A DNA stretch of 64,000 bases from Bradyrhizobium sp. 190 (GTDB taxonomy: Bacteria; Pseudomonadota; Alphaproteobacteria; Rhizobiales; Xanthobacteraceae). Below are positions 1 through 64,000 of this stretch, piece after piece. Each line of letters begins with the position of its first letter. Position 1 is the first letter of the stretch. The notes beneath the pieces are model-generated. The model did not search any database. It saw only the letters and a program-made list of their open reading frames with translations, and had not been told where the DNA came from. Made by a program: the position numbers and the translations under genes. The stretch spans positions 322,501-386,500 of the forward strand of contig NZ_JADPJL010000012.1 of assembly GCF_023073415.1 (NCBI RefSeq), in the 5' to 3' direction.

Positions 1-329
1 AAAGGTCGGCATGCCCTCGTGCCACTCATTGCAGCATGTGCACTTGAAACGAAACATTGCTCCGGGCCGATTGATTCATGTTGGCGACGCGCAACCCTCA
101 CAGATTTCGCATTTTGGCGCCAGTCGGTGAACCGCGAGGCCCGCTAACTCCGACCTCAAGGTGTCCGAACGACTGACGCGACGAGCGATCACCAAACTCT
201 GAATGGGTTGTGATCATTCGGCCATGATTCGGCATCAGCTTTCGGCAAAAGTTCACGAGCCATTCAGTCGGGTTCCCATACCCCTTTTGCCCGAGAAACC
301 CGCCCTGCCTTACCTCCAAGGAGCCTTCT
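1..329. other. Left-edge intergenic region
   Basis: No gene is supported here. The only clear element is the Shine-Dalgarno AAGGAG at about 318-323, which serves the gene starting at 330. The rest is presumably promoter region and the end of a gene outside the window. Confidence 0.5.
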
Positions 330-938
330 ATGCGTGAGATCTTTCGCCCCGCCGCCTGCGCTTTGAGTGCTGCATGTCTCGCGTTCGCGTTGTCGGCCAT
401 TTCCAGCGACGAGGTGCTGGCGCAGGCCAAGCAGGCGCCGCCGAAGCAATCCGCGCCGGCTCAGGCCGCCCCGCCGCCGGCTGCCGAAGTCCCTGCCATC
501 AAGCAGATCGCGCTGACCGAGAAGCAGATCGAGGGTGTGCTTGCGGCGCAAAAGGATGTCGACGCGATCACCGACAAAATTCCGGACGACGCCAAGCCGG
601 ACCCGAAGATCGACGCCCAGCTCGACGCGGTCGCCAAGAAGAACGGTTTTGCCAGCTACGATGAATATAACACCGTGGTCGACAACATCAGCCTGGTGCT
701 AGGCGGCTTCGATCCCGCGACGAAGAAGTTTGTCGGCGCCGAGGCTGTCCTCAAGGCGCAGATCGCCTTGGTCCAGGCTGACAAGAAGATGCCGGCCAAG
801 GACAAGAAGGAAGCGCTCGCCGATCTCAACGAGGCGCTGAAGTCGCCGCCGCCGGCGATCGAGAACAAGGGCAACATCGATATCGTGGCGAAGTACTACG
901 ACAAGCTCGCCGAGGCGCTCGGCGAGGGCGAGGAATAG
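330..938 (+). CDS. Secreted Ala/Pro/Lys-rich hypothetical protein
   Basis: A 202-residue protein with a typical Sec signal peptide: Arg at position 6, a hydrophobic stretch at about 7-24, and a likely cut after the Ala of VLAQ near residue 32. A low-complexity Gln/Ala/Pro linker follows at about 33-55, then an alpha-helical, charged domain to the C terminus that is probably periplasmic. AAGGAG lies eight bases upstream of the ATG, which fixes the start. A strong hairpin terminator follows, so it is probably transcribed alone. I do not recognise the family with certainty; similar signal-peptide proteins of unknown role are common in Bradyrhizobium. Function unknown. Confidence 0.85.
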   Translation: MREIFRPAACALSAACLAFALSAISSDEVLAQAKQAPPKQSAPAQAAPPPAAEVPAIKQIALTEKQIEGVLAAQKDVDAITDKIPDDAKPDPKIDAQLDAVAKKNGFASYDEYNTVVDNISLVLGGFDPATKKFVGAEAVLKAQIALVQADKKMPAKDKKEALADLNEALKSPPPAIENKGNIDIVAKYYDKLAEALGEGEE

Positions 939-1044
939 CCCGAAGCGTTTTCAAGCGAAGCATGCCCTCGGACGTGATCCGAGGGTGGACACCGGTTCGC
1001 GTGAAGAAAATGCGTCAGAAATAGAGAGCCAGCCGTTCAACGAA

Positions 1045-1079
1045 GAAGCCCCGGAGAAATCTCCGGGGCTTCTTTTTTT
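1045..1079 (+). terminator. Rho-independent terminator
   Basis: A perfect 12-bp stem (GAAGCCCCGGAG with its complement), loop AAAT and seven T's on the plus strand. It ends the transcript of the secreted protein at 330-938. The minus strand lacks a T tract, so it is one-directional. Confidence 0.9.
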
Positions 1080-1112
1080 GTCAGCGATCGTGTTTGTCAG
1101 TGATCGTACGCC

Positions 1113-2201
1113 TCAGGTGCGGGTGCGCATCCGCATCATGAAGCTGTCGTAGCTCAATTCAGCCACCTGCATCCACGCCGTGGACTCGTTCCGGAACGCC
1201 GCCAGGCTGGTGTACATCTTGTTGAAGTGAGGATTGGTCTTGGACAGATCCGCATAGATTTCATTGGCGGCCTTGTAGCAGGCCTCGAGCACTTCCTGCG
1301 GGAACGGCCGCAGGATCGCGCCCCCCGCCAGCAGCCGCTTCAGCGCCGGCGGATTGACGTAGTCGTATTTGCCGGTGACCCAGGTGAACGTATCGTAGGA
1401 AGCGGTCTCGATCGCGGCCTGGTAATGCTTCGGCAGGGCGTTGAACTTCTCGAGGTTCACGATGTTGTGCCCCTGGCCGGTGCCTTCCCACCAACCCGGA
1501 TAGTAGTAGTACTTCGCGACCTTTACGAAGCCGAGCTTCTCGTCATCGTAGGGACCGACCCACTCGGCCGCGTCGATGGTGCCTTTTTCCAGCGCCGGAT
1601 AGATGTCGCCGCCCGCGATCTGCTGCGGCACGCCGCCGACCTTGGCGATGATGGTGCCCGCGAACCCGCCGACGCGGAATTTCAGGCCTCTGAAATCATC
1701 CATCGACTTGATCTCTTTCCGGAACCAGCCGCCCATCTGGGCGCCGGTAGAGCCGGTCGGCACGCCGACGCAGTTATATTCCTTCAGCAGGTCGTTGAGC
1801 ATGTCCATGCCGCCGCCGAAACGCAGCCAGGAAATATGCGCGCGTGTGTTGAGACCGAACGGCAGCGACGTGCCGAAGGTGAAGGCCGGGTTCTTGCCCC
1901 AGTAGTAATAGAGCGCGGTGTTGCCCATCTCGACGGTGCCGTTCGAAACGGCGTCGAGCACCTGCAGGCCGGGCACGATTTCACCGGCTGCGAATGGTTG
2001 AATCTGGAATTTGTTGTCAGTGATTTCGGCGACGCGCTTGGCGAAAAATTCGCAGCCGCCATACAGCGTATCGAGCGCCTTCGGCCAGCTCGCGGTGTAT
2101 CGCCACTTTATCTCCGGGTTCGATTGCGCAATCGCAGGTGCTGCAACCGCGCTCGCGGCGAGACCGACGCCGCCCACTTTCAAGAAATCACGACGTTTCA
2201 T
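1113..2201 (-). CDS. TRAP transporter solute-binding protein (DctP family)
   Basis: Periplasmic receptor of a TRAP transporter, which binds a carboxylate-type or related organic anion for Na+-driven uptake. The N terminus MKRRDFLKVGG is a twin-arginine (Tat) signal followed by a hydrophobic stretch ending in AIAQ, so about 337 residues are exported. The body has the DctP pattern (WPKALDTLYGG, binding-lobe segments, the Arg of LKFRVGG in the ligand site). I chose the ATG at 2201 because a purine-rich ribosome site (AGAGGGGAAG) lies just upstream; an in-frame ATG 54 bases earlier would put extra residues before the Tat motif. No dctQ/dctM membrane genes are adjacent, so the receptor is an orphan here and its substrate is unknown. 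Confidence 0.93.
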   Translation of the reverse strand: MKRRDFLKVGGVGLAASAVAAPAIAQSNPEIKWRYTASWPKALDTLYGGCEFFAKRVAEITDNKFQIQPFAAGEIVPGLQVLDAVSNGTVEMGNTALYYYWGKNPAFTFGTSLPFGLNTRAHISWLRFGGGMDMLNDLLKEYNCVGVPTGSTGAQMGGWFRKEIKSMDDFRGLKFRVGGFAGTIIAKVGGVPQQIAGGDIYPALEKGTIDAAEWVGPYDDEKLGFVKVAKYYYYPGWWEGTGQGHNIVNLEKFNALPKHYQAAIETASYDTFTWVTGKYDYVNPPALKRLLAGGAILRPFPQEVLEACYKAANEIYADLSKTNPHFNKMYTSLAAFRNESTAWMQVAELSYDSFMMRMRTRT

Positions 2202-2544
2202 TTTTGCTTCCCCTCTGCTTTTTGCCGATACCCGACCAAGGGACGACGGTCTCATGCCGTCTTCTCTGATTACCGATGGCCGGTGCTGGACTGTTGTTTA
2301 AGGATGTGGGCCCTGAAACCTAGGCTCTTGGTGATGCAATCAATTTTCCCGGCTTTATGGACCTGCGGGCAGGATGACGAATTGGTGATCGATAATCAAG
2401 GGTTCTGGCTCCGCCGCAGTTGCGAAGAGATGCCCGAATACTAAGCGTTGAGCAGCCTTGCACGACGAAAGGCTAAGATCGTCCCTGACGTGGCTTGCTG
2501 CCGTCTGCTAGTGAAAGCTGCAATGCCCTCGCTGGAGTTCGCCA
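2202..2544. other. Divergent intergenic region
   Basis: This gap separates the TRAP receptor (minus) from the oxidoreductase at 2545 (plus) and should hold both promoters. I see no coding signal, and no palindrome strong enough to call an operator. Confidence 0.4.
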
Positions 2545-3630
2545 ATGGCCGACAAGAAAGTGGTGGTGGCGGGTGCGACAGGGTTGGTGGGAAATGCCGC
2601 ATTGCGGCACTTCGGCCGATCCGGCGGCTGCGACGTTGTAGCACTATCGCGCCGCAAGCGGCGCGATCTCTACGGCGCCCGCCATGTTCAGGTCGACCTG
2701 ACCGATCCGGCGCAATGCACGCAGACGGCTATGGCGTTGCAGGGTGCAACCCATCTCGTCTACGCAGCGCTCTATGAAGCGCCGAATCTGATCGATGGCT
2801 GGCGCGATCCAAACCAGATCCGCACCAACGATCTGATGTTGCGTAATCTGATGGCGGCGCTTGAGCCGGTGGCGCAGCAGCTCCACCATGTGGCGCTGCT
2901 GCAGGGCACGAAAGCGTATGGCGTCCACGTCCGTCCGCTCACGGTGCCGGCCCGCGAAGGCCGCTCGGAAATGTACGAGCAGCCGAACTTCTACTGGGCG
3001 CAGGAGAATTTTCTGCGCGAACTGCAGGAAGGCAAGGCGTGGCACTGGAGCATCCTTCGCCCGGTCCTGATCGTCGGTGAAGCGATGGGCGGTGCCATGG
3101 ATCTGATACCTCCGCTTGGCGTGTACGCGGCGATGCTGCGCGAGCAGGGGCGCCCTCTCGACTATCCCGGTGGCGCAGCGCGGGTGTCACAGGCGGTCGA
3201 CGTCGATCTGCTGGCGCGTGCCATCGCGTGGTCCGGCGAGGCCGCGGCCGCGCGCAACGAAGCGTTCAACGTCACCAATGGCGACGTCTTTACCTGGGAG
3301 AACGTCTGGCCTTCGATTGCCGAAGCGCTTGGTATGGAGTGCGGCAAGCCGGAGCCGCTGTCGCTGGCGCAGGAATATCCGAAATGGATTGCCCCGTGGG
3401 ATGAGCTGCGCCGCAGGCACAATCTGGTTTCACCCGGGCTCGAAGAATTCGTCGGGCTCTCGTTCCAATATGCCGATTACAGCATGCGTCATGGCCAGAC
3501 GCAGGCAGGGCCGCCGTCGATCGTCTCGACCGTGAAGATCAACCAGGCCGGTTTCACCGAGATGATGGATACCGAGGCAATGTTCCGCAAATGGCTCACC
3601 CATGCGCGGGCGAGCCGCCTGCTGCCTTAG
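2545..3630 (+). CDS. SDR-family NAD(P)-dependent oxidoreductase (PRISE-like)
   Basis: An extended short-chain dehydrogenase of 361 residues. The Rossmann fingerprint GATGLVG is at about 10-16. The segment PNFYWAQENFL at about 148-158 resembles the active-site NFYY..ED motif of PRISE enzymes (progesterone 5-beta-reductase/iridoid synthase-like), which reduce activated enones. The late AFNVTNGD and FxWENVWP segments also fit that family. GGAG about eight bases upstream of the ATG supports the start. The gene is convergent with the dehydrogenase at 3639-4952. The class is well supported; the substrate is unknown. Confidence 0.88.
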   Translation: MADKKVVVAGATGLVGNAALRHFGRSGGCDVVALSRRKRRDLYGARHVQVDLTDPAQCTQTAMALQGATHLVYAALYEAPNLIDGWRDPNQIRTNDLMLRNLMAALEPVAQQLHHVALLQGTKAYGVHVRPLTVPAREGRSEMYEQPNFYWAQENFLRELQEGKAWHWSILRPVLIVGEAMGGAMDLIPPLGVYAAMLREQGRPLDYPGGAARVSQAVDVDLLARAIAWSGEAAAARNEAFNVTNGDVFTWENVWPSIAEALGMECGKPEPLSLAQEYPKWIAPWDELRRRHNLVSPGLEEFVGLSFQYADYSMRHGQTQAGPPSIVSTVKINQAGFTEMMDTEAMFRKWLTHARASRLLP

Positions 3631-3638
3631 CCTTCCTG

Positions 3639-4952
3639 CTACCGGGGCGACGAGAATGCCGCTTCCATCGCCCGGCGCGTCTTGATGGTGTCGTTGTTTT
3701 CGTCGACCTCGACATCGCTCCAGCGCACAACAGCGCCATGGGCGACGTCGCTCTTCAGCTTGACGCGATGGGCAAGTCCGATCGGGAGCGCGCCGGCTGA
3801 GAGGCTCTTCGCTGCCGGCATCAGTTTGCCCCACACCGTGTAGCCGCCTTCGCCATCGAGCATTTCGCCGGCGCGCAGATCGCGCTTGGCCACCGCGGCA
3901 ACGTCGCCACGAAAATCATGCGGCTGCCCGGTCGGCTCGTTGCGCAGCGCAGCCGACAGGATGGAAATGTTCAGCTCGAGCCCGATCAGATGATACGGCT
4001 TGTACATCGCCGCATATCGGCCTGAGGCGTCGGTCTTCAGCCCATATTGCTTGAAGCAGTCGGCGGCGTAGTCGTTCGGCGCTTCCAGCACGACATAGAC
4101 GCCCCAGCGCAGGTCGCGGAAAACAGGACGGCCATCGCGTTCGAGCGACGACACGACCTCTGCGAGGCCGGCCTTCTCCAGCACACCGCCCGCCTCACGG
4201 GGCCGCATCACATGCGGCAGATCGTCGACGCCGCAGGGCGGAAACAGCAACCCGTCCGACGGCACGTCGAGCCCGCAAGCGTTCGCGATCGCCGCCATCT
4301 CGATCGCGGACTTGGTGCCGTCCAGAAACGAGTTGAACATCTGCGGGTTCATGCCGGCCGATTGCGCTTCGCCGGCCGTAAGTCCGTAATGGCCCCAGAC
4401 GCCATCCGGCGTCACGTCGTGATAGGCGGGCAGATATTTGGTGCCCTTGCCGGCGGCCACGACGCGAAAACCTGTCGCGCGCGCCCAGTCCACCATCTCG
4501 GCGGTCAGCGCCGGCTGGTCGCCATAGGCCAGCGAATAGACCACGCCGGCCTTGCGTGCTTCCTCGGCCAATAGCGGGCCGGCCAGCACATCGGCCTCGA
4601 CATTGACCATGACGACATGCTTGCCCGCCGCAATCGCCGCGCGGGCGTGCCTGATGCCGACGGCGGGATTGCCGGTGGCTTCGACAACGACATCCATCGC
4701 GCCGCCGGCAATCGCGCGCGCGCCATCATCAGTGAAGGCGGTTCGCGCGATCCGCTCTGCATCCCAGCCGACGGTGCGGCACGCTTCGCGGGCGCGATCG
4801 CGATCGAGGTCGACAATGACGGACACTTCGAGTCCCGGCGTGTGCGGCACTTGCGACAGGAACATCGAGCCGAATTTTCCGGCGCCGATCAGCGCGACGC
4901 GAACCGGCTTGCCGGCCGCAAGGCGGGCGTTGAGGAGGCGATGAAGGTTCAT
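3639..4952 (-). CDS. Homoserine dehydrogenase-like NAD(P)-binding/SAF-domain oxidoreductase
   Basis: A 437-residue protein with a Rossmann nucleotide site near the N terminus (ALIGAGKFGSM at about 20-30), a central oxidoreductase domain (VEATGNPAVG, NVEADVLAG), and a C-terminal SAF-type region (RAGEMLDGEGGYTVWGKL). This layout is widespread in soil proteobacteria, where such proteins are annotated as homoserine dehydrogenase-like, but the reaction is not established and it is unlikely to be the threonine-pathway enzyme, which lacks the SAF part. It is followed on the same strand by the EctD-like dioxygenase and a GntR regulator, which suggests a small regulated catabolic set. No strong ribosome site is visible before the ATG. 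Confidence 0.8.
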   Translation of the reverse strand: MNLHRLLNARLAAGKPVRVALIGAGKFGSMFLSQVPHTPGLEVSVIVDLDRDRAREACRTVGWDAERIARTAFTDDGARAIAGGAMDVVVEATGNPAVGIRHARAAIAAGKHVVMVNVEADVLAGPLLAEEARKAGVVYSLAYGDQPALTAEMVDWARATGFRVVAAGKGTKYLPAYHDVTPDGVWGHYGLTAGEAQSAGMNPQMFNSFLDGTKSAIEMAAIANACGLDVPSDGLLFPPCGVDDLPHVMRPREAGGVLEKAGLAEVVSSLERDGRPVFRDLRWGVYVVLEAPNDYAADCFKQYGLKTDASGRYAAMYKPYHLIGLELNISILSAALRNEPTGQPHDFRGDVAAVAKRDLRAGEMLDGEGGYTVWGKLMPAAKSLSAGALPIGLAHRVKLKSDVAHGAVVRWSDVEVDENNDTIKTRRAMEAAFSSPR

Positions 4953-5059
4953 GAGGAATATCCGATCGGAGTAAGGCGTGTCCCGGACGCGGTGCAGCCT
5001 AAGCGATGCGTAGCGTCGTCCGGCAACGCTGCTCCGCAGAGCCGGGGCACGAGAGTATG

Positions 5060-5860
5060 TTACTCCGCCGCCTGGCGATGGGCACGCGCCAAACGCAGCA
5101 GCGCGTCATCCTCCACCGGCTGGATCGGCGTGAAATCGCGGTGCGCGATATATTCCGGCCGCGTCGGCGTGCGGATGTAGTTCGAAACCGCGTTCAGCGT
5201 CAAATAGACGATCTTGCGCGGGTAGGGCGTGATGTTGCCGCTTGATCCGTGCACCAGGTTGCCGTGGAACATCAGCATGCCGCCGGCCTTGCCGGTGGGT
5301 GCGACGATGCCGCCTTCCTTCACCAGCCGCGTGACCGTCTCCTCATCCAGCGTCCACAGCGGATAGGACGTCGTTTCCAGGTCGTGCGAGGCCTTGAGGT
5401 CGCCGGCGTGCTGGCTCTTCGGCACCAGCATCAGGGGTCCGTTGATCGGCATCACCTCGTCGAGGAAGATCGCGATGTTCATCGCGCGGGGTTCGGGCAT
5501 GCCGTCATCGCGTTTCCAGGTGCCGTAATCCTGGTGCCATTGCCAGACGTCGCCCGTGAAGGCGGCTTTGGCGTTGATCTTGAACTGGTGCATGTAGAGC
5601 TTTTCGCCGAAGAGCTGCTCGATCGGCTCGATCATGCGCGGATGCGCGCCGAGCGCGCCGAACGCTTCGTTATAGAGATGCGCGGCAAAGGCGGTGCGCG
5701 GCGCGCCGCTCTTCTCGCGCCACACCTCGGGGCGGTTGGCGTCGTAGATGCTGACGGCCTCACGGGCGAGATAGTCCACTTCTTCCTGGCTGAACAGTTC
5801 GGGCAGGAACAGCCAGCCTTCGCGGTTGAAGAATTCGATCTGCTGCTGAGTCAGTTTCAT
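5060..5860 (-). CDS. Phytanoyl-CoA dioxygenase (PhyH)/EctD-like Fe(II)/2-oxoglutarate oxygenase
   Basis: A 266-residue non-haem iron oxygenase that should hydroxylate a small substrate using 2-oxoglutarate and O2. The iron site is the HxD of WQWHQDYGTW (about 123-132) with the distal His of FHGNLVHGSSGN; the Arg in PYPRKIVY should bind 2-oxoglutarate. The stretch around WHQDYGTWKRDDGMP closely resembles the signature of ectoine hydroxylase EctD, yet no ectABC genes are nearby, so another substrate is likely. AGGAGAG precedes the ATG. It sits between the SAF-domain oxidoreductase and the GntR regulator and is probably controlled by the latter. Confidence 0.88.
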   Translation of the reverse strand: MKLTQQQIEFFNREGWLFLPELFSQEEVDYLAREAVSIYDANRPEVWREKSGAPRTAFAAHLYNEAFGALGAHPRMIEPIEQLFGEKLYMHQFKINAKAAFTGDVWQWHQDYGTWKRDDGMPEPRAMNIAIFLDEVMPINGPLMLVPKSQHAGDLKASHDLETTSYPLWTLDEETVTRLVKEGGIVAPTGKAGGMLMFHGNLVHGSSGNITPYPRKIVYLTLNAVSNYIRTPTRPEYIAHRDFTPIQPVEDDALLRLARAHRQAAE

Positions 5861-5893
5861 GGCGTTCTCTCCTGTGGTTTTAATTGTCGGCGG

Positions 5894-6571
5894 TTATGCC
5901 GCCTTGTCGTCCGTCGCTCTCAGTCTCTCCTCGGTCATTCGTCCGGCCGTCTGCGCATGCGCCAGCGCCGCGGCTTCCGCGGCCTTTGCATTGCCAGCGA
6001 AAATCTGCGCTGCAATCGCCTCGTGCTCCGTCCAGGCGCTTTCGCGGTAATCGAGCTCGGCCAGCACGGTCGCCATCGAGCGGCGCATATGCGGCCATTG
6101 CGGCGCGATCATTTCCTCGATCGCGGGATTGCCCGCGAGGCGATAGATCGCGCCGTGAAAATCGACGTCGAGTGCGATCAGCCGCGCCAGCGGCGTGTTT
6201 TTATCGATGGTCCGCCCTGCCTGCAGCGCGGCTTCAAGCTGCGCGCGACCCGTAGCGTCGATCTTGGTTTGCGCGGCGGCCAGCCGTGCTGCCAGCGCGT
6301 CGATGGCGCCGCGCACTTCGTAGAGCTGGCGGATGCGCTCCGGGTCGAGCCGGGTGACTTCAAAGCCGCGGCGGCCGCTTTCGGCGACGAGCCCCTGCCG
6401 GTGCAGCAAATGCAACGCGTGGGACACCGGCTGGCGCGATACGCCGAGCTTTTCCGCAAGCTCGTTCTGCCGGATGCGATGCCCCGGCGGCAGCGAACGG
6501 TCGGTGATTGCCTCGAGGATCCGGGCATAGACCTGGTCGATCAGGTTGGGGAGCGGATCCAGGGGGATCAT
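5894..6571 (-). CDS. GntR-family transcriptional regulator (FCD subfamily)
   Basis: A 225-residue repressor-type regulator. It has an N-terminal winged helix (QVYARILEAI, LGVSRQPVSHALHLL, GRRGFEVTRL at about 15-75) and a C-terminal FCD effector domain with the helix-borne metal/ligand residues of the family (DVDFHGAIYRLAGN, the His of WTEHEAI). I start it at the ATG at 6571; a longer reading to 6637 would place the candidate operator palindrome inside the gene. Directly downstream lies the PhyH dioxygenase, so it likely responds to that pathway's substrate and represses its own operon. Confidence 0.88.
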   Translation of the reverse strand: MIPLDPLPNLIDQVYARILEAITDRSLPPGHRIRQNELAEKLGVSRQPVSHALHLLHRQGLVAESGRRGFEVTRLDPERIRQLYEVRGAIDALAARLAAAQTKIDATGRAQLEAALQAGRTIDKNTPLARLIALDVDFHGAIYRLAGNPAIEEMIAPQWPHMRRSMATVLAELDYRESAWTEHEAIAAQIFAGNAKAAEAAALAHAQTAGRMTEERLRATDDKAA

Positions 6572-6587
6572 GCCGGCCGTCCTTTTG

Positions 6588-6607
6588 GAATACGGAATTC
6601 CGAATTC
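6588..6607. promoter_or_regulatory. Candidate GntR operator (20-bp palindrome)
   Basis: An imperfect inverted repeat with the perfect core CGGAATTCCG (6593-6602) and matching flanks GAAT/ATTC. It lies 17 bases upstream of the GntR start codon and about 100 bases before the divergent methyltransferase gene, a normal place for autoregulation. Confidence 0.5.
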
Positions 6608-6708
6608 AAGGCTAACGGCAAAGGGTGGCCCCGTCAAGGTGGCGAGTCGGGCTGTCGGGGCGGCTGTCTGGGGTTATGCTTCCCGCCGGGGGCGATCGGA
6701 GGTTTGCA

Positions 6709-7521
6709 ATGGGCAACGACTCGGCCGGCTTCATTGGCAATATCCCGCAATATTACGATCAAGGCCTCGGCCCGATCATCTTCACCGAGTATGCCGCTGA
6801 TATCGCGAAACGCGCCGCCGCCAGCGGTCCGGCGCGAGTGCTCGAAACCGCCGCCGGCACGGGCATCGTGACCCGGAATCTGCGTGACGCATTGCCTGAC
6901 GGCGCGCAGTTGACGGCGACCGATCTCAATCCGCCGATGCTCGATATTGCACAGGCAAAGTTTGGGCCGGGCGAGCAGGTCGGCTTCCAGCCTGCCGATG
7001 CAACCGCGCTTCCCTTTGCCGATCAGAGCTTCGACGCTATCGTCTGTCAGTTCGGCCTGATGTTCTTTCCGGACAAAGCCAAATCCTTTGCCGAGGCCTA
7101 TCGTGTTCTCGCTCGGGGTGGCCGCTATCTGTTCAGCGTCTGGGATTCCCATCGCTACAATTCGTTTGGCCGCATCGCGCACGAGGTGGCAGCGCGTTTC
7201 TTCCCGACCGATCCGCCGCAGTTTTACAATGTGCCGTTCTCCTGCCACCAGATCGATCCCATCAAGGAGTTGCTGATAACAGCAGGCTTCGGTGACATCG
7301 GCATTGCTGTGATCAGGCAGGAAAGAGAGCTGCCTGACGTCGCGAATTTCGCGCGCGCGGCGATCCATGGTAACCCGCTGATCGATCAGATCCAGGCGCG
7401 TGGCGGCGTCGATCCGGCACGCATCGTCGACGCGCTGACGCGGGAATTTCGCCGCGAATTCGGCGATAATCCCGGCCGGATGTCCATCCAGGCCATCGTG
7501 TTCTCGGCGGTGAGGAGATGA
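6709..7521 (+). CDS. Class I SAM-dependent methyltransferase
   Basis: A 270-residue methyltransferase of the UbiE/Methyltransf_11 type. The SAM-binding motif I is VLETAAGTGIVT (about 44-55), motif II carries the acidic residue of TATDLNPPML, and FDAIVCQFGLMFF is the post-motif strand. GGAGG lies six bases before the ATG at 6709, which makes this start much better than earlier in-frame ATGs. It is transcribed away from the GntR gene. The acceptor substrate cannot be deduced. Confidence 0.9.
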   Translation: MGNDSAGFIGNIPQYYDQGLGPIIFTEYAADIAKRAAASGPARVLETAAGTGIVTRNLRDALPDGAQLTATDLNPPMLDIAQAKFGPGEQVGFQPADATALPFADQSFDAIVCQFGLMFFPDKAKSFAEAYRVLARGGRYLFSVWDSHRYNSFGRIAHEVAARFFPTDPPQFYNVPFSCHQIDPIKELLITAGFGDIGIAVIRQERELPDVANFARAAIHGNPLIDQIQARGGVDPARIVDALTREFRREFGDNPGRMSIQAIVFSAVRR

Positions 7522-7527
7522 TCCCGC

Positions 7528-8385
7528 TTACGGCAGCATGGTCACGTCGAACGAACTGAGCCGTTCGGCGTCCGCCACCGCTTCCAACGCAGATATCCGC
7601 TCCCCGCTCAGGGTAAGGTGCAGCACGATACGCAGCTGCCCGCCGATGTTGACGGCGACCGCCAGCGTACCGTCGACCAGCGCCGGTTTGGCTGCCTGCG
7701 CGCGTCCCTTGAAGGTTTCGGCCACGGCCGTGGCGCCGCGGATTTCGCCGAGCGAGCCGAGCCGTTGGGCGGCAGCATCGGCGCGAAACACCACGTCAGG
7801 ATCCAGCACCGCGAGCAGCCCTTCGAAGTCGCCCTCGCGGGAGGCCTTGAGGAAGGCGTCGACGATGCTTTTCTGCCGGTCGAAATCGGTGTCCGGCGGC
7901 GGCGAGCCCTGCACCCGCCGGCGGGCGCGGCTGGCCAGTTGCCTTGCCGCAGTGGGCGTGCGGCCGACGATCGGGGCGATCTCCTCGAACGGCACGGCAA
8001 ACATGTCGTGCAGCACGAAGGCCAGCCGCTCGGCCGGCGCGAGGGTTTCCAGCACCACCAGAAGCGCTGCGCCGACGGAATCGGCCATTTCCGCATCGCG
8101 CCCATGCGCATCGTCCACGGCAGGTTCCGGCACATGCGGTCCCATCGGCTCCTCGCGCCGCGATTTGCGTGTCCGCAGCATGTCGAGGCAGATGCGGGCG
8201 ACGACGGTGGTCAGCCAGCCACCAAGGTTTTCGACCGCATGTGCATCGGAACGGCTGAGCCGCAGCCAGGTCTCCTGCACGGCGTCGTCGACCTCGCTGG
8301 TCGAGCCCAGCATGCGGTAGGCCACCGCCCGCAGGCGGGCGCGATTGGCCTCGAATTGCTCAGCCAGAAACTTTTTCTCGTCCAT
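7528..8385 (-). CDS. ECF41-type RNA polymerase sigma factor with SnoaL-like C-terminal domain
   Basis: An extracytoplasmic-function sigma factor of 285 residues. Sigma region 2 is at about 12-80 (YRMLGSTSEVDDAVQETWLRL) and region 4 at about 110-165 (LAPAERLAFVLHDMF, IAPIVGRTPTAARQLASRAR). A fused NTF2/SnoaL-like domain follows from about 175 to the end. This architecture defines ECF41 (SigJ-like) factors, whose C-terminal domain tunes their activity in place of an anti-sigma factor. ECF41 genes are typically next to a carboxymuconolactone decarboxylase, oxidoreductase or epimerase target gene. Here the divergent CMD-family gene at 8498 fits that rule. Confidence 0.92.
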   Translation of the reverse strand: MDEKKFLAEQFEANRARLRAVAYRMLGSTSEVDDAVQETWLRLSRSDAHAVENLGGWLTTVVARICLDMLRTRKSRREEPMGPHVPEPAVDDAHGRDAEMADSVGAALLVVLETLAPAERLAFVLHDMFAVPFEEIAPIVGRTPTAARQLASRARRRVQGSPPPDTDFDRQKSIVDAFLKASREGDFEGLLAVLDPDVVFRADAAAQRLGSLGEIRGATAVAETFKGRAQAAKPALVDGTLAVAVNIGGQLRIVLHLTLSGERISALEAVADAERLSSFDVTMLP

Positions 8386-8441
8386 CGGTCACATTCCCAT
8401 ATCGCGTTCCGTCTTGGCTATGACGAACGAAACCCCGCCGA

Positions 8442-8469
8442 TGTGACAGCAAATCGGCGCGGCGGCGTC
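8442..8469 (+). promoter_or_regulatory. Candidate ECF41-dependent promoter
   Basis: TGTGACA at 8442-8448 and CGTC at 8466-8469, 17 bases apart, lie just upstream of the CMD-family gene. ECF41 promoters have a TGTCACA-like -35 and a CGTC -10 with a similar spacer, so this is a good match with one base change. Confidence 0.6.
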
Positions 8470-8497
8470 AGAACAGAACAACTCGTGGAGAGTAGAA

Positions 8498-8956
8498 ATG
8501 ATGCACGCACGCATGAATCACCCGGTCATGGTCGTCCCCGATGCCATGAAGGCGCTGCAGGCGCTGGGTGAATTGACCAAGAACAGCCTGCCGGAAAAGC
8601 TGCTCGAGCTGGTGCATCTGCGCGCGAGCCAGATCAACGGATGCAGCGCCTGTGTCGACATGCACCCCAAGATCGCCAAGCGGGCCGGTGAGACCGATGA
8701 GCGCCTGTTTGCGGTGGCCGCCTGGCGCGATACGCCCTACTTCACGGAAGGCGAGCGCGCAGCGTTGGCCTTGACGGAAGCGCTGACCCGGCTCAGCGAT
8801 CGGTCCGATCCGGTACCGGATGAGGTCTGGAGCGAGGCCGACAAGCATTTCGACGAGGCGGAGCTCGCGGCGCTGATTCTGGCGATCGCCAATATCAATG
8901 TCTGGAACAGGCTCAATATCGCGGTGCGTCAGCCGGCAGGCGTCTGGAAGGGGTAG
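8498..8956 (+). CDS. Carboxymuconolactone decarboxylase/AhpD-family protein
   Basis: A 152-residue, all-helical protein of the CMD/AhpD family. It carries the redox pair CSAC inside INGCSACVDMH (about 48-58), which in AhpD-like members acts in alkylhydroperoxidase-type thiol chemistry. It is transcribed divergently from the ECF41 sigma gene and has an ECF41-like promoter, so it is most likely that factor's target and part of an oxidative or envelope stress response. The start could be the ATG at 8498 or the next codon; GGAGAG upstream suits both. A terminator follows. Confidence 0.92.
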   Translation: MMHARMNHPVMVVPDAMKALQALGELTKNSLPEKLLELVHLRASQINGCSACVDMHPKIAKRAGETDERLFAVAAWRDTPYFTEGERAALALTEALTRLSDRSDPVPDEVWSEADKHFDEAELAALILAIANINVWNRLNIAVRQPAGVWKG

Positions 8957-9025
8957 CCGCGACAAAATTCCGGTCAGTCTTGACGCTCGGGACCGTGCTT
9001 ATTTTCCCGGCGCGCGCTAAACAAC

Positions 9026-9058
9026 AAGCCCGGCCGGATCGGCCGGGCTTTCGCTTTT
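9026..9058 (+). terminator. Rho-independent terminator
   Basis: A 10-bp stem AAGCCCGGCC/GGCCGGGCTT with a five-base loop, then a T-rich run. It ends the transcript of the CMD-family gene. Confidence 0.8.
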
Positions 9059-9082
9059 GTTGCTTCATCCCGTTTCCCGATC

Positions 9083-10837
9083 ATGACCGTCCTTCTAGAC
9101 CAAAAATCGATGCTACGGCCGACCATCCGAAAGCGAATCCTTGGCATCGCCATAGGGTTGATCTTCCTGATGGCGATCACATCGGCGCTGTCGACGGTGA
9201 TGACACGCAAGATTGCCCATCAGCTCGACGAGTTCAGCGGCAAATATGTCGAAGCGTATGGGCATCTGGCGCGGATGAATATCCGTTCGCTGGAGCAGGC
9301 GCTGGCGCTGCGCCGGATCGTGATCGGCAGGATGCAGTCGCCGCCCGACATGGCGTTCTCTGCAGATCAGCGAAAAGTCTATGAAGCGAAGGGACAGGAA
9401 ATCGAACAGGAGGCGCAAGCGGCGCGCGCCCTGATCAACGCGATCATGGACGATGTCTCCACCGAATCTGACAACGCCCGGCTCGGCCGGATCGACGATC
9501 GAATCGAGCGCGTGACCATCGATCTCCGTCGCTATCTCGGTGAGGAATACAAGCGGCTGTTGTCCTTGCTCGATGCCGGGAATTTCGTGGAGGCCAGGGC
9601 CAGCCTGACCGACACGCTGCGCGACGAACTCAACCAAAGGATCGAAGATATCCGCACGGACATGCTTGCGCAGGTCCGCAGCGATGCCGTGATGACGATG
9701 CGCGACCAGAAGACTGCGATTGTGATCTCCGTTGTCCTGACCTTGCTTGCGGGCATCCTCGGACTGATGTTTTCACTTTTCATCAGCACCGGCATTACCG
9801 GACCAGTCCGGCGTTTGCTGGAAGGTACCCGTGCGGTGGAGGCCGGCCGGCTCGACGGGTCGATCGACGTCACCACGCGCGACGAGATCGGCCAGCTCAC
9901 GACGGCGTTCAACAACATGGTCGAGCAATTGCGCCACAAGGAACGCCTGCGCGAGACGTTCGGCCGCTACGTCGACCCGCGCGTCGTGGAAGGCCTGATC
10001 GACCCGCAATCGCTGGCTGCCAGCAGCGGCGAGCGGCGGGTGATGACGGTGCTGTTCTGCGACATGAAGGGCTTTACCAGCCTCAGCGAAGGCATGACGC
10101 CGCAGGGCCTCGTCAAGGTGATGAACCACTATCTCTCGACGATGTCGGGACCGATCCGCAGCCATCGCGGCATCATCGACAAATATATCGGCGACGCCAT
10201 CATGGCCTATTGGGGGCCTCCATTTACCGAGCATAGCGAACAGGCGCGGCTGGCATGCCTTGCCGCCGTCGAGATGGCGGACCGCGGCAAGGCGCTGCGC
10301 ACCGAACTGCCCGAGCTGCTCGGCGTTCGCACCGTGCCGAGCGACTGCGAAGTGCGCATCGGCATCGCGACCGGCGAGGTGCTGGTCGGCAGCATCGGCT
10401 CGGAATTCATGATGAGCTACACGGTGATGGGTGATGCGGTGAATCTGGCGTCACGCCTGGAGAACGCCAACAAGATCTACGGCAGCCATTCGCTGGCGTC
10501 AGAACCTGCGATCATCGCGGCCGGCGATGCGGTCGAAGCCCGCGAGATCGACCGGCTGGTGGTTGCGGGCCAGACCCGTCCCGAGGCGGTGTTTGAGATC
10601 ATCGGGCGCGCGGGCGAGTTGACCGAGAAGCAACTTGAACTGCTGGCGCGGTACGCCGAGGGCCTCGCTGCCTATCGGGCGCGCCGCTGGGATGATGCGC
10701 GCCGGGCCTTCCAGGCGGCGCTCGAGGCCGTTCCCGGCGACGAACCGTCTAACGCGATGGCCCAACGTGTCGAGAACTTTCAGGCTAATCCGCCGGCCGC
10801 CGATTGGGATGGCGCGTGGCGGCTGGATCAGAAGTAA
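9083..10837 (+). CDS. Membrane-bound class III adenylate/guanylate cyclase with HAMP domain
   Basis: A 584-residue signalling enzyme. It has a transmembrane helix at about 20-42, a roughly 170-residue periplasmic helical sensor, a second helix at about 213-235, a HAMP linker (ITGPVRRLLEGTRAVEAGRLDG) and a class III cyclase domain at about 310-480. The two metal-binding aspartates are in VLFCDMKGFTSL and IDKYIGDAIMAYWG, and the purine-binding region includes YTVMGDAVNLASRL. A helical, TPR-like tail follows the catalytic domain. It likely makes cAMP in response to an outside signal. The signal is unknown; this layout is common and often multicopy in Bradyrhizobium. Earlier or later in-frame starts within the first ten codons are possible. 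Confidence 0.93.
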   Translation: MTVLLDQKSMLRPTIRKRILGIAIGLIFLMAITSALSTVMTRKIAHQLDEFSGKYVEAYGHLARMNIRSLEQALALRRIVIGRMQSPPDMAFSADQRKVYEAKGQEIEQEAQAARALINAIMDDVSTESDNARLGRIDDRIERVTIDLRRYLGEEYKRLLSLLDAGNFVEARASLTDTLRDELNQRIEDIRTDMLAQVRSDAVMTMRDQKTAIVISVVLTLLAGILGLMFSLFISTGITGPVRRLLEGTRAVEAGRLDGSIDVTTRDEIGQLTTAFNNMVEQLRHKERLRETFGRYVDPRVVEGLIDPQSLAASSGERRVMTVLFCDMKGFTSLSEGMTPQGLVKVMNHYLSTMSGPIRSHRGIIDKYIGDAIMAYWGPPFTEHSEQARLACLAAVEMADRGKALRTELPELLGVRTVPSDCEVRIGIATGEVLVGSIGSEFMMSYTVMGDAVNLASRLENANKIYGSHSLASEPAIIAAGDAVEAREIDRLVVAGQTRPEAVFEIIGRAGELTEKQLELLARYAEGLAAYRARRWDDARRAFQAALEAVPGDEPSNAMAQRVENFQANPPAADWDGAWRLDQK

Positions 10838-10851
10838 CGCGCGCGGCGCGT

Positions 10852-11676
10852 TCAGGCCTTCAGAAACTCCAGCACCACGTCGCAGAATTCCTGCGGCGCC
10901 TGTTCGAACATCCAGTGGCGCGTGCCCGGGATGATCGCCGTCTTGGCACCCGGAATATGCTCGGCCAGCACGCGCCAGTTTACCGCCAACCCGCCCTTGG
11001 TGTCGCCGCCGCCGATCAACAGCGTCGGTGTCTCGATCGAGTTGGCTTCGCTCTTCAGAAACGGTTTGCGGTTTTCGCTGACCTGACCAAGCAGCGTATA
11101 GATATTGTCGCGCAATTGCTGCCGCGGCGCCGCAGGCCACCGCGCCCACGCGCCTTCGCCATCGATCCCGTCGACGAAGAGCGCGAGCGCGCCGTCGATG
11201 TCGCCGTTTCGCACCATCTCGGCCGCGACCGGAACGCGCGGACCCAGCGGCACGGGGCCCGGAGGCGGGGTGGTTGGCTGCAGCGCAGGTTCGAGATCGC
11301 CGCCCGGTTCGGCGAGAATGGCCTTGCGCAACAGGTCCGGCCGCGCCTGCGCCACGCGGAATCCAATATGGCCACCGCGGGAATGTCCCATCAGATCGAC
11401 CGGCCCCACATTCAGCTTTTCGATGAAGCCGATCACGTCGGCTGTGTGCTGCGCCATCAGATAGTCGTTACCGATGCCGTCCCAATGCTCCGGAAAAAAG
11501 CGGCGCAGGCTGAGCGAAATCACGCGGTGTTTCCTCGACAAAGGCCCGAGCACGGCGTTCCAGGTGCGGAAGTCGCCGAGTGTGCCATGCACGAGAACCA
11601 GTGGCGGGCTGTTGTCGGAACCTCTGCCAACATCGAGATAGGCGATGTCATAGCCGTTGACGCTCAAGGTCTGCAT
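10852..11676 (-). CDS. Alpha/beta hydrolase (copy 2 of a tandem pair)
   Basis: A 274-residue alpha/beta-fold hydrolase. The nucleophile is the Ser of LMGHSRGGHIGF, the oxyanion-hole region is LVHGTLGDFRTW, and the catalytic His is in GTRHWMFEQAPQ near the C terminus. GGAGG before the ATG at 11676 fixes the start. The upstream gene on the same strand is a close paralogue of exactly the same length, separated by five bases, so the two are a tandem duplication in one operon. The natural substrate is unknown. Confidence 0.92.
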   Translation of the reverse strand: MQTLSVNGYDIAYLDVGRGSDNSPPLVLVHGTLGDFRTWNAVLGPLSRKHRVISLSLRRFFPEHWDGIGNDYLMAQHTADVIGFIEKLNVGPVDLMGHSRGGHIGFRVAQARPDLLRKAILAEPGGDLEPALQPTTPPPGPVPLGPRVPVAAEMVRNGDIDGALALFVDGIDGEGAWARWPAAPRQQLRDNIYTLLGQVSENRKPFLKSEANSIETPTLLIGGGDTKGGLAVNWRVLAEHIPGAKTAIIPGTRHWMFEQAPQEFCDVVLEFLKA

Positions 11677-11681
11677 GGCGA

Positions 11682-12506
11682 TCAATCCTCCGCGAGATAT
11701 GTCAAAACGATCTCGCAATATTTCTGCGGCGCCTGCTCGAACATCGGATGCGTGGTGCCCGGGATCATCTCGGTACGCGCACCCTTCACGTTGGTGGCCA
11801 GCGCATTCAGCACCTTCGGCAGCGTGCCCTTGGTATTGGCGCCGCCGATAAACAATGTCGGCGTCTTGATGGCCTCCGCATCCGCCTTGGAGAACGGAGG
11901 CCGCTCGTCGCGCATCTGGCCGATCAGCGTGGTGGCGTTGTCGCGCAGTAGTTGTTTCGGCGTTGCTGGCAGGCGCCTCCAGGCGCCGGGGCCTTCCAGC
12001 GCATCCATGAAGATTTGCAGGCCGCCGTCGATGTCACCTTTGGCGATCACCTCAGCGGAAGCCGCAATCCTGCCGGCCAGCGGTGAGGGGCCGGGTTTGT
12101 AGGCGGGATCGAGCGTGGTGTCGAGCTCGCCCCCGGGTTCGGCCAGGATCAGCTTGCGCAACAGGTCAGGCCGGCGTTGCGCGACGCGAAAGCAAATGTG
12201 TCCGCCGCGGGAATGGCCCATCAGGTCGACCGGCTTCGTATCCAGTTTCTCGATGAAGCCGATCACGTCGTCGACATGCTGCGCGATCGAATAGGTGTCG
12301 CCGACGCCGTCCCAATGGTCGGGGAAAAAATGCCGCAACGAAGGCGCGATCACGCGGTGCTTGCGCGTCAGCGGTCCGAGCACCGACGACCAGATCCGGA
12401 AATCACACAGCGAGCCATGCACGCACACCAGCGGCGGGCCATTGCCGGCGCTTTGGCCGACATCGAGATAGGCCATGTCATAGCCGTTGACGTGTATGGT
12501 TTGCAT
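11682..12506 (-). CDS. Alpha/beta hydrolase (copy 1 of a tandem pair)
   Basis: A 274-residue paralogue of the downstream hydrolase, sharing nearly the same motifs: VHGSLCDFRIW, the nucleophile Ser in DLMGHSRGGHICF, and the His in GTTHPMFEQAPQ. I start it at the MQTIHVNGYD methionine (12506), which lines up exactly with the start of the sister protein; the open frame extends 21 codons further upstream without support. The two copies have clearly diverged in the lid region (about 145-175), so they may act on different esters or epoxides. Confidence 0.9.
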   Translation of the reverse strand: MQTIHVNGYDMAYLDVGQSAGNGPPLVCVHGSLCDFRIWSSVLGPLTRKHRVIAPSLRHFFPDHWDGVGDTYSIAQHVDDVIGFIEKLDTKPVDLMGHSRGGHICFRVAQRRPDLLRKLILAEPGGELDTTLDPAYKPGPSPLAGRIAASAEVIAKGDIDGGLQIFMDALEGPGAWRRLPATPKQLLRDNATTLIGQMRDERPPFSKADAEAIKTPTLFIGGANTKGTLPKVLNALATNVKGARTEMIPGTTHPMFEQAPQKYCEIVLTYLAED

Positions 12507-12678
12507 AGGGCTCGTGAGCTGAGGGGAGGCCAAAGGCCATTGAAAGGCGTCGCGACGTCCCCAGATCATCGGAAGTTGTTCATGCCGTCAAGTTCCCCCG
12601 GAATTCGGGTGGATAGCAATAATCTCCAAGCCTAGATTTGGGCTCAAGAGGAAGCTGGGTGGCATTGAACAGGAGAAT

Positions 12679-13233
12679 ATGGAGCCAGCCATGACCGGGC
12701 ACCATTTTACGATATTCGACACCGCGATCGGCCGCTGCGGCATCGTGTGGGGCGAGCGCGGCATCACCTCGGTGCAACTGCCGATGGGCGACGAGAAGAA
12801 GACCCGAACCCGCCTGCAGCAGCGCCATGGCGACCTCGTCGAGACAGAGCCGCCTGCGAAGGTGCAGGCCGCGATCGAAGGGATCAAAGAGCTGCTCGAA
12901 GGCAAGCCGAACGACCTCGCCGACGTCGTGCTCGATCTCGACGGCGTTCCCGAATTCAACCGCGGCGTCTATGACATCGCGCGCACGATACCGCCGGGCA
13001 AGACCATGACCTATGGCGATATCGCCAAGCGTCTTGGCGGTGTCGAGTTGTCGCGCGACGTCGGCCAGGCGCTGGGCCGCAACCCCTGTCCGATCGTGGT
13101 GCCGTGCCACCGCGTGCTGGCGGCGGGCAACAAGCCCGGCGGCTTCTCCGCCAATGGCGGGGTGGTGACGAAACTGAAGATGCTGGCGATCGAAGGCGCG
13201 GCCGTGAACCACACGCCGAGCCTGTTCGATTGA
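12679..13233 (+). CDS. ogt: Methylated-DNA--protein-cysteine S-methyltransferase
   Basis: A 184-residue suicide DNA-repair protein that moves the alkyl group from O6-methylguanine (or O4-methylthymine) to its own cysteine. The active site is the classic IVVPCHRVL near residue 137; the helix-turn-helix and Arg finger region (LGGVELSRDVGQALGRNPCP) precede it, and GGFSANGG closes the domain. There is no N-terminal Ada regulatory domain, so it is the constitutive Ogt type. It is convergent with the enoyl-CoA hydratase gene. The start could be this ATG or the one four codons later. Confidence 0.93.
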   Translation: MEPAMTGHHFTIFDTAIGRCGIVWGERGITSVQLPMGDEKKTRTRLQQRHGDLVETEPPAKVQAAIEGIKELLEGKPNDLADVVLDLDGVPEFNRGVYDIARTIPPGKTMTYGDIAKRLGGVELSRDVGQALGRNPCPIVVPCHRVLAAGNKPGGFSANGGVVTKLKMLAIEGAAVNHTPSLFD

Positions 13234-13239
13234 GCGTAT

Positions 13240-14043
13240 TCACCGACCCTTGAAGTTCGGCTTCCGCTTCTCATTGAAGGCCAGCACGCCCTCGCGGCGA
13301 TCCTCGGTCGGGACCATGCGGTTATAGGCCTCGATCTCCAGCGCGAGGCCATCCCGCAGCGACAGTTGCAAGCCGCGATGGATCGAGAGTTTCGCCTGGC
13401 GGACCGAGATCGGCGCATTGCGGGCGATCCGTGAGGCGGTCGCCAGTGCCGCCGGCAGTAGTTCGGATAGCGGAAACACTTCGTTCACGAGACCCCAGGC
13501 GTGGGCTTCGCTGGCGGTAAACGGTTTGCCGGTCAGAATCAGCTCCTTGGCGCGGCGCTCGCCGACGGCACGGGCTAAGGTTTGCGTGCCGCCGCCGCCC
13601 GGCATGATGCCGAGCGTCACTTCGGTCAGCGCGAAGCGCGCGCTGTCAGCGGCATAGAGAAAATCGCAGCAGCCTGCGATCTCGCAGCCGCCGCCATAGG
13701 CCGCGCCGTTGACGGCACCGATGACCGGGACCGGGCAGTCGATCAGCGCCCGCACCATCCGCTCGAAAATGACGTGCTGGCGCGTCCATGCCTCGTCGGT
13801 CATGCCGCGCCGTTCCTTCAAATCGCCGCCGGCGCAGAACGCCTTGTCGCCGGCGCCGGTCAGCACGATGCAGCGCAGGCTCTTCGGATCGAGTGCTGTG
13901 TCCTCGAAATAACGAACGAGGTCGCGCCCCATCTGGGTGTTGAGGGCGTTGGACGCGTCCGGCCGATTGAGCCTGATGATCGCCACATGCTCGTCGACCG
14001 GCTCGACCGACAGCGTCTCGAAGTTGGATGGGTTCGAACTCAT
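13240..14043 (-). CDS. Enoyl-CoA hydratase/isomerase family protein
   Basis: A 267-residue crotonase-fold protein. It has the oxyanion-hole segments DKAFCAGGDLKER (about 66-78) and NGAAYGGGCEIAG (about 110-122), and the catalytic-side Glu of ALTEVTLGIMPGGGGTQ, so the acyl-CoA hydratase reaction is likely rather than a bare structural homologue. The ATG at 14043 overlaps the stop of the upstream MBL-hydrolase gene in an ATGA, which implies translational coupling. The pair may degrade an acyl-CoA intermediate. A much longer reading to 14562 is only an antisense run across the neighbour. Confidence 0.92.
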   Translation of the reverse strand: MSSNPSNFETLSVEPVDEHVAIIRLNRPDASNALNTQMGRDLVRYFEDTALDPKSLRCIVLTGAGDKAFCAGGDLKERRGMTDEAWTRQHVIFERMVRALIDCPVPVIGAVNGAAYGGGCEIAGCCDFLYAADSARFALTEVTLGIMPGGGGTQTLARAVGERRAKELILTGKPFTASEAHAWGLVNEVFPLSELLPAALATASRIARNAPISVRQAKLSIHRGLQLSLRDGLALEIEAYNRMVPTEDRREGVLAFNEKRKPNFKGR

Positions 14044-14909
14044 ATCGCCTCGCAGGAGAATCCGCTGCCCTTGCGCCGGATCTTTCCGACCGAAGGGGAG
14101 GGGAAATGCGCGGTGCAGCACAGCGTATCGGTGTCGCAATAGCGCTCCAGAAAGCTGCGGCGTGTGGCTGCCGCCTGCGCCTGATCGACGTCGAACTTGA
14201 CGGACAATTCCGGATAGTGCGTTTGCAGCGGGGAATGCATCAGGTCGCCGGAGAACACGGCGTCGTCCTTGCCGCGGCCGAAGGTGAAGGCGGCATGGCC
14301 GGGCGTATGGCCCGGCGTCGGGAGGATGCGCGTGTGGTCGCCGATCTCGTAGTCGCTGCGGACGATCTCGGCCTGTTTCGCCTCGACGACGGGCAGCACG
14401 CTGTCGCCAAACGCCGGCACGGGCGTTTTCGCGTGTGTCTCGGTCCAGTAGTCGAACTCGGTCTTGTCGAACACGTAGCGCGCCTTCGGAAAAGTCGGCA
14501 CCCAGCGGCCATTGTCGAGTCGCGTGTTCCAGCCGACATGGTCGACATGCAGATGCGTGCACATGACATAGTCGATGTCACCGACGGAAATCCCTGCAGC
14601 AGCCAACCCGCGCGCGTAGGTGTCGTCGGTCTTCATGTTCCATTTCGGCCGCTGCGGCCGCGGCTTGTCGTTGCCGATGCAGCTATCGATCAGGATAGTG
14701 TGGTGCGGCGTCTTCACGACGTAGGACTGGAAACACAGGATCAGCACGTCCTGGTCGTCGAGCGCACCGGCCTTTTGCATCCACGCCCGGTTCTCCGCCA
14801 GCAACTCCGGCGTCAGACCCGGCAGCATTTCCAGTGCCGGCAGGAAGGTGGTTTCCTGTTCGATGATACGGTGGATGGTGAGATCGCCGACCGTGAATTT
14901 GAGGCTCAT
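14040..14909 (-). CDS. MBL-fold metallo-hydrolase
   Basis: A 289-residue metallo-beta-lactamase-fold hydrolase. The dizinc site is THLHVDHVGWN (about 120-130), with the later ligands in LPTPGHTPGHAAF and FSGDLMHSP and a C-terminal His in TAHFPSP. It is a lactonase/glyoxalase-type member rather than a true beta-lactamase. It is coupled to the enoyl-CoA hydratase downstream by a four-base ATGA overlap, and overlaps the truncated upstream reading frame in the same way. It is about 40-50% similar by eye to the second MBL protein at 17043-17897. Confidence 0.92.
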   Translation of the reverse strand: MSLKFTVGDLTIHRIIEQETTFLPALEMLPGLTPELLAENRAWMQKAGALDDQDVLILCFQSYVVKTPHHTILIDSCIGNDKPRPQRPKWNMKTDDTYARGLAAAGISVGDIDYVMCTHLHVDHVGWNTRLDNGRWVPTFPKARYVFDKTEFDYWTETHAKTPVPAFGDSVLPVVEAKQAEIVRSDYEIGDHTRILPTPGHTPGHAAFTFGRGKDDAVFSGDLMHSPLQTHYPELSVKFDVDQAQAAATRRSFLERYCDTDTLCCTAHFPSPSVGKIRRKGSGFSCEAI

Positions 14910-15193
14910 GCCTGTTCCCTGCTTTTCTGAAGGAGATCAGCGCGCGTCGTTCTATGCCCGGGCACGAACATTGGCGTTGGCGAACTGCAGCCGCGCAGCG
15001 ATGCGCACAGGCGGCCACCATCGAGCCCGATGCGCTCCGGCGTCGCGGTAGGCCAGCCATCGCCGATGGAGGCCGGGCTGCCGCAGGCGAGGTTGCGCTG
15101 GCCGGTGGAGAATTGCGCGTCAGCGGCAGATGCCGCGAGCATGCAGAAGGCGGCAAGACCGATGCGCCGCAATCGCTTGCCACCCTCGCGCAT
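14906..15193 (-). pseudogene. Truncated and frameshifted serine hydrolase (beta-lactamase family) remnant
   Basis: A signal peptide (residues 1-26) is followed by a stretch with CGSPASIGDGWPTATPER and IGLDGGRLCASL, the usual beginning of a secreted class C beta-lactamase-like or 6-aminohexanoate-dimer-hydrolase-like protein. After LCASL the frame departs. The expected continuation, similar to FANANVRA, is visible in another frame and then stops, and the catalytic domain with SxxK is missing. The relic is fused up to the start of the MBL gene. I infer a frameshift plus a large deletion. Confidence 0.55.
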
Positions 15194-15215
15194 GCCGCTA
15201 TCTCCGTTCCAGATG

Positions 15216-15830
15216 TTACGCCGGCGGCGGCACCGAGACCTTCACCGATGGCCGCTCCATCATCTTCTGATGGAAAGCATCGAGCTTCGGAAAGGCCTTG
15301 CGCCAGCCGCAATCGGCAAAGCGGAAATCCGCATAGCCGAGCACGCAAGTAAGGCCGATCTGCGCGATGTTGAACGGGCCCGACAGCACCTCGGGCTTGT
15401 TCTCGAAGCGCGCCATGCCGGTCCAGGCGCGGTTCCAGTGATCGTCGGACCACGCCTTCCACCGCAGCGGCTCCGGCCGCACCATGCCCTCGTAGCGGCA
15501 CAGCAGCATGGAGTCGAGCATGCCCTGCAGCAGCGAATGGTCGCTCTTCACTTTCCATCGCTCGGGGCCGGAGGCGGGGATCAGCTTTCCGCCGCCGGCG
15601 AGTTCGTCGAGGTATTCGACGATGACATAGGAATCGAGGATGACGTCGCCATTGTCGAGGATCAGCACCGGCAGCTTCTTCAGCGGCGTGATCTTCGAAT
15701 ATTCTTCGTTGGCCTGACCCGGCGCGACGGTCGCGGGGGTGAATTCGATCTTGTCGATCAGGCCGGTCTCGATCGCGGCGATGCGGACTTTTCGGGCGAA
15801 CGGCGAGGCGGGGGAGAAGGTGAGTTTCAT
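15216..15830 (-). CDS. Glutathione S-transferase family protein
   Basis: A 204-residue GST. The N-terminal thioredoxin-like domain begins MKLTFSPASPFARKVRI, with the catalytic Ser/Thr-type position in SPASPF. The cis-Pro and gamma-glutamyl-binding motif is KKLPVLILDNGDVILDSYVI (about 49-68), and a helical C-terminal domain follows. I use the ATG at 15830, since the 19 preceding codons come from a chromosomal repeat. It probably acts in detoxification or in a glutathione-dependent catabolic step together with the neighbouring FAH-type hydrolase. Confidence 0.92.
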   Translation of the reverse strand: MKLTFSPASPFARKVRIAAIETGLIDKIEFTPATVAPGQANEEYSKITPLKKLPVLILDNGDVILDSYVIVEYLDELAGGGKLIPASGPERWKVKSDHSLLQGMLDSMLLCRYEGMVRPEPLRWKAWSDDHWNRAWTGMARFENKPEVLSGPFNIAQIGLTCVLGYADFRFADCGWRKAFPKLDAFHQKMMERPSVKVSVPPPA

Positions 15831-15857
15831 TTTCTTGTTTCCTTGGATGTTTCCTCC

Positions 15858-15945
15858 GTCATGCCCGGGCTTGTCCCGGGCATCCACGTCTTTCTCGCGG
15901 CAAGCGAGTCAAGACGTGGATGCCTGGCACGAGGCCGGGCATGAC
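15858..15945. repeat. Palindromic REP-like chromosomal repeat
   Basis: Two inverted arms of about 35 bases, starting with GTCATGCCCGGG and ending with its near complement CCGGGCATGAC, around an 18-base centre containing CGCGGCAAGCGAGTC. Palindromes of this type are scattered between genes in Bradyrhizobium and relatives. It lies between the GST and FAH-family genes. Confidence 0.8.
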
Positions 15946-15973
15946 GACAGCGCAAGCGGCCGCAGCTCGAACC

Positions 15974-16816
15974 TCACGCTGCGATGATTTCCTGGCGCTG
16001 CTCGCCGAGGCCGTCGATGCCAAGCGTAACGACGTCGCCGACATTGAGGAAGGTCGGCGGCTTCATGCCGAGGCCGACGCCGGGCGGGGTGCCGGTGGTG
16101 ACAAGGTCACCGGGCAACAGCGTCATGAACTGCGAGACATAGGAAATGCACTTCGCCATCGAGAAGATCATGGTCGAGGTGTTGCCGGTCTGGCGGCGCT
16201 GGCCGTTGACATCGAGCCACATGCCGAGCTTCTGCACGTCAGGGATTTCGTCTTTGGTCACCAACCACGGGCCGACCGGCCCGAAGGTGTCGTGCGATTT
16301 GCCCTTGGTCCACTGGCCGCCGCGCTCCTGCTGAAAATTGCGCTCGGAGACGTCGTTACAGACGCAATAGCCGGCAACGTGGTTCAGCGCATCGGCTTCC
16401 GAGACATACTTGGCGCGGGTTCCGATGATGGCGGCGATCTCGACTTCCCAGTCGAGCTTGGTGGAGCCGCGCGGCTTTTCGACGGCGTCGTTCGGGCCCG
16501 ACAGCGAGGTGTTTGCCTTGATGAAGAAGATCGGCTCGGTCGGGATCGGAGATCCTGTCTCCTTGGCGTGGTCGGTGTAATTCAGGCCGATGGCGACGAA
16601 TTTCGAGATGCCGGTGACCGGCGCTCCGAAGCGCTGCTTGCCGTCGACGGCGGGAAGTTTGGCGGCGTCCAGCGCGGCGAGCTTGGCGAGCCCGGCCGGC
16701 GAATAGGCCTCGCCGTCGAGGTCCTTCACCTGCGCCGAAAGATCGCGCAACTGGCCGGATTTATCGATCAGGCCGGGCTTTTCCGCGCCCTTGGCGCCGT
16801 AACGAACAAGCTTCAT
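15974..16816 (-). CDS. Fumarylacetoacetate hydrolase (FAH) family protein
   Basis: A 280-residue FAH-fold enzyme of the type that cleaves or hydrates 2-oxo acids in aromatic and sugar-acid breakdown. It carries the family's metal and active-site features: FVAIGLNYTDHAKE, LDWEVEIAAIIG (paired acidic metal ligands), CVCNDVSERNFQ, GKSHDTFGPVGPWL, and VTTGTPPGVGLGMKPP. The ATG at 16816 directly precedes MKLVRYG, a typical N terminus; a longer frame reads into repeat sequence. It lies in the same orientation as the GST and both MBL genes, as part of a catabolic stretch. Confidence 0.92.
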   Translation of the reverse strand: MKLVRYGAKGAEKPGLIDKSGQLRDLSAQVKDLDGEAYSPAGLAKLAALDAAKLPAVDGKQRFGAPVTGISKFVAIGLNYTDHAKETGSPIPTEPIFFIKANTSLSGPNDAVEKPRGSTKLDWEVEIAAIIGTRAKYVSEADALNHVAGYCVCNDVSERNFQQERGGQWTKGKSHDTFGPVGPWLVTKDEIPDVQKLGMWLDVNGQRRQTGNTSTMIFSMAKCISYVSQFMTLLPGDLVTTGTPPGVGLGMKPPTFLNVGDVVTLGIDGLGEQRQEIIAA

Positions 16817-16916
16817 TTTGTCACTCCCTGCGGGGTTTCTTGGGTTTTGTCGGGGTTTTTGCCCTTCAGAAGCTTCTTGGAACAGCGGGCGCGGAAATTC
16901 AACTGCCGAAAGCGCA

Positions 16917-17046
16917 GGGTAGGGTGGGCAAAGGCGCCCTTGCGCCGTGCCCACCATCTGTCGCCGGGCTTAATGTTGAATGGTGGGCACGCGGAGCCTG
17001 TCATCGGGCGCGCGTTCGTGCGACCCGGTGGCTTTGCCCACCCTAG
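16917..17046. repeat. Chromosomal palindromic repeat (GGGTGGGCAAAGGCGC type), copy A
   Basis: Paired arms read TAGGGTGGGCAAAGGCGC... and ...GTGGCTTTGCCCACCCTAG, with inner arms GTGCCCACCAT/TGGTGGGCACGC. A second member of the same family lies at 20342-20433. These mobile palindromes are frequent between rhizobial genes; this one sits between the FAH-family and second MBL genes. Confidence 0.8.
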
Positions 17047-17897
17047 GGATTCTCCAGCGCCACAAACTTGAACGCATCGCCGTCGCGCTTGATGTGCCCG
17101 GCGCTGAAGTGCCCGCCGATCACCAGCGTCGGCGTGTCGGCAAAGCGCGAGAACAGCTCGCGGCGACTTACCACGGACTGCTTGGGATCGGAATCCGCAG
17201 TCGACGACCAGTCGAGATGGGCCATCTGGCAGGGATGGTGAGCAACGTCTCCCGTCAGCAGGGCTTCCTCTCCGTCCGACCTGATATGGATGCTCATATG
17301 GCCCGGGCTGTGGCCGGGCGTTGGGATCAAGGTGATTTCGTCCGCAAGCTGGGCATCGCTGGCCACGAACTCGGCCTTTCCGGCCTCCGCAATCGGCTTC
17401 ACGGAATCGCTGAACACCGCGAGCCTGTCCGGCGCATCGCTGTGGTCGCGCCAGTATTCGTATTCGGTCTTGCCGAACACGTAACGAGCATTGGCGAAGG
17501 TCGGCACCCATTTGCCGTCGACAAGTTTCGTGTTCCAGCCGACATGGTCGACATGCAGGTGCGTGCACAGTACGGTGTCGATGCTATCAGGGGGAAAGCC
17601 CGCCGCCGTCAGCCTGTCAAGGAACGGATCTGTTCGGTTGTTCCAGGTCGGCACGTTGCGGCCCTGCTTGTCGTTGCCGAGCCCGGTGTCGACGATGATC
17701 CGGCGCGTGGGCGTCTCGACCAGGAATGAGTGGATCGACATTTTCAGCCGCCCTTCCTCGGTCGCAAAATGCGGGATGAGCCAGGGCAGTTTCTGGATTT
17801 CCTCGTTGGACGCGAGCGGAAGGATGAAACGGGTGCTGCCGACCGTCTCCATTTCGACAGCTCTCGTGATCTTGACCCTGCCCACCTTCCAGCGCAT
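17043..17897 (-). CDS. MBL-fold metallo-hydrolase
   Basis: A 284-residue metallo-beta-lactamase-fold hydrolase with a complete metal site: CTHLHVDHVGWN (about 110-121), IPTPGHSPGHMS, LTGDVAHHP and a final GGHFSAGHI. It is a paralogue of the protein at 14040-14909, with the same VPTF..ARYVF.KTE(Y/F)(E/D)YW block. It ends inside the edge of a chromosomal repeat, whose first bases supply the stop codon. The substrate is unknown, probably an ester or lactone. Confidence 0.92.
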   Translation of the reverse strand: MRWKVGRVKITRAVEMETVGSTRFILPLASNEEIQKLPWLIPHFATEEGRLKMSIHSFLVETPTRRIIVDTGLGNDKQGRNVPTWNNRTDPFLDRLTAAGFPPDSIDTVLCTHLHVDHVGWNTKLVDGKWVPTFANARYVFGKTEYEYWRDHSDAPDRLAVFSDSVKPIAEAGKAEFVASDAQLADEITLIPTPGHSPGHMSIHIRSDGEEALLTGDVAHHPCQMAHLDWSSTADSDPKQSVVSRRELFSRFADTPTLVIGGHFSAGHIKRDGDAFKFVALENP

Positions 17898-18013
17898 CCG
17901 GCGTTTCCTCTCGGCTCTGTTATTCGCTCAAGGATGCGGGTTTCCATGTTCCGGTGCAATGGATCATCTGACGGCGTTCGGCGTTATCGCATAGCCCGTA
18001 TGAGGAACATGCG

Positions 18014-18427
18014 ATGCCAGAACTCATGATTTCGCCTGAGAAAGTCGGCTTCCTGATCGAGAAGGCCCGGCAGTTCGACGTCAAGGAAAGCGCGTCCGAT
18101 CCGGACTCCGGATCCAACGCCACCGATGACGACATGATCGATGTGCTCGAGGACGACGGGCGCGATCCCGTCGCGCGCGAGATCGCCGGCTTCATCGATG
18201 CGCTGAGCGAGGATGAGCAGATAGACCTCGTCGCGCTGATGCGGCTCGGCCGCGGCGACGGAACCATCGAGGAATGGAAGGACTTGCGGCAGCAGGCCGC
18301 GGAAGGACGCAGTGGTCCAACCGCGCGCTATCTGTTGGGCGAGCCGATGCTCGGTGATTTTCTCGCCGATGGTCTCGGCGAGTTCGGCCTCTCCTGGACG
18401 GAGGAACGGACCACGCCGATCCAGTAG
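18014..18427 (+). CDS. DUF3775 domain-containing protein
   Basis: A 137-residue acidic protein matching DUF3775. It has an N-terminal helix (SPEKVGFLIEKARQFDVKE), an acidic linker, then REIAGFIDALSEDEQIDLVALMRLGRG and GEPMLGDFLADGLGEFG, which are the typical family blocks. It is cytoplasmic, with no signal or membrane segment. The family is common in alphaproteobacteria and has no known function. It is alone between two minus-strand operons. Confidence 0.85.
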   Translation: MPELMISPEKVGFLIEKARQFDVKESASDPDSGSNATDDDMIDVLEDDGRDPVAREIAGFIDALSEDEQIDLVALMRLGRGDGTIEEWKDLRQQAAEGRSGPTARYLLGEPMLGDFLADGLGEFGLSWTEERTTPIQ

Positions 18428-18437
18428 CTATCTCTAG

Positions 18438-19427
18438 CTACTTGGCGCAGTCCACGATCACGGTGCCGAGCTTGTCGCCTTTCTCCACCGCGAGATGCGC
18501 CTGCGCAGTGTCCGAGAGCGCGAACTGCGCCGCGACGTTGTGCACGCGCGGACCCGCCGCCAGCCACTTTGAAATGTCCGCCTGCGCCGCCGCCAATAAC
18601 GGCTGTGGCAGCGCGAACAGCACCAGCGCTCGCAGCGCGATGCATTTTTCCATCAACTCGCGCATCGGCACGACGGGCGTGCGGTTGCCGTTGCTGGCGT
18701 AGACCGCGATCGTCGAATTCATGCCCATCAGTTTCAGCGTGGTATCGATATTGCCGCCGAAATCGACATCGACGACGCGGTCGACGCCGCGCTGCCCGGT
18801 GAAGGCCATCGCTTTGGCGACGACATCCTCGCTTTTGTAGTTGATAACGAGGTCCGCGCCGGCAAGCCGCGCCTGCTCGGCCTTAACAGCCGAACTGACG
18901 GTCGCGATCACCTTGGCGCCGCCCCATTTGGCGAGTTGCACGGCATAGTGACCGACGGCGCCCGCGCCGCCGGTGACGAGTACCGTCTGTCCCACGATCG
19001 GGCCATCGCAATAGAGGCAGGTCCACGCGGTCATGCCGGGAATGCCGAGGGTGGCGCCTTCCGCAAACGACAGATTATCCGGCAGCGGCGTCACTAGATG
19101 TTCGGCGAGCGTAATGTATTCAGCCGCTGTGCCGAAGGCGCGACCGTTGCGCTGGCCGTTGAACAGCCAGACGCGCTGGCCGGCCTTGAGCCGCGTGACG
19201 CCGTCGCCGACCTGGTCGATGATTCCAGCACCGTCGCTGTTCGGAATGACGCGCGGATATTCCATCGGCCGGTAGCCGCCGCCGCGGCGGCCGACATCGG
19301 CGGGATTGACGCCGGACGCCTCCAGCCGCACCCGGACTTCGCCCGGCCCGGCCACCGGCGTCGGCATCTCGCCATAGGTCAGCACCTCGGGCGCGGGGCC
19401 CGTTCGCTCGTACCAGACTGCCTTCAT
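18438..19427 (-). CDS. Zinc-independent MDR-family NADPH:quinone reductase
   Basis: A 329-residue medium-chain reductase. It has a GroES-like N-terminal part (VRLEASGVNPADV, PNSDGAGIIDQVGDGV) and a Rossmann NADPH domain (VLVTGGAGAVGHYAVQLAKW at about 148-167). The zinc-binding cysteines of alcohol dehydrogenases are absent, so it is a quinone oxidoreductase or enoyl reductase type. The ATG at 19427 overlaps the stop of the upstream SDR gene (ATGA), which implies coupled synthesis and perhaps consecutive steps on one substrate. Confidence 0.92.
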   Translation of the reverse strand: MKAVWYERTGPAPEVLTYGEMPTPVAGPGEVRVRLEASGVNPADVGRRGGGYRPMEYPRVIPNSDGAGIIDQVGDGVTRLKAGQRVWLFNGQRNGRAFGTAAEYITLAEHLVTPLPDNLSFAEGATLGIPGMTAWTCLYCDGPIVGQTVLVTGGAGAVGHYAVQLAKWGGAKVIATVSSAVKAEQARLAGADLVINYKSEDVVAKAMAFTGQRGVDRVVDVDFGGNIDTTLKLMGMNSTIAVYASNGNRTPVVPMRELMEKCIALRALVLFALPQPLLAAAQADISKWLAAGPRVHNVAAQFALSDTAQAHLAVEKGDKLGTVIVDCAK

Positions 19428-20206
19428 AGCGTGCCCGGGAAGGCGCCGCCGTCGAGCAGGATGTTCTGGCCGGTGATGAATCCGGCCTTGTCGCCGCACA
19501 GGAACGCGCAGGCATAGCCGAACTCGGCCGGGTCGCCAAAGCGGCCAGCCGGATTGAGCTTGGCGCGCTCGGCGAGCACCTGGTCCACCGTGATGCCGCG
19601 CTTCTCCGCTTCCGGCTTGGCTGTTCCAGTCAGGCGATCGGTGACGAACGGGCCCGGCAACAGGCCATTGATGGTGACATTGTTGATCACGGTCTTGCGC
19701 GAAAGGCCGGCGATGAAGCCGGTGAGGCCGGCGCGCGCGCCGTTGGAGAGGCCCAATATGTCGATCGGCGCCTTGACCGCGGCCGAGGTGATGTTGACGA
19801 TGCGGCCGAATTTCCGCGCCATCATGCCGTCCACCGTCGCCTTGATCAGTTCGATCGGCGTCAGCATGTTGGCGTCGATCGCCTTGATCCAGTCGTCGCG
19901 GGTCCAGTTGCGGAAATCGCCGGGCGGCGGACCGCCGGCATTGTTGATCAGGATATCCGGTTCGGGACAGGCCTTCAGCACGGCCTCGCGCCCGGCCGGC
20001 GTGGTGATATCGCCGGCGATCTCGGTGACGGTGACGCCGGGATTGGCTTTGCGAATTTCATCGGCGGTCTTTTTCAGCGCCTCCGCGCCGCGCGCGGTCA
20101 GCGTGACATGCACGCCTGCGTCAGCCAGCGCCATGGCGCAGGCGCGGCCCAGGCCCTTGCTCGATGCGCAGACGATGGCGCGGCGGCCTTTGATCCCAAG
20201 ATCCAC
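19424..20206 (-). CDS. SDR-family protein with altered active site
   Basis: A 260-residue short-chain dehydrogenase fold. The cofactor motif is CASSKGLG (about 13-20), and NNAG at 88-91 and the Ser of VNITSAA (141) are present. The usual YxxxK is replaced: where Tyr and Lys should stand, the protein has Ser154 and Arg158 (GLSNGARAG). It therefore may not be a normal dehydrogenase, or may use another acid-base group. It is coupled by a four-base overlap to the quinone reductase downstream. A subgroup of FabG-like proteins with LSNGxRAGL is widespread, so this is not a sequencing error. Confidence 0.9.
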   Translation of the reverse strand: MDLGIKGRRAIVCASSKGLGRACAMALADAGVHVTLTARGAEALKKTADEIRKANPGVTVTEIAGDITTPAGREAVLKACPEPDILINNAGGPPPGDFRNWTRDDWIKAIDANMLTPIELIKATVDGMMARKFGRIVNITSAAVKAPIDILGLSNGARAGLTGFIAGLSRKTVINNVTINGLLPGPFVTDRLTGTAKPEAEKRGITVDQVLAERAKLNPAGRFGDPAEFGYACAFLCGDKAGFITGQNILLDGGAFPGTL

Positions 20207-20341
20207 TGTTTCTCTCCCGTTGTGTCACGTGATGTTCTTGTAGTCCGATGCAGGCACTCTAGCCAAGTCGCGTGCCGCTGACGAGGTCCGCCGATAACGC
20301 ATAATACGATCCCGGAAATCGTCTCTCTCGTTGCGAGAAAC

Positions 20342-20433
20342 GTAGGGTGGGCAAAGGCGCGCCAGCGCCGTGCCCACCATCCATCCATTAATTCGATGGG
20401 TTGGTGGGCACGCTTCGCTTTGCCCACCTACGA
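20342..20433. repeat. Chromosomal palindromic repeat (GGGTGGGCAAAGGCGC type), copy B
   Basis: The same family as the repeat at 16917-17046: CGTAGGGTGGGCAAAGGCGC, then GTGCCCACCAT and TGGTGGGCACGC, ending TTTGCCCACCTACGA. It occupies the gap between the GMC oxidoreductase and the SDR gene. Confidence 0.8.
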
Positions 20434-20449
20434 TCGCCGTCGCTCGCCT

Positions 20450-22063
20450 TCAGTGTGCCCGCATCTCCGCTCTTATCATGTCGGCAGCCTTTTCCCCGAT
20501 CATGATGGTCGGTGCGTTGGTGTTGCCGCCGATCAGCGTCGGCATGATGGAGGCGTCGACCACGCGCAATCCTTCGACGCCGTACACTTTCAGCTTCGGG
20601 TCGACCACGGCGAGGGGATCGTTCACACCCATCATGCAGGTACCGACCGGGTGATAGACGGTGTCGACGCGGGCGCGCAGGAGGTTGCGGATGTCATCAT
20701 CGGTATGGACGCCTTCCGTGAACATCTCCTTCTTCTGCAACGCGCGCAGTGCCGGCGTCTCCATCAGTCGCCGCGTGGTCTTGAAGCCCGCGACCATGGT
20801 TTCCAGATCGTCCGCCTCGCCGAAAAAGTTCGGATCGATCACGGGCGCGGCCAGCGGATCGGCGCTGCCGAGCGAAACGTCGCCGCGGCTTTTCGGCCGC
20901 AGCAGGCAGACGTGGCAGGTAAAGCCGGTGCCGCGATGGCGCTTGCGGCCGTGGTCATCCGCCAGCGCCATGCCGAAATGGAGCTGGATATCGGGGATGT
21001 CGAGGTCGGGCCGTGTTTTCAGGAAGCCGCCGCATTCCGCGAAATTGGACGTCATCGGTCCGGTGCGTTCGCGGCGATACTGGCGGATGGCCCGGAGCAG
21101 CCGCGGCAGCGCTTTAAGCGAAATGCCGTTGAAATTGGGATTGTCCGACATGTAGCCGAACACGAAATCCGGATGATCCTGCAGGTTCTGTCCGACGCCG
21201 GGCAGATGATGCACGGTGGCGATGCCGTGCTTGCCAAGCGCTACGCTGTCGCCGACACCCGAGAGCATCAGGAGCTGCGGGGTCTGGAACGCACCGGAGG
21301 ACACGATCACCTCGCGCCGGGCGCGGATTTGCTTCAGCTCCTTGCCCTGGCGGTATTCGACGCCGACCGCGCGCTTGCCTTCGAACAGGATGCGGGTGGC
21401 GTGAGCATGCGTCTCGACGCGCAGATTGGCGCGGTTTCCCATATGCGGGTGGATGTAGGCGCGCGCGGCGCTGCAGCGCTCGCCGTTCTTCTGCGTCAAT
21501 TGATAGATGCCGAGGCCCTCATGCTCGTCGGCATTGAAATCCTCGCGCAGGCGAAACTGCGCTTCCTGCGCGGCCTGCAGGAAGATCTGCTGCACCGGAT
21601 TGCCGGTGCGCGACTTGTTGACGGACAGCGGCCCGCCCTTGCCGTGATATTCGCCGTCGAAATCGGCGTTGTTTTCCGCGCGCTTGAAGTAGGGCAGCAC
21701 GTCGGCGAACGACCAGCCGGCATTGCCGAGCGAGGCCCATTGATCGTAATCGGCGCGGTGGCCGCGGATGTAGACCATCGCGTTGATCGCCGATGAGCCG
21801 CCGAGCCCCTTGCCGCGCGGCTGATAGCCGATGCGGCCGTTGAGGCCCTTCTGCGGCACGGTGTTGAAGGCCCAGTTGTTGACGTTGCCGGCGACCATCA
21901 GCACGAGTGCGAACGGCGTCGTGACCACCCAATTGTCGTTCCGGCCGCCGGCGTCCAGCACCGCCACCGAAATGTTTGGATCCTCCGACAGCCGTCCCGC
22001 CACCGTGCAGCCGCCCGAGCCGCCGCCCACCACCACGAAATCGAAGGTATCGGTCACGCTCAT
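20450..22063 (-). CDS. GMC-family FAD oxidoreductase (choline dehydrogenase-like)
   Basis: A 537-residue flavoenzyme that oxidises an alcohol group. The FAD dinucleotide motif is VVVGGGSGGCTVAGRLSE (about 10-27); the GMC signatures are GLGGSSAINAMVYIRG (about 85-100) and SSGAFQTPQLLMLSG (about 255-269). The catalytic His lies in VYHPVGTCMMG, and the last helix in GGNTNAPTIMIGEKAADMI. The protein is full length. It does not neighbour betaine genes, so choline is not implied as substrate. It is the last chromosomal gene before the tRNA that marks the element boundary. Confidence 0.93.
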   Translation of the reverse strand: MSVTDTFDFVVVGGGSGGCTVAGRLSEDPNISVAVLDAGGRNDNWVVTTPFALVLMVAGNVNNWAFNTVPQKGLNGRIGYQPRGKGLGGSSAINAMVYIRGHRADYDQWASLGNAGWSFADVLPYFKRAENNADFDGEYHGKGGPLSVNKSRTGNPVQQIFLQAAQEAQFRLREDFNADEHEGLGIYQLTQKNGERCSAARAYIHPHMGNRANLRVETHAHATRILFEGKRAVGVEYRQGKELKQIRARREVIVSSGAFQTPQLLMLSGVGDSVALGKHGIATVHHLPGVGQNLQDHPDFVFGYMSDNPNFNGISLKALPRLLRAIRQYRRERTGPMTSNFAECGGFLKTRPDLDIPDIQLHFGMALADDHGRKRHRGTGFTCHVCLLRPKSRGDVSLGSADPLAAPVIDPNFFGEADDLETMVAGFKTTRRLMETPALRALQKKEMFTEGVHTDDDIRNLLRARVDTVYHPVGTCMMGVNDPLAVVDPKLKVYGVEGLRVVDASIMPTLIGGNTNAPTIMIGEKAADMIRAEMRAH

Positions 22064-22383
22064 TCCCCCCCGGATTTTTTGTTCGAGCGACTGCCTGGCC
22101 GCCCTTTGGGCGCAAAACTCCGCTTTTGCGGTCTTTCTGGCAAGTGCGGTTCCAAGGCGCGGTTTTGGGGCCGCAACCGCCCGTTTTTACTGTCATAAAA
22201 ACCGTAAAAGCGGGTCCTTGCCCCTTTCCAAAGCAGGGCGACGTTGATACATACCCCTCGCACCCGATGGCTTTGCCCGGGTTGCCTTCTCAGGAAGCCT
22301 CCGGACGGGATCGAGCGGCGCCGAACACGCGTTGGCCGGTTCACTTCCGGTCCGGTTTTTTCGAAGGCGGTGCAACGGTTTAA
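22064..22383. other. Intergenic region upstream of GMC gene and tRNA
   Basis: No gene is supported. It contains several short GC-rich repeats of the kind CCGC-N4-GCGG followed by T runs, and must include the promoters of the GMC gene (minus strand) and of the tRNA (plus strand). Confidence 0.4.
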
Positions 22384-22460
<77 letters not shown>

Positions 22461-22590
22461 AATTTACGATGTAATACAAAGGGTTAGGCGAAAGCCTAAC
22501 CCTTTAATTTTGCGTAAATGGCCTAGCACACGGCTAGCACAAAATTCGACTTTTTGGTTCCCTGCGCTAAAATGCACGTGGAGGTGCATG

Positions 22591-23859
22591 ATGATGGCCA
22601 GGCACGAGCTTCTAGGTGGTTTGATCCAGGTATACCGGCGAAACGGCCGATATTGGCACTGTTCGGCCTCCATCGACGGCCGCCAACACCGCTGCACCAC
22701 CGGGGAGGAGGAACTCTCCCTCGCCAAGCAATTTGCGGAAGATTGGTTTATCGGTCTTCGCGGGAAGGCGCGGGCTGGGCTGCTCGTGAATGAGAAGACC
22801 TTCCGCCAGGCCGCCGACCAGTTCCTGAAAGAATACGAGGTCATCACCGAGGGCCACCGCAGCAAGCGCTGGGTGGAGGGTTACGAGATCAGGCTGCGCC
22901 TCCACCTGTTGCCGTTCTTCGGCAACATGGGCTTATCGACCATCACGCCGGGCAGGGTGCAGGAATATCGTGTGCACCGGATTGCCACGTCAACGACGGG
23001 CAAGGCGCCCGCGCGCAGCACCATCCACGATGAAATTGTGACCCTGCGGCAGGTGATGAAGACTGCCATTCGGCACGAATGGCTCGCGCACCTGCCGGAC
23101 TTCTCACCACCGTATAAGACCTCGGGCAAGGTGGTGCACAGGCCGTGGTTCAGTCCCGAGGAATACAAGAAGCTCTATGAAACCACGCGGGCGCACGCGA
23201 AAGCCAGCGAGATTCATCACCGTTGGAGTGCCGAGCAGCTGCATGATTACGTCCTGTTCCTGGCAAATACGGGGTTGCGGCCGGATGAGGCCAAGAACCT
23301 CCAGCACCGTGATGTGACCATTGTCGTGGATGAGCACAGCGGCGACCGCATCCTAGAGATCGAGGTGCGCGGCAAGCGGGGCGTCGGCTACTGCAAGAGC
23401 ATGCCGAGCGCGGTAAGGCCATATGAGCGACTGTTGGCCCGTCCCAAGTACACCAAGCAGGGCAGGGCGAGGCAGAGGGCGAAGATGCCACCGTCAACAG
23501 TGCCGCCCCAGTTACCGCAGCCGACCGAGCATGTGTTTCCGGGCAACCACATCAAGATGTTCAATGCGCTTCTTGATCGAGGGGAATTGAAACTTGATCG
23601 CGATGGCAACCGGCGGACGGCCTACAGCCTGCGGCATACCTACATCTGCATGCGCTTGATGGAAGGTGCTGATATTTATCAGATTGCGAAGAACTGCCGG
23701 ACCTCGGTGGAAATGATCGAGAAGTTCTATGCGGCGCACATCAAGAACAGGCTCGATGCTTCCGCCATCAATGTGCGTCGGGCCAAACCTACTCCTCGCA
23801 AGCAGTTAAGTGAGGTGTACCAGGCGCCGGTTGATCCCGAAGCGCAGGATTTCGTCTGA
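22591..23859 (+). CDS. Tyrosine recombinase (site-specific integrase)
   Basis: A 422-residue phage/ICE-type integrase that inserts and excises the element at the adjacent tRNA-fMet. It has an N-terminal arm-type domain (about 5-60), a core-binding SAM-like domain (about 65-165), and a catalytic domain. In the last, the first Arg is in ANTGLRPDEAKN, box II is YSLRHTYICMRL and the nucleophile Tyr is in MIEKFYAAH. The His of HxxR is a Tyr, a substitution seen in this integrase group. GGAGG at 22580-22584 points to the ATG at 22591 or 22594; an open frame starts further upstream at 22510 without a ribosome site. Confidence 0.93.
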   Translation: MMARHELLGGLIQVYRRNGRYWHCSASIDGRQHRCTTGEEELSLAKQFAEDWFIGLRGKARAGLLVNEKTFRQAADQFLKEYEVITEGHRSKRWVEGYEIRLRLHLLPFFGNMGLSTITPGRVQEYRVHRIATSTTGKAPARSTIHDEIVTLRQVMKTAIRHEWLAHLPDFSPPYKTSGKVVHRPWFSPEEYKKLYETTRAHAKASEIHHRWSAEQLHDYVLFLANTGLRPDEAKNLQHRDVTIVVDEHSGDRILEIEVRGKRGVGYCKSMPSAVRPYERLLARPKYTKQGRARQRAKMPPSTVPPQLPQPTEHVFPGNHIKMFNALLDRGELKLDRDGNRRTAYSLRHTYICMRLMEGADIYQIAKNCRTSVEMIEKFYAAHIKNRLDASAINVRRAKPTPRKQLSEVYQAPVDPEAQDFV

Positions 23860-23910
23860 TTCAACATAAGGCTTGCCGAAATCGCTGATGGAGGCTCACC
23901 TTTTCTTGAA

Positions 23911-23932
23911 GGGCCGAGGGGCCCGCTCTTTC
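23911..23932 (+). terminator. Weak hairpin terminator after the integrase
   Basis: GGGCC-GAGG-GGCCC followed by GCTCTTTCTT, about 50 bases after the integrase stop. The stem is short and the T run interrupted. Confidence 0.4.
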
Positions 23933-24062
23933 TTACGAACCGGGAGCGGTTCGCCTTTGAACTGCTTGGCAGGGCAACTACGGGGATAAACTCGAAAAAT
24001 CTGTTATCTTGGATAAACCTGTGATTGAATCGCGGGATAATTTGATGATTGCGGGGGGAACA

Positions 24063-25442
24063 ATGGTTTCAAACAATGAATCTGTCAGGACGCAGGCTAT
24101 AGCTTCTGCGCTGGCGAGTGCGGAGCAGAACCCCGATGCTGAACGGATTCAGCTTCCATGGCGCGGATCTAATGTCAAAGCGACCGTCGTAAATATCCCC
24201 GTTGATGGAGTAGTGTTGAATCCTCGAAGCCACCGAATTCGAGCGCAACTTGAGTCCAGCCTGGACGCCGACCTCGTCAAGAGCGCACCGTTTGAACCTA
24301 GGGCCCAAGAAGTCATCACCGAGATTTTGCGACTCACTGACAAGTTTGATGATTTGAAGGCCAATCTCAGGGACGTTGGACAAACAGACCCTGGCGTAGT
24401 TACGCATGCGGGTCTGCTGGTCAATGCAAACACCCGATGCGTAGCGCTTCGAGACATAAATGCTGGGCATATTCGCGTAGCCGTCTTGCCTTCAGATGCG
24501 AGTGACGAGGACATTGACCGTTTGGAATTGAACCTCCAAATGGTGCGCGACTTTCGTCGCGAATATACGTTCACGAATGAACTCCTCTTCATCGAAGAGT
24601 TGGTGACCAAGTACAGATACAATTCCCTCGAAATCGCAATTGAGATGAATTGGGTATCGCGGTCGGACGGCGCGGCGACCCGGCGAGCTGAAGAAGGAGT
24701 TCAAGCCCGACTTAGAATGCTAGCGCTGGTGCGAGAGCTTCAGGCGCTCAGCGGAAATCGTTTGCGTCTCGTGAATTTCGACGCGGCTCGCCAGGCCATC
24801 AACGAGCTCGATGAGGAGTGCGAAGCTATCAAGCATCAAGACCCAGAGGGAGCTCGCCAAATTCGCGATATGCGTCTGGCGGGCTTATTGTCTGGCGCTG
24901 GTTATCGTGACCTTCGAGAAATTGACGAAGATTTTTTGGAAGAGTACCTGATCCCTGCTTTGGAGGAGCAGTCCCTCTTTCAAGGCAACGTGGAAAATAT
25001 CGTTCGGCCTCTTCCACCGAGGAACACGCAAAATTTAACGGGCTTGGACGTGTTGCAAGGCGATCAGGCTGAGACATCCGCCGGGACGCAAACTGCTGAA
25101 ACCTTACTGACCCTGCTGGCAGAGTCGGTCGGTCGCGATGTGGTGCTTGTACCTGGAACCGCAGATGCAACGATTGAAATCAACAGAGCCAGCTTCGTCG
25201 AGGAATTGAAGCAAGCAGTTGAAGCTGCTGCCGAAGATGCTCGTCTCAACAGGCAGCAAGGCAACTTGGTTGATCGGCCACGATCGTTTGTCCGAAAGGC
25301 CAGCAAGCAAATACGAAATGCCATCGAAGCTTACCAGCAGGCTCGCGACAATCCGCAGTTCGATGCTGATAAGTTCCTAGCTGCTGTAGCTGAACACTCG
25401 GCCGCCCATGAAGCACTCCAAAACTTGATTGGTCGCGAGTGA
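24063..25442 (+). CDS. ParB-like protein of a three-gene DNA-modification/defence operon
   Basis: A 459-residue protein. About residues 40-160 look like a diverged ParB/sulfiredoxin-fold domain: VDGVVLNPRSHRIRAQL, LRDVGQTDPGVVTHAG, and VNANTRCVALRD in the place of the canonical G-x-x-R-x-x-A signature. A ParB-type helix-turn-helix may follow (about 170-260, RREYTFTNELLFIEEL...SLEIAIEMNWVS), then helical, coiled C-terminal segments. ParB-fold proteins bind or cut DNA with nucleotide help, so it may be the target-recognition part. The ATG at 24063 has a GGGGGGAA site; in-frame starts 6 and 18 codons earlier exist. Its stop overlaps the next start by four bases. Base composition is visibly more A+T-rich than the chromosome. 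Confidence 0.75.
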   Translation: MVSNNESVRTQAIASALASAEQNPDAERIQLPWRGSNVKATVVNIPVDGVVLNPRSHRIRAQLESSLDADLVKSAPFEPRAQEVITEILRLTDKFDDLKANLRDVGQTDPGVVTHAGLLVNANTRCVALRDINAGHIRVAVLPSDASDEDIDRLELNLQMVRDFRREYTFTNELLFIEELVTKYRYNSLEIAIEMNWVSRSDGAATRRAEEGVQARLRMLALVRELQALSGNRLRLVNFDAARQAINELDEECEAIKHQDPEGARQIRDMRLAGLLSGAGYRDLREIDEDFLEEYLIPALEEQSLFQGNVENIVRPLPPRNTQNLTGLDVLQGDQAETSAGTQTAETLLTLLAESVGRDVVLVPGTADATIEINRASFVEELKQAVEAAAEDARLNRQQGNLVDRPRSFVRKASKQIRNAIEAYQQARDNPQFDADKFLAAVAEHSAAHEALQNLIGRE

Positions 25443-27322
25443 CAACAACCTCAGCTTTCCCATTGGTATCAATTGCCAGCAATAGCGCTGCTACTCAGGT
25501 AGTGGTTACACGCGGTCCAGATGTCCCGGACGTTTTCTGGACAAGACTACTAGCTGAATGGGGAATAGGTGGCGCGGATCCGGCGGCGCAAATATCCGTC
25601 CCCGTGGAGCGTTTTCTATCAAAATTGGAATGGCTACCTAGTTCCTGTCGAAGGTTTGGTGTTTCGCTCGGTTGGGATGACGGGGCAAGGAACCTTGTTC
25701 GAGCCATCCAGGCTGAACGAGCGGCTCTTGATCAAGCTTCGCGCGCTAACCCGCTTTCACCTGAAGCCGTGCGTGGGCGATTGGCCGGTGGGCGCTTCAC
25801 GCGTGCGTTGCGAGATTTTCAAGTTAGAGACCTTGGAAAGCTCTTGGCGCTACCGCACGGTGCCAATTTTTCAGTCCCCGGCGCTGGGAAGACAACGGTT
25901 GCATACGCGCTGTACGAGGCCGAACGCCTATCAGCCAAAGTAACTAGGTTACTCGTCGTTGCTCCCTTATCTGCCTATGATGCGTGGATGTCCGAGGCAC
26001 AGGACTGCTTCAGCGAGGCCCCTGTTGTGCATCGTTATGACGGAAGTTCAATTCCTGCCGACGCAGAGGTTTGCTTGGTAAACTACCAGAGACTGTCGTC
26101 AGCTTACGAAGACGTTGCTCGTTGGGCTTCTGATCGCCCGTGCCATGTCATTCTCGATGAGGCCCACAGAATGAAGCGGGGGCGGGCAGGCGAGTGGGGC
26201 AAGTCAACGTTGAACTTGGCCTATCTTGCTAGCCGTCGAGACGTGCTTACTGGAACGCCAGCACCCCAAAGCATCCGCGATCTGGAGGCCCTTTTGGATT
26301 TTGCATGGCCGGGGCAAGCAAGACGTATTCTGCCGGAACAAGTATTCCGGGCGGCACCTACACCGGAAGTTACCGGCGCTGTTGCGACAGCCGTACGCCC
26401 GTTTTTCGTTCGTACAACAAAATCTGATTTACGACTCACGGCTCCTCAGCACAGCGTCTTGCTCGTTCCGCTGGAGGGGCTTCAACGAGAAATCTATGAG
26501 GCGCTCAGAAATCAGTATGCTGGGCAGTTCTCCGTTACTAGGCGCGAGCGCACTGATTTTGCTCGCATGGGTGAAGTCGTCATGTACCTTCTTGAGGCGG
26601 CAACCAATCCGCAGCTATTGAATGTAGGTGGGTCAGAGTACGATCTTGTGGGTTTTCGGCTCCCACCAATCGTTATCCCTCCCGCCTCTGGATTGGCTGA
26701 TCTGCTTGCGAGATATTCTAGTTTCGAGACCCCCCGGAAGTTTATTGAGCTATTCAAGCTTGTTCGTGCAAACGCCGATCTTGGACGCAAAACTCTCATC
26801 TGGACCAATTTCGTACGAAATATTACGGCTCTCGAAACGGCTCTTGCCCGTTACAATCCTGCGGTGATCCACGGCGGAATACCGTCAGAGATATCGCAGC
26901 CGAACGCAGCTAGAAAGCGTGAAGACGAGCTCTCAAAATTCCGAAATTCTGCCGATTGTTTGGTTCTGCTGGCGAATCCCGCAGCAACGAGCGAAGGCGT
27001 AAGCTTGCACCTCCACTGTCATGATGCGATTTATTTGGATAGAACATTTAATGCAGGCCAGTACCTACAAAGCGTTGATCGTATTCACCGGTTGGGAATG
27101 CCGCCAGGCGAAGATACTCGAATTACATTCCTAGTGACCGAGGATACCATCGACCAATCCGTCGATGCTAGAATCCGTGAAAAAGCTGAACGGCTTGGGG
27201 CGATACTTGAAGATAATGACATTGCCACCATAGCGCTCCCCGACGAAGAAGATTACGGGCGTGTAATTGAGAACGACGCCGATCTCGCCGAGCTTTTCCG
27301 GCACATCCGGGGTGGCATGTGA
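25439..27322 (+). CDS. SNF2-family helicase/ATPase
   Basis: A 627-residue superfamily 2 motor of the SWI2/SNF2 class, which moves along double-stranded DNA. Walker A is SVPGAGKTT (about 145-153), Walker B is the DEAH of HVILDEAHRMK (about 240), motif III is LTGTPAPQS, and the second RecA lobe has NPAATSEGVSLH and the arginine-finger motif QSVDRIHRLGMP (about 545). An N-terminal segment of about 110 residues has no recognised domain. It starts with GTG overlapping the upstream stop (GTGA) and ends in another GTGA overlap with the methylase, so the three proteins are probably made in fixed ratio and act together. Confidence 0.93.
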   Translation: MTTTSAFPLVSIASNSAATQVVVTRGPDVPDVFWTRLLAEWGIGGADPAAQISVPVERFLSKLEWLPSSCRRFGVSLGWDDGARNLVRAIQAERAALDQASRANPLSPEAVRGRLAGGRFTRALRDFQVRDLGKLLALPHGANFSVPGAGKTTVAYALYEAERLSAKVTRLLVVAPLSAYDAWMSEAQDCFSEAPVVHRYDGSSIPADAEVCLVNYQRLSSAYEDVARWASDRPCHVILDEAHRMKRGRAGEWGKSTLNLAYLASRRDVLTGTPAPQSIRDLEALLDFAWPGQARRILPEQVFRAAPTPEVTGAVATAVRPFFVRTTKSDLRLTAPQHSVLLVPLEGLQREIYEALRNQYAGQFSVTRRERTDFARMGEVVMYLLEAATNPQLLNVGGSEYDLVGFRLPPIVIPPASGLADLLARYSSFETPRKFIELFKLVRANADLGRKTLIWTNFVRNITALETALARYNPAVIHGGIPSEISQPNAARKREDELSKFRNSADCLVLLANPAATSEGVSLHLHCHDAIYLDRTFNAGQYLQSVDRIHRLGMPPGEDTRITFLVTEDTIDQSVDARIREKAERLGAILEDNDIATIALPDEEDYGRVIENDADLAELFRHIRGGM

Positions 27323-29280
27323 CCCACACGTCGTTGCATATCCAGTCGCAGCGCTCAATTTCGGTAGTTACCGAGCCGAAATTGACGATAAAAAGTGTGC
27401 TCAGGCATCTCGACCAGAAGAAACTTAGTGAGGAGGTTGCGAAGGAGACGCGCAATCGCGAGGTGCATTTACCCCCAGTGAGCGTTTATCGCTGGTGGGC
27501 ACGTCGCACTCTTTCAGTTAATGGCGCTTTGTTGGATGCCGCGAGAAAAGAGCTTGAGCTCTTACCCGAAAATATGCTCGTGGCAGACCCTTTCGCAGGT
27601 GGCGGAGTAATTCCTCTTGCGGCTTTAAAGCAAGGACTCAGGGTATACGCTCAGGATCTCAATCCTTGGGTTGCTAAAGGGCTAGCCGCAATGCTCAGTC
27701 TTCCGACCGCCAAGCTATTGCGTGATGCTCGGCTTCAGCTTGTAGAGTTATCTGAGACGATTTCCGCCAAAGCTTATGGGACCAAGTTTGCCGATGGTGA
27801 GCATGCCAAGATTAGCCAAACCCTAAGAGTCGCGGTGTCGCCTTGCTCTAAATGCGGATTAGAACACCGACTGTTTCCGCATGCTTTGGTTTCGTTGACT
27901 AAGCGCAAGGAGTTGAAGACTGGAAAGGCGGTTCTTGCCTGCTCCAGAGGCCATCTATTTTTCGGCAGCCGTTCGCGAAAAACAGAATGCCCCAGCTGCC
28001 GTGAGATCGTTAATCCCCGCACGACCTATCTCAAGGACCGAATAGTGACTTGCCCCTCATGCAAGCACGAGGAGTCGCTCTCTGAGCGCGCTTCTCTCAA
28101 ATCTTGGCGATGGGATGTAGCGCTTGTCGAGCGCACCAACGGTAAACGTCGTGAAATAGGTCTACCAACTTCCGCAGAGCTCTCGCAGGCCTCTTCGAAA
28201 ACGTGGAGGCCGAGTCGCACTCTAGGGCGAATCCCTGAATCACAGGAAACGAGGGTTTTGACCAGGCACGGGTTTCGCCTTTGGGAGGATATATATCCAA
28301 ACCGCCAGCGTCACGTTCTTGAATATCTCTTGCGCATTAGTCGAGCTTTCAAGAATCCAAGGGTCAGGGAAGCAGTGGAGATGGCGATCCTCGGTAGCAC
28401 CGAGATGGCAGGCCTCTTATCTCGATGGGATCGATTTTATCTCAAGAGTTTTGAGAGTATGTCATCTCATCGATTCAATTTCTCGACTTTGGTGGCTGAA
28501 CCAAACGTTATCGGCGCTGGTGCTGCCGGACGCGGAACAGTTTTTCGAAGGCTGATGTTGTTTGAGAGAGCTGCTGCCTGGCTTGAGCAAAATGACTTTA
28601 CTAAGCGCGGCGTGAAAATTCTTCAGTCCAGCCAATCGAGGTTCCGTAAGAGTCCCAGTAGGGATGCGACGATTGTCGTCGGTAGTTCCGAAAGAATGCT
28701 GTTACCTGACGCAACGGTAGATCTGATACTGACCGACCCGCCCTATTACGATGATGTTCAATATCATGAGCTGTCTCTGCCTTTCCGAGCTTGGGCTCGG
28801 CTGAGCAAAGAAAGAGGTAAAGGAGAGGCTGTTGTAATTCCACATGTGAAAGATTTGGCGAAGCACGCTCGCTACCGAGGCGTGCTTACAAGGGTCTTTA
28901 AAGAATTTCATCGTGTGCTGAAGCCGTCAGGTAGGCTCATCTTTAGTTACGCTAATCGCGAACCCGCCGCGTGGGTAAATCTGTTCGCAGCTTTGAAGGC
29001 GACTGAATTCAAGCCGATCGGATATACGATTGTTCAAAGCGAGAATGAGCACGATCTACAAAAGCGCAATGGACGATCGTGCCGTCTTGATTTGATTTTG
29101 GAATTAGCTCGATCGACCTCCGGCCAGATTTTACAATGGCGTCCAAAACCCGTATTTAAAACGAATGAGGAGAAATATTTGATCTCGGTGGGCGAAGCAT
29201 TCCTTAGATCAGGGGAGATGGTCAACGGATGGGAAGCCCACCTTGTAGCTCAATTGAAGACAGAAATATTCGTTGAGTGA
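27319..29280 (+). CDS. DUF1156-type DNA methylase with zinc ribbons
   Basis: A 653-residue DNA methyltransferase, probably adenine- or N4-cytosine-specific. An N-terminal block with VYRWWARRTLSVNGA resembles DUF1156 and precedes the SAM motif VADPFAGGGVIPL (about 89-101). Three CxxC zinc-ribbon pairs interrupt the domain at about 174, 225 and 245 (CSKC, CPSC, CPSC). The catalytic motif LTDPPYYDDVQYHE is at about 471-484, followed by LKPSGRLIFSYANRE. It starts at a GTG overlapping the helicase stop. It is the modification arm of the ParB-SNF2 operon, or its DNA-marking effector. Confidence 0.9.
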   Translation: MTHTSLHIQSQRSISVVTEPKLTIKSVLRHLDQKKLSEEVAKETRNREVHLPPVSVYRWWARRTLSVNGALLDAARKELELLPENMLVADPFAGGGVIPLAALKQGLRVYAQDLNPWVAKGLAAMLSLPTAKLLRDARLQLVELSETISAKAYGTKFADGEHAKISQTLRVAVSPCSKCGLEHRLFPHALVSLTKRKELKTGKAVLACSRGHLFFGSRSRKTECPSCREIVNPRTTYLKDRIVTCPSCKHEESLSERASLKSWRWDVALVERTNGKRREIGLPTSAELSQASSKTWRPSRTLGRIPESQETRVLTRHGFRLWEDIYPNRQRHVLEYLLRISRAFKNPRVREAVEMAILGSTEMAGLLSRWDRFYLKSFESMSSHRFNFSTLVAEPNVIGAGAAGRGTVFRRLMLFERAAAWLEQNDFTKRGVKILQSSQSRFRKSPSRDATIVVGSSERMLLPDATVDLILTDPPYYDDVQYHELSLPFRAWARLSKERGKGEAVVIPHVKDLAKHARYRGVLTRVFKEFHRVLKPSGRLIFSYANREPAAWVNLFAALKATEFKPIGYTIVQSENEHDLQKRNGRSCRLDLILELARSTSGQILQWRPKPVFKTNEEKYLISVGEAFLRSGEMVNGWEAHLVAQLKTEIFVE

Positions 29281-29778
29281 TTTGCTTCTAGTGCGCTGTC
29301 GGAGGCGTTCAGTTTGCTGATGAAGCGGGCCCGCTCAGTTTTCAGGTCGGGGATGCCCCGGTGGAAGTCCGTGCAGAACTCGAACGGATTGTCGAACCCT
29401 TCATGGTGCTGACAGTAGACGACTCTGTTCCAGAGAATTTTAAAAGCGTGTCTAGTCGCCCCATAACTTGAAGCTCTGTTCTTTCTTCGTATCAGTATTT
29501 CAGCAGAAACTTCGGCTTTCGGAGGATCCCGCGAACACGCGTCACTTGCCGGAGGCGCTCGGTCCCGCATTTGCCTCCGGCATCGCTATCACTAATGCGC
29601 GCGCCGAGTGCCTTGCTAACCGGTCGCGGGACTCCGAGCTTGCTTTGCCGCGTTCGCCAGAGCCCTGCTGGCGGTGCTAAACGCAGGTCGCCGCGACTCA
29701 CTCCTTTTGTGGTCCACCCAAGCTGTGCGAAATTTGCCACGGGGGGTCTCAAGACTGGATAGTGTGTGGGCAGCCCCT
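29281..29778. other. Gap between two defence operons, possible gene debris
   Basis: Nothing is firmly coding over 500 bases. A minus-strand frame at 29250-29570 contains YGATRHAFKILWNRVVYCQHHEG and looks more protein-like than random, so it may be a gene remnant, but I cannot name it. Confidence 0.4.
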
Positions 29779-29822
29779 ATTGTCGAAACGGACAATTGAC
29801 GTCAGTCTGTCAAAAAATGACA
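29779..29822. promoter_or_regulatory. Stacked palindromes, candidate operator for the Dcm HTH domain
   Basis: Three adjacent inverted repeats: ATTGTC-N6-GACAAT (29779-29796), TGACGTCA (29797-29804) and TGTCA-N5-TGACA (29808-29822). They end 22 bases before the start of the HTH-bearing methyltransferase. Methyltransferases of the SsoII/EcoRII kind are known to repress their own genes through such a domain. Confidence 0.6.
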
Positions 29823-29843
29823 CAAAACTGATTCGGGGCTTTC

Positions 29844-31112
29844 ATGGCACTAAAACGAACAAAAAAGTTGACGGAGTTTAAGCGGCTGCGAGAGCTGGCT
29901 GGACTCACCCTGCCCGAAGCCGCTGACGCTGTTAAGGTAGATCTCCGCACTGGCTATCGATACGAACGCGGTGAAACAAAGCCCACCAAGTTGGCTTTGG
30001 ATAAGCTTCGGGAGCTGGCGGAGCCCCGGTTGATGCCGCTGACATCTGCCGCCAACAATTTTCGCTTTATCGACTTGTTCGCCGGAATCGGCGGACTTCG
30101 CATGGGATTTGAGTCTATTGGCGGGCGTTGTGTCTTCACGTCCGAATGGGACAAGAAATGCCAGGAGACATACGCCCTTAATTTCCCGGACAATCACCCG
30201 ATTGCTGGCGACATCCGCCCCTACTCGGAGCATCCCGAACGCATTCCGGAGCACGATCTCTTGGTGGCGGGTTTTCCCTGCCAGCCGTTTTCGATCGCGG
30301 GTGTTTCCAAGAAGAATGCGCTGGGACGCCCGCACGGGTTTCTTTGCGATACGCAGGGAACGCTCTTCTTCGACACTGCGCAAATCATTGCGCACCACCG
30401 GCCAGCAGCCTTCGTACTTGAGAACGTCAAGAACCTGGAGCGGCATGACAAGGGGCGCACCTTCGCTACCATTATAAACGTGCTGGAGAACGAGCTGGGC
30501 TACCACGTTCAGTACCGCGTCATCGGTTCGCAGTCTTGGGTCCCGCAGAAGCGGGAACGAATTTTCATTGTCGGTTTCCGGGAGAAGACTGACTTTGATC
30601 TCAATGCACTGAAGGTTCCGCTGGCGGGCCGGGGTCCGAAACTGGGAACCATTTTGCAACACCCCGATGAGGTCGACCCCAAGTACACTCTCACCGCCCA
30701 TCTCTGGAAATATCTTCAGGATTACAAGGCAAAGCACACAGCTGCAGGCAATGGTTTCGGCTTCAGTCTCTTTGGGCCGGACGACGTGACCCGCACCTTG
30801 TCAGCCAGATATTACAAAGATGGCTCGGAAATCCTGATTGCACAAAACGGCAATCGGCCGCGTCGCCTGACTCCCAAAGAGTGCGCCCGCCTGATGGGCT
30901 TCGAGACCAGCAAGCGTCAGTTCAAGATTTGCGTGTCGGACACCCAGGCCTACAAGCAGTTCGGCAACGCTGTCGTTGTGCCGGTGGTCGAATTTATCGC
31001 TAAAGCCATGAAACCTCATATCGAGGCAGCGCTGCAGAAGCGTACCTCGAAGAAAGAGCCGGTTCGTAAGGTCACTCGTCCTGAAAAACCGGCTGCATTG
31101 ATGTATGGCTGA
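29844..31112 (+). CDS. C5-cytosine DNA methyltransferase with N-terminal HTH domain
   Basis: A 422-residue Dcm-type enzyme, modification arm of a type II system. Residues 1-60 form an XRE-like helix-turn-helix (LRELAGLTLPEAADAVKVD..TGYRYERGE). The methyltransferase has all key motifs: I DLFAGIGGLRMGF (about 77), IV GFPCQPFS with the catalytic Cys (about 142), VI ENVKNL (about 192), VIII QKRERIFIVGF (about 234) and X QFGNAVVVP (about 372). The partner Vsr and an MvaI/BcnI-type nuclease suggest a CCWGG or CCSGG target. The HTH plus upstream palindromes imply autoregulation. Its end overlaps vsr by eight bases. Confidence 0.95.
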   Translation: MALKRTKKLTEFKRLRELAGLTLPEAADAVKVDLRTGYRYERGETKPTKLALDKLRELAEPRLMPLTSAANNFRFIDLFAGIGGLRMGFESIGGRCVFTSEWDKKCQETYALNFPDNHPIAGDIRPYSEHPERIPEHDLLVAGFPCQPFSIAGVSKKNALGRPHGFLCDTQGTLFFDTAQIIAHHRPAAFVLENVKNLERHDKGRTFATIINVLENELGYHVQYRVIGSQSWVPQKRERIFIVGFREKTDFDLNALKVPLAGRGPKLGTILQHPDEVDPKYTLTAHLWKYLQDYKAKHTAAGNGFGFSLFGPDDVTRTLSARYYKDGSEILIAQNGNRPRRLTPKECARLMGFETSKRQFKICVSDTQAYKQFGNAVVVPVVEFIAKAMKPHIEAALQKRTSKKEPVRKVTRPEKPAALMYG

Positions 31113-31560
31113 CGTCGTCACGCCCGAAGTGCGAAGCCGGATGATGTCCGGCATTCGCAGCACCAACACCAGGCCCGAACTGATCATTCGACGTGGCCTG
31201 CATGGAATCGGATTCCGCTATCGTCTTCACGCAGCCAGCCTACCCGGCAAGCCCGACCTTGTCTTTCCCCGCTACGGAGCGGTTATTTTCGTTCACGGAT
31301 GTTTCTGGCACGGTCACGATTGCCACCTTTTCAAATGGCCTTCGAGCCGCATTGATTTCTGGAAGCAGAAAATCTCACGCAATCAAGTTGTCGATGCGCG
31401 CAATGAGGCCGCTGTGGCCGAGAAGGGCTGGCGCTATGCAGTCGTGTGGGAATGTGCGCTCAAAGGCCGTTACAGGCGACCGCAGACTGACGTGATCAGG
31501 GATTGCGCAGGCTGGCTTCGCTCCCGGAAACCCCATCTTGAGATCCGGGGCACCGCCTGA
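31105..31560 (+). CDS. vsr: Very short patch repair endonuclease Vsr
   Basis: A 151-residue nickase that cuts next to T:G mismatches made when 5-methylcytosine is deaminated, protecting the genome from mutation at methylated sites. Every key residue known in E. coli Vsr sits at the same number here: the catalytic Asp51 (KPDLVFP), His64, Cys66, His69, His71 and Cys73 (HGCFWHGHDCH) and Cys117 (WECALKGR), the latter forming the zinc site. It overlaps the methyltransferase gene by eight bases and the nuclease gene by one, so it is part of the same operon. It implies that the methylated site has the modified C in a context Vsr can read. Confidence 0.97.
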   Translation: MADVVTPEVRSRMMSGIRSTNTRPELIIRRGLHGIGFRYRLHAASLPGKPDLVFPRYGAVIFVHGCFWHGHDCHLFKWPSSRIDFWKQKISRNQVVDARNEAAVAEKGWRYAVVWECALKGRYRRPQTDVIRDCAGWLRSRKPHLEIRGTA

Positions 31561-32882
31561 TGTTTTCACTTAAGCAACTCCGCGAGGCGCTGGCGCAGCA
31601 TGGCGTCACTCAGCTCTTGTTTAAGGAGCTTGCTGCGAACGACAATTCCAAGAACCAGCCCTATCTCGGGGGCAACCTCGAAATTCTCAACTTGCTTCCT
31701 ATGGGCGAAGTCAGGGAAGAAACCACCCCTTCGGGAAAGACAGGCCTAAAGGCGCCGCTGCCTTTGCACTGGTTGCGGCCTGACGGCTCGCTTACGCCCG
31801 CCCCTAACACGCAGATTATTCTCTATCCCCAGTATCCGGAAATTCGCATGTCGGGATTTCTGAAAGGTGCGCAGGGCGGCCCGAACGAGCTGATGACAGT
31901 ACGCCAGGCCGGACGCATGCTGTTCCTCGGCATAACGTCGGATCGCCGCATTGTCGGCTGGGTCACTGCGCCAGACAGCCCTCTGGCGGATCAAGTCAGG
32001 CACCTCGGCGAGCTCAAGCAGACCGGCGTTTTCCGGCACATCCCCATCGGCACCGCTGACACATCACGTGAACGTCTCATCCAGCGATTACTCTCCATTC
32101 ACCAGATGGGATGGATTGCGTCCCAACGCCTCGATGCAGCGGGCTCATTCTGTCCCTGCAACGGCTCTAACTGCGGCGGCTATACACTTGAGGCGCATCT
32201 TGGGGTCATCCCTAACGGCAAGGCAGAGCCCGATTTCGAAGGCTGGGAAATCAAGGGCCACTCCGTGACGGATTTCGTTCGTCTTGGCTCGGGCAACCTG
32301 ACCCTGATGACGCCAGAGCCGACCGGAGGCCTGTACAAACAGCAAGGCGCGGAAGCCTTCGTGCGTCGGTACGGTTATGCGGACCAGTCTGGTATTATCG
32401 ACCGCCTCAACTTTTCCAGCCCTCACCGTTACGGCATGCGCAACGAGAAGACGGGCCTGACGCTTCAGTTTATCGGTTATGACGTTGAACGGAATAGCAT
32501 CACCGATCCGAAGGGCGGGTTCACCCTCGCCGACGATCGTGGAAATGAAGCCGCGACCTGGCATTTCGCGGGCCTGATCGAACACTGGAACAGAAAGCAC
32601 GCGAAGGCTGCGTATGTGCCTTACAAGGCGCGCAAGGATCCCGCGCAGGAGTATAGCTACGGCGGCATCGTCAGACTGGCGGAAGACACCGATTTTCTGC
32701 GCTTTCTGAAAGCGATGGCCGAACGTGCAGTGATTTATGACCCTGGTATTAAGCTTGAAGGCGCGGGGAGCAGTAAGCCGACGGTCAAACGTCGGAGTCA
32801 ATTCCGGGTCAAATCAGCAGATATTGAAGTGTTATATGCCAACACTTCCTCCCAGAATCTTCTGACAGGAGGTGCACCATGA
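31560..32882 (+). CDS. MvaI/BcnI-family restriction endonuclease
   Basis: A 440-residue protein that should be the cutting enzyme of the system. The PD-(D/E)xK active site is Asp225, Glu230 and Lys232 in EPDFEGWEIKGHS, preceded by the characteristic cysteine-rich CPCNGSNCGGYTLEA (about 198-212). MvaI and BcnI are monomers that nick CCWGG or CCSGG strand by strand. This protein is longer than those two, with an extra N-terminal region of about 190 residues that may regulate it or bind a partner. The ATG overlaps the vsr stop by one base; its own stop overlaps the next small gene as ATGA. Confidence 0.9.
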   Translation: MFSLKQLREALAQHGVTQLLFKELAANDNSKNQPYLGGNLEILNLLPMGEVREETTPSGKTGLKAPLPLHWLRPDGSLTPAPNTQIILYPQYPEIRMSGFLKGAQGGPNELMTVRQAGRMLFLGITSDRRIVGWVTAPDSPLADQVRHLGELKQTGVFRHIPIGTADTSRERLIQRLLSIHQMGWIASQRLDAAGSFCPCNGSNCGGYTLEAHLGVIPNGKAEPDFEGWEIKGHSVTDFVRLGSGNLTLMTPEPTGGLYKQQGAEAFVRRYGYADQSGIIDRLNFSSPHRYGMRNEKTGLTLQFIGYDVERNSITDPKGGFTLADDRGNEAATWHFAGLIEHWNRKHAKAAYVPYKARKDPAQEYSYGGIVRLAEDTDFLRFLKAMAERAVIYDPGIKLEGAGSSKPTVKRRSQFRVKSADIEVLYANTSSQNLLTGGAP

Positions 32883-33043
32883 TGTGCATTGCCAGCACAC
32901 GAGCCCTAGTAAGAAGTGCGTTGCAGCCACGGGCACCCCATAGCCACCTAGACACTGCAGAAATGACCTGCAACAATCAGCGGATGTGTGAAATTCCCGC
33001 CTGGCCAGTCCCGAATGGCGCCAAGAGAATATTGGTGCGATGA
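32879..33043 (+). CDS. Small coupled protein inside the restriction operon (54 aa)
   Basis: A 54-residue frame that fills the gap between the endonuclease and the GHKL ATPase. It has a perfect AGGAGG at 32867-32872, six bases from its ATG. The ATG overlaps the endonuclease stop (ATGA) and its own stop overlaps the ATPase start (ATGA), so ribosomes can pass through the whole operon without a gap. The product has four Cys (MMCIAS, MTCNNQRMCEI) and no membrane segment. It could be a real small partner or only a translated bridge that couples the two large genes. No family is recognised. Confidence 0.6.
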   Translation: MMCIASTRALVRSALQPRAPHSHLDTAEMTCNNQRMCEIPAWPVPNGAKRILVR

Positions 33044-35190
33044 GCGACCTTGTAAACGTCAGTCTGCCCTTTCGGCCTCGTGCCCGGCTACTTCAATTGC
33101 TCGGCGACCAGCTAATCGGTTCGCCAAGACTTGCGGTGTTTGAGCTGGTCAAGAACGCCTACGACGCCGATGCCGAGCAGGTTACCGTTACCATTGAGGA
33201 TCTCGGAACGAATGACGCTTCGATAACCGTCGAGGACGACGGCGAGGGAATGACGATCGACACCATAAAGAATATCTGGCTGGTACCAGCTCATGACCAC
33301 AGGGAGTTGCAACGCCTTGCGAAGAAGCGAACACGCCTCAACCGACTGCCGCTCGGCGAAAAAGGAGTCGGACGCTTCGCTGTTCACAAGCTGGGTGACC
33401 ACATTGAGCTGATAACTCGGGCGAAAAACAGCGACGAATGCGTCGTGAAGATTGACTGGTCATCACTCATCGAGAAGGGTTTTCTCTCGGATGCCAAGGT
33501 GACGATCCGGACAAGGACACCGACCGTTTTTAAAGGCAGGAATACCGGAACGCGCATCATCATCAGTAAACTTCGCGAAAATGACTGGTCAAGAGGCGAC
33601 GTCAGAAGACTCTTTCGACAAATCACGTCAATTTCGTCTCCCTTCGAAGAGCGCTCAGATCGCTTTGAGGCTTCCCTCCATGTTCCAGATCATCCCGACT
33701 GGATTAAAAGCGTACCGGACGTCGAAACCCTGCTTGGTCGCGCTCCATGGAAATTTACGTTCAGCATCAGCGCTGATGGCAAGTTGAACTGGACGTACGA
33801 GTTCCGAGGAATAGCCGCTATCAAATTGCCCGCACGGACAATCAAGAAGCGTTCCGAAACGCTTCTACTGTCCGACGTACGGGAGGATACTGCCGGGCTT
33901 GTCCGCAAGGGAAAAGGACGCGTTACAGCCGACCAGGCCTTTTTGAAAGGCATAGGACCAGTCAAAGGCCAATTTTACATCTTCGACCGCGATCGTGCAG
34001 TGTTGAACAAGCTGGGTGACAGTCAGTTAATCCAGAACTATCTCGACGAAAACGGCGGCATTCGCGTCTATCGCGATGGCATACGGGTTTATAATTATGG
34101 CGAGCCCGGTGATGACTGGCTTGGGCTTGACTTACGGCGCGTAAATGCGCCCACCCGGAATATTAGCCGCAACATCATTGTTGGTGCGCTCGACCTTTCC
34201 CTGGAGGATAGCGTTCTCCTCAAGGAGAAGACAAACCGCGAAGGGTTTATTGAGACCGATGCCTACGAGAGGTTCAAGAGAGTGGTGCTTGGTGCGCTTG
34301 GTCTAGCCGAGACAGAGCGAAAGATAGACAAGGACAGTATTCGTCAGCTTACCACGAAGGGCTATGACCCTGAGGTCGAGAGAATACAAAAACCGCTGGA
34401 AGAGCTTCGTGTTGCTGTTCGTCGTCACAAGCTATCTAACGAACTGGAGCCGCTTATCGACAAGGTTGAGCGTGACTACGCCGAGATGCGCGATACTATG
34501 CTGCGCGCCGGACTTTCCGGCATGGGACTGGCGGTCGTTTTCCATGAGATCGAGCAAGGCGTCCGTGTCCTTTTTAATGCAATAGAATCCGGCGGCAACC
34601 GCGATAGCATCCAGACACAGGCGCGAGAGCTTGTGCGCATCCTTGACGGCTTTACCGAGCTACTCAGAAAGGGCGACCGGCAGACCCACGCGCTAAATCA
34701 TCTTATCAAGCGCGCACGAGACTTGGCGTCGCCGAGGTTCAGGATCCATAATGTTCGCCTGGTGTGTCCCGCTCTTGAACCGGGTGCACCTGAATTATCA
34801 GCGAATTTTGCATACAGCTTGGTTCTCGGTGCGATGACGAATATCATCGACAATGCCATCTTCTGGCTCAAGGCACGGTGGCCGGAAGAAACGCAAAAGC
34901 CCTCAAAGAGGGCCATCTACATTGGCATAGACACCGACCTCGCTCCCGGCTCACCTGCAATTGTCATCGCTGACACCGGCCCTGGCTTTCAGGACGACCC
35001 GGAGCGCCTTGTTCGGCCATTCTTCAGTCGCCGACCGGACGGTATGGGCGTGGGTCTCTATTATTCGAACATGGTTATGGAGATCAATGGCGGCCGATTG
35101 CTGTTTCCTGACCGGGACAGTGTCGATCTGCCTGAGGAATTTGACGGCGCAATACTTGCTCTCATCTTTGATAGTCCGAGGAAAAAATGA
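33040..35190 (+). CDS. Dual-GHKL ATPase (MORC/Hsp90-like plus histidine-kinase-like)
   Basis: A 716-residue protein with two ATP-binding domains. The first, at about 15-200, is MORC/MutL/Hsp90-like, with the N box ELVKNAYDADA (Glu35, Asn39), VEDDGEGM and GEKGVGRFA. The last, at about 585-710, is a histidine-kinase type: NIIDNAIFW (601-609), IADTGPGF, FFSRRPDGMGVGLYYSN. Before it, a helical part has His502 in VVFHEIEQGV, a good phospho-acceptor candidate. GHKL ATPases related to MutL and MORC are known associates of restriction systems. The next gene encodes a receiver domain, so this one may be a kinase sensing DNA state. It starts in an ATGA overlap. Confidence 0.88.
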   Translation: MSDLVNVSLPFRPRARLLQLLGDQLIGSPRLAVFELVKNAYDADAEQVTVTIEDLGTNDASITVEDDGEGMTIDTIKNIWLVPAHDHRELQRLAKKRTRLNRLPLGEKGVGRFAVHKLGDHIELITRAKNSDECVVKIDWSSLIEKGFLSDAKVTIRTRTPTVFKGRNTGTRIIISKLRENDWSRGDVRRLFRQITSISSPFEERSDRFEASLHVPDHPDWIKSVPDVETLLGRAPWKFTFSISADGKLNWTYEFRGIAAIKLPARTIKKRSETLLLSDVREDTAGLVRKGKGRVTADQAFLKGIGPVKGQFYIFDRDRAVLNKLGDSQLIQNYLDENGGIRVYRDGIRVYNYGEPGDDWLGLDLRRVNAPTRNISRNIIVGALDLSLEDSVLLKEKTNREGFIETDAYERFKRVVLGALGLAETERKIDKDSIRQLTTKGYDPEVERIQKPLEELRVAVRRHKLSNELEPLIDKVERDYAEMRDTMLRAGLSGMGLAVVFHEIEQGVRVLFNAIESGGNRDSIQTQARELVRILDGFTELLRKGDRQTHALNHLIKRARDLASPRFRIHNVRLVCPALEPGAPELSANFAYSLVLGAMTNIIDNAIFWLKARWPEETQKPSKRAIYIGIDTDLAPGSPAIVIADTGPGFQDDPERLVRPFFSRRPDGMGVGLYYSNMVMEINGGRLLFPDRDSVDLPEEFDGAILALIFDSPRKK

Positions 35191-36518
35191 TCTTTGCAGC
35201 ACCGCGTTTTGTGGTGGTTGACGATAAGGCAGAGCATCTCAAGGCTATTGTCGACGTCTTTCAGACCCTTGGTTCTCCTTGCATTGGTGTCCACTACGAT
35301 CCCAAAAAGGATTTGGATGCCAGCGTGTTCAGCGGGGTCCGCGTGCTCTTCATGGACCTGCATCTTGTGGACGGAGCAGCCACTACTGATCAAACTCGCC
35401 ATTATGCGAGCATAGCGAGCCTTCTGGAGACCAACCTCAGCGCAACGGGGGGGCCGTACGTATTAGTGATCTGGACCGAGCATCCCCAGCACAAGGATGA
35501 ACTCCGCGAGTATCTGGACAAGGCCCTTGATCCTGAAAAGCCGCACCTCTTTCCGCTTGCCGTTCTCGCTTTGTCGAAGACGAGCTATATCGACACATCG
35601 AGCGGAGCCACAAAGGATGCTTCAGCGCTTCGAAAAGCAGTTCTCGAATCTGTAGAGCAAAATCCGCAAATGGCGGCGCTTCTCACTTGGGAAGCTGACG
35701 TCTTGGCCGCTGCCGGGGATACACTTGCGCAGCTTCAGGCACTGGTCCCGGCCGCTTCAAGGTCAAGCGCAACATACCCCGCAGCCCTGAACGATTTGCT
35801 GAGCCTGCTGGCGCGCGAGGCAGTAGGGAAAAAGAACGTCAATGCCGATCCCCGCAGTGCACTCAACCATATTTTGGTGCCTTTGCTGGCGGACCGCATC
35901 CTGAACGCAGCCACGTCCAAGGATACCAAGGAAATTTGGAAAAAGGCTGTAACACGAGCTGAAGATCCCAAACTTTCCAACGCCGACGATGCTGCGTCCG
36001 CCTTGATCAACGGTATGCTTCACGTTGCATTACCCGATGCGGAGACGATCCCGCCCGACGCTTGGGGTGCCATCGTTGAAGTACCGGAAAAATGGCTGAC
36101 GGATGAGGGTCTCAGCGGTTTCTTCGACCTTAACAAGAATCAACTGCTGACGGATGTCTTCAAGATAAAGCCTGAAAAATTCCAGGACGTTGGCTGGTTT
36201 CTCATAAGGATCGGTGCTGCCTGCGACTACGCTCAAAAGCGTGCCGGGCCGGTGCCTTATGTCCTCACAATGGCAGTTCCCAAAGATGGCAGGTCTAAGG
36301 GTATGAAGCTGCCCGAGGCGGAGTGGACCTCTCCATTATTGATGCAGACGGAGACAGGGCCGTATTATCTGTCGTCCAATTCGAGGTTCATCCTCAGCCT
36401 TACGCAAAAGACCATTAAGGATCTTAAGGTCCTGGGACGACTCCGCGAGCAGATTCTGATGGAGTTGATTGTGCACGCCTCGTCGTACACGGCGCGTCCC
36501 GGCATCATCAGAGTTTAG
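35187..36518 (+). CDS. Response-regulator receiver protein of the restriction operon
   Basis: A 443-residue protein with an N-terminal receiver domain that has all canonical residues: Asp12 and Asp13 (VVVDDKAEH), the phospho-acceptor Asp57 (LFMDLHL), Thr97 (VIWTEHP) and Lys131 (LALSKTSY). The remaining 300 residues are helical, with no DNA-binding domain that I recognise (NDLLSLLAREAVG, SALNHILVPLLADRIL), so the output is probably protein-protein. It starts in an ATGA overlap with the GHKL kinase-like gene and ends the operon. I infer a phosphorelay that controls the nuclease or signals infection. Confidence 0.88.
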   Translation: MIFAAPRFVVVDDKAEHLKAIVDVFQTLGSPCIGVHYDPKKDLDASVFSGVRVLFMDLHLVDGAATTDQTRHYASIASLLETNLSATGGPYVLVIWTEHPQHKDELREYLDKALDPEKPHLFPLAVLALSKTSYIDTSSGATKDASALRKAVLESVEQNPQMAALLTWEADVLAAAGDTLAQLQALVPAASRSSATYPAALNDLLSLLAREAVGKKNVNADPRSALNHILVPLLADRILNAATSKDTKEIWKKAVTRAEDPKLSNADDAASALINGMLHVALPDAETIPPDAWGAIVEVPEKWLTDEGLSGFFDLNKNQLLTDVFKIKPEKFQDVGWFLIRIGAACDYAQKRAGPVPYVLTMAVPKDGRSKGMKLPEAEWTSPLLMQTETGPYYLSSNSRFILSLTQKTIKDLKVLGRLREQILMELIVHASSYTARPGIIRV

Positions 36519-36789
36519 CGCCTTCCTTCCCCTTCCACCGTACTGCAAAACTCGCTTTATTCGGCTCCTGCTTCGTCTCCGGGTCTCATCCCTTTGTGCA
36601 GCTAACCCCATTGCACGGCCAGTAACGACGGAAGTTAGGACCGAGGCGCCCCGGCGCAAGGCATCCAACCGTATCCCGGAGGGTCCCTCGGTCGGAGCCT
36701 CCTTGCGCCGCTGCTTATGACTCTGGTCCCTTTTCACTCCCGTCCGGCCGCGATTGGCGCAGCTGGAATAACAAACGGGAGATAGTCCG

Positions 36790-36990
36790 ATGAAGACGAA
36801 CCAAAAGAGCCAGAAACCTTACGCGGTCTATGTGGTCGAAGGTGAAGGCGACAAGGCCTACTGGACCAAGATCGGCGGCGCCTGGCGCCACGAGGACGGC
36901 AAGGGCTTCAACATCCAGCTCAGCTGCATGCCCCTGAATGGCCGCCTGGTCGTTCGCGAGCCGAAGGCCGACGCGGAGGCGGGGCGATGA
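36790..36990 (+). CDS. Small conserved element protein (66 aa)
   Basis: A 66-residue protein with the pattern YWTKIGGAWRHEDGKGFNIQL and MPLNGRLVVREP, which recurs in small proteins on alphaproteobacterial plasmids and ICEs. It is probably a single small beta-rich domain; no biochemical role is known. GGGAG upstream supports the ATG. Its stop overlaps the next start as ATGA, linking it to the methyltransferase frame. Confidence 0.8.
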   Translation: MKTNQKSQKPYAVYVVEGEGDKAYWTKIGGAWRHEDGKGFNIQLSCMPLNGRLVVREPKADAEAGR

Positions 36991-37862
36991 GCCCCGCCGC
37001 TACGCGGCGCTACCGCGTCAGATTCTTCGAATTGGGTGAACATGAGACCTTCGTGTTCGCCACGAGCGAGGAGGACGCAATATCCAAGGCAGCTGCCATG
37101 CATTACCTGGGACGGACTGGCGCAGTTTACGTCCAGCTATTCCAAGAGCATCAAATGGGAAGCCGACCTTGTCCCGGAGGTGCGCTCATGAGCAGCCAAA
37201 CCAACAACGCGCTCAACACAGTCGTTCACGGCGACTGTGTTCAGGTCATGCGCAAGCTGCAGACCGCGTCGGTGAATTTCATCCTCACCGACCCGCCGTA
37301 CCTGTGCCGATACAAATCGCGCTCGGGCCAAACCATCGCCAACGACGATCGCGACGAATGGCTGGAGCCTGCGTTCTCCGAGGTGTATCGTGTGCTCAAG
37401 CGGGACTCGCTATGCGTAAGCTTCTATGGTTGGAATGCTGCCGACAAGTTTATCGCCGCCTGGCGCGCTGCGGGATTCCGACTTGTCGGACACGTGGTGT
37501 TTCCGAAGAGCTATGCTTCCTCCGTGCGCTTTGTGAAGGGCATGCATGAGCAGGCCTACCTTCTTGCGAAGGGCGACCCGCATTTCCCTTCGGCACCCAT
37601 CTCCGATGTCCTCGACTGGGAGTACACCGGCAATCGTCTGCATCCAACACAGAAGCCAATCAGCGTCTTGCAACCGCTTATTGAAGCATTCTGCCCACTG
37701 GACGGGATTGTGCTCGACCCGTTCTGCGGGTCTGGTTCAACGCTGGTTGCAGCTCGACGCGCCGGCAGGACGAGTGTCGGTATCGAACTTGATCCGAAGC
37801 ATGCCGAAACAGCTTCCCTGCGACTGAATGCGCCGGAGTTTCACGGTAGCAACAGTAGCTAG
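36987..37862 (+). CDS. Beta-class DNA methyltransferase, fused to a small N-terminal segment
   Basis: A 291-codon frame. Residues 1-67 look like a separate small domain (RRYRVRFFELGEHETFVFATSEEDAIS). A GGAGG at 37176-37180 lies seven bases before an internal ATG at 37188, so a second, shorter product of 224 residues is likely. The catalytic part has ILTDPPYLCRY (about 99) before the SAM motif LDPFCGSGSTLVAARRAG (about 243), the order of beta-class adenine or N4-cytosine enzymes, and HPTQKP between. It has no nuclease partner, so it may be a solitary methyltransferase that marks the element against host restriction. Confidence 0.92.
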   Translation: MSPAATRRYRVRFFELGEHETFVFATSEEDAISKAAAMHYLGRTGAVYVQLFQEHQMGSRPCPGGALMSSQTNNALNTVVHGDCVQVMRKLQTASVNFILTDPPYLCRYKSRSGQTIANDDRDEWLEPAFSEVYRVLKRDSLCVSFYGWNAADKFIAAWRAAGFRLVGHVVFPKSYASSVRFVKGMHEQAYLLAKGDPHFPSAPISDVLDWEYTGNRLHPTQKPISVLQPLIEAFCPLDGIVLDPFCGSGSTLVAARRAGRTSVGIELDPKHAETASLRLNAPEFHGSNSS

Positions 37863-38475
37863 GCACGACATCGCCGCAGAGCCTTCAGCAGTTGCGCCCT
37901 CGTGCGCAACCATCAGGAATCATTTGCCAATCTCCAGTCCAGAATAGTTCTATTGGTTTGACACATGTTATTGTCTGTGCGAGTTTTCGGACGACCGTGA
38001 CTTTGCTGCATCTATTTTCCCTTTCTCACCGTGCTCGTACCACGGGTTCGTTGTTGCCTTAGGCTTTGTCCCAATAGCGAACATGAGAAAAACGCCCCGG
38101 CAACAGCCGGGGCGTTGCTCGTTAGACACGGTCAACGTAATGCGAAACGTTCTCCAATTTTATGTGTTGCGGAGCGCCGCCATAATTCGCAGCCTATGGA
38201 TATCGATGGAGTACGAGCCCATCGGTCGCTCGCGGGACTCGGGCGGTTTGGACAAAGCCCCATTGCGACCTACGAGGCGCTCCTGTCCCGGCGGAGCGTT
38301 TTTTGTGGCGACCGTAGTGTTCGCAATGTGGCGTCATCCTTGAAGGAAACGACGCATGTCAGCGCAACCGGAATAATTCATGGGTACGTCGCGCAGTAGC
38401 GCGGACGTTTCCTATCACTCTCTTCATCGCAATCCATGAAGCGTGCTGCAGATGCAGTTCACGCGGAGAATTCTC
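37863..38475. other. Gene-poor region with two hairpins
   Basis: No gene is supported. It holds a minus-oriented terminator (38087-38116) and a plus-strand hairpin CGCTCC-N9-GGAGCG followed by six T's (38278-38304). With both, this stretch could encode a small RNA, but I see no clear promoter. Confidence 0.4.
38087..38116 (-). terminator. Hairpin terminator, minus-strand polarity
   Basis: A 10-bp stem AACGCCCCGG/CCGGGGCGTT with loop CAACAG. The T run is on the minus strand, although no minus-strand gene is recognised just upstream of it. Confidence 0.6.
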
Positions 38476-38649
38476 ATGTTCCTAGTAATCGCAGGCACAG
38501 CTGCGGCAGTGGCGTTGCTCGCCTTGGTCGTGGTTGTGCCATTGATAATAATCGCAGAAATCGTCGAAAAAAATCCTCTCGTCGGGATCATATTGATCGC
38601 CGTTGTAGGCTCGGTCGTGCTCGCTACAATCGGGCCGCGCATTCTTTGA
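38476..38649 (+). CDS. Small membrane protein (two helices)
   Basis: A 57-residue protein that is almost all hydrophobic: helix one at about 2-22, a charged turn EIVEKNP, and helix two at about 32-52. GGAG seven bases before the ATG at 38476 favours this start; frames from 38443 or 38452 would add a basic N-terminal tail. It is followed by an 11-bp GC hairpin at 38678-38702. A small inner-membrane peptide of unknown role. Confidence 0.55.
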   Translation: MFLVIAGTAAAVALLALVVVVPLIIIAEIVEKNPLVGIILIAVVGSVVLATIGPRIL

Positions 38650-38677
38650 GAGGATTCGTTGAACGACCCCTTAAGGG

Positions 38678-38702
38678 GGCCCGGGGGCTTTGCCCCCGGG
38701 CC
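38678..38702. repeat. Strong GC-rich hairpin
   Basis: A perfect 11-bp stem GGCCCGGGGGC/GCCCCCGGGCC with loop TTT, between the small membrane protein and the next gene. It lacks a T tract, so it may stabilise or attenuate a transcript rather than end it. Confidence 0.55.
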
Positions 38703-38775
38703 GCAAATATCACACAATATATGCAGCGACGGTGACGCAAGTCGAGAGAAGGGCCCATTTTGGTAGGGGGAAGAA

Positions 38776-40101
38776 ATGGCTGGCGGACGACAACTGTTTG
38801 AATCCTTTCGGACGAAGGTGCTGGGGCAACTCTCCCAGGCCGAGAGGATGGACGTGGAAAAAGCCGTCAAAGTGCTGCGTGGATACCTCGATGGCAAGAA
38901 GGCCAAGGATGAGCACTCCAAGGAGGTAGACAACCATCTGGCAGAGTTGGAGTCGGGTGATTCGAAACGCCAGCGGAAGATTCTTGCAAAGCCGGAATTT
39001 CGGTCTCGCCTTGCGAATGAGGTCCAGCGTGTTGAAAGAATCAATGCCTTGCATTTTTTCAAAACGTCTTCATCAGGGTCTCCGTTCTCATACAAGAAAG
39101 CGAGCGCCCTAGCGTTTGAGACGCACAGGTTTTATGTCCAGAGCGGAATCGCCAATGACAATGCAGAAGGCGAGCGTCTCCGCAGCGTTCATTTTGGCGC
39201 TCTGAAAACCGATATCGAGCGATGGGAAGCCGTCCAGTTCTGTATCGTTTTTGCCTATGCGTTAGCCTTCCTCCCGGCCGCGAACAACAGCGACCTGATC
39301 TCGGATGAGACGTTGAGAAAGCGTATCCTGAACGAATGTGTGAAGCGGCTCTCCAGCATAACGGATGATACGTTGCTGAATGCTTCGATTGCCAGGTTGG
39401 AGAATATCCCGAACGATATCGAGCCGGTTGCGATAATGCACTATGCGGATGTCTTCAGGCAAACAGGATGGTCCCAGCCAATTACCGCCGGTCGCCTCGC
39501 CGCAGATGTTGAAGCCAAACGAGTAGCTGCGGAAAAGAGGAGGCAGGTCGAGACCCAGCTGACATTCACGGTCAAGGATGAGACTCTCGACATCTCCATG
39601 TATGGCTGGCCGCGCCTTGTCGACGCGGCGGATAAGGTAACTCTCTTCGAGAATCTCAGGGCCGCTTTTGCACGCGCGATGAAGCTGAGGTTCGCATATA
39701 ACCCGGATTTCGGCAGAGGGCTACTGGCCGAACGCGGTATACGCTCGATGAGTGTTCGACAGCTCGCTTGCGTAAAAAACCTGATATGGGCTGATCGTGT
39801 CGGGCTTCAATTCGAGTTCAAGGAGTTAGGGGACCTATCGCGGAGCTGTGCACAAGCGATGCTGGAACTCCTCAACGCGGATGGTCATGCTTTCATTCAG
39901 ATAAGGGATGGGAAAACTTATGACTTTGAACCGTTGGACGCTGAGTTGGCGGCGAAGTGGAGGGCGGATTTGGACGATGCCTGGTTGCAGCACGCGGACA
40001 CTTTCCAGAAATGGATAGAGTCCGACACCTTCGCCGGTGAATTGACCAGATGGATCGTAGAGGATCCGGGCGACAGCGCGGGATGGGCGACGTCCCGCTA
40101 G
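38776..40101 (+). CDS. Hypothetical cytoplasmic protein (441 aa)
   Basis: No family is recognised. The protein is soluble and mostly helical, with a charged, Lys/Glu-rich N-terminal third (VEKAVKVLRGYLDGKKAKDEH), a middle part with FETHRFYVQSGIANDNAEG, a basic coiled segment VEAKRVAAEKRRQVET, and a C-terminal domain with ISMYGWPRLVDAADK and DGHAFIQIRDGKTYDFEP. GTAGGGGGAAG directly before the ATG is a good ribosome site. It stands alone between the defence and transfer regions and is followed by a hairpin. In this position it could be accessory defence cargo, which is inference only. Confidence 0.8.
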   Translation: MAGGRQLFESFRTKVLGQLSQAERMDVEKAVKVLRGYLDGKKAKDEHSKEVDNHLAELESGDSKRQRKILAKPEFRSRLANEVQRVERINALHFFKTSSSGSPFSYKKASALAFETHRFYVQSGIANDNAEGERLRSVHFGALKTDIERWEAVQFCIVFAYALAFLPAANNSDLISDETLRKRILNECVKRLSSITDDTLLNASIARLENIPNDIEPVAIMHYADVFRQTGWSQPITAGRLAADVEAKRVAAEKRRQVETQLTFTVKDETLDISMYGWPRLVDAADKVTLFENLRAAFARAMKLRFAYNPDFGRGLLAERGIRSMSVRQLACVKNLIWADRVGLQFEFKELGDLSRSCAQAMLELLNADGHAFIQIRDGKTYDFEPLDAELAAKWRADLDDAWLQHADTFQKWIESDTFAGELTRWIVEDPGDSAGWATSR

Positions 40102-40109
40102 GGGTGTCA

Positions 40110-40129
40110 GGCCTCGCGTTAGCGAGGCC
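40110..40129 (+). terminator. Hairpin after the 441-aa gene
   Basis: An 8-bp stem GGCCTCGC/GCGAGGCC with loop GTTA, just after the stop codon. No T run follows, so termination would be weak. Confidence 0.4.
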
Positions 40130-40179
40130 CTCCATAAGCGAACGCGACAATACGATCGCGTTTTCACATGGAGACACCC

Positions 40180-40371
40180 ATGAATACCTCGCTCAGGCTC
40201 CCCGCGTCCCAACTGACCGGCGAAGCCCGGCAACGAAGGATCGACCAGCTTGCTGCGGAGGTGCCTAGCGCCGAAGCGATGGCTGCCTACAGAAGCAAGT
40301 TAGCTGCAGCCGTAGCTGATCACTTCGAAGAACTGGCACTCATACCGTATCCTCCTCGGAAGGGAAGATAA
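40180..40371 (+). CDS. Small hypothetical protein (63 aa)
   Basis: A 63-residue soluble, helical protein (LTGEARQRRIDQLAAEVPSAEAM). GGAG six bases before the second ATG (40180) suggests that start over the one four codons earlier. It is followed at once by a GC-rich terminator. It is likely a small element-encoded protein of unknown function. Confidence 0.65.
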   Translation: MNTSLRLPASQLTGEARQRRIDQLAAEVPSAEAMAAYRSKLAAAVADHFEELALIPYPPRKGR

Positions 40372-40375
40372 CAAC

Positions 40376-40409
40376 GCGCGGTCGCCCCTTGGGGCGGCCG
40401 CGTTTGCTT
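40376..40409 (+). terminator. Rho-independent terminator
   Basis: A GC stem around GTCGCCCC-TT-GGGGCGGC, extended by CGCG pairs, then TTTGCTTT. It ends the small gene at 40180 and faces the end of the convergent coupling-protein gene. Confidence 0.7.
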
Positions 40410-40416
40410 TGGGACA

Positions 40417-41679
40417 TCATGGCTTGCCGAGACGGTTCCCGAGCGCCGGGTCGTCGAACGCCTTGAGAGCGCGCAACCTTGCGGGGCGCCGACCACCTTC
40501 CAGAACAATGACCTTGTCCGCATATTCCGGGCCCATCAGCTGCTGAGCGGTCGCGAGCGGCTTGAGCGTGTTTGAAAACAGGTCGCGGACCGAACCCAGC
40601 TCTTTCGAGAGTTCGTGTGCCATCGTGCCGGTTGGCTCGATGAAGCACCGAATGGCCATCATCTCAAGCAACCGGTCGGCATCGCCGTAGGCTTGCTGAA
40701 GCTGTGCCTTGGTCTGGGCGAACAACCAGAGCCGCAGGCCGGACTGGCGGCCGAGCGCGAGCATCTGCTCTACTTCCTGCATGTAGCCGAGCTGCGGAAA
40801 CTCATCGAGGAAGAACGTGACCGGTGGCTGTCCCCATTGGTCGCGAGTATCCCGGATCGTATAGAAGATCTGACCGAGCAGGGCGCGAATAAGGGGCCGG
40901 TAAGTCACCAGTTCTTCCGGGGTGACGCAGAGATAGAGCGTGCCTCTGTCGCGGCGAAGGTTGGCGAAATCGATGGTCGTCTCCGCGATGACCGGCTCAA
41001 GCTGGGGCGCGCCCCATACGTCGATATGGCGCAGCACCGTGTCGAACAGGTTCGACCGCGTTTCCTCGTCCGCGCTCTCCAACTGATTTCCGATACGCAC
41101 CAGGCTGCGGACGCCCGACTCCTGCAGAAAGGAAATCTGCATCTTGAGCTGGTTGGCCGAGGGGGAGAACCAGTCCACCACCGCCGACATATCACGGCGG
41201 CCCTGGAAGCCGTGCAGGCACACATCGTAGAGCGCGCCGTGGAGGAGCTGGGCCGCCCGGCCTTCCCAGAAGCCTTTCGCCGATTTGGAATCGGTCGGCA
41301 CCATCAGCAGCGGCAGCAGGCGGCTGATTGCCGTATATGCCTCGACGGGGTCCGAGGGGATTGCGTCGAGCGGATTGAAGCATTTGGTGGCCTTGGCATC
41401 TCCCGGCTTGAACAGCTGTACCGGACCGACGTTGGCACCCCGCCAGGCGCTCGTAAGGCCGAAAATCTCAGGCTTGACGTCCAGAACGATAGCGGGTGCC
41501 CGGAGGTACAGCAGGTTACGGACCACGTGTGCCTGGGTTTTACCCCGGCCGGGACGTGCGATGGTGATCAGGCTCTCGTTGCTGTCATAGACGTATTCCT
41601 GGCCGGTGCCCTCGAACACGCCAAGGGTTAACGGCGCTCTCGGTCCCACGCCGCCAAACGGGTCGTCTATGGCTTTCAC
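40417..41679 (-). CDS. TraD/TraG-type conjugative coupling ATPase (soluble form)
   Basis: A 420-residue motor that links the relaxase-DNA complex to the transfer channel. Walker A is TIARPGRGKTQAH (about 39-51) and Walker B with the family signature is FFLDEFPQLGYM (about 285-296), followed by GRQSGLRLWLFAQTKAQLQ. It lacks the N-terminal membrane helices of VirD4, so it is a TraM-recognition/TraD C-terminal-type protein. GTG at 41679 has GGGGGAG six bases upstream; a 12-codon longer frame exists. It is divergent from the first relaxase and shares the oriT-like gap with it. Confidence 0.9.
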   Translation of the reverse strand: MKAIDDPFGGVGPRAPLTLGVFEGTGQEYVYDSNESLITIARPGRGKTQAHVVRNLLYLRAPAIVLDVKPEIFGLTSAWRGANVGPVQLFKPGDAKATKCFNPLDAIPSDPVEAYTAISRLLPLLMVPTDSKSAKGFWEGRAAQLLHGALYDVCLHGFQGRRDMSAVVDWFSPSANQLKMQISFLQESGVRSLVRIGNQLESADEETRSNLFDTVLRHIDVWGAPQLEPVIAETTIDFANLRRDRGTLYLCVTPEELVTYRPLIRALLGQIFYTIRDTRDQWGQPPVTFFLDEFPQLGYMQEVEQMLALGRQSGLRLWLFAQTKAQLQQAYGDADRLLEMMAIRCFIEPTGTMAHELSKELGSVRDLFSNTLKPLATAQQLMGPEYADKVIVLEGGRRPARLRALKAFDDPALGNRLGKP

Positions 41680-41873
41680 GCGCTTTTCTCCCCCGGTTCG
41701 GCATCCGCTCCGCATTCAGCAGGGGCAGGTATCCGGCGTCAAGGAGCGTGGCAAATCGCATTCGGGGCATTCGGGAGCCATCTGGCGGGTGGTCGGCGGC
41801 CCGGAGAAATTTTCATCGGCCCGGGGCGAGGGCGCTCTTGCCAAGCGGGCGGCTGTAGCTAAACTTCGGTAGT

Positions 41874-41902
41874 GCGCACTTATGGGTTTTCGCAGAAAAC
41901 CC
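41874..41902. other. oriT-like site A
   Basis: The motif GCGCACTTAT (41874-41883) is followed directly by the hairpin GGGTTTTC-GCA-GAAAACCC (41884-41902). Read on the other strand it gives TAAGTGCGC beside an inverted repeat, the layout of RSF1010-type transfer origins. It lies 22 bases before the start of a MobA/MobL relaxase. Confidence 0.55.
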
Positions 41903-41924
41903 GGCGCACCGCCCTGAGGTGCCT

Positions 41925-42776
41925 GTGGCTATATACAGCCTGCATCACAGCTCGATAGGCAAGTCCACCCAGGACGAGCCATACACCGCATCTGCGCATA
42001 TCCGCTACATCACCAGGGCTCGCGCGCTAAGCAGGCTTGAGGGCAACCGCATGCCGACCGACGCCGACGAGGCGATGGACTACCTGCGCAAGGAGGAAGA
42101 CACCAGCCGGAAGAACGCCCGCGTCCTCGACAAGGTGATGCTGGCGCTCCCGGTGGAACTGGATGCCGAACAACGGGCTGCTCTGGTGCGGTCGTTTGCC
42201 GAGGATGTAACCAAGGGCCGAGCCCCATGGTTGGCTGCCTTCCACGACCGGGGCAAGGATGCCAAAAATCCGCACTGTCATCTGGTTATCCGGGACCGTG
42301 ATCCCAAGACCGGCAAACGAGCCATCGGTATGAGTGAGGCCGGTTCGACCGAGCGCCTGCGGGAATTGTGGGAGGAGCATGCCAACAATGCGCTTGCTGA
42401 GGCCGGCCTCGATATCCGCATTGACCGGCGCACCCTGGAAGAGCAGGGCATCCGCCGCAGGCCGACCATTCATGAAGGTGTCCGTGCGCGGCGAATGAGC
42501 AAAGAGGGGCGGACTCCGCCATCGCGGCGGAGGTCATACCGTAACCAGCCGCGCACGCGCAGCCGGAGCCGGGTCGTTGACTACCGGAAGCTGGACAAAG
42601 GTTTGAGCCGTACCGCCTACAATCGGCGGATCCGGATGGAGCGAGAGAGCGAGAAGGACCGCTGGGCGGCGATTGACGCTGACCGGCAGCACCGGGAAAT
42701 CGAAGACTTGCGGGGCATTCATCGGCCCGACCTGGACGATGGAATGGCGCGGGGGCGTAAACGCAAGCTTGAATAG
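41925..42776 (+). CDS. MobA/MobL (MobQ) relaxase, short form
   Basis: A 283-residue nicking relaxase. It has the N-terminal AIYSLHHSSIGKST strand, a helical region (LDKVMLALPVELDAEQRAALVRSFAE), and the metal-binding histidine motif NPHCHLVIRDRDPKTGKRA (about 108-126), followed by RELWEEHANNALAEAGLDIRIDRR. The C-terminal third is basic (RRRSYRNQPRTRSRSR) and should bind DNA; there is no helicase or primase part. GAGG five bases before GTG 41925 supports that start over GTG 41919. Two small helical proteins follow and may assist nicking. Confidence 0.88.
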   Translation: MAIYSLHHSSIGKSTQDEPYTASAHIRYITRARALSRLEGNRMPTDADEAMDYLRKEEDTSRKNARVLDKVMLALPVELDAEQRAALVRSFAEDVTKGRAPWLAAFHDRGKDAKNPHCHLVIRDRDPKTGKRAIGMSEAGSTERLRELWEEHANNALAEAGLDIRIDRRTLEEQGIRRRPTIHEGVRARRMSKEGRTPPSRRRSYRNQPRTRSRSRVVDYRKLDKGLSRTAYNRRIRMERESEKDRWAAIDADRQHREIEDLRGIHRPDLDDGMARGRKRKLE

Positions 42777-43099
42777 TGTTGGCTGATACGAATCATTGTC
42801 GTACGATTCCAAGAGTGGAAGACCTTGATACCCAACTTTCTCATGCCCGGGCACGCACCATGCTTCAGGTGCGCAAGCGTCTCGATCGAAGAAAAAAACT
42901 TCACGACGAGATCGCTGAATTCAAAACAATACTGGCTGACCCCGCCCGGACTCATGAGCATGCCTACACGGCCAAGTGCCTTGCCAAGGCGGCCATACTC
43001 GATGAAAAGCTGTCGCTGCTCATTCAAAAGCATCTTCGTCATCTGGACCTGCAGGAGGAATCGCTCAAACTACAGTTTCAACTCTTGGACACGCTATAA
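42776..43099 (+). CDS. Small helical protein downstream of relaxase (107 aa)
   Basis: A 107-residue charged helical protein (LQVRKRLDRRKKLHDEIAEFK, KHLRHLDLQEESLKLQFQLLD). It starts with GTG overlapping the relaxase stop by one base (TAGTG), so it is made together with the relaxase. By position and character it could be a relaxosome accessory protein, but no family is recognised. Confidence 0.7.
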   Translation: MLADTNHCRTIPRVEDLDTQLSHARARTMLQVRKRLDRRKKLHDEIAEFKTILADPARTHEHAYTAKCLAKAAILDEKLSLLIQKHLRHLDLQEESLKLQFQLLDTL

Positions 43100-43129
43100 T
43101 TTTCGTTTCGCTTCGCCTGGAGCAATCGT

Positions 43130-43426
43130 ATGACAAAATTGGAAGACATCGATGACGAGTTGGCCGATGCCGAGAGTGACCTTGATGATATTCAGGAGAA
43201 GATTCTGTTCTTAGAGCGCCAAGTGCCGGGTTTGCGCGCAAGATTGGCTGATGCCACTTCTCCCCAGGAGAAGGCTCGTCTGGAAGACTTGTTGAGAAAA
43301 AATGAAGAAGAGCGCGACAAACTACGAAGGGAAGAACAACGCGTGGAAGCCCGCGCTGACGAACTCGGCAAGGAATTTCGAGAGGAGCAGAAACTTAAGC
43401 CTAAAAAGCCGAAGCCCAAACTGTAG
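43130..43426 (+). CDS. Coiled-coil protein (98 aa)
   Basis: A 98-residue protein that is one long acidic/basic coiled coil (ELADAESDLDDIQEKILFLERQ, RKNEEERDKLRREEQRVEARADELG) with a Lys/Pro-rich tail KPKKPKPKL. GGAG precedes the ATG, and a perfect terminator follows, so it closes the first relaxase operon. Its role is unknown; it may be a structural or accessory part of DNA transfer. Confidence 0.75.
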   Translation: MTKLEDIDDELADAESDLDDIQEKILFLERQVPGLRARLADATSPQEKARLEDLLRKNEEERDKLRREEQRVEARADELGKEFREEQKLKPKKPKPKL

Positions 43427-43460
43427 CTCCTCGTCGGACATCTGATATCAGGTACCATCG

Positions 43461-43488
43461 CGCGCCCCACTGGGGCGCGTTTTCGTTT
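43461..43488 (+). terminator. Rho-independent terminator
   Basis: A 9-bp stem CGCGCCCCA/TGGGGCGCG with a one-base centre, then TTTTCGTTT. It ends the first relaxase operon. Confidence 0.85.
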
Positions 43489-43563
43489 GAGGGAATTGGG
43501 AAAGTAAGCCCTGTAGCCAAAAAGTAACGGTAGAGGTCTGTAGTGGTTGGGGGAGGGGGAATG

Positions 43564-43590
43564 GCGCACTTATACATCGCTACGCGACAT
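43564..43590. other. oriT-like site B
   Basis: GCGCACTTATACATCGCT (43564-43581) strongly recalls the Agrobacterium/rhizobial plasmid transfer origin core GGCGCAATTATACGTCGCT. A small palindrome TCGC-TAC-GCGA overlaps it, and TGTCGC-TAAC-GCGACA follows at 43621-43636. It lies about 60 bases before the second relaxase gene and shares the ten-base GCGCACTTAT with site A. Confidence 0.65.
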
Positions 43591-43650
43591 AGGTGCACGG
43601 CCGACACAGCGGCCGTAAGGTGTCGCTAACGCGACAACTTCAGGAGAGCT

Positions 43651-44826
43651 ATGGCTTCTTATCATCTTTCGGCTCAGCCGGTGAAGCGCTCGGAAGGGCG
43701 TTCGGTGGTGGCAATGGCCGCCTATCGGGCGGGTGTCTTGCTGAAAGATGAGCGTCGTGGCGTTAATGCGGATTATCGGCGCCGACGCGGCGTAGTGCAT
43801 GCTGAAATTCTGGCACCAGACGATGCCGCCGAGTGGTTGTATGATCGCGAAGCGCTCTGGAACACCATTGAGCGGATGGAGGTTCGCAAGGACGCCCAGC
43901 TCGCCCGTGAAATCAACATGGCTTTGCCGCATGAGCTGACCGATGCCGAGCGGCTGGAGTTAGTGCGCGCGTTTGTTCTTGAACAGTTTGTGTCCCTGGG
44001 AATGGTCGCGGATTTTGCCATCCATGCTCCAGTGCCCGAAAAAGGCGATGACCCGCGCAATCATCATGTCCATGTACTTCTCACTCTCCGTCAAGCCGGT
44101 GGTGGTGGCCTGCGGCGCGTGAAGACGCGGGAGTGGAACAGTGACGCGATGCTGATCCGCTGGCGCAAGGCCTGGGCGGATATGCAGAACGAGGCGCTGG
44201 GCCGGTGTGACCATCCGGCCCGGGTTGACCACAGGAGTCTTGTGGTGCGTCATGCCGAGGCTGTGCGGCTCGGGCGGCGACGGGAGGCTGTCGCGCTGGC
44301 GCGTGTGCCAGAAATTCACGTTGGCCCGAAGGCCAAGAAGGCTGCCGGGGCACGGCCACCAGTCAGCAAAGTTCGTAAGGTCGGGCCAAAGAGAAAAGCG
44401 AAGCAGGGACACTTGTGGGCGCTGGCACGACGGGAGTTGCGCTATCCAGACTTCGATCGGGGCAGCCGGGGCGAATGGACAATGCAGCGGCTCAGCCAAA
44501 ATGCGCGGACGTATGAGAAGGCCGTCGCGCGGGCGGATCTGCAAATGATGCGCTTGCGACAGCGCCAGGTTTATTATGCGAAGGCGTCAAAGCGTAGAAT
44601 AACACGTGGCGATCGGAGCCGCGCAGATGGCCGGATGGTGTCAAAGTCGCACGCGCGCAAACGGCTGGCGGAGATTGCCTACTGGATCAACGAGCTTGAC
44701 CTTCTCTTCTTCGCTCTGCTGGGCCTTCGCGAGAGTCAATTGGTCCGGCGCACCGTCTGGTCCAACCGGCTAACCGCTTCCCGAATGCGGGGACTTACAC
44801 GCGGGCGGGTCTGGATGCCCGGTTAG
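43651..44826 (+). CDS. MobA/MobL (MobQ) relaxase, second type
   Basis: A 391-residue relaxase with the canonical family start ASYHLSAQPVKRSEGRSVVAMAAYRAG (the Tyr near the N terminus and YRAG helix) and the metal site NHHVHVLLTLR at about 136-146. Before it, INMALPHELTDAERLELVRAFV is the MobA/MobL helical motif. A basic C-terminal region (about 225-390) replaces the TraA helicase of Ti-type enzymes, so it nicks but does not unwind. AGGAGAG supports the ATG. Its last 32 bases overlap the convergent TraG gene. It differs clearly from the relaxase at 41925. Confidence 0.92.
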   Translation: MASYHLSAQPVKRSEGRSVVAMAAYRAGVLLKDERRGVNADYRRRRGVVHAEILAPDDAAEWLYDREALWNTIERMEVRKDAQLAREINMALPHELTDAERLELVRAFVLEQFVSLGMVADFAIHAPVPEKGDDPRNHHVHVLLTLRQAGGGGLRRVKTREWNSDAMLIRWRKAWADMQNEALGRCDHPARVDHRSLVVRHAEAVRLGRRREAVALARVPEIHVGPKAKKAAGARPPVSKVRKVGPKRKAKQGHLWALARRELRYPDFDRGSRGEWTMQRLSQNARTYEKAVARADLQMMRLRQRQVYYAKASKRRITRGDRSRADGRMVSKSHARKRLAEIAYWINELDLLFFALLGLRESQLVRRTVWSNRLTASRMRGLTRGRVWMPG

Positions 44827-46303
44827 GCGGCCAGGCGTCGTACTTGCCTCGCCAGAGCAGGTGTCGCCATGAACGATAATTTACCTTCGATGCGAGCACG
44901 GGGTGCCGCAGGATGTCACTGCGATAGATGACAATGGCCCGCCTTCCGGGCAGGCGCATCACCTCGGAAGGGTCGAGTAGCCATCTGCTCGTTTCAGATT
45001 GCCCGAGCGAATGGTGCTGGCGGATCGGGTCCAGGTTGCTCCGCGATGTGCCTGCGTTGTGCGAAAATGACGTGGTCTGGCCGATGATTTCCGAAACAAA
45101 CCGGGCAGCATCCAGATCGGCGACGTTGAAGAAAACCTTGCATGTGGCGTTTGCCAGAAAAGAGCCTGCGCGCCGATAGATTGCCCGTAGCTGGCTCATG
45201 TCCTGGAACACGAGCAGTGGTGTACAGTAGGCGCGAAGATAGCCAACGCCACGCTCCAGTGGTTCGAGGTTTCCAAGTGCTGCCGCTTCGTCGAGCAGCA
45301 GCAAGACCTTGTGTCTGGGACGCGGGAGGTTCTTGGCGCGGGTGAGCGAGTTGATGACGCTACCGACCATGACCCGCAGAAAGCCCGCGTAGATGTCGAG
45401 CTTTTCCTCGTCAACGACCAGGTAGATAGTCTTGATCCGTTGCACGAGGTTGGTGAGGTCGCAGTCCGAAAAGCGGCTTATCTCGCCGGCGGGCCCGCCG
45501 GCTGTCCAGACGCGTGTTGCCTTCTCGGTGTTGGAGAGGATGCTACGAAACTCCTCACTCCCGTCCATGGAGAGAAAGCTTGCAGCGATTTCCGCAGCCG
45601 CACGGGGGCCGCTGGTACTTATTTCTAGCAGCAGCTCTTTTAATGACTCGGGCGGCAACGTGGAAAGGCTACGGACCTGCGAAAGGTTCCGTTGCGCGGG
45701 TTCGAGTCGCATCACGTGGAGAATGATGCAGGCCAACAGTCCCTCGGTTTTACTGTCCCAGTGACTGGTCTTATCGTCTGGAATAATCATGAGGCGCGCC
45801 AGCGCCTCAGCATCATCGCGTTCGTGAAACGAGCCGGTGCGGATAAGGTCGAGTGGATTGAAGTGATCCGACGTCGCGGGGTTGGTGGTATCAAGGATGC
45901 GCACCGTTCCCAGTTGTTCCCGTCGACGGCGCGTAATCGCACTGTTCTCGCCCTTTATGTCCGTGCAGACGATGGAGCCGCGATAGTCGAGCAGGTTGGG
46001 AATTACCACGCCAACTCCCTTGCCAGCACCCATGGGCGCGAACACGGTGATCATGCCGTCCTTGTTGAACCGCAAAAAAGAACGGCCCTTCCGGCCGACT
46101 ATTGGTCCACTGCCTCTTCGCGCTCCGGACCAGAACAGCTCCCAGTTGGTGGCGAATCGCGCAGAACCGAGGGCGCCACCAGGAGCGAAGCCGCCCCAAC
46201 GGTACAGCATGTGCAAAAATTCGAGGACATATCCGAGTGCCAGGAATGTGCAACGTATCATCAGCCAGACGACGCGCATCATCCCGAGCAACAAATCCAC
46301 CAT
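44795..46303 (-). CDS. VirD4/TraG-type coupling protein
   Basis: A 502-residue inner-membrane ATPase that feeds the relaxase-DNA substrate to a type IV secretion channel. It has a hydrophobic N-terminal segment (LLLGMMRVVWLMIRCTFLAL), the entry motif GSARFAT, Walker A FAPMGAGKGVGVVIPNLL, VCTDIKGENSAITRRRR, FNPLD, and Walker B LLLLDEAAALGNLEPLE. GRRAIVIYRSDILRHPVLASKVNY ends the domain. The start is uncertain: the frame stays open to 46432, but the ATG at 46303 puts the membrane helix at the N terminus as in relatives. It is a second coupling protein besides the one at 40417. Confidence 0.92.
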   Translation of the reverse strand: MVDLLLGMMRVVWLMIRCTFLALGYVLEFLHMLYRWGGFAPGGALGSARFATNWELFWSGARRGSGPIVGRKGRSFLRFNKDGMITVFAPMGAGKGVGVVIPNLLDYRGSIVCTDIKGENSAITRRRREQLGTVRILDTTNPATSDHFNPLDLIRTGSFHERDDAEALARLMIIPDDKTSHWDSKTEGLLACIILHVMRLEPAQRNLSQVRSLSTLPPESLKELLLEISTSGPRAAAEIAASFLSMDGSEEFRSILSNTEKATRVWTAGGPAGEISRFSDCDLTNLVQRIKTIYLVVDEEKLDIYAGFLRVMVGSVINSLTRAKNLPRPRHKVLLLLDEAAALGNLEPLERGVGYLRAYCTPLLVFQDMSQLRAIYRRAGSFLANATCKVFFNVADLDAARFVSEIIGQTTSFSHNAGTSRSNLDPIRQHHSLGQSETSRWLLDPSEVMRLPGRRAIVIYRSDILRHPVLASKVNYRSWRHLLWRGKYDAWPPNRASRPARV

Positions 46304-46601
46304 GCGGTAAGATTGACACGCACGTCCCGCGCGCACCATCGACCGAAGGGCTGGAGTCAACGCATGAATCAGGAAAGTGTGACCTGAGCCCGCAAAAAGC
46401 CGCAGGATTGATTCTAGATCCGAATAGTGCAAACCGATGTCTTATGTCAGGTGGCGCCCCTCCGTCGTCGCATCAAGGGTAATACGAGCGGCAAGCCGCC
46501 CTTGACGCGACGCCAGCGGACCGCGATGGGCTTGCCATGGGCGATTGCCCAAGTCTGGGCATCGGGCCCGTCTCACAACCAGGCATCAGGCCATATTGCC
46601 T

Positions 46602-47162
46602 TTACGAAGGTTTTGGCTTGATCCGAAGGATTGTCGAGGCACTGACCTTAAAAGACTCGGCTATCACATCTGGATGCTCGCCAGCGAGGCGACGACTGAG
46701 AGCCTGAGACTGCTGCTGCGGCGTCAGCTTCGGCCTTCGACCAAATTGTACGCCCGCTTCCCTGGCACGCTGTCGGCCTGCGGAGGTGCGGCGAATGATG
46801 TCCTGCCGCGTTTTCCGTGCAATGTAGCCAACCAAGGCAGCCAGGACTTCGCCTAGCTCCGTGGTCGTGTCGGCCCAAGGTTCGGCGAGAGACCGGTACG
46901 TCGCCCCACGCGAGGTGATAGACTCCAGGGTCGCCAACGTTCGGTATGGCCCCTCTCGCGTCAGGCGGTCCAGTGCGGCGAAAACGATAACGTCGCCGGG
47001 CCGGACATCGCGTAGCAATCGTTTAAGCATCGGTCGTTTAGGGCTGATGCCGCTCTCTTTCTCGGCGTAGATCTTGCTGCAGCCCTCCGCGCGCAACTGA
47101 AGTTCTTGAATGTCCAGCACCTGAGCGTGGGTGCTTACCCTTGCATATCCGAGCATTGCCAT
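46602..47162 (-). CDS. Serine recombinase (resolvase/invertase family)
   Basis: A 186-residue small serine recombinase. The nucleophile Ser is in GYARVSTHAQ at the N terminus. The catalytic-domain arginines are in DVIVFAALDRLTREG and ARKTRQDIIRRTSAGRQRAR, and a C-terminal HTH (PDVIAESFKVSASTILRI) reads DNA. GGAGGGG seven bases before the ATG at 47162 sets the start. It is not next to a transposase, so it probably resolves element dimers or flips a segment. A remnant of a lost transposon is the alternative. Confidence 0.92.
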   Translation of the reverse strand: MAMLGYARVSTHAQVLDIQELQLRAEGCSKIYAEKESGISPKRPMLKRLLRDVRPGDVIVFAALDRLTREGPYRTLATLESITSRGATYRSLAEPWADTTTELGEVLAALVGYIARKTRQDIIRRTSAGRQRAREAGVQFGRRPKLTPQQQSQALSRRLAGEHPDVIAESFKVSASTILRIKPKPS

Positions 47163-47405
47163 CACAGGACCCCTCCGCAATACGATGAGGTCCCCGCAGA
47201 TGTCCTGACTTTTGCAAGCCCAAACCGGCTATATTGCAGTGCGTTTGTTTCCTCGCGGATTCCTGAGTCTTCGTGCGGGGTTAGCCGGTCCAATTCTAGA
47301 AACTTCCATTTTCCTTATCGTCTAATCCTGCGCCTAGAGTGCAAAAGCGTAAATCAGAATTTTTGCGCATGAATCGCTCCCTTCCACTTTAACCGAGACA
47401 GGACC

Positions 47406-47717
47406 ATGCGCTTTACCGTGATCAAAAAGCCACGCCGTACGTGGCTTGCTATTTTCGCTGCGCTGATGACTGCACCACCGGCCGCCAATGCGGCTGGACC
47501 CATCTTGAGAGTCAGTACTGCCTCCGGCCTACCCGGATGCAAAGTCTTCATCATGCCGAATGGCCGCCAATGGCGAGCCCAGAGCCACGACATCTCAGCC
47601 GGGGGAAAATGCCCGGCTGAATTTCTGTCCGGTCGGATGATCGGACGAAACCAGGTGCGGCTGGGCAATGGTGCCACCTGCACCTTTGACGAAACCGGCA
47701 ACGGCACGTGCAGGTAG
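47406..47717 (+). CDS. Small secreted Cys-containing protein 1 (103 aa)
   Basis: A 103-residue exported protein: basic start KKPRRTWLAIFAALM, likely cleavage after ANA near residue 29, then a mature domain of about 74 residues with four Cys (PGCKVF, GGKCPAEF, GATCTF, GTCR) that could form two disulfides. AGGA upstream of the ATG. It is the first of three consecutive small signal-peptide genes. No family is recognised. Confidence 0.75.
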   Translation: MRFTVIKKPRRTWLAIFAALMTAPPAANAAGPILRVSTASGLPGCKVFIMPNGRQWRAQSHDISAGGKCPAEFLSGRMIGRNQVRLGNGATCTFDETGNGTCR

Positions 47718-47729
47718 GAGCCAAAGCTC

Positions 47730-47954
47730 ATGATTAAGCTCTTTGGGATCTGCGCGCTGGCACTTACCGCTGCGCTTGCTTCAAGCACGCCTCTGGCGGC
47801 TCAAAGCAGGGAGTACTGCACGGGGCTGTGCGGTGGAAGACCCGGCGGCGAAGCGGCAAACCCGCCTAGCGTGGTTGCTTGTTTCCGCAAGTGCATGGGG
47901 GAGAGCGGCAGCAGCGATACCCCGAGCAAGAAGCGACCGACGCAGTCAAAGTAG
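47730..47954 (+). CDS. Small secreted Cys-containing protein 2 (74 aa)
   Basis: A 74-residue exported protein with a signal peptide (FGICALALTAALASSTPLAA) and a short mature part with four Cys in pairs (YCTGLCGG, ACFRKCMG). The CxxxC spacing suggests a disulfide-stapled hairpin or a metal site. A Lys-rich tail ends the protein. It lies 12 bases after the previous gene and is probably co-transcribed. Confidence 0.75.
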   Translation: MIKLFGICALALTAALASSTPLAAQSREYCTGLCGGRPGGEAANPPSVVACFRKCMGESGSSDTPSKKRPTQSK

Positions 47955-48004
47955 CCAAAGCAATCTCTTGAAACGCAATAGAAACCTAACCCACGGAGAG
48001 ACCT

Positions 48005-48214
48005 ATGAAGAAAGTCGCTTTATTTGTAACGGCAGCAGCGATGCTTGCCTTGACCGCTCCTGCAAAGGCGGAGCCGCGCAACGACACACCGCAAGCGCTG
48101 GCCTGCATGAAGAAGTACGGTTTCACATACGCCCAATGGCGCGCCAATGCCGTCCCCGGCGAGAAGGCGAACCCGTACCGGGCGTGTCGAGATAGCGGCA
48201 AGGGAGGCCGTTAA
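48005..48214 (+). CDS. Small secreted Cys-containing protein 3 (69 aa)
   Basis: A 69-residue exported protein: KKVALFVTAAAMLALTAPAKA signal, then about 46 residues with two Cys (LACMKKYGF, YRACRDSG). GGAGAG before the ATG. Similar short basic periplasmic proteins with a single Cys pair occur on other rhizobial elements. Unknown function; it may belong to the cell-surface side of conjugation. Confidence 0.75.
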   Translation: MKKVALFVTAAAMLALTAPAKAEPRNDTPQALACMKKYGFTYAQWRANAVPGEKANPYRACRDSGKGGR

Positions 48215-48242
48215 GTCAACCGCCATAGACGTCGGCCTGAGC

Positions 48243-48428
48243 GTGAAGCGCAGGAAAGGGATTCAGGACCACCATGGCTTGAACGACCCGCTCCGCGAAT
48301 TCATGCACAGGCCGTCTTCTGCGGAACGAAAGCCTGACCTCGGACCAGCCCTGCTCGCGCTACTTCTGCTCACTTGCACGGCCGCGAACCTCGCGGCCAT
48401 AGTCTGGACGGTGCTCAAATGGCGTTAG
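48243..48428 (+). CDS. Small single-pass membrane protein (61 aa)
   Basis: A frame with a basic N-terminal part and a C-terminal transmembrane helix (ALLALLLLTCTAANLAAIVW) ending KWR. The start is uncertain: GTG 48243 or ATG 48303 are both possible, and a longer frame overlaps the previous gene. It is included because the hydrophobic helix and the placement between coupled small genes look real. Confidence 0.5.
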   Translation: MKRRKGIQDHHGLNDPLREFMHRPSSAERKPDLGPALLALLLLTCTAANLAAIVWTVLKWR

Positions 48429-48444
48429 TGCGGGAGGGCCGAGA

Positions 48445-48870
48445 GTGATTCACCAATATCCTGAAACCGTCACCTTTGCTGTATTCTCCGACGAAGTGCC
48501 AAAGCCGACCGTCGTCATCAAGCGCAACGGCTTGCTGAAGCAGAGAAACCCCTCGCTTAATACCCGTGACGTTACGGTGTTACTTCAGGGCGATGACAAA
48601 ACGATCGACATCACCGCCAAACAATACCGGGCAATGGTGCAGCTTGTACGGATCGCTTTGCGTCACAACCCGTGTGCCAAGATTGTATTCAACGGGGCAG
48701 CGTCGCCCTGGGGGCTCGATTGCTTGCCGAGGTATGACGAACGCTGGATGACCGTTCCAGACGCCATGCGCATGCGGCCAACCAAGATACAAAAGGTGCT
48801 CGTGCGCAAGAAGGCCTTGCACCCGGTCATAAAGGAAAGGCGCGCGGAAGCACGGCAAGGTCTCCAGTGA
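48445..48870 (+). CDS. Hypothetical basic protein (141 aa)
   Basis: A 141-residue soluble protein beginning MIHQYPETVTFAVFSDEV at a GTG with a GAGGG-type site upstream. The first 60 residues are strand-rich (VTVLLQGDDKTIDITAKQYRAM), and the C-terminal 35 are basic (KVLVRKKALHPVIKERRAEAR). No family is recognised. Its stop overlaps the next small gene by four bases (GTGA). Confidence 0.65.
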   Translation: MIHQYPETVTFAVFSDEVPKPTVVIKRNGLLKQRNPSLNTRDVTVLLQGDDKTIDITAKQYRAMVQLVRIALRHNPCAKIVFNGAASPWGLDCLPRYDERWMTVPDAMRMRPTKIQKVLVRKKALHPVIKERRAEARQGLQ

Positions 48871-49034
48871 GCATTATCTACTTAATCGCGCGGTGCCTGT
48901 TTCCTTCAGAAGAGGAGGTCTTGCGCTGGTATCGATGGCTGTTTCCGTCCGGTGCACCCAAATGGCTCGGGCCTGCGTTGTGGAGCGCCGAGATTGTCGC
49001 GCTGCTTGCGGCGTACGCGCTCATTCTTCTGTAG
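48867..49034 (+). CDS. Small membrane protein (55 aa)
   Basis: A 55-residue protein starting with GTG inside the stop of the previous gene (GTGA). It has a hydrophobic start (IIYLIARCLF), a Trp-rich middle (WYRWLFPSGAPKWLGPALW) and a C-terminal helix (IVALLAAYALILL). The four-base overlap and membrane character make it convincing despite its size. Function unknown. Confidence 0.6.
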   Translation: MSIIYLIARCLFPSEEEVLRWYRWLFPSGAPKWLGPALWSAEIVALLAAYALILL

Positions 49035-49186
49035 GTTTGCCTGTCATCCTACCAAGAGGGGAATCCGTCACGGGCCAGCGAGGCAAAAGCGCTCAGCTGG
49101 CTAGCGGATCTGCAGGGCGTGTTAGCTTGGCATTGCCGCGAGGCGAATGGCCGCTACGTTGAATAACCAAAAGAAAGGCGAAGACC

Positions 49187-49261
49187 ATGAACCTACGTGG
49201 CACGCTCGCTCTATGGCTAGGCAAGCTGAGGATCTTCTTCTCGGTAAGCATTAGCCACTAA
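49187..49261 (+). CDS. Possible leader-size peptide (24 aa)
   Basis: A 24-residue frame (MNLRGTLALWLGKLRIFF...) with a purine-rich stretch AAGGCGAAG upstream, followed six bases after its stop by a strong terminator. The packing suggests a real tiny transcript, but coding is uncertain. Confidence 0.35.
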   Translation: MNLRGTLALWLGKLRIFFSVSISH

Positions 49262-49266
49262 AGCAA

Positions 49267-49296
49267 CAGGGGCCGTTCGAGCGGCCCCTGTTTTCG
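49267..49296 (+). terminator. Rho-independent terminator
   Basis: A 9-bp stem CAGGGGCCG/CGGCCCCTG with a six-base loop, then TTTT. It ends the run of small secreted and membrane genes. Confidence 0.85.
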
Positions 49297-49360
49297 TCGA
49301 ATAACCATTCAGGCGATGGAAGCTGTATGAGTCAGAACGTATTTTTCGTCAATACGTTTC

Positions 49361-49546
49361 TTAGACCACCTGATGAGGCATTGTCCCTTCGTTGGCGGTC
49401 CTTCCTAGATGCGGATGTAGGAGCCACCAGGCGACAGTGGCTACCGGGACAGTGATGATTAGTGTTATCATCACAAAAATCTCAATCCGGCCCCGGCGCA
49501 TGAAAGCTTTGTGAGCGGCTTCATTATCGACCCAGTGAGATTGCAT
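49361..49546 (-). CDS. Small single-pass membrane protein (61 aa)
   Basis: A 61-residue protein with the N-terminal stretch DNEAAHKAFMRRGR, one transmembrane helix (IFVMITLIITVPVATVAWWLL) and a short tail. GGAG seven bases before the ATG at 49546 sets the start. No family is recognised; it may be an inner-membrane peptide of the transfer machinery. Confidence 0.6.
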   Translation of the reverse strand: MQSHWVDNEAAHKAFMRRGRIEIFVMITLIITVPVATVAWWLLHPHLGRTANEGTMPHQVV

Positions 49547-49588
49547 GGTTGGGCTCCGTGGCATGGTCTTCCAGGCTGACGACAACAT

Positions 49589-50047
49589 AAAACATCACTC
49601 ATCAGACCGACAGTATGGCCGCACCGCAGAAGCGGGCCAATCTACAACTAAAATTCCGCGACGTAGCGATTTGACATGGTCGTCAGACCTTGCCCCCGGC
49701 ACACTGGGCTACAACCAAAAACCTGGCCTTTTAAACTTAGCGTCAATGCGAATCTCCCCAGAGCAGCGGCGAGGGATGTCGTCATGCGAGGGGTTGAAGA
49801 AGCATGGCGTAACCTGATGACTCGCAAGGTGTTGACGTCCCCCTTCATCGGGGGATTTTTTAATACGCAATGTAAGGAATCGGCACGTTTGTATACGGCG
49901 GTGGCAAAAATGAAACGCCCCAGCGTCGTAAATCGGCGGATCGGATGCAGTACACCGTCAGCCAAGTTATGATGCGCACGTGCCAAGATTGGCTCGCGCG
50001 CATTGGTATTGCTGTCGTTTTCGCAACGATACAGCCGGCGTCTTACA
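49589..50047. other. Gene-free stretch before the LuxR gene
   Basis: No gene is supported. It includes a good plus-strand terminator at 49838-49861 with no clear gene in front of it, which hints at a small RNA transcribed from about 49,700. The promoter of luxR should be near its right end. Confidence 0.4.
49838..49861 (+). terminator. Rho-independent terminator
   Basis: A 6-bp stem TCCCCC/GGGGGA, loop TTCATC, then six T's. It is not preceded by a recognised coding region. Confidence 0.7.
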
Positions 50048-50782
50048 GTGAACAGTGTTGTCGCCGATTTTATAGAGGCTAGCCGCAAGGCCTCCACGCT
50101 TGATCATTTGTCTGAGCAATTCAACACGGCACTTCAGCGATTGGGTTTTGACAAGTGGGCTTACCAGCTCGTCAACCCTCGTCATGACCGCGACCGAAAG
50201 CCCGTCATCGTCTCAAGTTATCCGCAGAAGTGGGTGACTCACTACATTGAGAAAGGCTACCAGCACGTTGATCACGTAATCCTGAAAGGTCCGCAACAGA
50301 TACTTCCCTTTACGTGGAGCGGGCTCTGCAAGCAGTACGGCATGACGGCTCAGCAGAAGCAGTTTTCCAACGAATCTGCCGATAACGAATTGTCTGATGG
50401 CCTGGGTATTCCCGTACACGGAGCCAATGGTGCGTACGCCATGGTAAGCATGGCATCACGGGTAAACGGAGATGAATTGCAGAGGCTTCTGAACAACTAT
50501 CAGAAGGACATCCACATTATATCGCTAGTCTACAACACCGTGGCGCGGGACCTGTTGGAAGCTCAGAAGTTTGGCTCCGTTGTCCCTGTGCTGTCGCATC
50601 GTGAAAAGGAGTGCCTGTTGTGGATGTCGCGAGGCAAGACGGCATGGGACACCGCGCAGATCCTCCACGTATCAGAGGCTGCCATCAAATTTCACCTGGC
50701 CAATGCGCCGACCAAACTGGGCGTCACGACAACCCGGGAAGCTCTCGTATTCGTGATCATGAAGCGCCTGATAGAACCTTAG
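50048..50782 (+). CDS. LuxR-family quorum-sensing regulator
   Basis: A 244-residue regulator. The N-terminal autoinducer-binding domain (about 10-150) has FNTALQRLGFDKWAYQLV, SSYPQKWVTHYIEKGYQHVDHV and GIPVHGANGAYAMVSMAS; the C-terminal LuxR HTH has VLSHREKECLLWMSRGKTAWDTAQIL and VSEAAIKFHLANAPTKLGV. It should bind an N-acyl-homoserine lactone, and in a mobile element the usual output is transfer (as in TraR). The start is unclear: GTG 50048 is used, and the frame stays open to TTG 50003. The neighbouring synthase gene is broken, so the signal must come from elsewhere. Confidence 0.92.
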   Translation: MNSVVADFIEASRKASTLDHLSEQFNTALQRLGFDKWAYQLVNPRHDRDRKPVIVSSYPQKWVTHYIEKGYQHVDHVILKGPQQILPFTWSGLCKQYGMTAQQKQFSNESADNELSDGLGIPVHGANGAYAMVSMASRVNGDELQRLLNNYQKDIHIISLVYNTVARDLLEAQKFGSVVPVLSHREKECLLWMSRGKTAWDTAQILHVSEAAIKFHLANAPTKLGVTTTREALVFVIMKRLIEP

Positions 50783-50797
50783 TACCTATGCTTAAGG

Positions 50798-50814
50798 CTA
50801 GCTGTCGAAGCTAG
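50798..50814. promoter_or_regulatory. Candidate lux-box-like palindrome
   Basis: CTAGCT-GTCGA-AGCTAG, a perfect 6-bp inverted repeat with a five-base centre, lies between the LuxR gene and the luxI fragment, where a LuxR-type activator would bind. Confidence 0.45.
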
Positions 50815-50851
50815 ACAATATCCACACACTCCCCAAAAAAGGGTTGGGGGA

Positions 50852-51061
50852 GTGTTCAAGGTTCTATCAGCCGCAAACATGCAGGAATGCAGCGACGATT
50901 TCGCATCGATGCACCGGCTACGCCACCGCGTCTTCATTGAGGAACTGCAGTGGCCGGTTGGTGTCATCCGCTCGGTCAACGGAATGGAATACGATCAGTT
51001 TGATATTCCCTTTGCCCACTACATTGTTCGGCGCATTGGCCAGCTCGATCTCAGCCTTTAA
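50852..51061 (+). pseudogene. Truncated LuxI-type autoinducer synthase
   Basis: The frame starts FKVLSAANMQECSDDFASMHRLRHRVF and continues EELQWPV and NGMEYDQFDIPFAHYIV, the N-terminal third of a LuxI/TraI acyl-homoserine-lactone synthase with its conserved Arg, Phe, Trp and Asp residues (RxxxF..xxW..D..D.D). It then breaks off into IGQLDLSL and stops, at 69 residues instead of about 210. The break coincides with the end of a DUF3072 gene read on the other strand, so a deletion or recombination joined two fragments. It cannot be active. Confidence 0.85.
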
Positions 51062-51205
51062 AGCGTCGATGCGGCGTGCTGCTTCGCTAGCGGTCAGGTT
51101 CGGCTCAAACAGTCTCGGCTGGTAAGCCTCGACGCTAAGCGTGCGCAAGGTTGCCAGCTGGCGTGGGATCATGGGAGCGTCGATCTGGTCAGGCAGGCGG
51201 GACAT
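50918..51205 (-). CDS. DUF3072 protein, C terminus altered by the luxI junction
   Basis: Residues 1-58 match DUF3072 (PRQLATLRTLSVEAYQP, EPNLTASEAARRIDALKAE), a short domain common on alphaproteobacterial elements, with GGAG five bases before the ATG. After about ELANAPNN the frame runs into the antisense of the luxI fragment for some 37 codons before stopping. The original protein probably ended near 51,030, so this copy carries a foreign tail. It is likely still expressed. Confidence 0.75.
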   Translation of the reverse strand: MSRLPDQIDAPMIPRQLATLRTLSVEAYQPRLFEPNLTASEAARRIDALKAEIELANAPNNVVGKGNIKLIVFHSVDRADDTNRPLQFLNEDAVA

Positions 51206-51299
51206 CGGAACTCCAAAGGATTCTTTGGCTGGCCTGCATTCTTAACTTGAAATTTGTTCTCAGTTTGTTCTCTATAGGCTCGACCCAGCGAGGTGAGCC

Positions 51300-51605
51300 A
51301 TGGACAACCGAATTAACGAAATCCGCAAGAAAATCAGAGCATTAAGGGTCAGCATGCTTCAGGCTGAGACCATCATGCATGACCAGATAAACCGGGACGA
51401 GGAATGCTCGGAAATCGCGGGAGAGGTTATGGGGATGCGCGCCGCGATGAGCCTGCTGATCCAGGAGCGTGCCCGGCTGGGCGATCGGGAGCCTATCCTG
51501 GTCAACAGCTTCTTCATTCCGCGCCGCGCACCGGCAGCGCCAAGGCCGGTTGCTACGCGCCCGATGAAGCGTCACCTGGTCCCCGCTGAAAAACGTGTCC
51601 GATGA
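51300..51605 (+). CDS. Small hypothetical protein (101 aa)
   Basis: A 101-residue protein with a helical N-terminal part (INEIRKKIRALRVSMLQAETIMHDQ, VMGMRAAMSLLIQERARLGDREP) and a Pro/Arg-rich tail. GAGGTGAG precedes the ATG. It is the type of small cytoplasmic protein found repeatedly in Bradyrhizobium accessory DNA. Its stop overlaps the next small frame. Confidence 0.65.
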   Translation: MDNRINEIRKKIRALRVSMLQAETIMHDQINRDEECSEIAGEVMGMRAAMSLLIQERARLGDREPILVNSFFIPRRAPAAPRPVATRPMKRHLVPAEKRVR

Positions 51606-51738
51606 GATGGAAATCCTGAAGCTGCGCGGTGAACTGCTCGAACTCGGTTCGATGGTTCGCCAGCTCAAGCAGGCAGGCCTTGATGGCGCGGCGGCGCAGC
51701 TCCTGCTTCGCGCAAGCGTGCCGAATTGGAAGACGTAA
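51595..51738 (+). CDS. Small helical protein (47 aa)
   Basis: A short frame from GTG 51595 (or ATG 51607) with the regular helical pattern ILKLRGELLELGSMVRQLKQ and LDGAAAQLLLRASV. It overlaps the stop of the previous gene, so the two could be coupled. The heptad-like Leu pattern suggests a real product. Confidence 0.45.
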   Translation: MSDEMEILKLRGELLELGSMVRQLKQAGLDGAAAQLLLRASVPNWKT

Positions 51739-51753
51739 TGTACCGGAGGAAGA

Positions 51754-51957
51754 ATGCCGCCCGAACCTCCCAAGTGGTACGACGAGAGTGTGACTGACCC
51801 TTGGCTGAAGTCGCTGGCTGAAACTCGCCGGCTCGCTGCCCGCCAAGGGTGGTGCTACCAGTACGTCCAGGCTCTTATCGTTGCGATCGACCAGTATGCG
51901 GAAGCCGCCACAGGCAACCGCTCATATTTCTTGGACAGGCCTCAGCGCATCGGCTAG
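51754..51957 (+). CDS. Small hypothetical protein (67 aa)
   Basis: A 67-residue protein with GGAGG just before the ATG. It contains WYDESVTDPWLKSLAETRRLAARQGWCYQYVQALIVAIDQYAEAATGNRSYFLDRP, a compact soluble domain; proteins with this type of sequence recur in rhizobia. Its last bases overlap the convergent zinc-ribbon gene. Confidence 0.75.
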   Translation: MPPEPPKWYDESVTDPWLKSLAETRRLAARQGWCYQYVQALIVAIDQYAEAATGNRSYFLDRPQRIG

Positions 51958-52118
51958 GCCGCCGACGGTCCGGTCAGGGAGCTATCGGCCCACTTCGCGA
52001 TGTCGGTTTTCATGGGGTCGACCTTGTCGCACTTCAGACAAAGCATCTCGGTCTTTCCGGTCCGATCCGTCATTGCCATCAGTCGCTTTTTGCACTTCGG
52101 GCAGCGGGTTACGTCCAT
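51954..52118 (-). CDS. Small zinc-ribbon protein (54 aa)
   Basis: A 54-residue minus-strand protein with two CxxC knuckles (RCPKCKKR and LCLKCDKV) 19 residues apart, which should bind one zinc ion. GGGAGG five bases before the ATG at 52118 supports it strongly. The tail reads MKTDIAKWADSS. Small zinc ribbons like this often bind nucleic acid or a partner protein. It is convergent with the 67-residue gene. Confidence 0.75.
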   Translation of the reverse strand: MDVTRCPKCKKRLMAMTDRTGKTEMLCLKCDKVDPMKTDIAKWADSSLTGPSAA

Positions 52119-52345
52119 CTAAACCTCCCATCTTCGGGCAATATAACGCCGAAGGAACCGTTGGGTTTCATCAAAAAACTCTTGGTATCATTGGGTTTAG
52201 TCCGCTAGCGGACTCAGGAACGGATTCGGATTTCGGCGCTTTAATTTCTGTCCCTCCCGAGGGCGTCTACCTTGGCCCGTCGCATTCGTCCCCCGGTGCG
52301 GCGGGCCACTTTTATGTTAGTCTGCCGTTTTGTTTGAGTTGAGTG

Positions 52346-53239
52346 ATGGTCAAGCGTACCGAAATGCCGGGGTTCATTAAGCCCCAGCTTGCGACCCTGA
52401 AGGCCAAAGCGCCCAAGGGCGACCAATGGATTCACGAAATCAAATACGACGGCTACCGCGTCCAAGTTCATGTCAACAGCGGTAGGAAGAAGGTCTACAC
52501 CCGCAATGGGTTGGACTGGACCACACGCTTCTCTCTCATCGCCGGCGCCTTCGACATCTCCGGCCAAGCCATAATCGACGGGGAAGTGGTGGTCGTCCAT
52601 GAAGGCCGAACAAACTTCTCCGAACTGCAAGCAGAGCTGGCGGCCGGCGGGCAAGACCGGCTCGTGTTCTACGCCTTCGACCTTCTCTGGCGTGATGGCG
52701 ACCTTCGCAAACTCCCTCAGCTCGGACGCAAGCAGTTGCTGCTGGACCTGATTGGCGAGAACGATATCGAGACGCCGGTCCTCTTCAGCGAACACCTGAG
52801 CGGCGACGGGCAGGAGATGTTTGAGCATGCGGCGAAGCTGGGTTGGGAAGGTATTCTCTCCAAGCGGGCAGACGCGCCGTACCGATCGGAGCGGACTGAG
52901 GCGTGGCTGAAAATCAAAACCTCCCAGCGCGGAAAATTCCCGATCATCGGGTTCGTGAAAGATCCTACGGGCGTTGCCGCTCTCTATCTCGGCAAGCGCG
53001 AAGGAAAAGAACTGGTCTACATGGGCAAGGTCGGCACGGGGTGGTCCCGTACGGTTTCAAGCCAGATTAGAAAACAGCTTGATACCGTGGTCAGCCCGAA
53101 GTCCAAGCTAACCAAACCAATCAAGAAGCCGAAGGCCACGTGGGTGGAGCCGTCATTTGTCGCGGACGTTGAGTATCGCGATATTACGTCGGAAGGTCTA
53201 CTCCGGCAGAGTTCGTTCAAGGGGCTGACGAAGCGCTAA
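52346..53239 (+). CDS. ATP-dependent DNA ligase (LigD ligase-domain type)
   Basis: A 297-residue ligase made of only the catalytic and OB domains. The AMP-accepting Lys is Lys33 in IHEIKYDGYRVQVH; other motifs are RNGLDWTTRF, IIDGEVVV, FYAFDLLW, WEGILSKRADAPY and WLKIKTSQR. It resembles the ligase part of the bacterial end-joining protein LigD, without polymerase and nuclease domains and without a Ku gene nearby. On an element it could reseal DNA after transfer or help host end-joining. GTG 52343 is an alternative start. Confidence 0.92.
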   Translation: MVKRTEMPGFIKPQLATLKAKAPKGDQWIHEIKYDGYRVQVHVNSGRKKVYTRNGLDWTTRFSLIAGAFDISGQAIIDGEVVVVHEGRTNFSELQAELAAGGQDRLVFYAFDLLWRDGDLRKLPQLGRKQLLLDLIGENDIETPVLFSEHLSGDGQEMFEHAAKLGWEGILSKRADAPYRSERTEAWLKIKTSQRGKFPIIGFVKDPTGVAALYLGKREGKELVYMGKVGTGWSRTVSSQIRKQLDTVVSPKSKLTKPIKKPKATWVEPSFVADVEYRDITSEGLLRQSSFKGLTKR

Positions 53240-53409
53240 AAACCGCTTTTTTCCTTAAGCGGTTGAAGCTCGTCTTCCTTCTCGATCCGCTGCTCGGGCA
53301 TGTGGCCCGGCTTGGTTTTGGAAGCCTTCTGGGCGCGCTCTTTATCAGCCGGTTGTTCCTGGGATTTCTCGTCAAGAACAATACCTTGGCTGCTTTTGTC
53401 TTTTTGCAT
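53236..53409 (-). CDS. Small charged hypothetical protein (57 aa)
   Basis: A 57-residue, very hydrophilic protein (SQGIVLDEKSQEQPADKERAQ, EQRIEKEDELQPLKEKSGF). GGAGGAG seven bases before the ATG at 53409 is a strong site. It is convergent with the ligase gene, sharing four bases. It is probably disordered; no family is recognised. Confidence 0.65.
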   Translation of the reverse strand: MQKDKSSQGIVLDEKSQEQPADKERAQKASKTKPGHMPEQRIEKEDELQPLKEKSGF

Positions 53410-53512
53410 GGCATAACTCCTCCCGGAACAACGCGACAATCTGGCATGCGTTCAAAGGAACCACCGCGCTTTTTCAGAGTTTTTCCCGACGTACAACTCT
53501 GGAGAGTTTGCA

Positions 53513-53689
53513 ATGCAGGAAGTTGTCGACAAGGTCATGCAGACCTATGGCCTGATGAAGACGATGTCCGGGGAAGAACTTGAAGAAGCCCGCGAGGTCC
53601 TGCTGGATTTTCTGTCCAAGCGGCCAGGAACCGATGAGCACACTGCGGCAGTCGATAGCCTGACCTTCCTCAGAAACCTCAAGACGTGA
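53513..53689 (+). CDS. Small helical protein (58 aa)
   Basis: A 58-residue acidic protein (EVVDKVMQTYGLMKTMSGEELEEAREVLLDFLSKRPGTDEHTAAVDSLTFL) with GGAGAG six bases before the ATG. The regular amphipathic pattern and good ribosome site make it credible. It lies just upstream of a tiny membrane protein gene. Confidence 0.7.
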   Translation: MQEVVDKVMQTYGLMKTMSGEELEEAREVLLDFLSKRPGTDEHTAAVDSLTFLRNLKT

Positions 53690-53696
53690 GCGTGCC

Positions 53697-53840
53697 ATGG
53701 AAATCGTTTACTTCGTTGGTGCCTTCATTCTTCTCGTCGCGCTGATTTACGGCACTCTCCACACGCGCTACCGGAACAGATACCAGCGCAAGGTTGCGGA
53801 CCAGGTTGTCCGGGACAGGTATCATCACAACGAAACCTGA
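53697..53840 (+). CDS. Small membrane protein (47 aa)
   Basis: A 47-residue protein with an N-terminal transmembrane helix (VYFVGAFILLVALIYGTL) and a basic cytoplasmic tail (HTRYRNRYQRKVADQVVRDRYHH). It starts eight bases after the previous gene and is followed by a terminator. The positive tail after a single helix is a form common among rhizobial small proteins. Confidence 0.65.
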   Translation: MEIVYFVGAFILLVALIYGTLHTRYRNRYQRKVADQVVRDRYHHNET

Positions 53841-53865
53841 TTGGTGGCCTAAGTAGGCGCCATGG

Positions 53866-53915
53866 AGCGCACGGAATGCCAGCGGTCTCAGGAGCTGGGG
53901 TCGTGCGCTTTTTTT
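53866..53915 (+). terminator. Rho-independent terminator
   Basis: An 8-bp GC-rich stem AGCGCACG/CGTGCGCT with a long inner loop, followed by seven T's. It ends the two-gene transcript 53513-53840. Confidence 0.65.
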
Positions 53916-53964
53916 GGAACCAATGCTTCCCTTCGGCGTTTCGTGTGCATTCTCGGGGTAGAAA

Positions 53965-54171
53965 ATGCGCAACCGCTATAAGCATACCACCACGCTTGAA
54001 GAGCGTCTGCTCAAAGCGGCGGGAGATTTGCGGGCCAAAGCGAGAGACTTGCCGCTTGGCAAAGACCGAGACACGCTGCTGGAAAAGGCTCGGCAGTTCG
54101 AGAGTCACGTTTCCACGAACGAATTGTTCGCACCACTTCAGAGCGCAGACGGGAAATCAATTAAACCTTAG
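53965..54171 (+). CDS. Small conserved rhizobial protein (68 aa)
   Basis: A 68-residue protein of a type found in many copies in Bradyrhizobium: TTTLEERLLKAAGDLRAKARDLPLGKDRDTLLEKARQFESHVSTNELF. It is helical and soluble, with an LRxxAxxLPxGxxRdxLLxKARQ core. GGGGTAG lies a few bases before the ATG. Function unknown. Confidence 0.75.
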   Translation: MRNRYKHTTTLEERLLKAAGDLRAKARDLPLGKDRDTLLEKARQFESHVSTNELFAPLQSADGKSIKP

Positions 54172-54233
54172 AGCGCTGCCGAAAGCCCAATGGCAACACT
54201 GACTGCGACGAGAGTAAGCGCGAGCTTGCCCAT
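54168..54233 (-). CDS. Tiny hydrophobic peptide (21 aa)
   Basis: A 21-residue hydrophobic frame (GKLALTLVAVSVAIGLSAAL) whose ATG overlaps the stop of the upstream gene by one base (TAATG). It could be a coupled membrane peptide, but it is too short to be sure. Confidence 0.35.
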   Translation of the reverse strand: MGKLALTLVAVSVAIGLSAAL

Positions 54234-54406
54234 TACTTCTCGTTGCGAACGCCCTTGAATTTCTTGGCGCTCTTCTTCACGGCCATGAATTCTCCGCCCA
54301 TCTTATTGCGTTTCGTCGAAGTCTGCGTCAGCGGATTCTTCAACTGCGTGCGTTTTTTCACCGCGCCCTTACGTGCGTTGTCACCGGTCGGTTTGTTGAC
54401 AGCCAT
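54233..54406 (-). CDS. Small basic conserved protein (57 aa)
   Basis: A 57-residue Lys-rich protein, AVNKPTGDNARKGAVKKRTQ then TSTKRNKMGGEFMAVKKSAKKFKGVRNEK, of a family common in Bradyrhizobium and other rhizobia. It is probably a nucleic-acid-binding or ribosome-associated small protein, but the function is not known. GGAGG before the ATG at 54406 sets the start. Confidence 0.75.
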   Translation of the reverse strand: MAVNKPTGDNARKGAVKKRTQLKNPLTQTSTKRNKMGGEFMAVKKSAKKFKGVRNEK

Positions 54407-54515
54407 GGATACCTCCAAAAGAAACACCAAGTTGTCAATCGGCGGTTTGGTTCCCGACTTAGTATTTGGGGTAGATGCCTGAGCTGAACCGCCATGAACT
54501 GTTTCAGCCGATAGC

Positions 54516-54791
54516 TTAGTCTGCGCCTCCACGGAGAAGGTGACGATAGCCTGTCGCAGTCATCCATTGTGCGCGGGCCAGATGGGTTTCCCATGCCCGT
54601 TGCGCTCGCTCAGGTTCGCGATCGGGGTCAATGTGTAGCACGATCCTGGCTACTTCTTTCCAATCCGCCCCCTCGGCGATGGCGTCAAGCAGCCGGAGGT
54701 GGGTGATTATGTGCTGCTCATCGTAAACAGTGAGCTGGTTGGATACCGGCGCCTCATCGGAGACGTCGGGATCGAGCGGGGGTTTTCGCAT
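54516..54791 (-). CDS. DUF2285 domain protein
   Basis: A 91-residue protein matching DUF2285: YDEQHIITHLRLLDAIAEGADWKEVARIVLHIDPDREPERAQRAWETHLARAQWM with a final GYRHLL. This helical domain is a hallmark of proteobacterial integrative elements, often next to conjugation or regulator genes, and it may bind DNA. It is divergent from ardC across a region with a perfect 14-bp palindrome. Confidence 0.88.
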   Translation of the reverse strand: MRKPPLDPDVSDEAPVSNQLTVYDEQHIITHLRLLDAIAEGADWKEVARIVLHIDPDREPERAQRAWETHLARAQWMTATGYRHLLRGGAD

Positions 54792-55128
54792 GAAATCTCC
54801 TCGTCGTTTGCGTCACTCTCATCTCCGCGGATAAACCGTCGTTGGTCCGTGCGGTAGTCCCTTTAAATGCACCACGTGGTGCGCTGCTGGCACCACTGCC
54901 AGCGGCCGTCCCGAGGAATCCGTCGGGTTGATCGGTTGCCTTCTCGATCCCATTGCCAAGCTCTCCTTGGCGTCCACTGGCCATGCTTATCGGCTGACCT
55001 GACGCAGATTTCCGCTCGCTGCAAGGGTCAAGCCCTCGCGCAGGCGCGCCCTGCGGGTGCAGCTCCCGTCTCTCTCCGTCCTTTCGGTCGCCGGCACGGC
55101 CGAGTGGCCGCCAGCAAAGGAGAGACCA
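54792..55128. promoter_or_regulatory. Divergent control region of DUF2285 and ardC genes
   Basis: No gene is supported. A perfect palindrome GCACCACGTGGTGC lies at 54869-54882, about 80 bases upstream of the DUF2285 start codon, and is a plausible operator. The ardC ribosome site AAAGGAGAG is at the right end. Confidence 0.5.
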
Positions 55129-56001
55129 ATGAGCAAAGAACGTTTCGATATTCACCAGTACCTCACGGACCGCATCGTCTCGGCCATCGAGGCCGGGGCA
55201 GGGGAGTGGCAGATGCCTTGGCATCGTGGCAGCGGTGGCCGCCATCCCGTCAACATCGCGTCGGGCAACAAGTACCGCGGGGTCAACGTCCTTGGCCTGT
55301 GGGTTGACGCGCAGGTGAATGGCTACAGTTCCCACCAGTGGGGCACTTACCGGCAATGGGCCGAGAAGGGCGCCACCGTCCGCAAGGGCGAGAAGGCGTC
55401 TTACGTTGTCTTCTACAAGCAGATCGAGATAGACGCCGAGGAAGGCGCTGAAACGGATTCCGCGCGGCGCTTATTTGCCCGAGCAACGCCTGTATTCAAT
55501 GCCGATCAGGTCGAGGGCTTCGGTGAAGCGGCGACTGAGGTTGCTGTTGAAGGCCTGGACAGCGTCGACACCTTTATCGCCGGTACCGGTGCAACCATCG
55601 TCCACGGCGGGGGCCGTGCGTGTTTCATCCCCAAGCTGGATGAAATCCATATGCCTGAGCGGACCTCTTTCATCGGGTCCGCCACGTCCACCGCCACTGA
55701 AGCCTACTATTCAACTGTACTGCACGAGTTGACCCACTGGACGGCTCCTGCGCACCGTTGCAACCGGGATCTGTCCGGACGATTTGGCAGTGAGGCCTAT
55801 GCGATGGAAGAGCTGGTTGCCGAGCTTGGCGCTGCGTTCCTTTGCGCCGAGCTTGGGATCACCGTTGAGCCGCGAGCCGACCATGCACAGTACCTGGCAC
55901 ATTGGTTGAGCGTGCTGAAGGCCGACAAGCGGGCCATCTTTACGGCAGCGTCGAAAGCGGCCGAGGCCGCTGCGTTCTTATCCAAGCCGCCGCCGAGGTG
56001 A
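55129..56001 (+). CDS. ardC: ArdC-type antirestriction protein
   Basis: A 290-residue protein that protects incoming single-stranded element DNA from host restriction. The N-terminal ssDNA-binding ArdC domain (DIHQYLTDRIVSAIEAGAGEWQMPWHR, NIASGNKYRGVNVLGLWV, WGTYRQWAEKGATVRKGEK at about 5-95) precedes a zincin-like metallopeptidase domain with HELTHW (about 200-205) and a downstream Glu in AMEELVAELGAAFL. AAAGGAGAG fixes the ATG at 55129. A wrecked second copy lies at 59091-59172. Confidence 0.95.
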   Translation: MSKERFDIHQYLTDRIVSAIEAGAGEWQMPWHRGSGGRHPVNIASGNKYRGVNVLGLWVDAQVNGYSSHQWGTYRQWAEKGATVRKGEKASYVVFYKQIEIDAEEGAETDSARRLFARATPVFNADQVEGFGEAATEVAVEGLDSVDTFIAGTGATIVHGGGRACFIPKLDEIHMPERTSFIGSATSTATEAYYSTVLHELTHWTAPAHRCNRDLSGRFGSEAYAMEELVAELGAAFLCAELGITVEPRADHAQYLAHWLSVLKADKRAIFTAASKAAEAAAFLSKPPPR

Positions 56002-56081
56002 CTCGTCAGCCGCCTTAAAGCTGCTTACGAATTAAGCACCGTCCATTGCGCTTGTTTGGCAATCCTCAGATTGTCGGCCGC

Positions 56082-56315
56082 ATGGACATCAAAGAACTGC
56101 AAGAGAAAATTGAGCACTATCGCATCCTTGAGGACGAGGTAGTGACCCGGCAGAACGCCGCAACGACCGATGCTGCGCGCTTCGAATGTGAACGCATGCG
56201 CCGCCTCATCCAGGTTGCTGTCTCCGGCCTGTTAGACAGCGCAAAGAGAGAATTATCACGTGACCACACTGGACGAGTTGAACATCAGGCTGTTCGTAGC
56301 CAGGCAAGAGCTTAG
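56082..56315 (+). CDS. Small helical protein (77 aa)
   Basis: A 77-residue soluble protein (DIKELQEKIEHYRILEDEVVTRQ, CERMRRLIQVAVSGLLDSAKREL). The ATG at 56082 is used; a frame open from 56046 lacks support. Its last 56 bases overlap the next small gene. Function unknown. Confidence 0.6.
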   Translation: MDIKELQEKIEHYRILEDEVVTRQNAATTDAARFECERMRRLIQVAVSGLLDSAKRELSRDHTGRVEHQAVRSQARA

Positions 56316-56481
56316 AGGCTTCGAGGAGGCCAGCGCGGACGCCAGAAAGTCCGCGCGTGAGCCAAATGCCGAGTTTGCCCCGGAAATCTATTTGAGTCTC
56401 GCCGCAGACATCGACGCCCAGGCCAGCGCCAAACGTCAGGAAATCATTGAGCTGGAAGCGGAGCGCGCCAAGCTTCTGTAG
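56260..56481 (+). CDS. Small helical protein (73 aa)
   Basis: A 73-residue protein starting with GTG after GAGAGAA. It has a helical, acidic sequence (DELNIRLFVARQELRGFEEASADARKSA, SLAADIDAQASAKRQEIIELEAERAKLL), probably a short coiled coil. It overlaps the preceding gene in another frame, so the pair is probably coupled. Confidence 0.6.
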   Translation: MTTLDELNIRLFVARQELRGFEEASADARKSAREPNAEFAPEIYLSLAADIDAQASAKRQEIIELEAERAKLL

Positions 56482-56558
56482 TTCGATCGCGGGGCGGTTA
56501 TGAATGACTGACCCAGATCGGTGCGTCCGCCTATGGCGGACCGGGCTCTACTCGCTTT

Positions 56559-56680
56559 GCTCACCAAGCCGCGTCGCGTCTTGGCCGACCGGTAACGATC
56601 CCTTGCGCAAGAACATGCGGTGCCCCTTGCCGGGGAGCTTGATCCCGTCTCCCGCCTGATAGCGGCGCTTTGCTGGCGCT
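56559..56680. repeat. Direct repeat unit, copy 1
   Basis: Starts GCTCACCAAGCC and ends GCGGCGCTTTGCTGGCGCT. It aligns along its length with copy 2 at 56848-56970, sharing blocks such as AACGATCCCTTG/GACGATCCCTCG and CCCGTCTCCCGCCTG. Confidence 0.65.
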
Positions 56681-56847
56681 GCTTCGGTCTATTGCGATGC
56701 TAGGCACTTTCAAAACGCTCATGCATGCATTCTGAGAACGAACAAAGCGGAATGGTCCCGGCTTGTTCGCGGTTTGAGTCGGGTTTGGTCAGGGTGGGAA
56801 ATCAACGGGGTAAAGTGTTGGGCCGCGCGGCTTCGTGCTTTGTTCTA

Positions 56848-56970
56848 GCTCACCAAGCCCACCTCGCGGCTTGGCCATCCAGTGACGATCCCTCGGGCAA
56901 GACATACGGTGCCTCTCGCCGGGGGCGTTCGATACCGTCTCCCGCCTGGCGGCGGCGCTTTGCTGAGACT
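56848..56970. repeat. Direct repeat unit, copy 2
   Basis: Starts GCTCACCAAGCC and ends GCGGCGCTTTGCTGAGACT, in the same orientation as copy 1. The sequence has drifted but the order of conserved blocks is kept. Confidence 0.65.
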
Positions 56971-57387
56971 CCTGCGGGCGCCCTTTCAGACCGGTCTCGG
57001 GGCTGCACTCGGTCCCGCGCCCGGCTGCGCCGCCGCTTTGCTGGCGCTCCTGCGGGTGCATTTTCATTGATGAGCGCCGCTTCGCTGCGCTCATGGGCCG
57101 ATTGTTTGTATGATGAAGGCTATGGGGCTTCGCCCCTCGCGCGGGCAAGGGGCCGAGCCTCGGTCGCTGCGCTTCCTGCGGCCGCACCAAGACGCCCTTG
57201 CCCTTGCTACCCCCAGTCCTCGCCGGACAGGCAGGGTTCATGCCGGGCATGAACAAGCGCCAGCAGCAGAAGACCAGAATTACTGGAGGCGCGTTAGAGC
57301 TGAATGCAGCGGACGCTTTTTTGTGTCGGTTGAGGTATGGTCGTTTCCATTGCTTGAAACGGATGAATTTGTGGAGGGGAGGGTATC

Positions 57388-57945
57388 ATGGAAAACCAGC
57401 CAGCGAAGATTGCGACGATTTGCGGGTGCATCGACCACTGCTTTTCGTATGCAATGTGGTGTGAGGACTTTGCCCCATATCTCGATCCGGACGATATGAT
57501 TTGGGGCTTAGATCGAGCAGCCGAACTTCTTTCCGATGCAACCAGGCTGCAGAGCTTTCTTGCATTGCGCAAGCTGGATGATTTTTTCGGTGGCGTGAAG
57601 CCCAGGGATGGGGATCTCACGGCTGCCGACTTCGGCATTGATGTGCCGAGCGTGCTTGGGGAAGTCGGTGCCACTTTCCTGTCGAAGGAGGATGAGCGCG
57701 AGAAAATCAACAAGGGCGTTGCTCACCTCACCGAAGAGCTTTCCCTCGACGATGACAGCGAAGTTGATCTTCATCAGATCCTCAAGCGCTCGATACCTGT
57801 TCTCACCAGGCTGGTGGCAGAGCTTAGGAAGCGGGAGGCCGCGCAGGAGGCCACCTACTGGCTTGATAGAACCGATGACTTGATTAAGCGCGGCAAGGAC
57901 ATCAAGACACCGGCCGAGAAGCTCGCCGAGGCGCAAGCAGGATAG
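57388..57945 (+). CDS. Hypothetical protein of a two-gene unit (185 aa)
   Basis: A 185-residue soluble, acidic protein. The N-terminal half has three Cys/Trp-rich spots (ICGCIDHCFSYAMWCEDF) and a helical part (MIWGLDRAAELLSDATRLQSFLALRKLDDFFGG); the C-terminal half is helical (LKRSIPVLTRLVAELRKREAAQEATYWLDRTDDL). GGAGGGG before the ATG is a strong ribosome site. It is followed after 11 bases by a DUF3800 gene, so the two likely act together. No family is recognised. Confidence 0.75.
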   Translation: MENQPAKIATICGCIDHCFSYAMWCEDFAPYLDPDDMIWGLDRAAELLSDATRLQSFLALRKLDDFFGGVKPRDGDLTAADFGIDVPSVLGEVGATFLSKEDEREKINKGVAHLTEELSLDDDSEVDLHQILKRSIPVLTRLVAELRKREAAQEATYWLDRTDDLIKRGKDIKTPAEKLAEAQAG

Positions 57946-57956
57946 GCTTGCGGTAG

Positions 57957-59081
57957 ATGGACATAGACGAGCTGCGGAATGCTGGAATACAGCTGAACGG
58001 CCTGACCAAGGCCGACCACGTCTATACATTTTACCACGACGAAACCAACAATATCCGTCGGTTGCACATCAATGCGGGTCGCTTGAACGTTGCCGAACTG
58101 AAGGTGTTCGTGTTGGGCGGCATCGCGCATGAGGGCGGGCCGCGACCGATTGAGATACAGTCGCTCCGCGAGGCGATGCGTATTCAAAAGTCGGCCGTTG
58201 AGATCAAGCTTGAGCATGTAGCCAAGGGTGATTTCCTGGGTGTATTGGCTTCCAGGAAGCTAACCACGTTCTTGCGGTGGATTGCCGATAGTGGGCTGAT
58301 GATCCATTACCACGACCTGGACCCGCTCTATTGGTCGATCGCCGATATCATCGATTCGATATTGCCCAATCTTGGTGATCGCGGGCTCTTTCCCTACCAC
58401 TCCCTGCTGAAGAGTGACTTGGTAGAGGTTCTGCGATGCAATGTCGCCGCAACCATCAAGCTGTTCCATGATTACGGGTATCCGGGATTATCACCCGAGG
58501 GGCGTAAGCCGTTCTTGGAAAAGCTCGTTGAGCTGGTTGACCACTACAGCGCCGCTCTGCCGGTGCAGAATAAAACGGTTCTCAGAAGTGTTCTCAGGGC
58601 CGGACGAACGCTGGAAAGCCTGGACTTCATCGAGGGATATCCATCCAACCTCTTGATCGATGAATTCAGTACCTTCTATCTGGGCCGCATCGCGTTATTC
58701 AAGCATTCCAGCCATATCCTGGATATGGAGGAGGGCATTCGAGATCGGCTCTTGGCATCGCCGCTTACGAGCAATGGCAGCCCGGTTACAAATTTCCGAT
58801 TTGCGGATTCCAAAGCTGAGCCCGGCATCCAACTGTCTGATGTGGTTGTCGGTGTACTCGGTAAGATGCATACCTACTTCACGAATACGGAGCGCGATGA
58901 AGTTGCGGCAGACCGAACAGCTCTGTCAGGACCAAGCCTGGAAAACGTGAACCTCCTCCGCGATCTTATTTCCGCTTCACACGAAGCCAACATTGCGTTC
59001 CTGAATCATGTTGCGAGCGTGCATGATGTAGAGAAAATCGATCTGTTTCTGCGGTTTTCAGATGGAGCTTATGCAGCTTGA
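57957..59081 (+). CDS. DUF3800 protein (RNase H-fold nuclease candidate)
   Basis: A 374-residue protein with the DUF3800 pattern: an N-terminal acidic motif YTFYHDETNNIRR, a strand FVLGGIAHEGG, and a late FADSKAEPGIQLSDVVVGVLGK, whose acidic residues would complete a metal-dependent active site. DUF3800 proteins are predicted RNase H-like nucleases often found in defence islands and toxin-like pairs. It is paired with the unknown protein upstream. Its end merges with the remnant of a second ardC gene. Confidence 0.85.
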   Translation: MDIDELRNAGIQLNGLTKADHVYTFYHDETNNIRRLHINAGRLNVAELKVFVLGGIAHEGGPRPIEIQSLREAMRIQKSAVEIKLEHVAKGDFLGVLASRKLTTFLRWIADSGLMIHYHDLDPLYWSIADIIDSILPNLGDRGLFPYHSLLKSDLVEVLRCNVAATIKLFHDYGYPGLSPEGRKPFLEKLVELVDHYSAALPVQNKTVLRSVLRAGRTLESLDFIEGYPSNLLIDEFSTFYLGRIALFKHSSHILDMEEGIRDRLLASPLTSNGSPVTNFRFADSKAEPGIQLSDVVVGVLGKMHTYFTNTERDEVAADRTALSGPSLENVNLLRDLISASHEANIAFLNHVASVHDVEKIDLFLRFSDGAYAA

Positions 59082-59090
59082 GGGCATTGC

Positions 59091-59172
59091 CGCCAAGTTC
59101 ATCGGCTCAACCACGTCGAGCGCCACTGAACGGCCGCGTCGAAGGCGGCCGAGGCCGTTGCCTACCTTCCCA
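59091..59172 (+). pseudogene. Remnant of a second ardC gene with internal deletion
   Basis: Bases coding for FIGSTTSSATE (matching FIGSATSTATE of ArdC) jump directly to bases coding for ASKAAEAVAYLPSN (matching ASKAAEAAAFLSKP). The intervening 240 bases or so, including the HELTH site, are gone. The near-identical short blocks show common descent with the ardC at 55129. Confidence 0.75.
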
Positions 59173-59380
59173 GCAACCTGCGAAGGAGGGGGGCCCTTAG
59201 GGTTCAATCCAGCCGCCGCACCCCATGCAGCCGACTGTTGCAACGGCGCTTTGCTTCCGCGTCCAAATGCGAAAACATGGTGCAGTATTGCTCCATGGCC
59301 CTCGGCGAGGCACACAATTTGTGGTAGTCAACTGCCAGCCAACAAACAGAAGCCAAGCGCGTGATAGGAAACGGGACCCT

Positions 59381-60184
59381 GTGAACTCTCTCAGTTCGAC
59401 ACCCAGCGAGCCGCCTGCCAAGGCAAGCCCACCTGCACGCAACTATTCCCCAAAAACCCTGAAAATATTGTTTGCCCTGTCTGGCAACAGATGCGCGCAT
59501 CCGACTTGCAACGAACCGGTTATTGCGAATGCGACCGTGGATTCCACCGACCTTGTGGTCGGGCAGATTTCACATATCTATGCGCATAGCGACAAGGGAC
59601 CGCGCGGTAAGCCCGGGATGACCGAGAAGGAGCGTAACCAGGCAGATAACCTGATGCTGTTTTGCCCAACCCATCACGTGATTATAGATGGGCAGCACGA
59701 GACCTTTACTGCAGAGACGCTTCTCGGTTGGAAACAGCAACACGAACGCCGCTACCGCGACAATCTCTCGGCAAGACTTACGGACATCGGCTATGCAGAG
59801 CTTGAGGTTGCCGCGCGCGCACTGCTTGCACCGGCAGTGGTCGGTAACGGAGATTACGGAAATATCCCCCCGGCAGAGAAGATTGCGAAGAATAAGCTTG
59901 GCGCGACATCAACTGCACTCCTGACCTTGGGCGCGGCAAAGTCAAAAGAGGTAGAGCGCGTGCTGCTCGATGCTGCACAGTTGGATGCTGGATTTCCCGA
60001 ACGTCTGCGCAACGGCTTCGTTACCCGGTATGATGCGTTGCGGGCTGAGGGACTGGCTGGGGACGATCTCTTTTTAGCCATGTACGAATGGTCAGGCGGC
60101 GGTGGCGCTGATAAAGCTCGGGAAGTCGCAGGCTTGTGCATCCTTACCCACCTGTTCGTTATCTGCGATGTCTTTGAGAAGTAA
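59381..60184 (+). CDS. HNH nuclease effector of an ABC three-component (ABC-3C) system
   Basis: A 267-residue protein. The HNH domain at about 28-110 has zinc-type cysteines (CAHPTC at 38-43, CPTHH at 95-99), His65 in GQISHIYAHS, and Asn90 in ADNLMLFC. The C-terminal 120 residues (AEKIAKNKLGATSTALLTLGAAKSKEVERVL, AGLCILTHLFVICDVFE) form the ABC-3C C-terminal interaction domain found in these effectors. I start it at GTG 59381, at the beginning of the disordered Ser/Pro segment. It lies directly upstream of the MC6 and ATPase genes. The HNH should cut DNA when the ATPase partner detects a trigger. Confidence 0.88.
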   Translation: MNSLSSTPSEPPAKASPPARNYSPKTLKILFALSGNRCAHPTCNEPVIANATVDSTDLVVGQISHIYAHSDKGPRGKPGMTEKERNQADNLMLFCPTHHVIIDGQHETFTAETLLGWKQQHERRYRDNLSARLTDIGYAELEVAARALLAPAVVGNGDYGNIPPAEKIAKNKLGATSTALLTLGAAKSKEVERVLLDAAQLDAGFPERLRNGFVTRYDALRAEGLAGDDLFLAMYEWSGGGGADKAREVAGLCILTHLFVICDVFEK

Positions 60185-60189
60185 TTGCC

Positions 60190-60435
60190 ATGTCTGTCCT
60201 TCCCACAAAGTACGTCCCCATTGATTCCTCGATACTGGGTGTAGCATCAATTCTGCTCGGTGATTTAGGCTCGAATGACACTGTTTCCTCGTTGTGGGAC
60301 CGTGTGAGGACCATGCCGCAAGTCCGTACTTTCGATCGCTACGCAGAAGCTCTTACTTTGCTTTTTGCTGCGCGCATTGTGGACCTACGCCGTGGCATTC
60401 TGGTGCAGACCCGTGAAGCTGGTGCATCGCAATGA
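60190..60435 (+). CDS. ABC-3C middle component (MC6 type)
   Basis: An 81-residue adaptor with the MC6 pattern: LPTKYVPIDSSILGVASILLGDLG, then TVSSLWDRVRTMPQVRTFDRYAEALTLLFAARIVDLRRGIL. It is a small winged-helix-like protein thought to bridge the effector and the ABC ATPase. It lies five bases after the HNH gene and overlaps the ATPase start by four bases (ATGA), so the three are one operon. Confidence 0.88.
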   Translation: MSVLPTKYVPIDSSILGVASILLGDLGSNDTVSSLWDRVRTMPQVRTFDRYAEALTLLFAARIVDLRRGILVQTREAGASQ

Positions 60436-62198
60436 TCCGGCGCGTTTGGTCTGACCTCGCAACGTTCAAGGAGGCTCGATTTGACGCGGGCTTTAACGTG
60501 GTGCTGGCCGATACAGCTGAAGATTCGAAGGAAACCGAAAGCACCAATGGACTTGGTAAGACGACCCTGATCCGCATCATACACTTCTGCCTGGGCAGTG
60601 ACTTGGCCAGGGATAAGGCTCTCAATCATCCCGATCTGGCCGGTGTAACTTTCGGTCTCGATTTGCAACTCGGCGAAGCCCTCGTAACGGTTTCTCGGAA
60701 TACGGCGACGCCAAAGGAAATTGTAGTCAGTAAATCCCTGGTCGAAGCCCTTTCGATCGAACGCAAAGCCCTCGATGACGAGATGGTCGCAATTTCCCTG
60801 GATGACTGGAAATGGGTGCTTTCGGAGCGCTTTTTTCCCTTTGCACGCACGCAGCCAGGAACTTATCAGCCTTCGTTCCGTGACATAGCCGGTTACTTGA
60901 TGCGCGTTGGAAAGCCAGCTTTCACCGATCCACAGCTATCGTTTCAGGGACAGCCGGGCGCTTCAAAGAGACTCACCCTCAGCTTCTTGTTGGGGCTTAA
61001 CTGGGGACTTCAAAGATCCATCCTCGATCAGATAGCAAACCGGGGCCACCTCAAGGACGCCTCGAAATTGCGTCGCACTGCCGAAAGTTCAGGGGACCAA
61101 AAGTCAATTGGAGAGCTTGAAGCTGAACGCGTTACGCTAGAAACGCTGCTGCGGACAAAACAAAAGGAGGTTGAAGCGTTCAACGTCCGCGAAGACTATC
61201 GCGATTTAGAGGCGAATCTAGGTGCCATCGACCGTCAATTGCACGACACTATAAACGAAAATTTCGCTGATACTCGCCTTCGCGATTATTACCTCCAAAG
61301 CACAACGGAAGTGCCAGAAGCGGATAGAGCGCGACCACTGGCCATTCTTCAAGATGCGGGTGCCATTTTTAAGGAAGAAGCCCTTCGAACACTCGGTGAG
61401 GTGGCTTCGTTCCACGAGCAAGTGTACCGGAATCGCAAGGAATTCTTGCAAGGGGAGATAGCTCGTCTCAGTGATGCAATAAACGAGCGGAACGAGAGAA
61501 CAGACCAGCTATCGAAGGAGAAGCAGCGGCTGCTTGGCGTGCTGCGGACGAGCGGAGCAATAGATACTCTGATAGCGCTCCAGCGTACTCATACCGATCT
61601 CAATGCGCGTCATCAGGTTCTTTTGTCTCAAATCGACGAGCGAAAGGCAGTCGATCGGAAGAGCGACGAGATCGCGGCCGGAATTGCGCGCGACAAGACC
61701 CTGTTGAAAAGCGATTTGGAGGATCGGCGAGAAGCAATCGATGAGGTTCGCGCTCTCTTTGCTGAGTACACTCAGGTTCTTTATGGCCGACCAGGTCGTC
61801 TGGGCGTTGATGTGGGCCCGGAGGGCTATTCGTTCTCATTCACAATCGACCGTGAAGGAAGCGATGGCGTTGATCAGATGGTCGTTTTCTGTTTTGATCT
61901 TACGGTTGCCAGCGTCTGGGCGAAGCGCGGACAGGGCTTTCTGGCTCTCATCCATGACAGCTCGCTCTTTGCGGATGTGGACCCGCGCCAATATGCGGCG
62001 GCTTTGAAGCTCGCCGCAGAAAACTCGGAAAAATATGGCTTCCAGTATATCTGCTGCTTGAACGTTGGCTCGCTGCCGCGCGATCACTTCGCTGACTTTG
62101 ACATTGAGCCGTTTGTCCGCCTGAGGCTTACGGATAAAGGGCCCGAGGGGCGCTTGCTTGGTAAGCAGCTTCCTCCGCGTGAGAAAAATGCAGCATAA
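60432..62198 (+). CDS. ABC-3C ATPase (DUF2326/SMC-Rad50-like)
   Basis: A 588-residue SMC-like ATPase. Walker A is GLGKTTLIRII at about 40-50. A long coiled coil runs from about 215 to 445 (ELEAERVTLETLLRTKQKEVEAFN, EIARLSDAINERNERTDQLSKEKQ), and the C-terminal half has DUF2326-like MVVFCFDLTVASVWAKRG and LALIHDSSLFADVDP. Such ATPases sense unusual DNA or DNA-protein states and license the effector. The start overlaps the MC6 stop. This is the third gene of the system; no additional nuclease is needed. Confidence 0.92.
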   Translation: MIRRVWSDLATFKEARFDAGFNVVLADTAEDSKETESTNGLGKTTLIRIIHFCLGSDLARDKALNHPDLAGVTFGLDLQLGEALVTVSRNTATPKEIVVSKSLVEALSIERKALDDEMVAISLDDWKWVLSERFFPFARTQPGTYQPSFRDIAGYLMRVGKPAFTDPQLSFQGQPGASKRLTLSFLLGLNWGLQRSILDQIANRGHLKDASKLRRTAESSGDQKSIGELEAERVTLETLLRTKQKEVEAFNVREDYRDLEANLGAIDRQLHDTINENFADTRLRDYYLQSTTEVPEADRARPLAILQDAGAIFKEEALRTLGEVASFHEQVYRNRKEFLQGEIARLSDAINERNERTDQLSKEKQRLLGVLRTSGAIDTLIALQRTHTDLNARHQVLLSQIDERKAVDRKSDEIAAGIARDKTLLKSDLEDRREAIDEVRALFAEYTQVLYGRPGRLGVDVGPEGYSFSFTIDREGSDGVDQMVVFCFDLTVASVWAKRGQGFLALIHDSSLFADVDPRQYAAALKLAAENSEKYGFQYICCLNVGSLPRDHFADFDIEPFVRLRLTDKGPEGRLLGKQLPPREKNAA

Positions 62199-62362
62199 GC
62201 GATGAGACCTGTATCGCAGCCGTTCGGCCCCCGGTGCACTAGGGCACTCCACTTCAAAGCGGCAAAAGAACTGGCAATGATGGGATGGATAATCATCTAT
62301 CGCATTGTTACTGAAAGAATATATCGCCAGTTCGAGCGGGAAAAACATAAGGTCTTGCAGCC

Positions 62363-63301
62363 TTATGAAGGTGGGGTCGGTGCCGAAAAGCCCGTGAAAA
62401 GCTTTTGGCCAAGACTTTCAACGATCCCAATGGCCTGTGCTACCTCGTCGGAGGATACACGAACACGGCGTCCTGCTACTGCATCCGGATCAGCCGCCTT
62501 ACGAACGTAGTCTTCATCCACCACCCCCATCTTGTGAGCAAGCAGGTGCCGTTTTTCAAACGCCCGAACGATAATGGCCCAAGAGTCTGCGTCCAGGTCA
62601 GCAGCAAAATCGAAACTGAAAGTCTCCTGAACTCGCCGCCTCGCGGCAGTGATATTTTGGAAGCGAATGTCGGAGCCTTTTTGAGAACACAACTCGCGCC
62701 CGAAGCCATCAAACGCGGATACGATGTTTTCTAGGGCGTCACCGATCAGGTGCTCGCTCAAATCGGTATCCAGGGTCTCTGCGAGGGTAAGCTCCTTTCG
62801 CGCGAGTTCGAGATTCTTGATCAAGATATGCAGCGAGTTGTGGGCTCCGCAGTCTGGACACCACCCGAACACGCCGTAAATAGCAAAGTGCAACGTGCAT
62901 TTGTCACAAACCACTTTCGTTTCAAGCTGCTTCTCCTGATAGGAGCGAACAGGCGGTAAGGGAGAGTTTTTTACTTTGAGACTGATGCCGATCCCAAATC
63001 CACCTTTTGGCTTGTGATCGAATTCGAGCGACTTCAGGTCCTTTTGAAAGGCGTCTGCGACCTGCCGAAAAACCACTGATTGAGCATATTCAAGTTGGGC
63101 CGGTGTGAAGAATTTGTCATGTTCGGCAGTATGCCCACAGTAAGGGCAGTGACAGGGAGCTGGATCTTTTAGACCCGTGCCAGGTTTGATCTTGAAATAG
63201 CCCAGGCATGAATCAACCGGGCATTCACGGCCGATATACCCGTCCTCGTCGGGTTCAAGCGGAATCGAAAATTGATTCCCGAGTCTTTCTACGTGGCTCA
63301 T
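62363..63301 (-). CDS. Zinc-ribbon and HEPN-like protein (312 aa)
   Basis: A 312-residue protein convergent with the ABC-3C operon. Two zinc-ribbon regions (C27, C32, C50/C52/C55 and C132, C135, C148, C151) precede a helical C-terminal domain with RHLLAHK at 251-257, an R-x4-H motif of the HEPN ribonuclease type. The intact Arg and His suggest an active RNase, perhaps an abortive-infection effector. The region between (FGIGISLKVKNSPLPPVRS) is basic. The assignment of HEPN is inference from a short motif. Confidence 0.65.
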   Translation of the reverse strand: MSHVERLGNQFSIPLEPDEDGYIGRECPVDSCLGYFKIKPGTGLKDPAPCHCPYCGHTAEHDKFFTPAQLEYAQSVVFRQVADAFQKDLKSLEFDHKPKGGFGIGISLKVKNSPLPPVRSYQEKQLETKVVCDKCTLHFAIYGVFGWCPDCGAHNSLHILIKNLELARKELTLAETLDTDLSEHLIGDALENIVSAFDGFGRELCSQKGSDIRFQNITAARRRVQETFSFDFAADLDADSWAIIVRAFEKRHLLAHKMGVVDEDYVRKAADPDAVAGRRVRVSSDEVAQAIGIVESLGQKLFTGFSAPTPPS

Positions 63302-63374
63302 GGATTCTCGCTTGTTTCTCCAACGCGTAACAATGCTCTACTTACTCATGGGGTCTCATATAGTGAGAGTCCGC

Positions 63375-63620
63375 TCAACCTTTGGATTCTTTGGGATCCG
63401 CGCTGCGTGGGAAGGTGCGTTCCTCTTGGAATTTCCCGTCCTGCTTCTGGATCTTTACGGAGCCTCCTGCCGCTCCAAGAGCTTTCTCTAGAGCCCCACC
63501 GGCAGTGGCCTCAGCTTTGTTATCAAAGGACTTCACGAGCTTGTTCGTTTTGTCCTGGCGTAGATCCCATGATTCCTTCTTCTCGTTGTAAGAGAGAGTA
63601 GCTTTTGGAAGTTTGGTCAT
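63375..63620 (-). CDS. DUF2188 domain protein
   Basis: An 81-residue protein of the DUF2188 family: SYNEKKESWDLRQDKTNKLVKSFDNKAEATAGGALEKALGAAGGSVKIQKQDGKFQEERTFP. This small, two-stranded repeat family is often found with defence genes and on elements; its function is unknown. GGAGGAG before the ATG sets the start. It lies just upstream of the zinc-ribbon/HEPN-like gene on the same strand, and the two may be co-transcribed. Confidence 0.85.
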   Translation of the reverse strand: MTKLPKATLSYNEKKESWDLRQDKTNKLVKSFDNKAEATAGGALEKALGAAGGSVKIQKQDGKFQEERTFPRSADPKESKG

Positions 63621-63934
63621 CGTTCTCCTCCTTGCTTAGAGCTTAACAATACTCCTTTTCTGGTGTGGTGGCACTCCACCTTTGGCACTACCGACAGTAG
63701 GCGTCCGTCCTCCCAGCCTTGAGAGGAATGTTGGCTGATAAGATTGGGTTGCAAAGGCAGTTGGCTGCCTTGGACGAGGGTGAGTAGCCCGGCCTCATTG
63801 GGAAAACCTTGAGGTAACTATTTGAAAATCTTAGGTTGAATGGCGTGGGATTTCGTACACAGGGCCTCCTGAGAAGCTCAATCCACTAGAATTCGCTTTT
63901 GGCGGGTCCCATATGTTTATGGTAGGATTGGCCC
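63621..63934. other. Divergent intergenic region
   Basis: About 310 bases with no gene supported. A very short frame at 63729-63788 is possible but has no convincing ribosome site. It must contain the promoters of the DUF2188 gene and of the partial gene at the right edge. Confidence 0.4.
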
Positions 63935-64000
63935 ATGAACCGGATAGCAGCTGTTAAGAAACTTCGTACTTTTTCCACCGCTCTCAAAGAGTATGGGGCA
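63935..64000 (+). CDS. Partial gene at the right edge
   Basis: Only the first 22 codons are present (NRIAAVKKLRTFSTALKEYGA), with AGGA upstream. The helical, basic start gives no family. It is cut by the window end. Confidence 0.5.
   Translation, partial: MNRIAAVKKLRTFSTALKEYGA

Follow-up and report, generated by a model that had tools for sequence, protein, structure and literature searches.

C proteins of restriction-modification (R-M) systems carry an XRE-type HTH and act at a palindromic sequence in the promoter of the R-M genes. The methyltransferase can also be the repressor of its own gene, and M.EcoRII, M1.LlaJI, M.MspI and M.ScrFIA have been named as self-repressing (PMC3978073). 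For M.SsoII, two monomers are described as binding one site cooperatively; the HTH domains occupy the site itself while the flanks are covered by the methyltransferase domains, 48 and 52 bases are protected and the enzyme's own promoter is blocked. The site of Ecl18kI is GGACA-N3-TGTCC, and the regulatory core of Ecl18kI and SsoII is GACA-N3-TGTC (PMC3695355, PMC3978073, PMC6100179). For the alphaproteobacteria, a LexA box of GAAC-N7-GAAC or GTTC-N7-GTTC is reported (PMC3091678), and control by LexA through GTTC-N7-GTTC has been suspected for vsrA of Caulobacter (PMC12907096).

The window analysed here, a stretch of 64,000 nucleotides from Bradyrhizobium sp. 190, holds an R-M operon headed by a methyltransferase of the same fused type. 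Upstream of it, positions 29787–29825 are read, with a probability of roughly three in four, as a worn version of the operator through which HTH-Dcm enzymes repress their own genes, by which the operon would be held down through binding of its own first product.

The operon and its neighbourhood

Three genes on the plus strand make up the operon:

29844–31112, plus strand: HTH-Dcm, an XRE-type HTH (about residues 11–55) fused to a C5 cytosine methyltransferase (Pfam, TIGR00675)
31105–31560, plus strand: Vsr mismatch endonuclease, overlapping the end of HTH-Dcm (TIGR00632)
31560–32882, plus strand: restriction endonuclease of the MvaI/BcnI family, from the operon's third gene (PF15515, MvaI_BcnI, E 5.3e-41)

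The HTH-Dcm gene is an open frame, and both it and its HTH are recognised by family models, the N-terminal 71 residues matching Pfam HTH_31 at 28.4 bits (cut-off 27) and the protein matching DNA_methylase (E 1.3e-81) as well as TIGR00675. With a dcm-family C5 methyltransferase, Vsr and a PF15515 nuclease all present, the locus is a Dcm-Vsr-nuclease type II R-M operon. MvaI and EcoRII, of different nuclease families, are CCWGG cutters, and BcnI, of the same family as MvaI, reads CCSGG; on the strength of these families, CCWGG is presumed to be the target of the window methyltransferase. Vsr is present in 89 of the 93 HTH-bearing loci that have 900 nt after Dcm. The protein family common to the relatives downstream of Vsr (40 proteins, one cluster) contained EcoRII-C in all four members scanned, and a relative of the window's MvaI/BcnI nuclease was found in 2 of the 53 HTH-bearing loci with 2500 nt after Dcm. 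Two nuclease families thus stand under one promoter design, which fits the methyltransferase, and not the nuclease, being the regulator.

A divergent nuclease gene, as in the SsoII R-M layout, was not found, the window nuclease being co-directional and third in the operon. No separate small C gene was seen either, the seven small ORFs flanking the operon giving no Pfam family up to E 0.1, and a family scan of nine larger window proteins returned no stand-alone HTH. The upstream neighbours are mutually unrelated in 38 of 48 loci, and the operator element described below therefore belongs to the HTH-Dcm operon.

On either side of the operon lie genes of possible defence function. The region 24009–29280 encodes a protein without family, an SNF2 helicase and a methyltransferase with a weak likeness to an anti-phage DUF1156 protein (62.9 bits, cut-off 1000), and is perhaps a further defence operon. 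In 33040–36518, a gene for a GHKL ATPase, whose N-terminus weakly resembles the BbrUII/HgiDII restriction family (88.7 bits, cut-off 550), overlaps one for a 443-aa protein that has no family match; the two may form a defence or regulatory pair. Four Dcm relatives elsewhere (L088, L104, L110 and L117) contain in-frame TGA codons and are perhaps broken genes.

The 39-bp element and its copy in the window

Relatives of the locus came from three sources: genome contigs gave 65 loci, 30 of 397 genomes from the order had a match (the own genome among them), and so did 21 of 385 genomes from the class, counting the own genome and one earlier genome. One locus with too short an upstream stretch (L092), the duplicates L069 and L098 and one second place in G254 without a locus were left out. 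Among the 40 plasmid matches listed, 8 of the 27 alphaproteobacterial and 11 of the 13 other loci were used, together with one phage locus (KL3) and, as further loci, seven of 50 matches listed, one of the seven (L275) then being left out. The same-genus loci L118–L126 stand outside the 98 HTH-bearing and 14 HTH-less loci counted below, and upstream of their genes L118 and L119 have the same letters as the Bradyrhizobium records L002 and L003. Locus L091, which was counted as HTH-less, may have an HTH that has diverged. The 85 loci on which the profile, the tests of co-variation and the counts at the flanks were based are those with the operator at no more than two mismatches, and some of these analyses used fewer loci.

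Alignment of the DNA before the start codons of the relatives gives a 39-bp nested palindrome, CTGGG-N8-TGNCA-N3-TGNCA-N8-C(C/A)CAG, with a TTG standing 5–7 bases upstream of it. The corresponding features of the window are as follows:

29734–29763, plus strand: candidate alternative sigma-70-like promoter TTGCCA-N18-GATAGT (9/12; 50 shuffles gave a mean of 0.0, sd 0.2)
29779–29822, no strand: three palindromes described in the earlier note (exact strings; first two not conserved)
29780–29785, plus strand: predicted -35, TTGTCG (TTG column counts in relatives; putative promoter assignment)
29787–29825, plus strand: degenerate copy of the 39-bp operator (profile of 83 relatives; best match of its own genome)
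29787–29791, plus strand: left outer element AACGG, worn (alignment of relatives)
29800–29812, plus strand: inner half-sites CGTCA-gtc-TGTCA, presumed HTH contact (alignment of relatives; Ecl18kI site, record L247)
29803–29808, plus strand: predicted -10, CAGTCT, inside the inner operator (spacing, 17 bp after the -35; weak match)
29821–29825, plus strand: right outer element CACAA, consensus C(C/A)CAG (alignment of relatives)
29829–29835, plus strand: TGATTCG, second recurring leader element (33 GATTC and 2 GAATC in 71 leaders)

The window copy reads AACGG-acaattga-CGTCA-gtc-TGTCA-aaaaatga-CACAA, its right half intact except for the last base and its left half worn, and CGTCA-gtc-TGTCA occupies the place of GACA-N3-TGTC in Ecl18kI and SsoII. 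Against the profile, which was built from 83 relatives with the window and L002 excluded, it scores 30.3 bits, and the next unrelated place on either strand of the 64 kb scores 1.9. With a sequence model of 39 relatives (from 39 of 50 listed sites), by which 150 of 654 first-look candidates of the 8.6-Mb own genome were scored, it ranks first among those scored (24.7 bits, E 2.4e-4), the runner-up reaching 13.0 bits (E 1.29) and no second comparable site appearing. Its symmetry is poor: the inner repeat, GNCA-N3-TGNC in the relatives, has two of five arm positions mismatched and the outer arms have four of five, and its architecture score of 11 is at background, being reached by 967 of 2999 random 110-mers. 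The copy is recognised through homology and not through its own palindromes. In so degenerate a state it may bind poorly, and the operators of the relatives are more interesting than this worn copy.

The earlier note had seen the binding site of the HTH in three stacked palindromes, 22 bases before the start. The strings ATTGTC-N6-GACAAT (29779–29796), TGACGTCA (29797–29804) and TGTCA-N5-TGACA (29808–29822) are there letter for letter, and the gap from the third to the ATG of HTH-Dcm at 29844 is 21 bases. As a stack they are nothing special, since clusters of a disjoint 6-bp inverted repeat, 8-bp palindrome and 5-bp inverted repeat within 44 bp lie at four separate places of the window (this one included), where the three kinds of repeat total 349, 325 and 987, respectively. 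In the same register, the first palindrome is kept in 0 of 84 relatives (at no more than one mismatch of 6), the second in 0 of 84 and the third in 13 of 84, so that, exact strings and right placement notwithstanding, three stacked HTH-Dcm binding sites are a very improbable reading; the note had itself named absence from similar operons as speaking against its palindromes, and such absence holds for the first two. What is conserved follows other borders. In the first palindrome, ATTGTC is largely the conserved -35-like TTG, and GACAAT belongs to a stretch that is not conserved; the second, likewise not conserved, ends on the left inner half-site; and the third coincides with the right half of the conserved 39-bp element. 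The site is real, with its boundaries mis-drawn, and autocontrol of the SsoII kind is the right sort of reading for it.

Under the preferred reading, an autorepressor operator, two HTH-Dcm molecules, a stoichiometry taken by analogy with M.SsoII, would bind with their HTH domains on the inner half-sites 29800–29804 and 29808–29812 and their methyltransferase domains over the flanks, where the relatives carry CTGGG and CCCAG. The bound operator would cover the putative promoter and exclude RNA polymerase, by which expression of all three genes, from HTH-Dcm through Vsr to the MvaI/BcnI nuclease, would be lowered at the level of transcription; binding, repression and promoter position are all predicted. 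Within the predicted -35, the TTG columns are conserved in 85 aligned loci at T 76, T 67 and G 65, and CAGTCT, the predicted -10, is not among the sites listed by a scan for the sigma-70 consensus. For the window copy, autocontrol alone is predicted since the LexA box found in many relatives is missing, and this autocontrol is probably weak because the left half of the operator is worn.

The wear of the left half could also mean that the site is a decayed relic, too worn there for binding, in an operon run from another promoter without autocontrol. The promoter-like site at 29734–29763, the operator symmetry at background level and the missing LexA box (the best match in 63 nt has three mismatches, the commonest class in random stretches) would all suit a relic, which is nevertheless unlikely given the nearly intact right half, the score against the profile of relatives and an HTH-Dcm gene that is open and recognised together with its HTH.

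A reading at the RNA level, in which stacked leader hairpins closed by GCCCC (29773) and GGGGC (29836) hide the ribosome-binding site, draws on the folding of 29770–29860 at -25.2 kcal/mol (z -3.44; 1 of 200 shuffles as low). A tendency of the leader to fold is expected from palindromic DNA. No consensus base pair was found in 39 aligned operators, z lies below -2 in 18 of 87 leaders (mean -1.1), the eight folds compared differ, and most of the hairpins would be untranscribed from the predicted -10. A conserved RNA structure was rejected for want of a consensus fold in the relatives, and control by hidden ribosome binding has little to recommend it.

Roughly half of the leaders have the second leader element, TGATTCG, between the operator and the start codon, often 4–5 or 12–13 bases after CCCAG. 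GANTC occurs in 49 of 87 stretches, where shuffles give 18.2; selection for a CcrM (GANTC) site is unlikely, as 71 leaders have 33 GATTC, 2 GAATC and no GACTC or GAGTC.

Operator, HTH and outer elements among relatives

At no more than two mismatches, the operator is present in 85 of the 98 unique HTH-bearing loci (own included; 39 with zero mismatches, and 13 of the 98 without the operator at this threshold) and in none of the 14 unique HTH-less loci, whose best match has three. A looser architecture score of at least 13/18, in 330-nt scans, is reached by 88 of the 98 and 2 of the 14, respectively. In 37 of 74 sites, the central base of one inner half-site is complementary to that of the other, a count that none of 2000 shuffles reached (17.9 expected, sd 3.5). 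With methyltransferase distance held constant, the distance between operator cores tracks that between HTH domains (partial r 0.276, 0/500 permutations, 83 loci, ancestry ignored), and by parts, ancestry again ignored, the tie to the HTH is 0.243 for the right half, 0.256 for the central bases (0/300 each) and 0.159 for the left half, which also shows some tie to the methyltransferase (0.102, 20/300). At the level of single residues, and likewise with ancestry ignored, Arg at the position of Ecl18kI R38 goes with GACA-N3-TGTC (10/14 vs 10/70), and Ser at the R35 position goes with G (7/13 vs 0/71). Binding by Ecl18kI is reported to be abolished by R35A and by R38A; aligned with M.Ecl18kI, the HTH of the window keeps R35 and has Tyr at the R38 position.

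Co-occurrence, the co-variation of half-site and HTH, the alignment with Ecl18kI together with the form of its site, and the correlations in the recognition helix make the HTH of the methyltransferase the likely ligand of the operator. Autoregulation by HTH-Dcm is well supported at the sequence level, because the operator is present with the HTH and absent without it, its inner pair has the expected form and its half-sites co-vary with the HTH. A family of methyltransferases fused to their regulator, spread over several phyla, is thereby given an explicit operator that can be tested, and the residues at the Ecl18kI positions 35 and 38, set against the middle base of the half-site, provide a candidate recognition code.

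Beyond the alphaproteobacteria, the N8 profile failed on seven loci (L251–L257; scores -14.7 to -0.1). The same architecture with N9, spotted post hoc and in essence CTGGG-N9-GGACA-N3-TGTCC-N9-CCCAG, is found in betaproteobacteria, gammaproteobacteria and actinobacteria. With an architecture score that allows N7 to N10, 11 of 12 non-alphaproteobacterial HTH-methyltransferase loci (L251–L257, L268–L271 and L277) reach at least 15/18, all with this post hoc N9; the score is also reached by 11 of 2999 random 110-mers. Because L255 closely resembles L270, and L257 closely resembles L277, the number of independent loci is smaller. The remaining locus, L271, scores 11, its annotated start cutting the site. 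Among EcoRII-like loci, L266 (annotated as modification methylase EcoRII) scores 15, L267 and L276, which have the same letters, score 13, and L273 also scores 13, while L272 and L274, which are without a neighbouring nuclease gene, score 8 and have no such site. Ecl18kI itself scores 13, with poor outer elements. Present at symmetric N8 or N9 in actinobacteria and three proteobacterial classes, the outer element looks old; no description of it was found in the excerpts of the SsoII literature.

The letters of CTGGG/CCCAG are four of the five of the presumed CCWGG target, the distance between outer elements follows that between methyltransferases and not that between HTH domains (0.400 vs -0.062), and a C before CTGG is missing in one set of loci (0/26 vs 12/59, p 0.015). 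From these three points comes the hypothesis that the methyltransferase domain reads the outer element. It is kept at that level since the right spacer follows the methyltransferase likewise (0.330), little is accounted for by the target-recognition region on its own (both sides 0.163, left side 0.087) and the test on the right side, for a G after CCAG, is not significant (3/36 vs 10/49, p 0.22).

LexA boxes and comparison with known systems

Of 87 loci, a set that includes the own locus, 63 have an exact LexA box within 150 nt (20 shuffle rounds: mean 0.6, max 2), oriented one way in 50 cases and the other way in 13. At no more than one mismatch and within 60 nt of the operator, the box is found in 68 of 85 loci, against 99 of 2000 random stretches, and in 43 of 63 boxes the distance to the operator is 11–14 bp. 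The own lexA gene carries the box GAACACATATCGAAC. Within the genus, L002/L118 lacks a box and 7 of 9 other loci have one; L125, one of the two others without, was matched only from residue 82. Seven HTH-bearing loci of alphaproteobacterial plasmids served as an out-of-sample set, of which four score 38.6–43.1 against the operator profile and have an exact box, and the three without an exact box score 33.7 (L264), 20.2 (L260) and 21.7 (L261); the HTH-less plasmid locus L262 has a profile score of -15.7. Elsewhere in the window, an exact LexA-type box at 51256–51270 on the minus strand stands before a 101-aa ORF (51300–51605) and a LigD-type ATP-dependent DNA ligase (52343–53239), possibly an SOS-controlled repair locus.

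As a part of the upstream neighbour, the box was ruled out, because the neighbours differ and its distance to the operator stays much the same. The box is kept in 5 of the 14 HTH-less loci, and in L044, L054, L066 and L090, all HTH-less, it stands where the operator is missing at no more than two mismatches; the two modules are thus separable. That another host regulator such as LexA binds the operator in place of HTH-Dcm could be argued from the closeness of the box in the relatives, and is scarcely credible when the box is a separate element, outlasts the operator in HTH-less loci and is absent from the window.

The alphaproteobacterial LexA box was not found in the betaproteobacterial, gammaproteobacterial or actinobacterial loci scanned, and neither an exact E. 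coli-type box (CTGT-N8-ACAG) nor an exact Gram-positive-type box (GAAC-N4-GTTC) was found in 15 plasmid loci. L252, L253, L266 and L267 have an E. coli-type box with one mismatch that ends 12–15 bp ahead of the outer element (random 45-mers: 59/4000), and the letters of L276 are identical to those of L267. These boxes were spotted by eye at a late stage, all are inexact, and the stretch in L267 and L273 can also be read as another palindrome. That the SOS input follows the host's own LexA is accordingly a lead only. The boxes of the alphaproteobacterial relatives suggest that, besides their own methyltransferase, DNA damage may switch R-M operons in many members of this class; such double control of alphaproteobacterial R-M operons was not reported among the literature matches listed, where the nearest case is the vsr gene of Caulobacter.

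A fuller model for the family is offered tentatively, as possible but short of probable: the HTH would read the inner half-sites, the methyltransferase would dock on the outer CTGGG/CCCAG as on a pseudo-substrate that cannot be methylated, and a LexA box of a type matching the host would add a link to DNA damage. If so, occupancy of the promoter would compete directly with methylation, and the LexA box would be of the alphaproteobacterial type, with perhaps the E. coli type in some betaproteobacterial and gammaproteobacterial copies.

Among known systems, M.SsoII and M.Ecl18kI resemble the present family in the fusion of an HTH to a C5 methyltransferase, in the position of the site at the methyltransferase promoter and in an inner repeat, GACA-N3-TGTC, that has the form and spacing of the relatives' inner pair. 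The SsoII-type autoregulatory site proposed in the earlier note finds support here in the sequence comparisons, namely in the 49% identity between M.Ecl18kI and the window protein over 389 aligned positions (HTH included), in this likeness of the inner pair and in the co-occurrence of operator and HTH. SsoII differs in that it is reported to read CCNGG and to have a divergent nuclease gene, which is stimulated, whereas the genes of the window operon, Vsr included, are co-directional. Ecl18kI differs in its flanks, TTGGA and CACTT at N9, which are without the symmetric CTGGG/CCCAG and are reported to be bound non-specifically. M.EcoRII belongs to a CCWGG-type system. It is named as repressing its own gene (PMC3978073), and the EcoRII-annotated L266 carries CTGGG-N9-TGATA-N3-TTTCA-N9-CCCAA; however, M.EcoRII has a longer N-terminus of other sequence, and the inner half-site is GATA and not GNCA. 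C proteins resemble the window regulator in acting at an R-M promoter palindrome through an XRE-type HTH and differ from it in that the regulator of the window is fused to the enzyme. In Caulobacter, the suspected LexA box lies inside the vsrA gene, which is unlinked to a methyltransferase (PMC12907096), whereas in the relatives described here it stands at the promoter of a Dcm-Vsr-nuclease operon.
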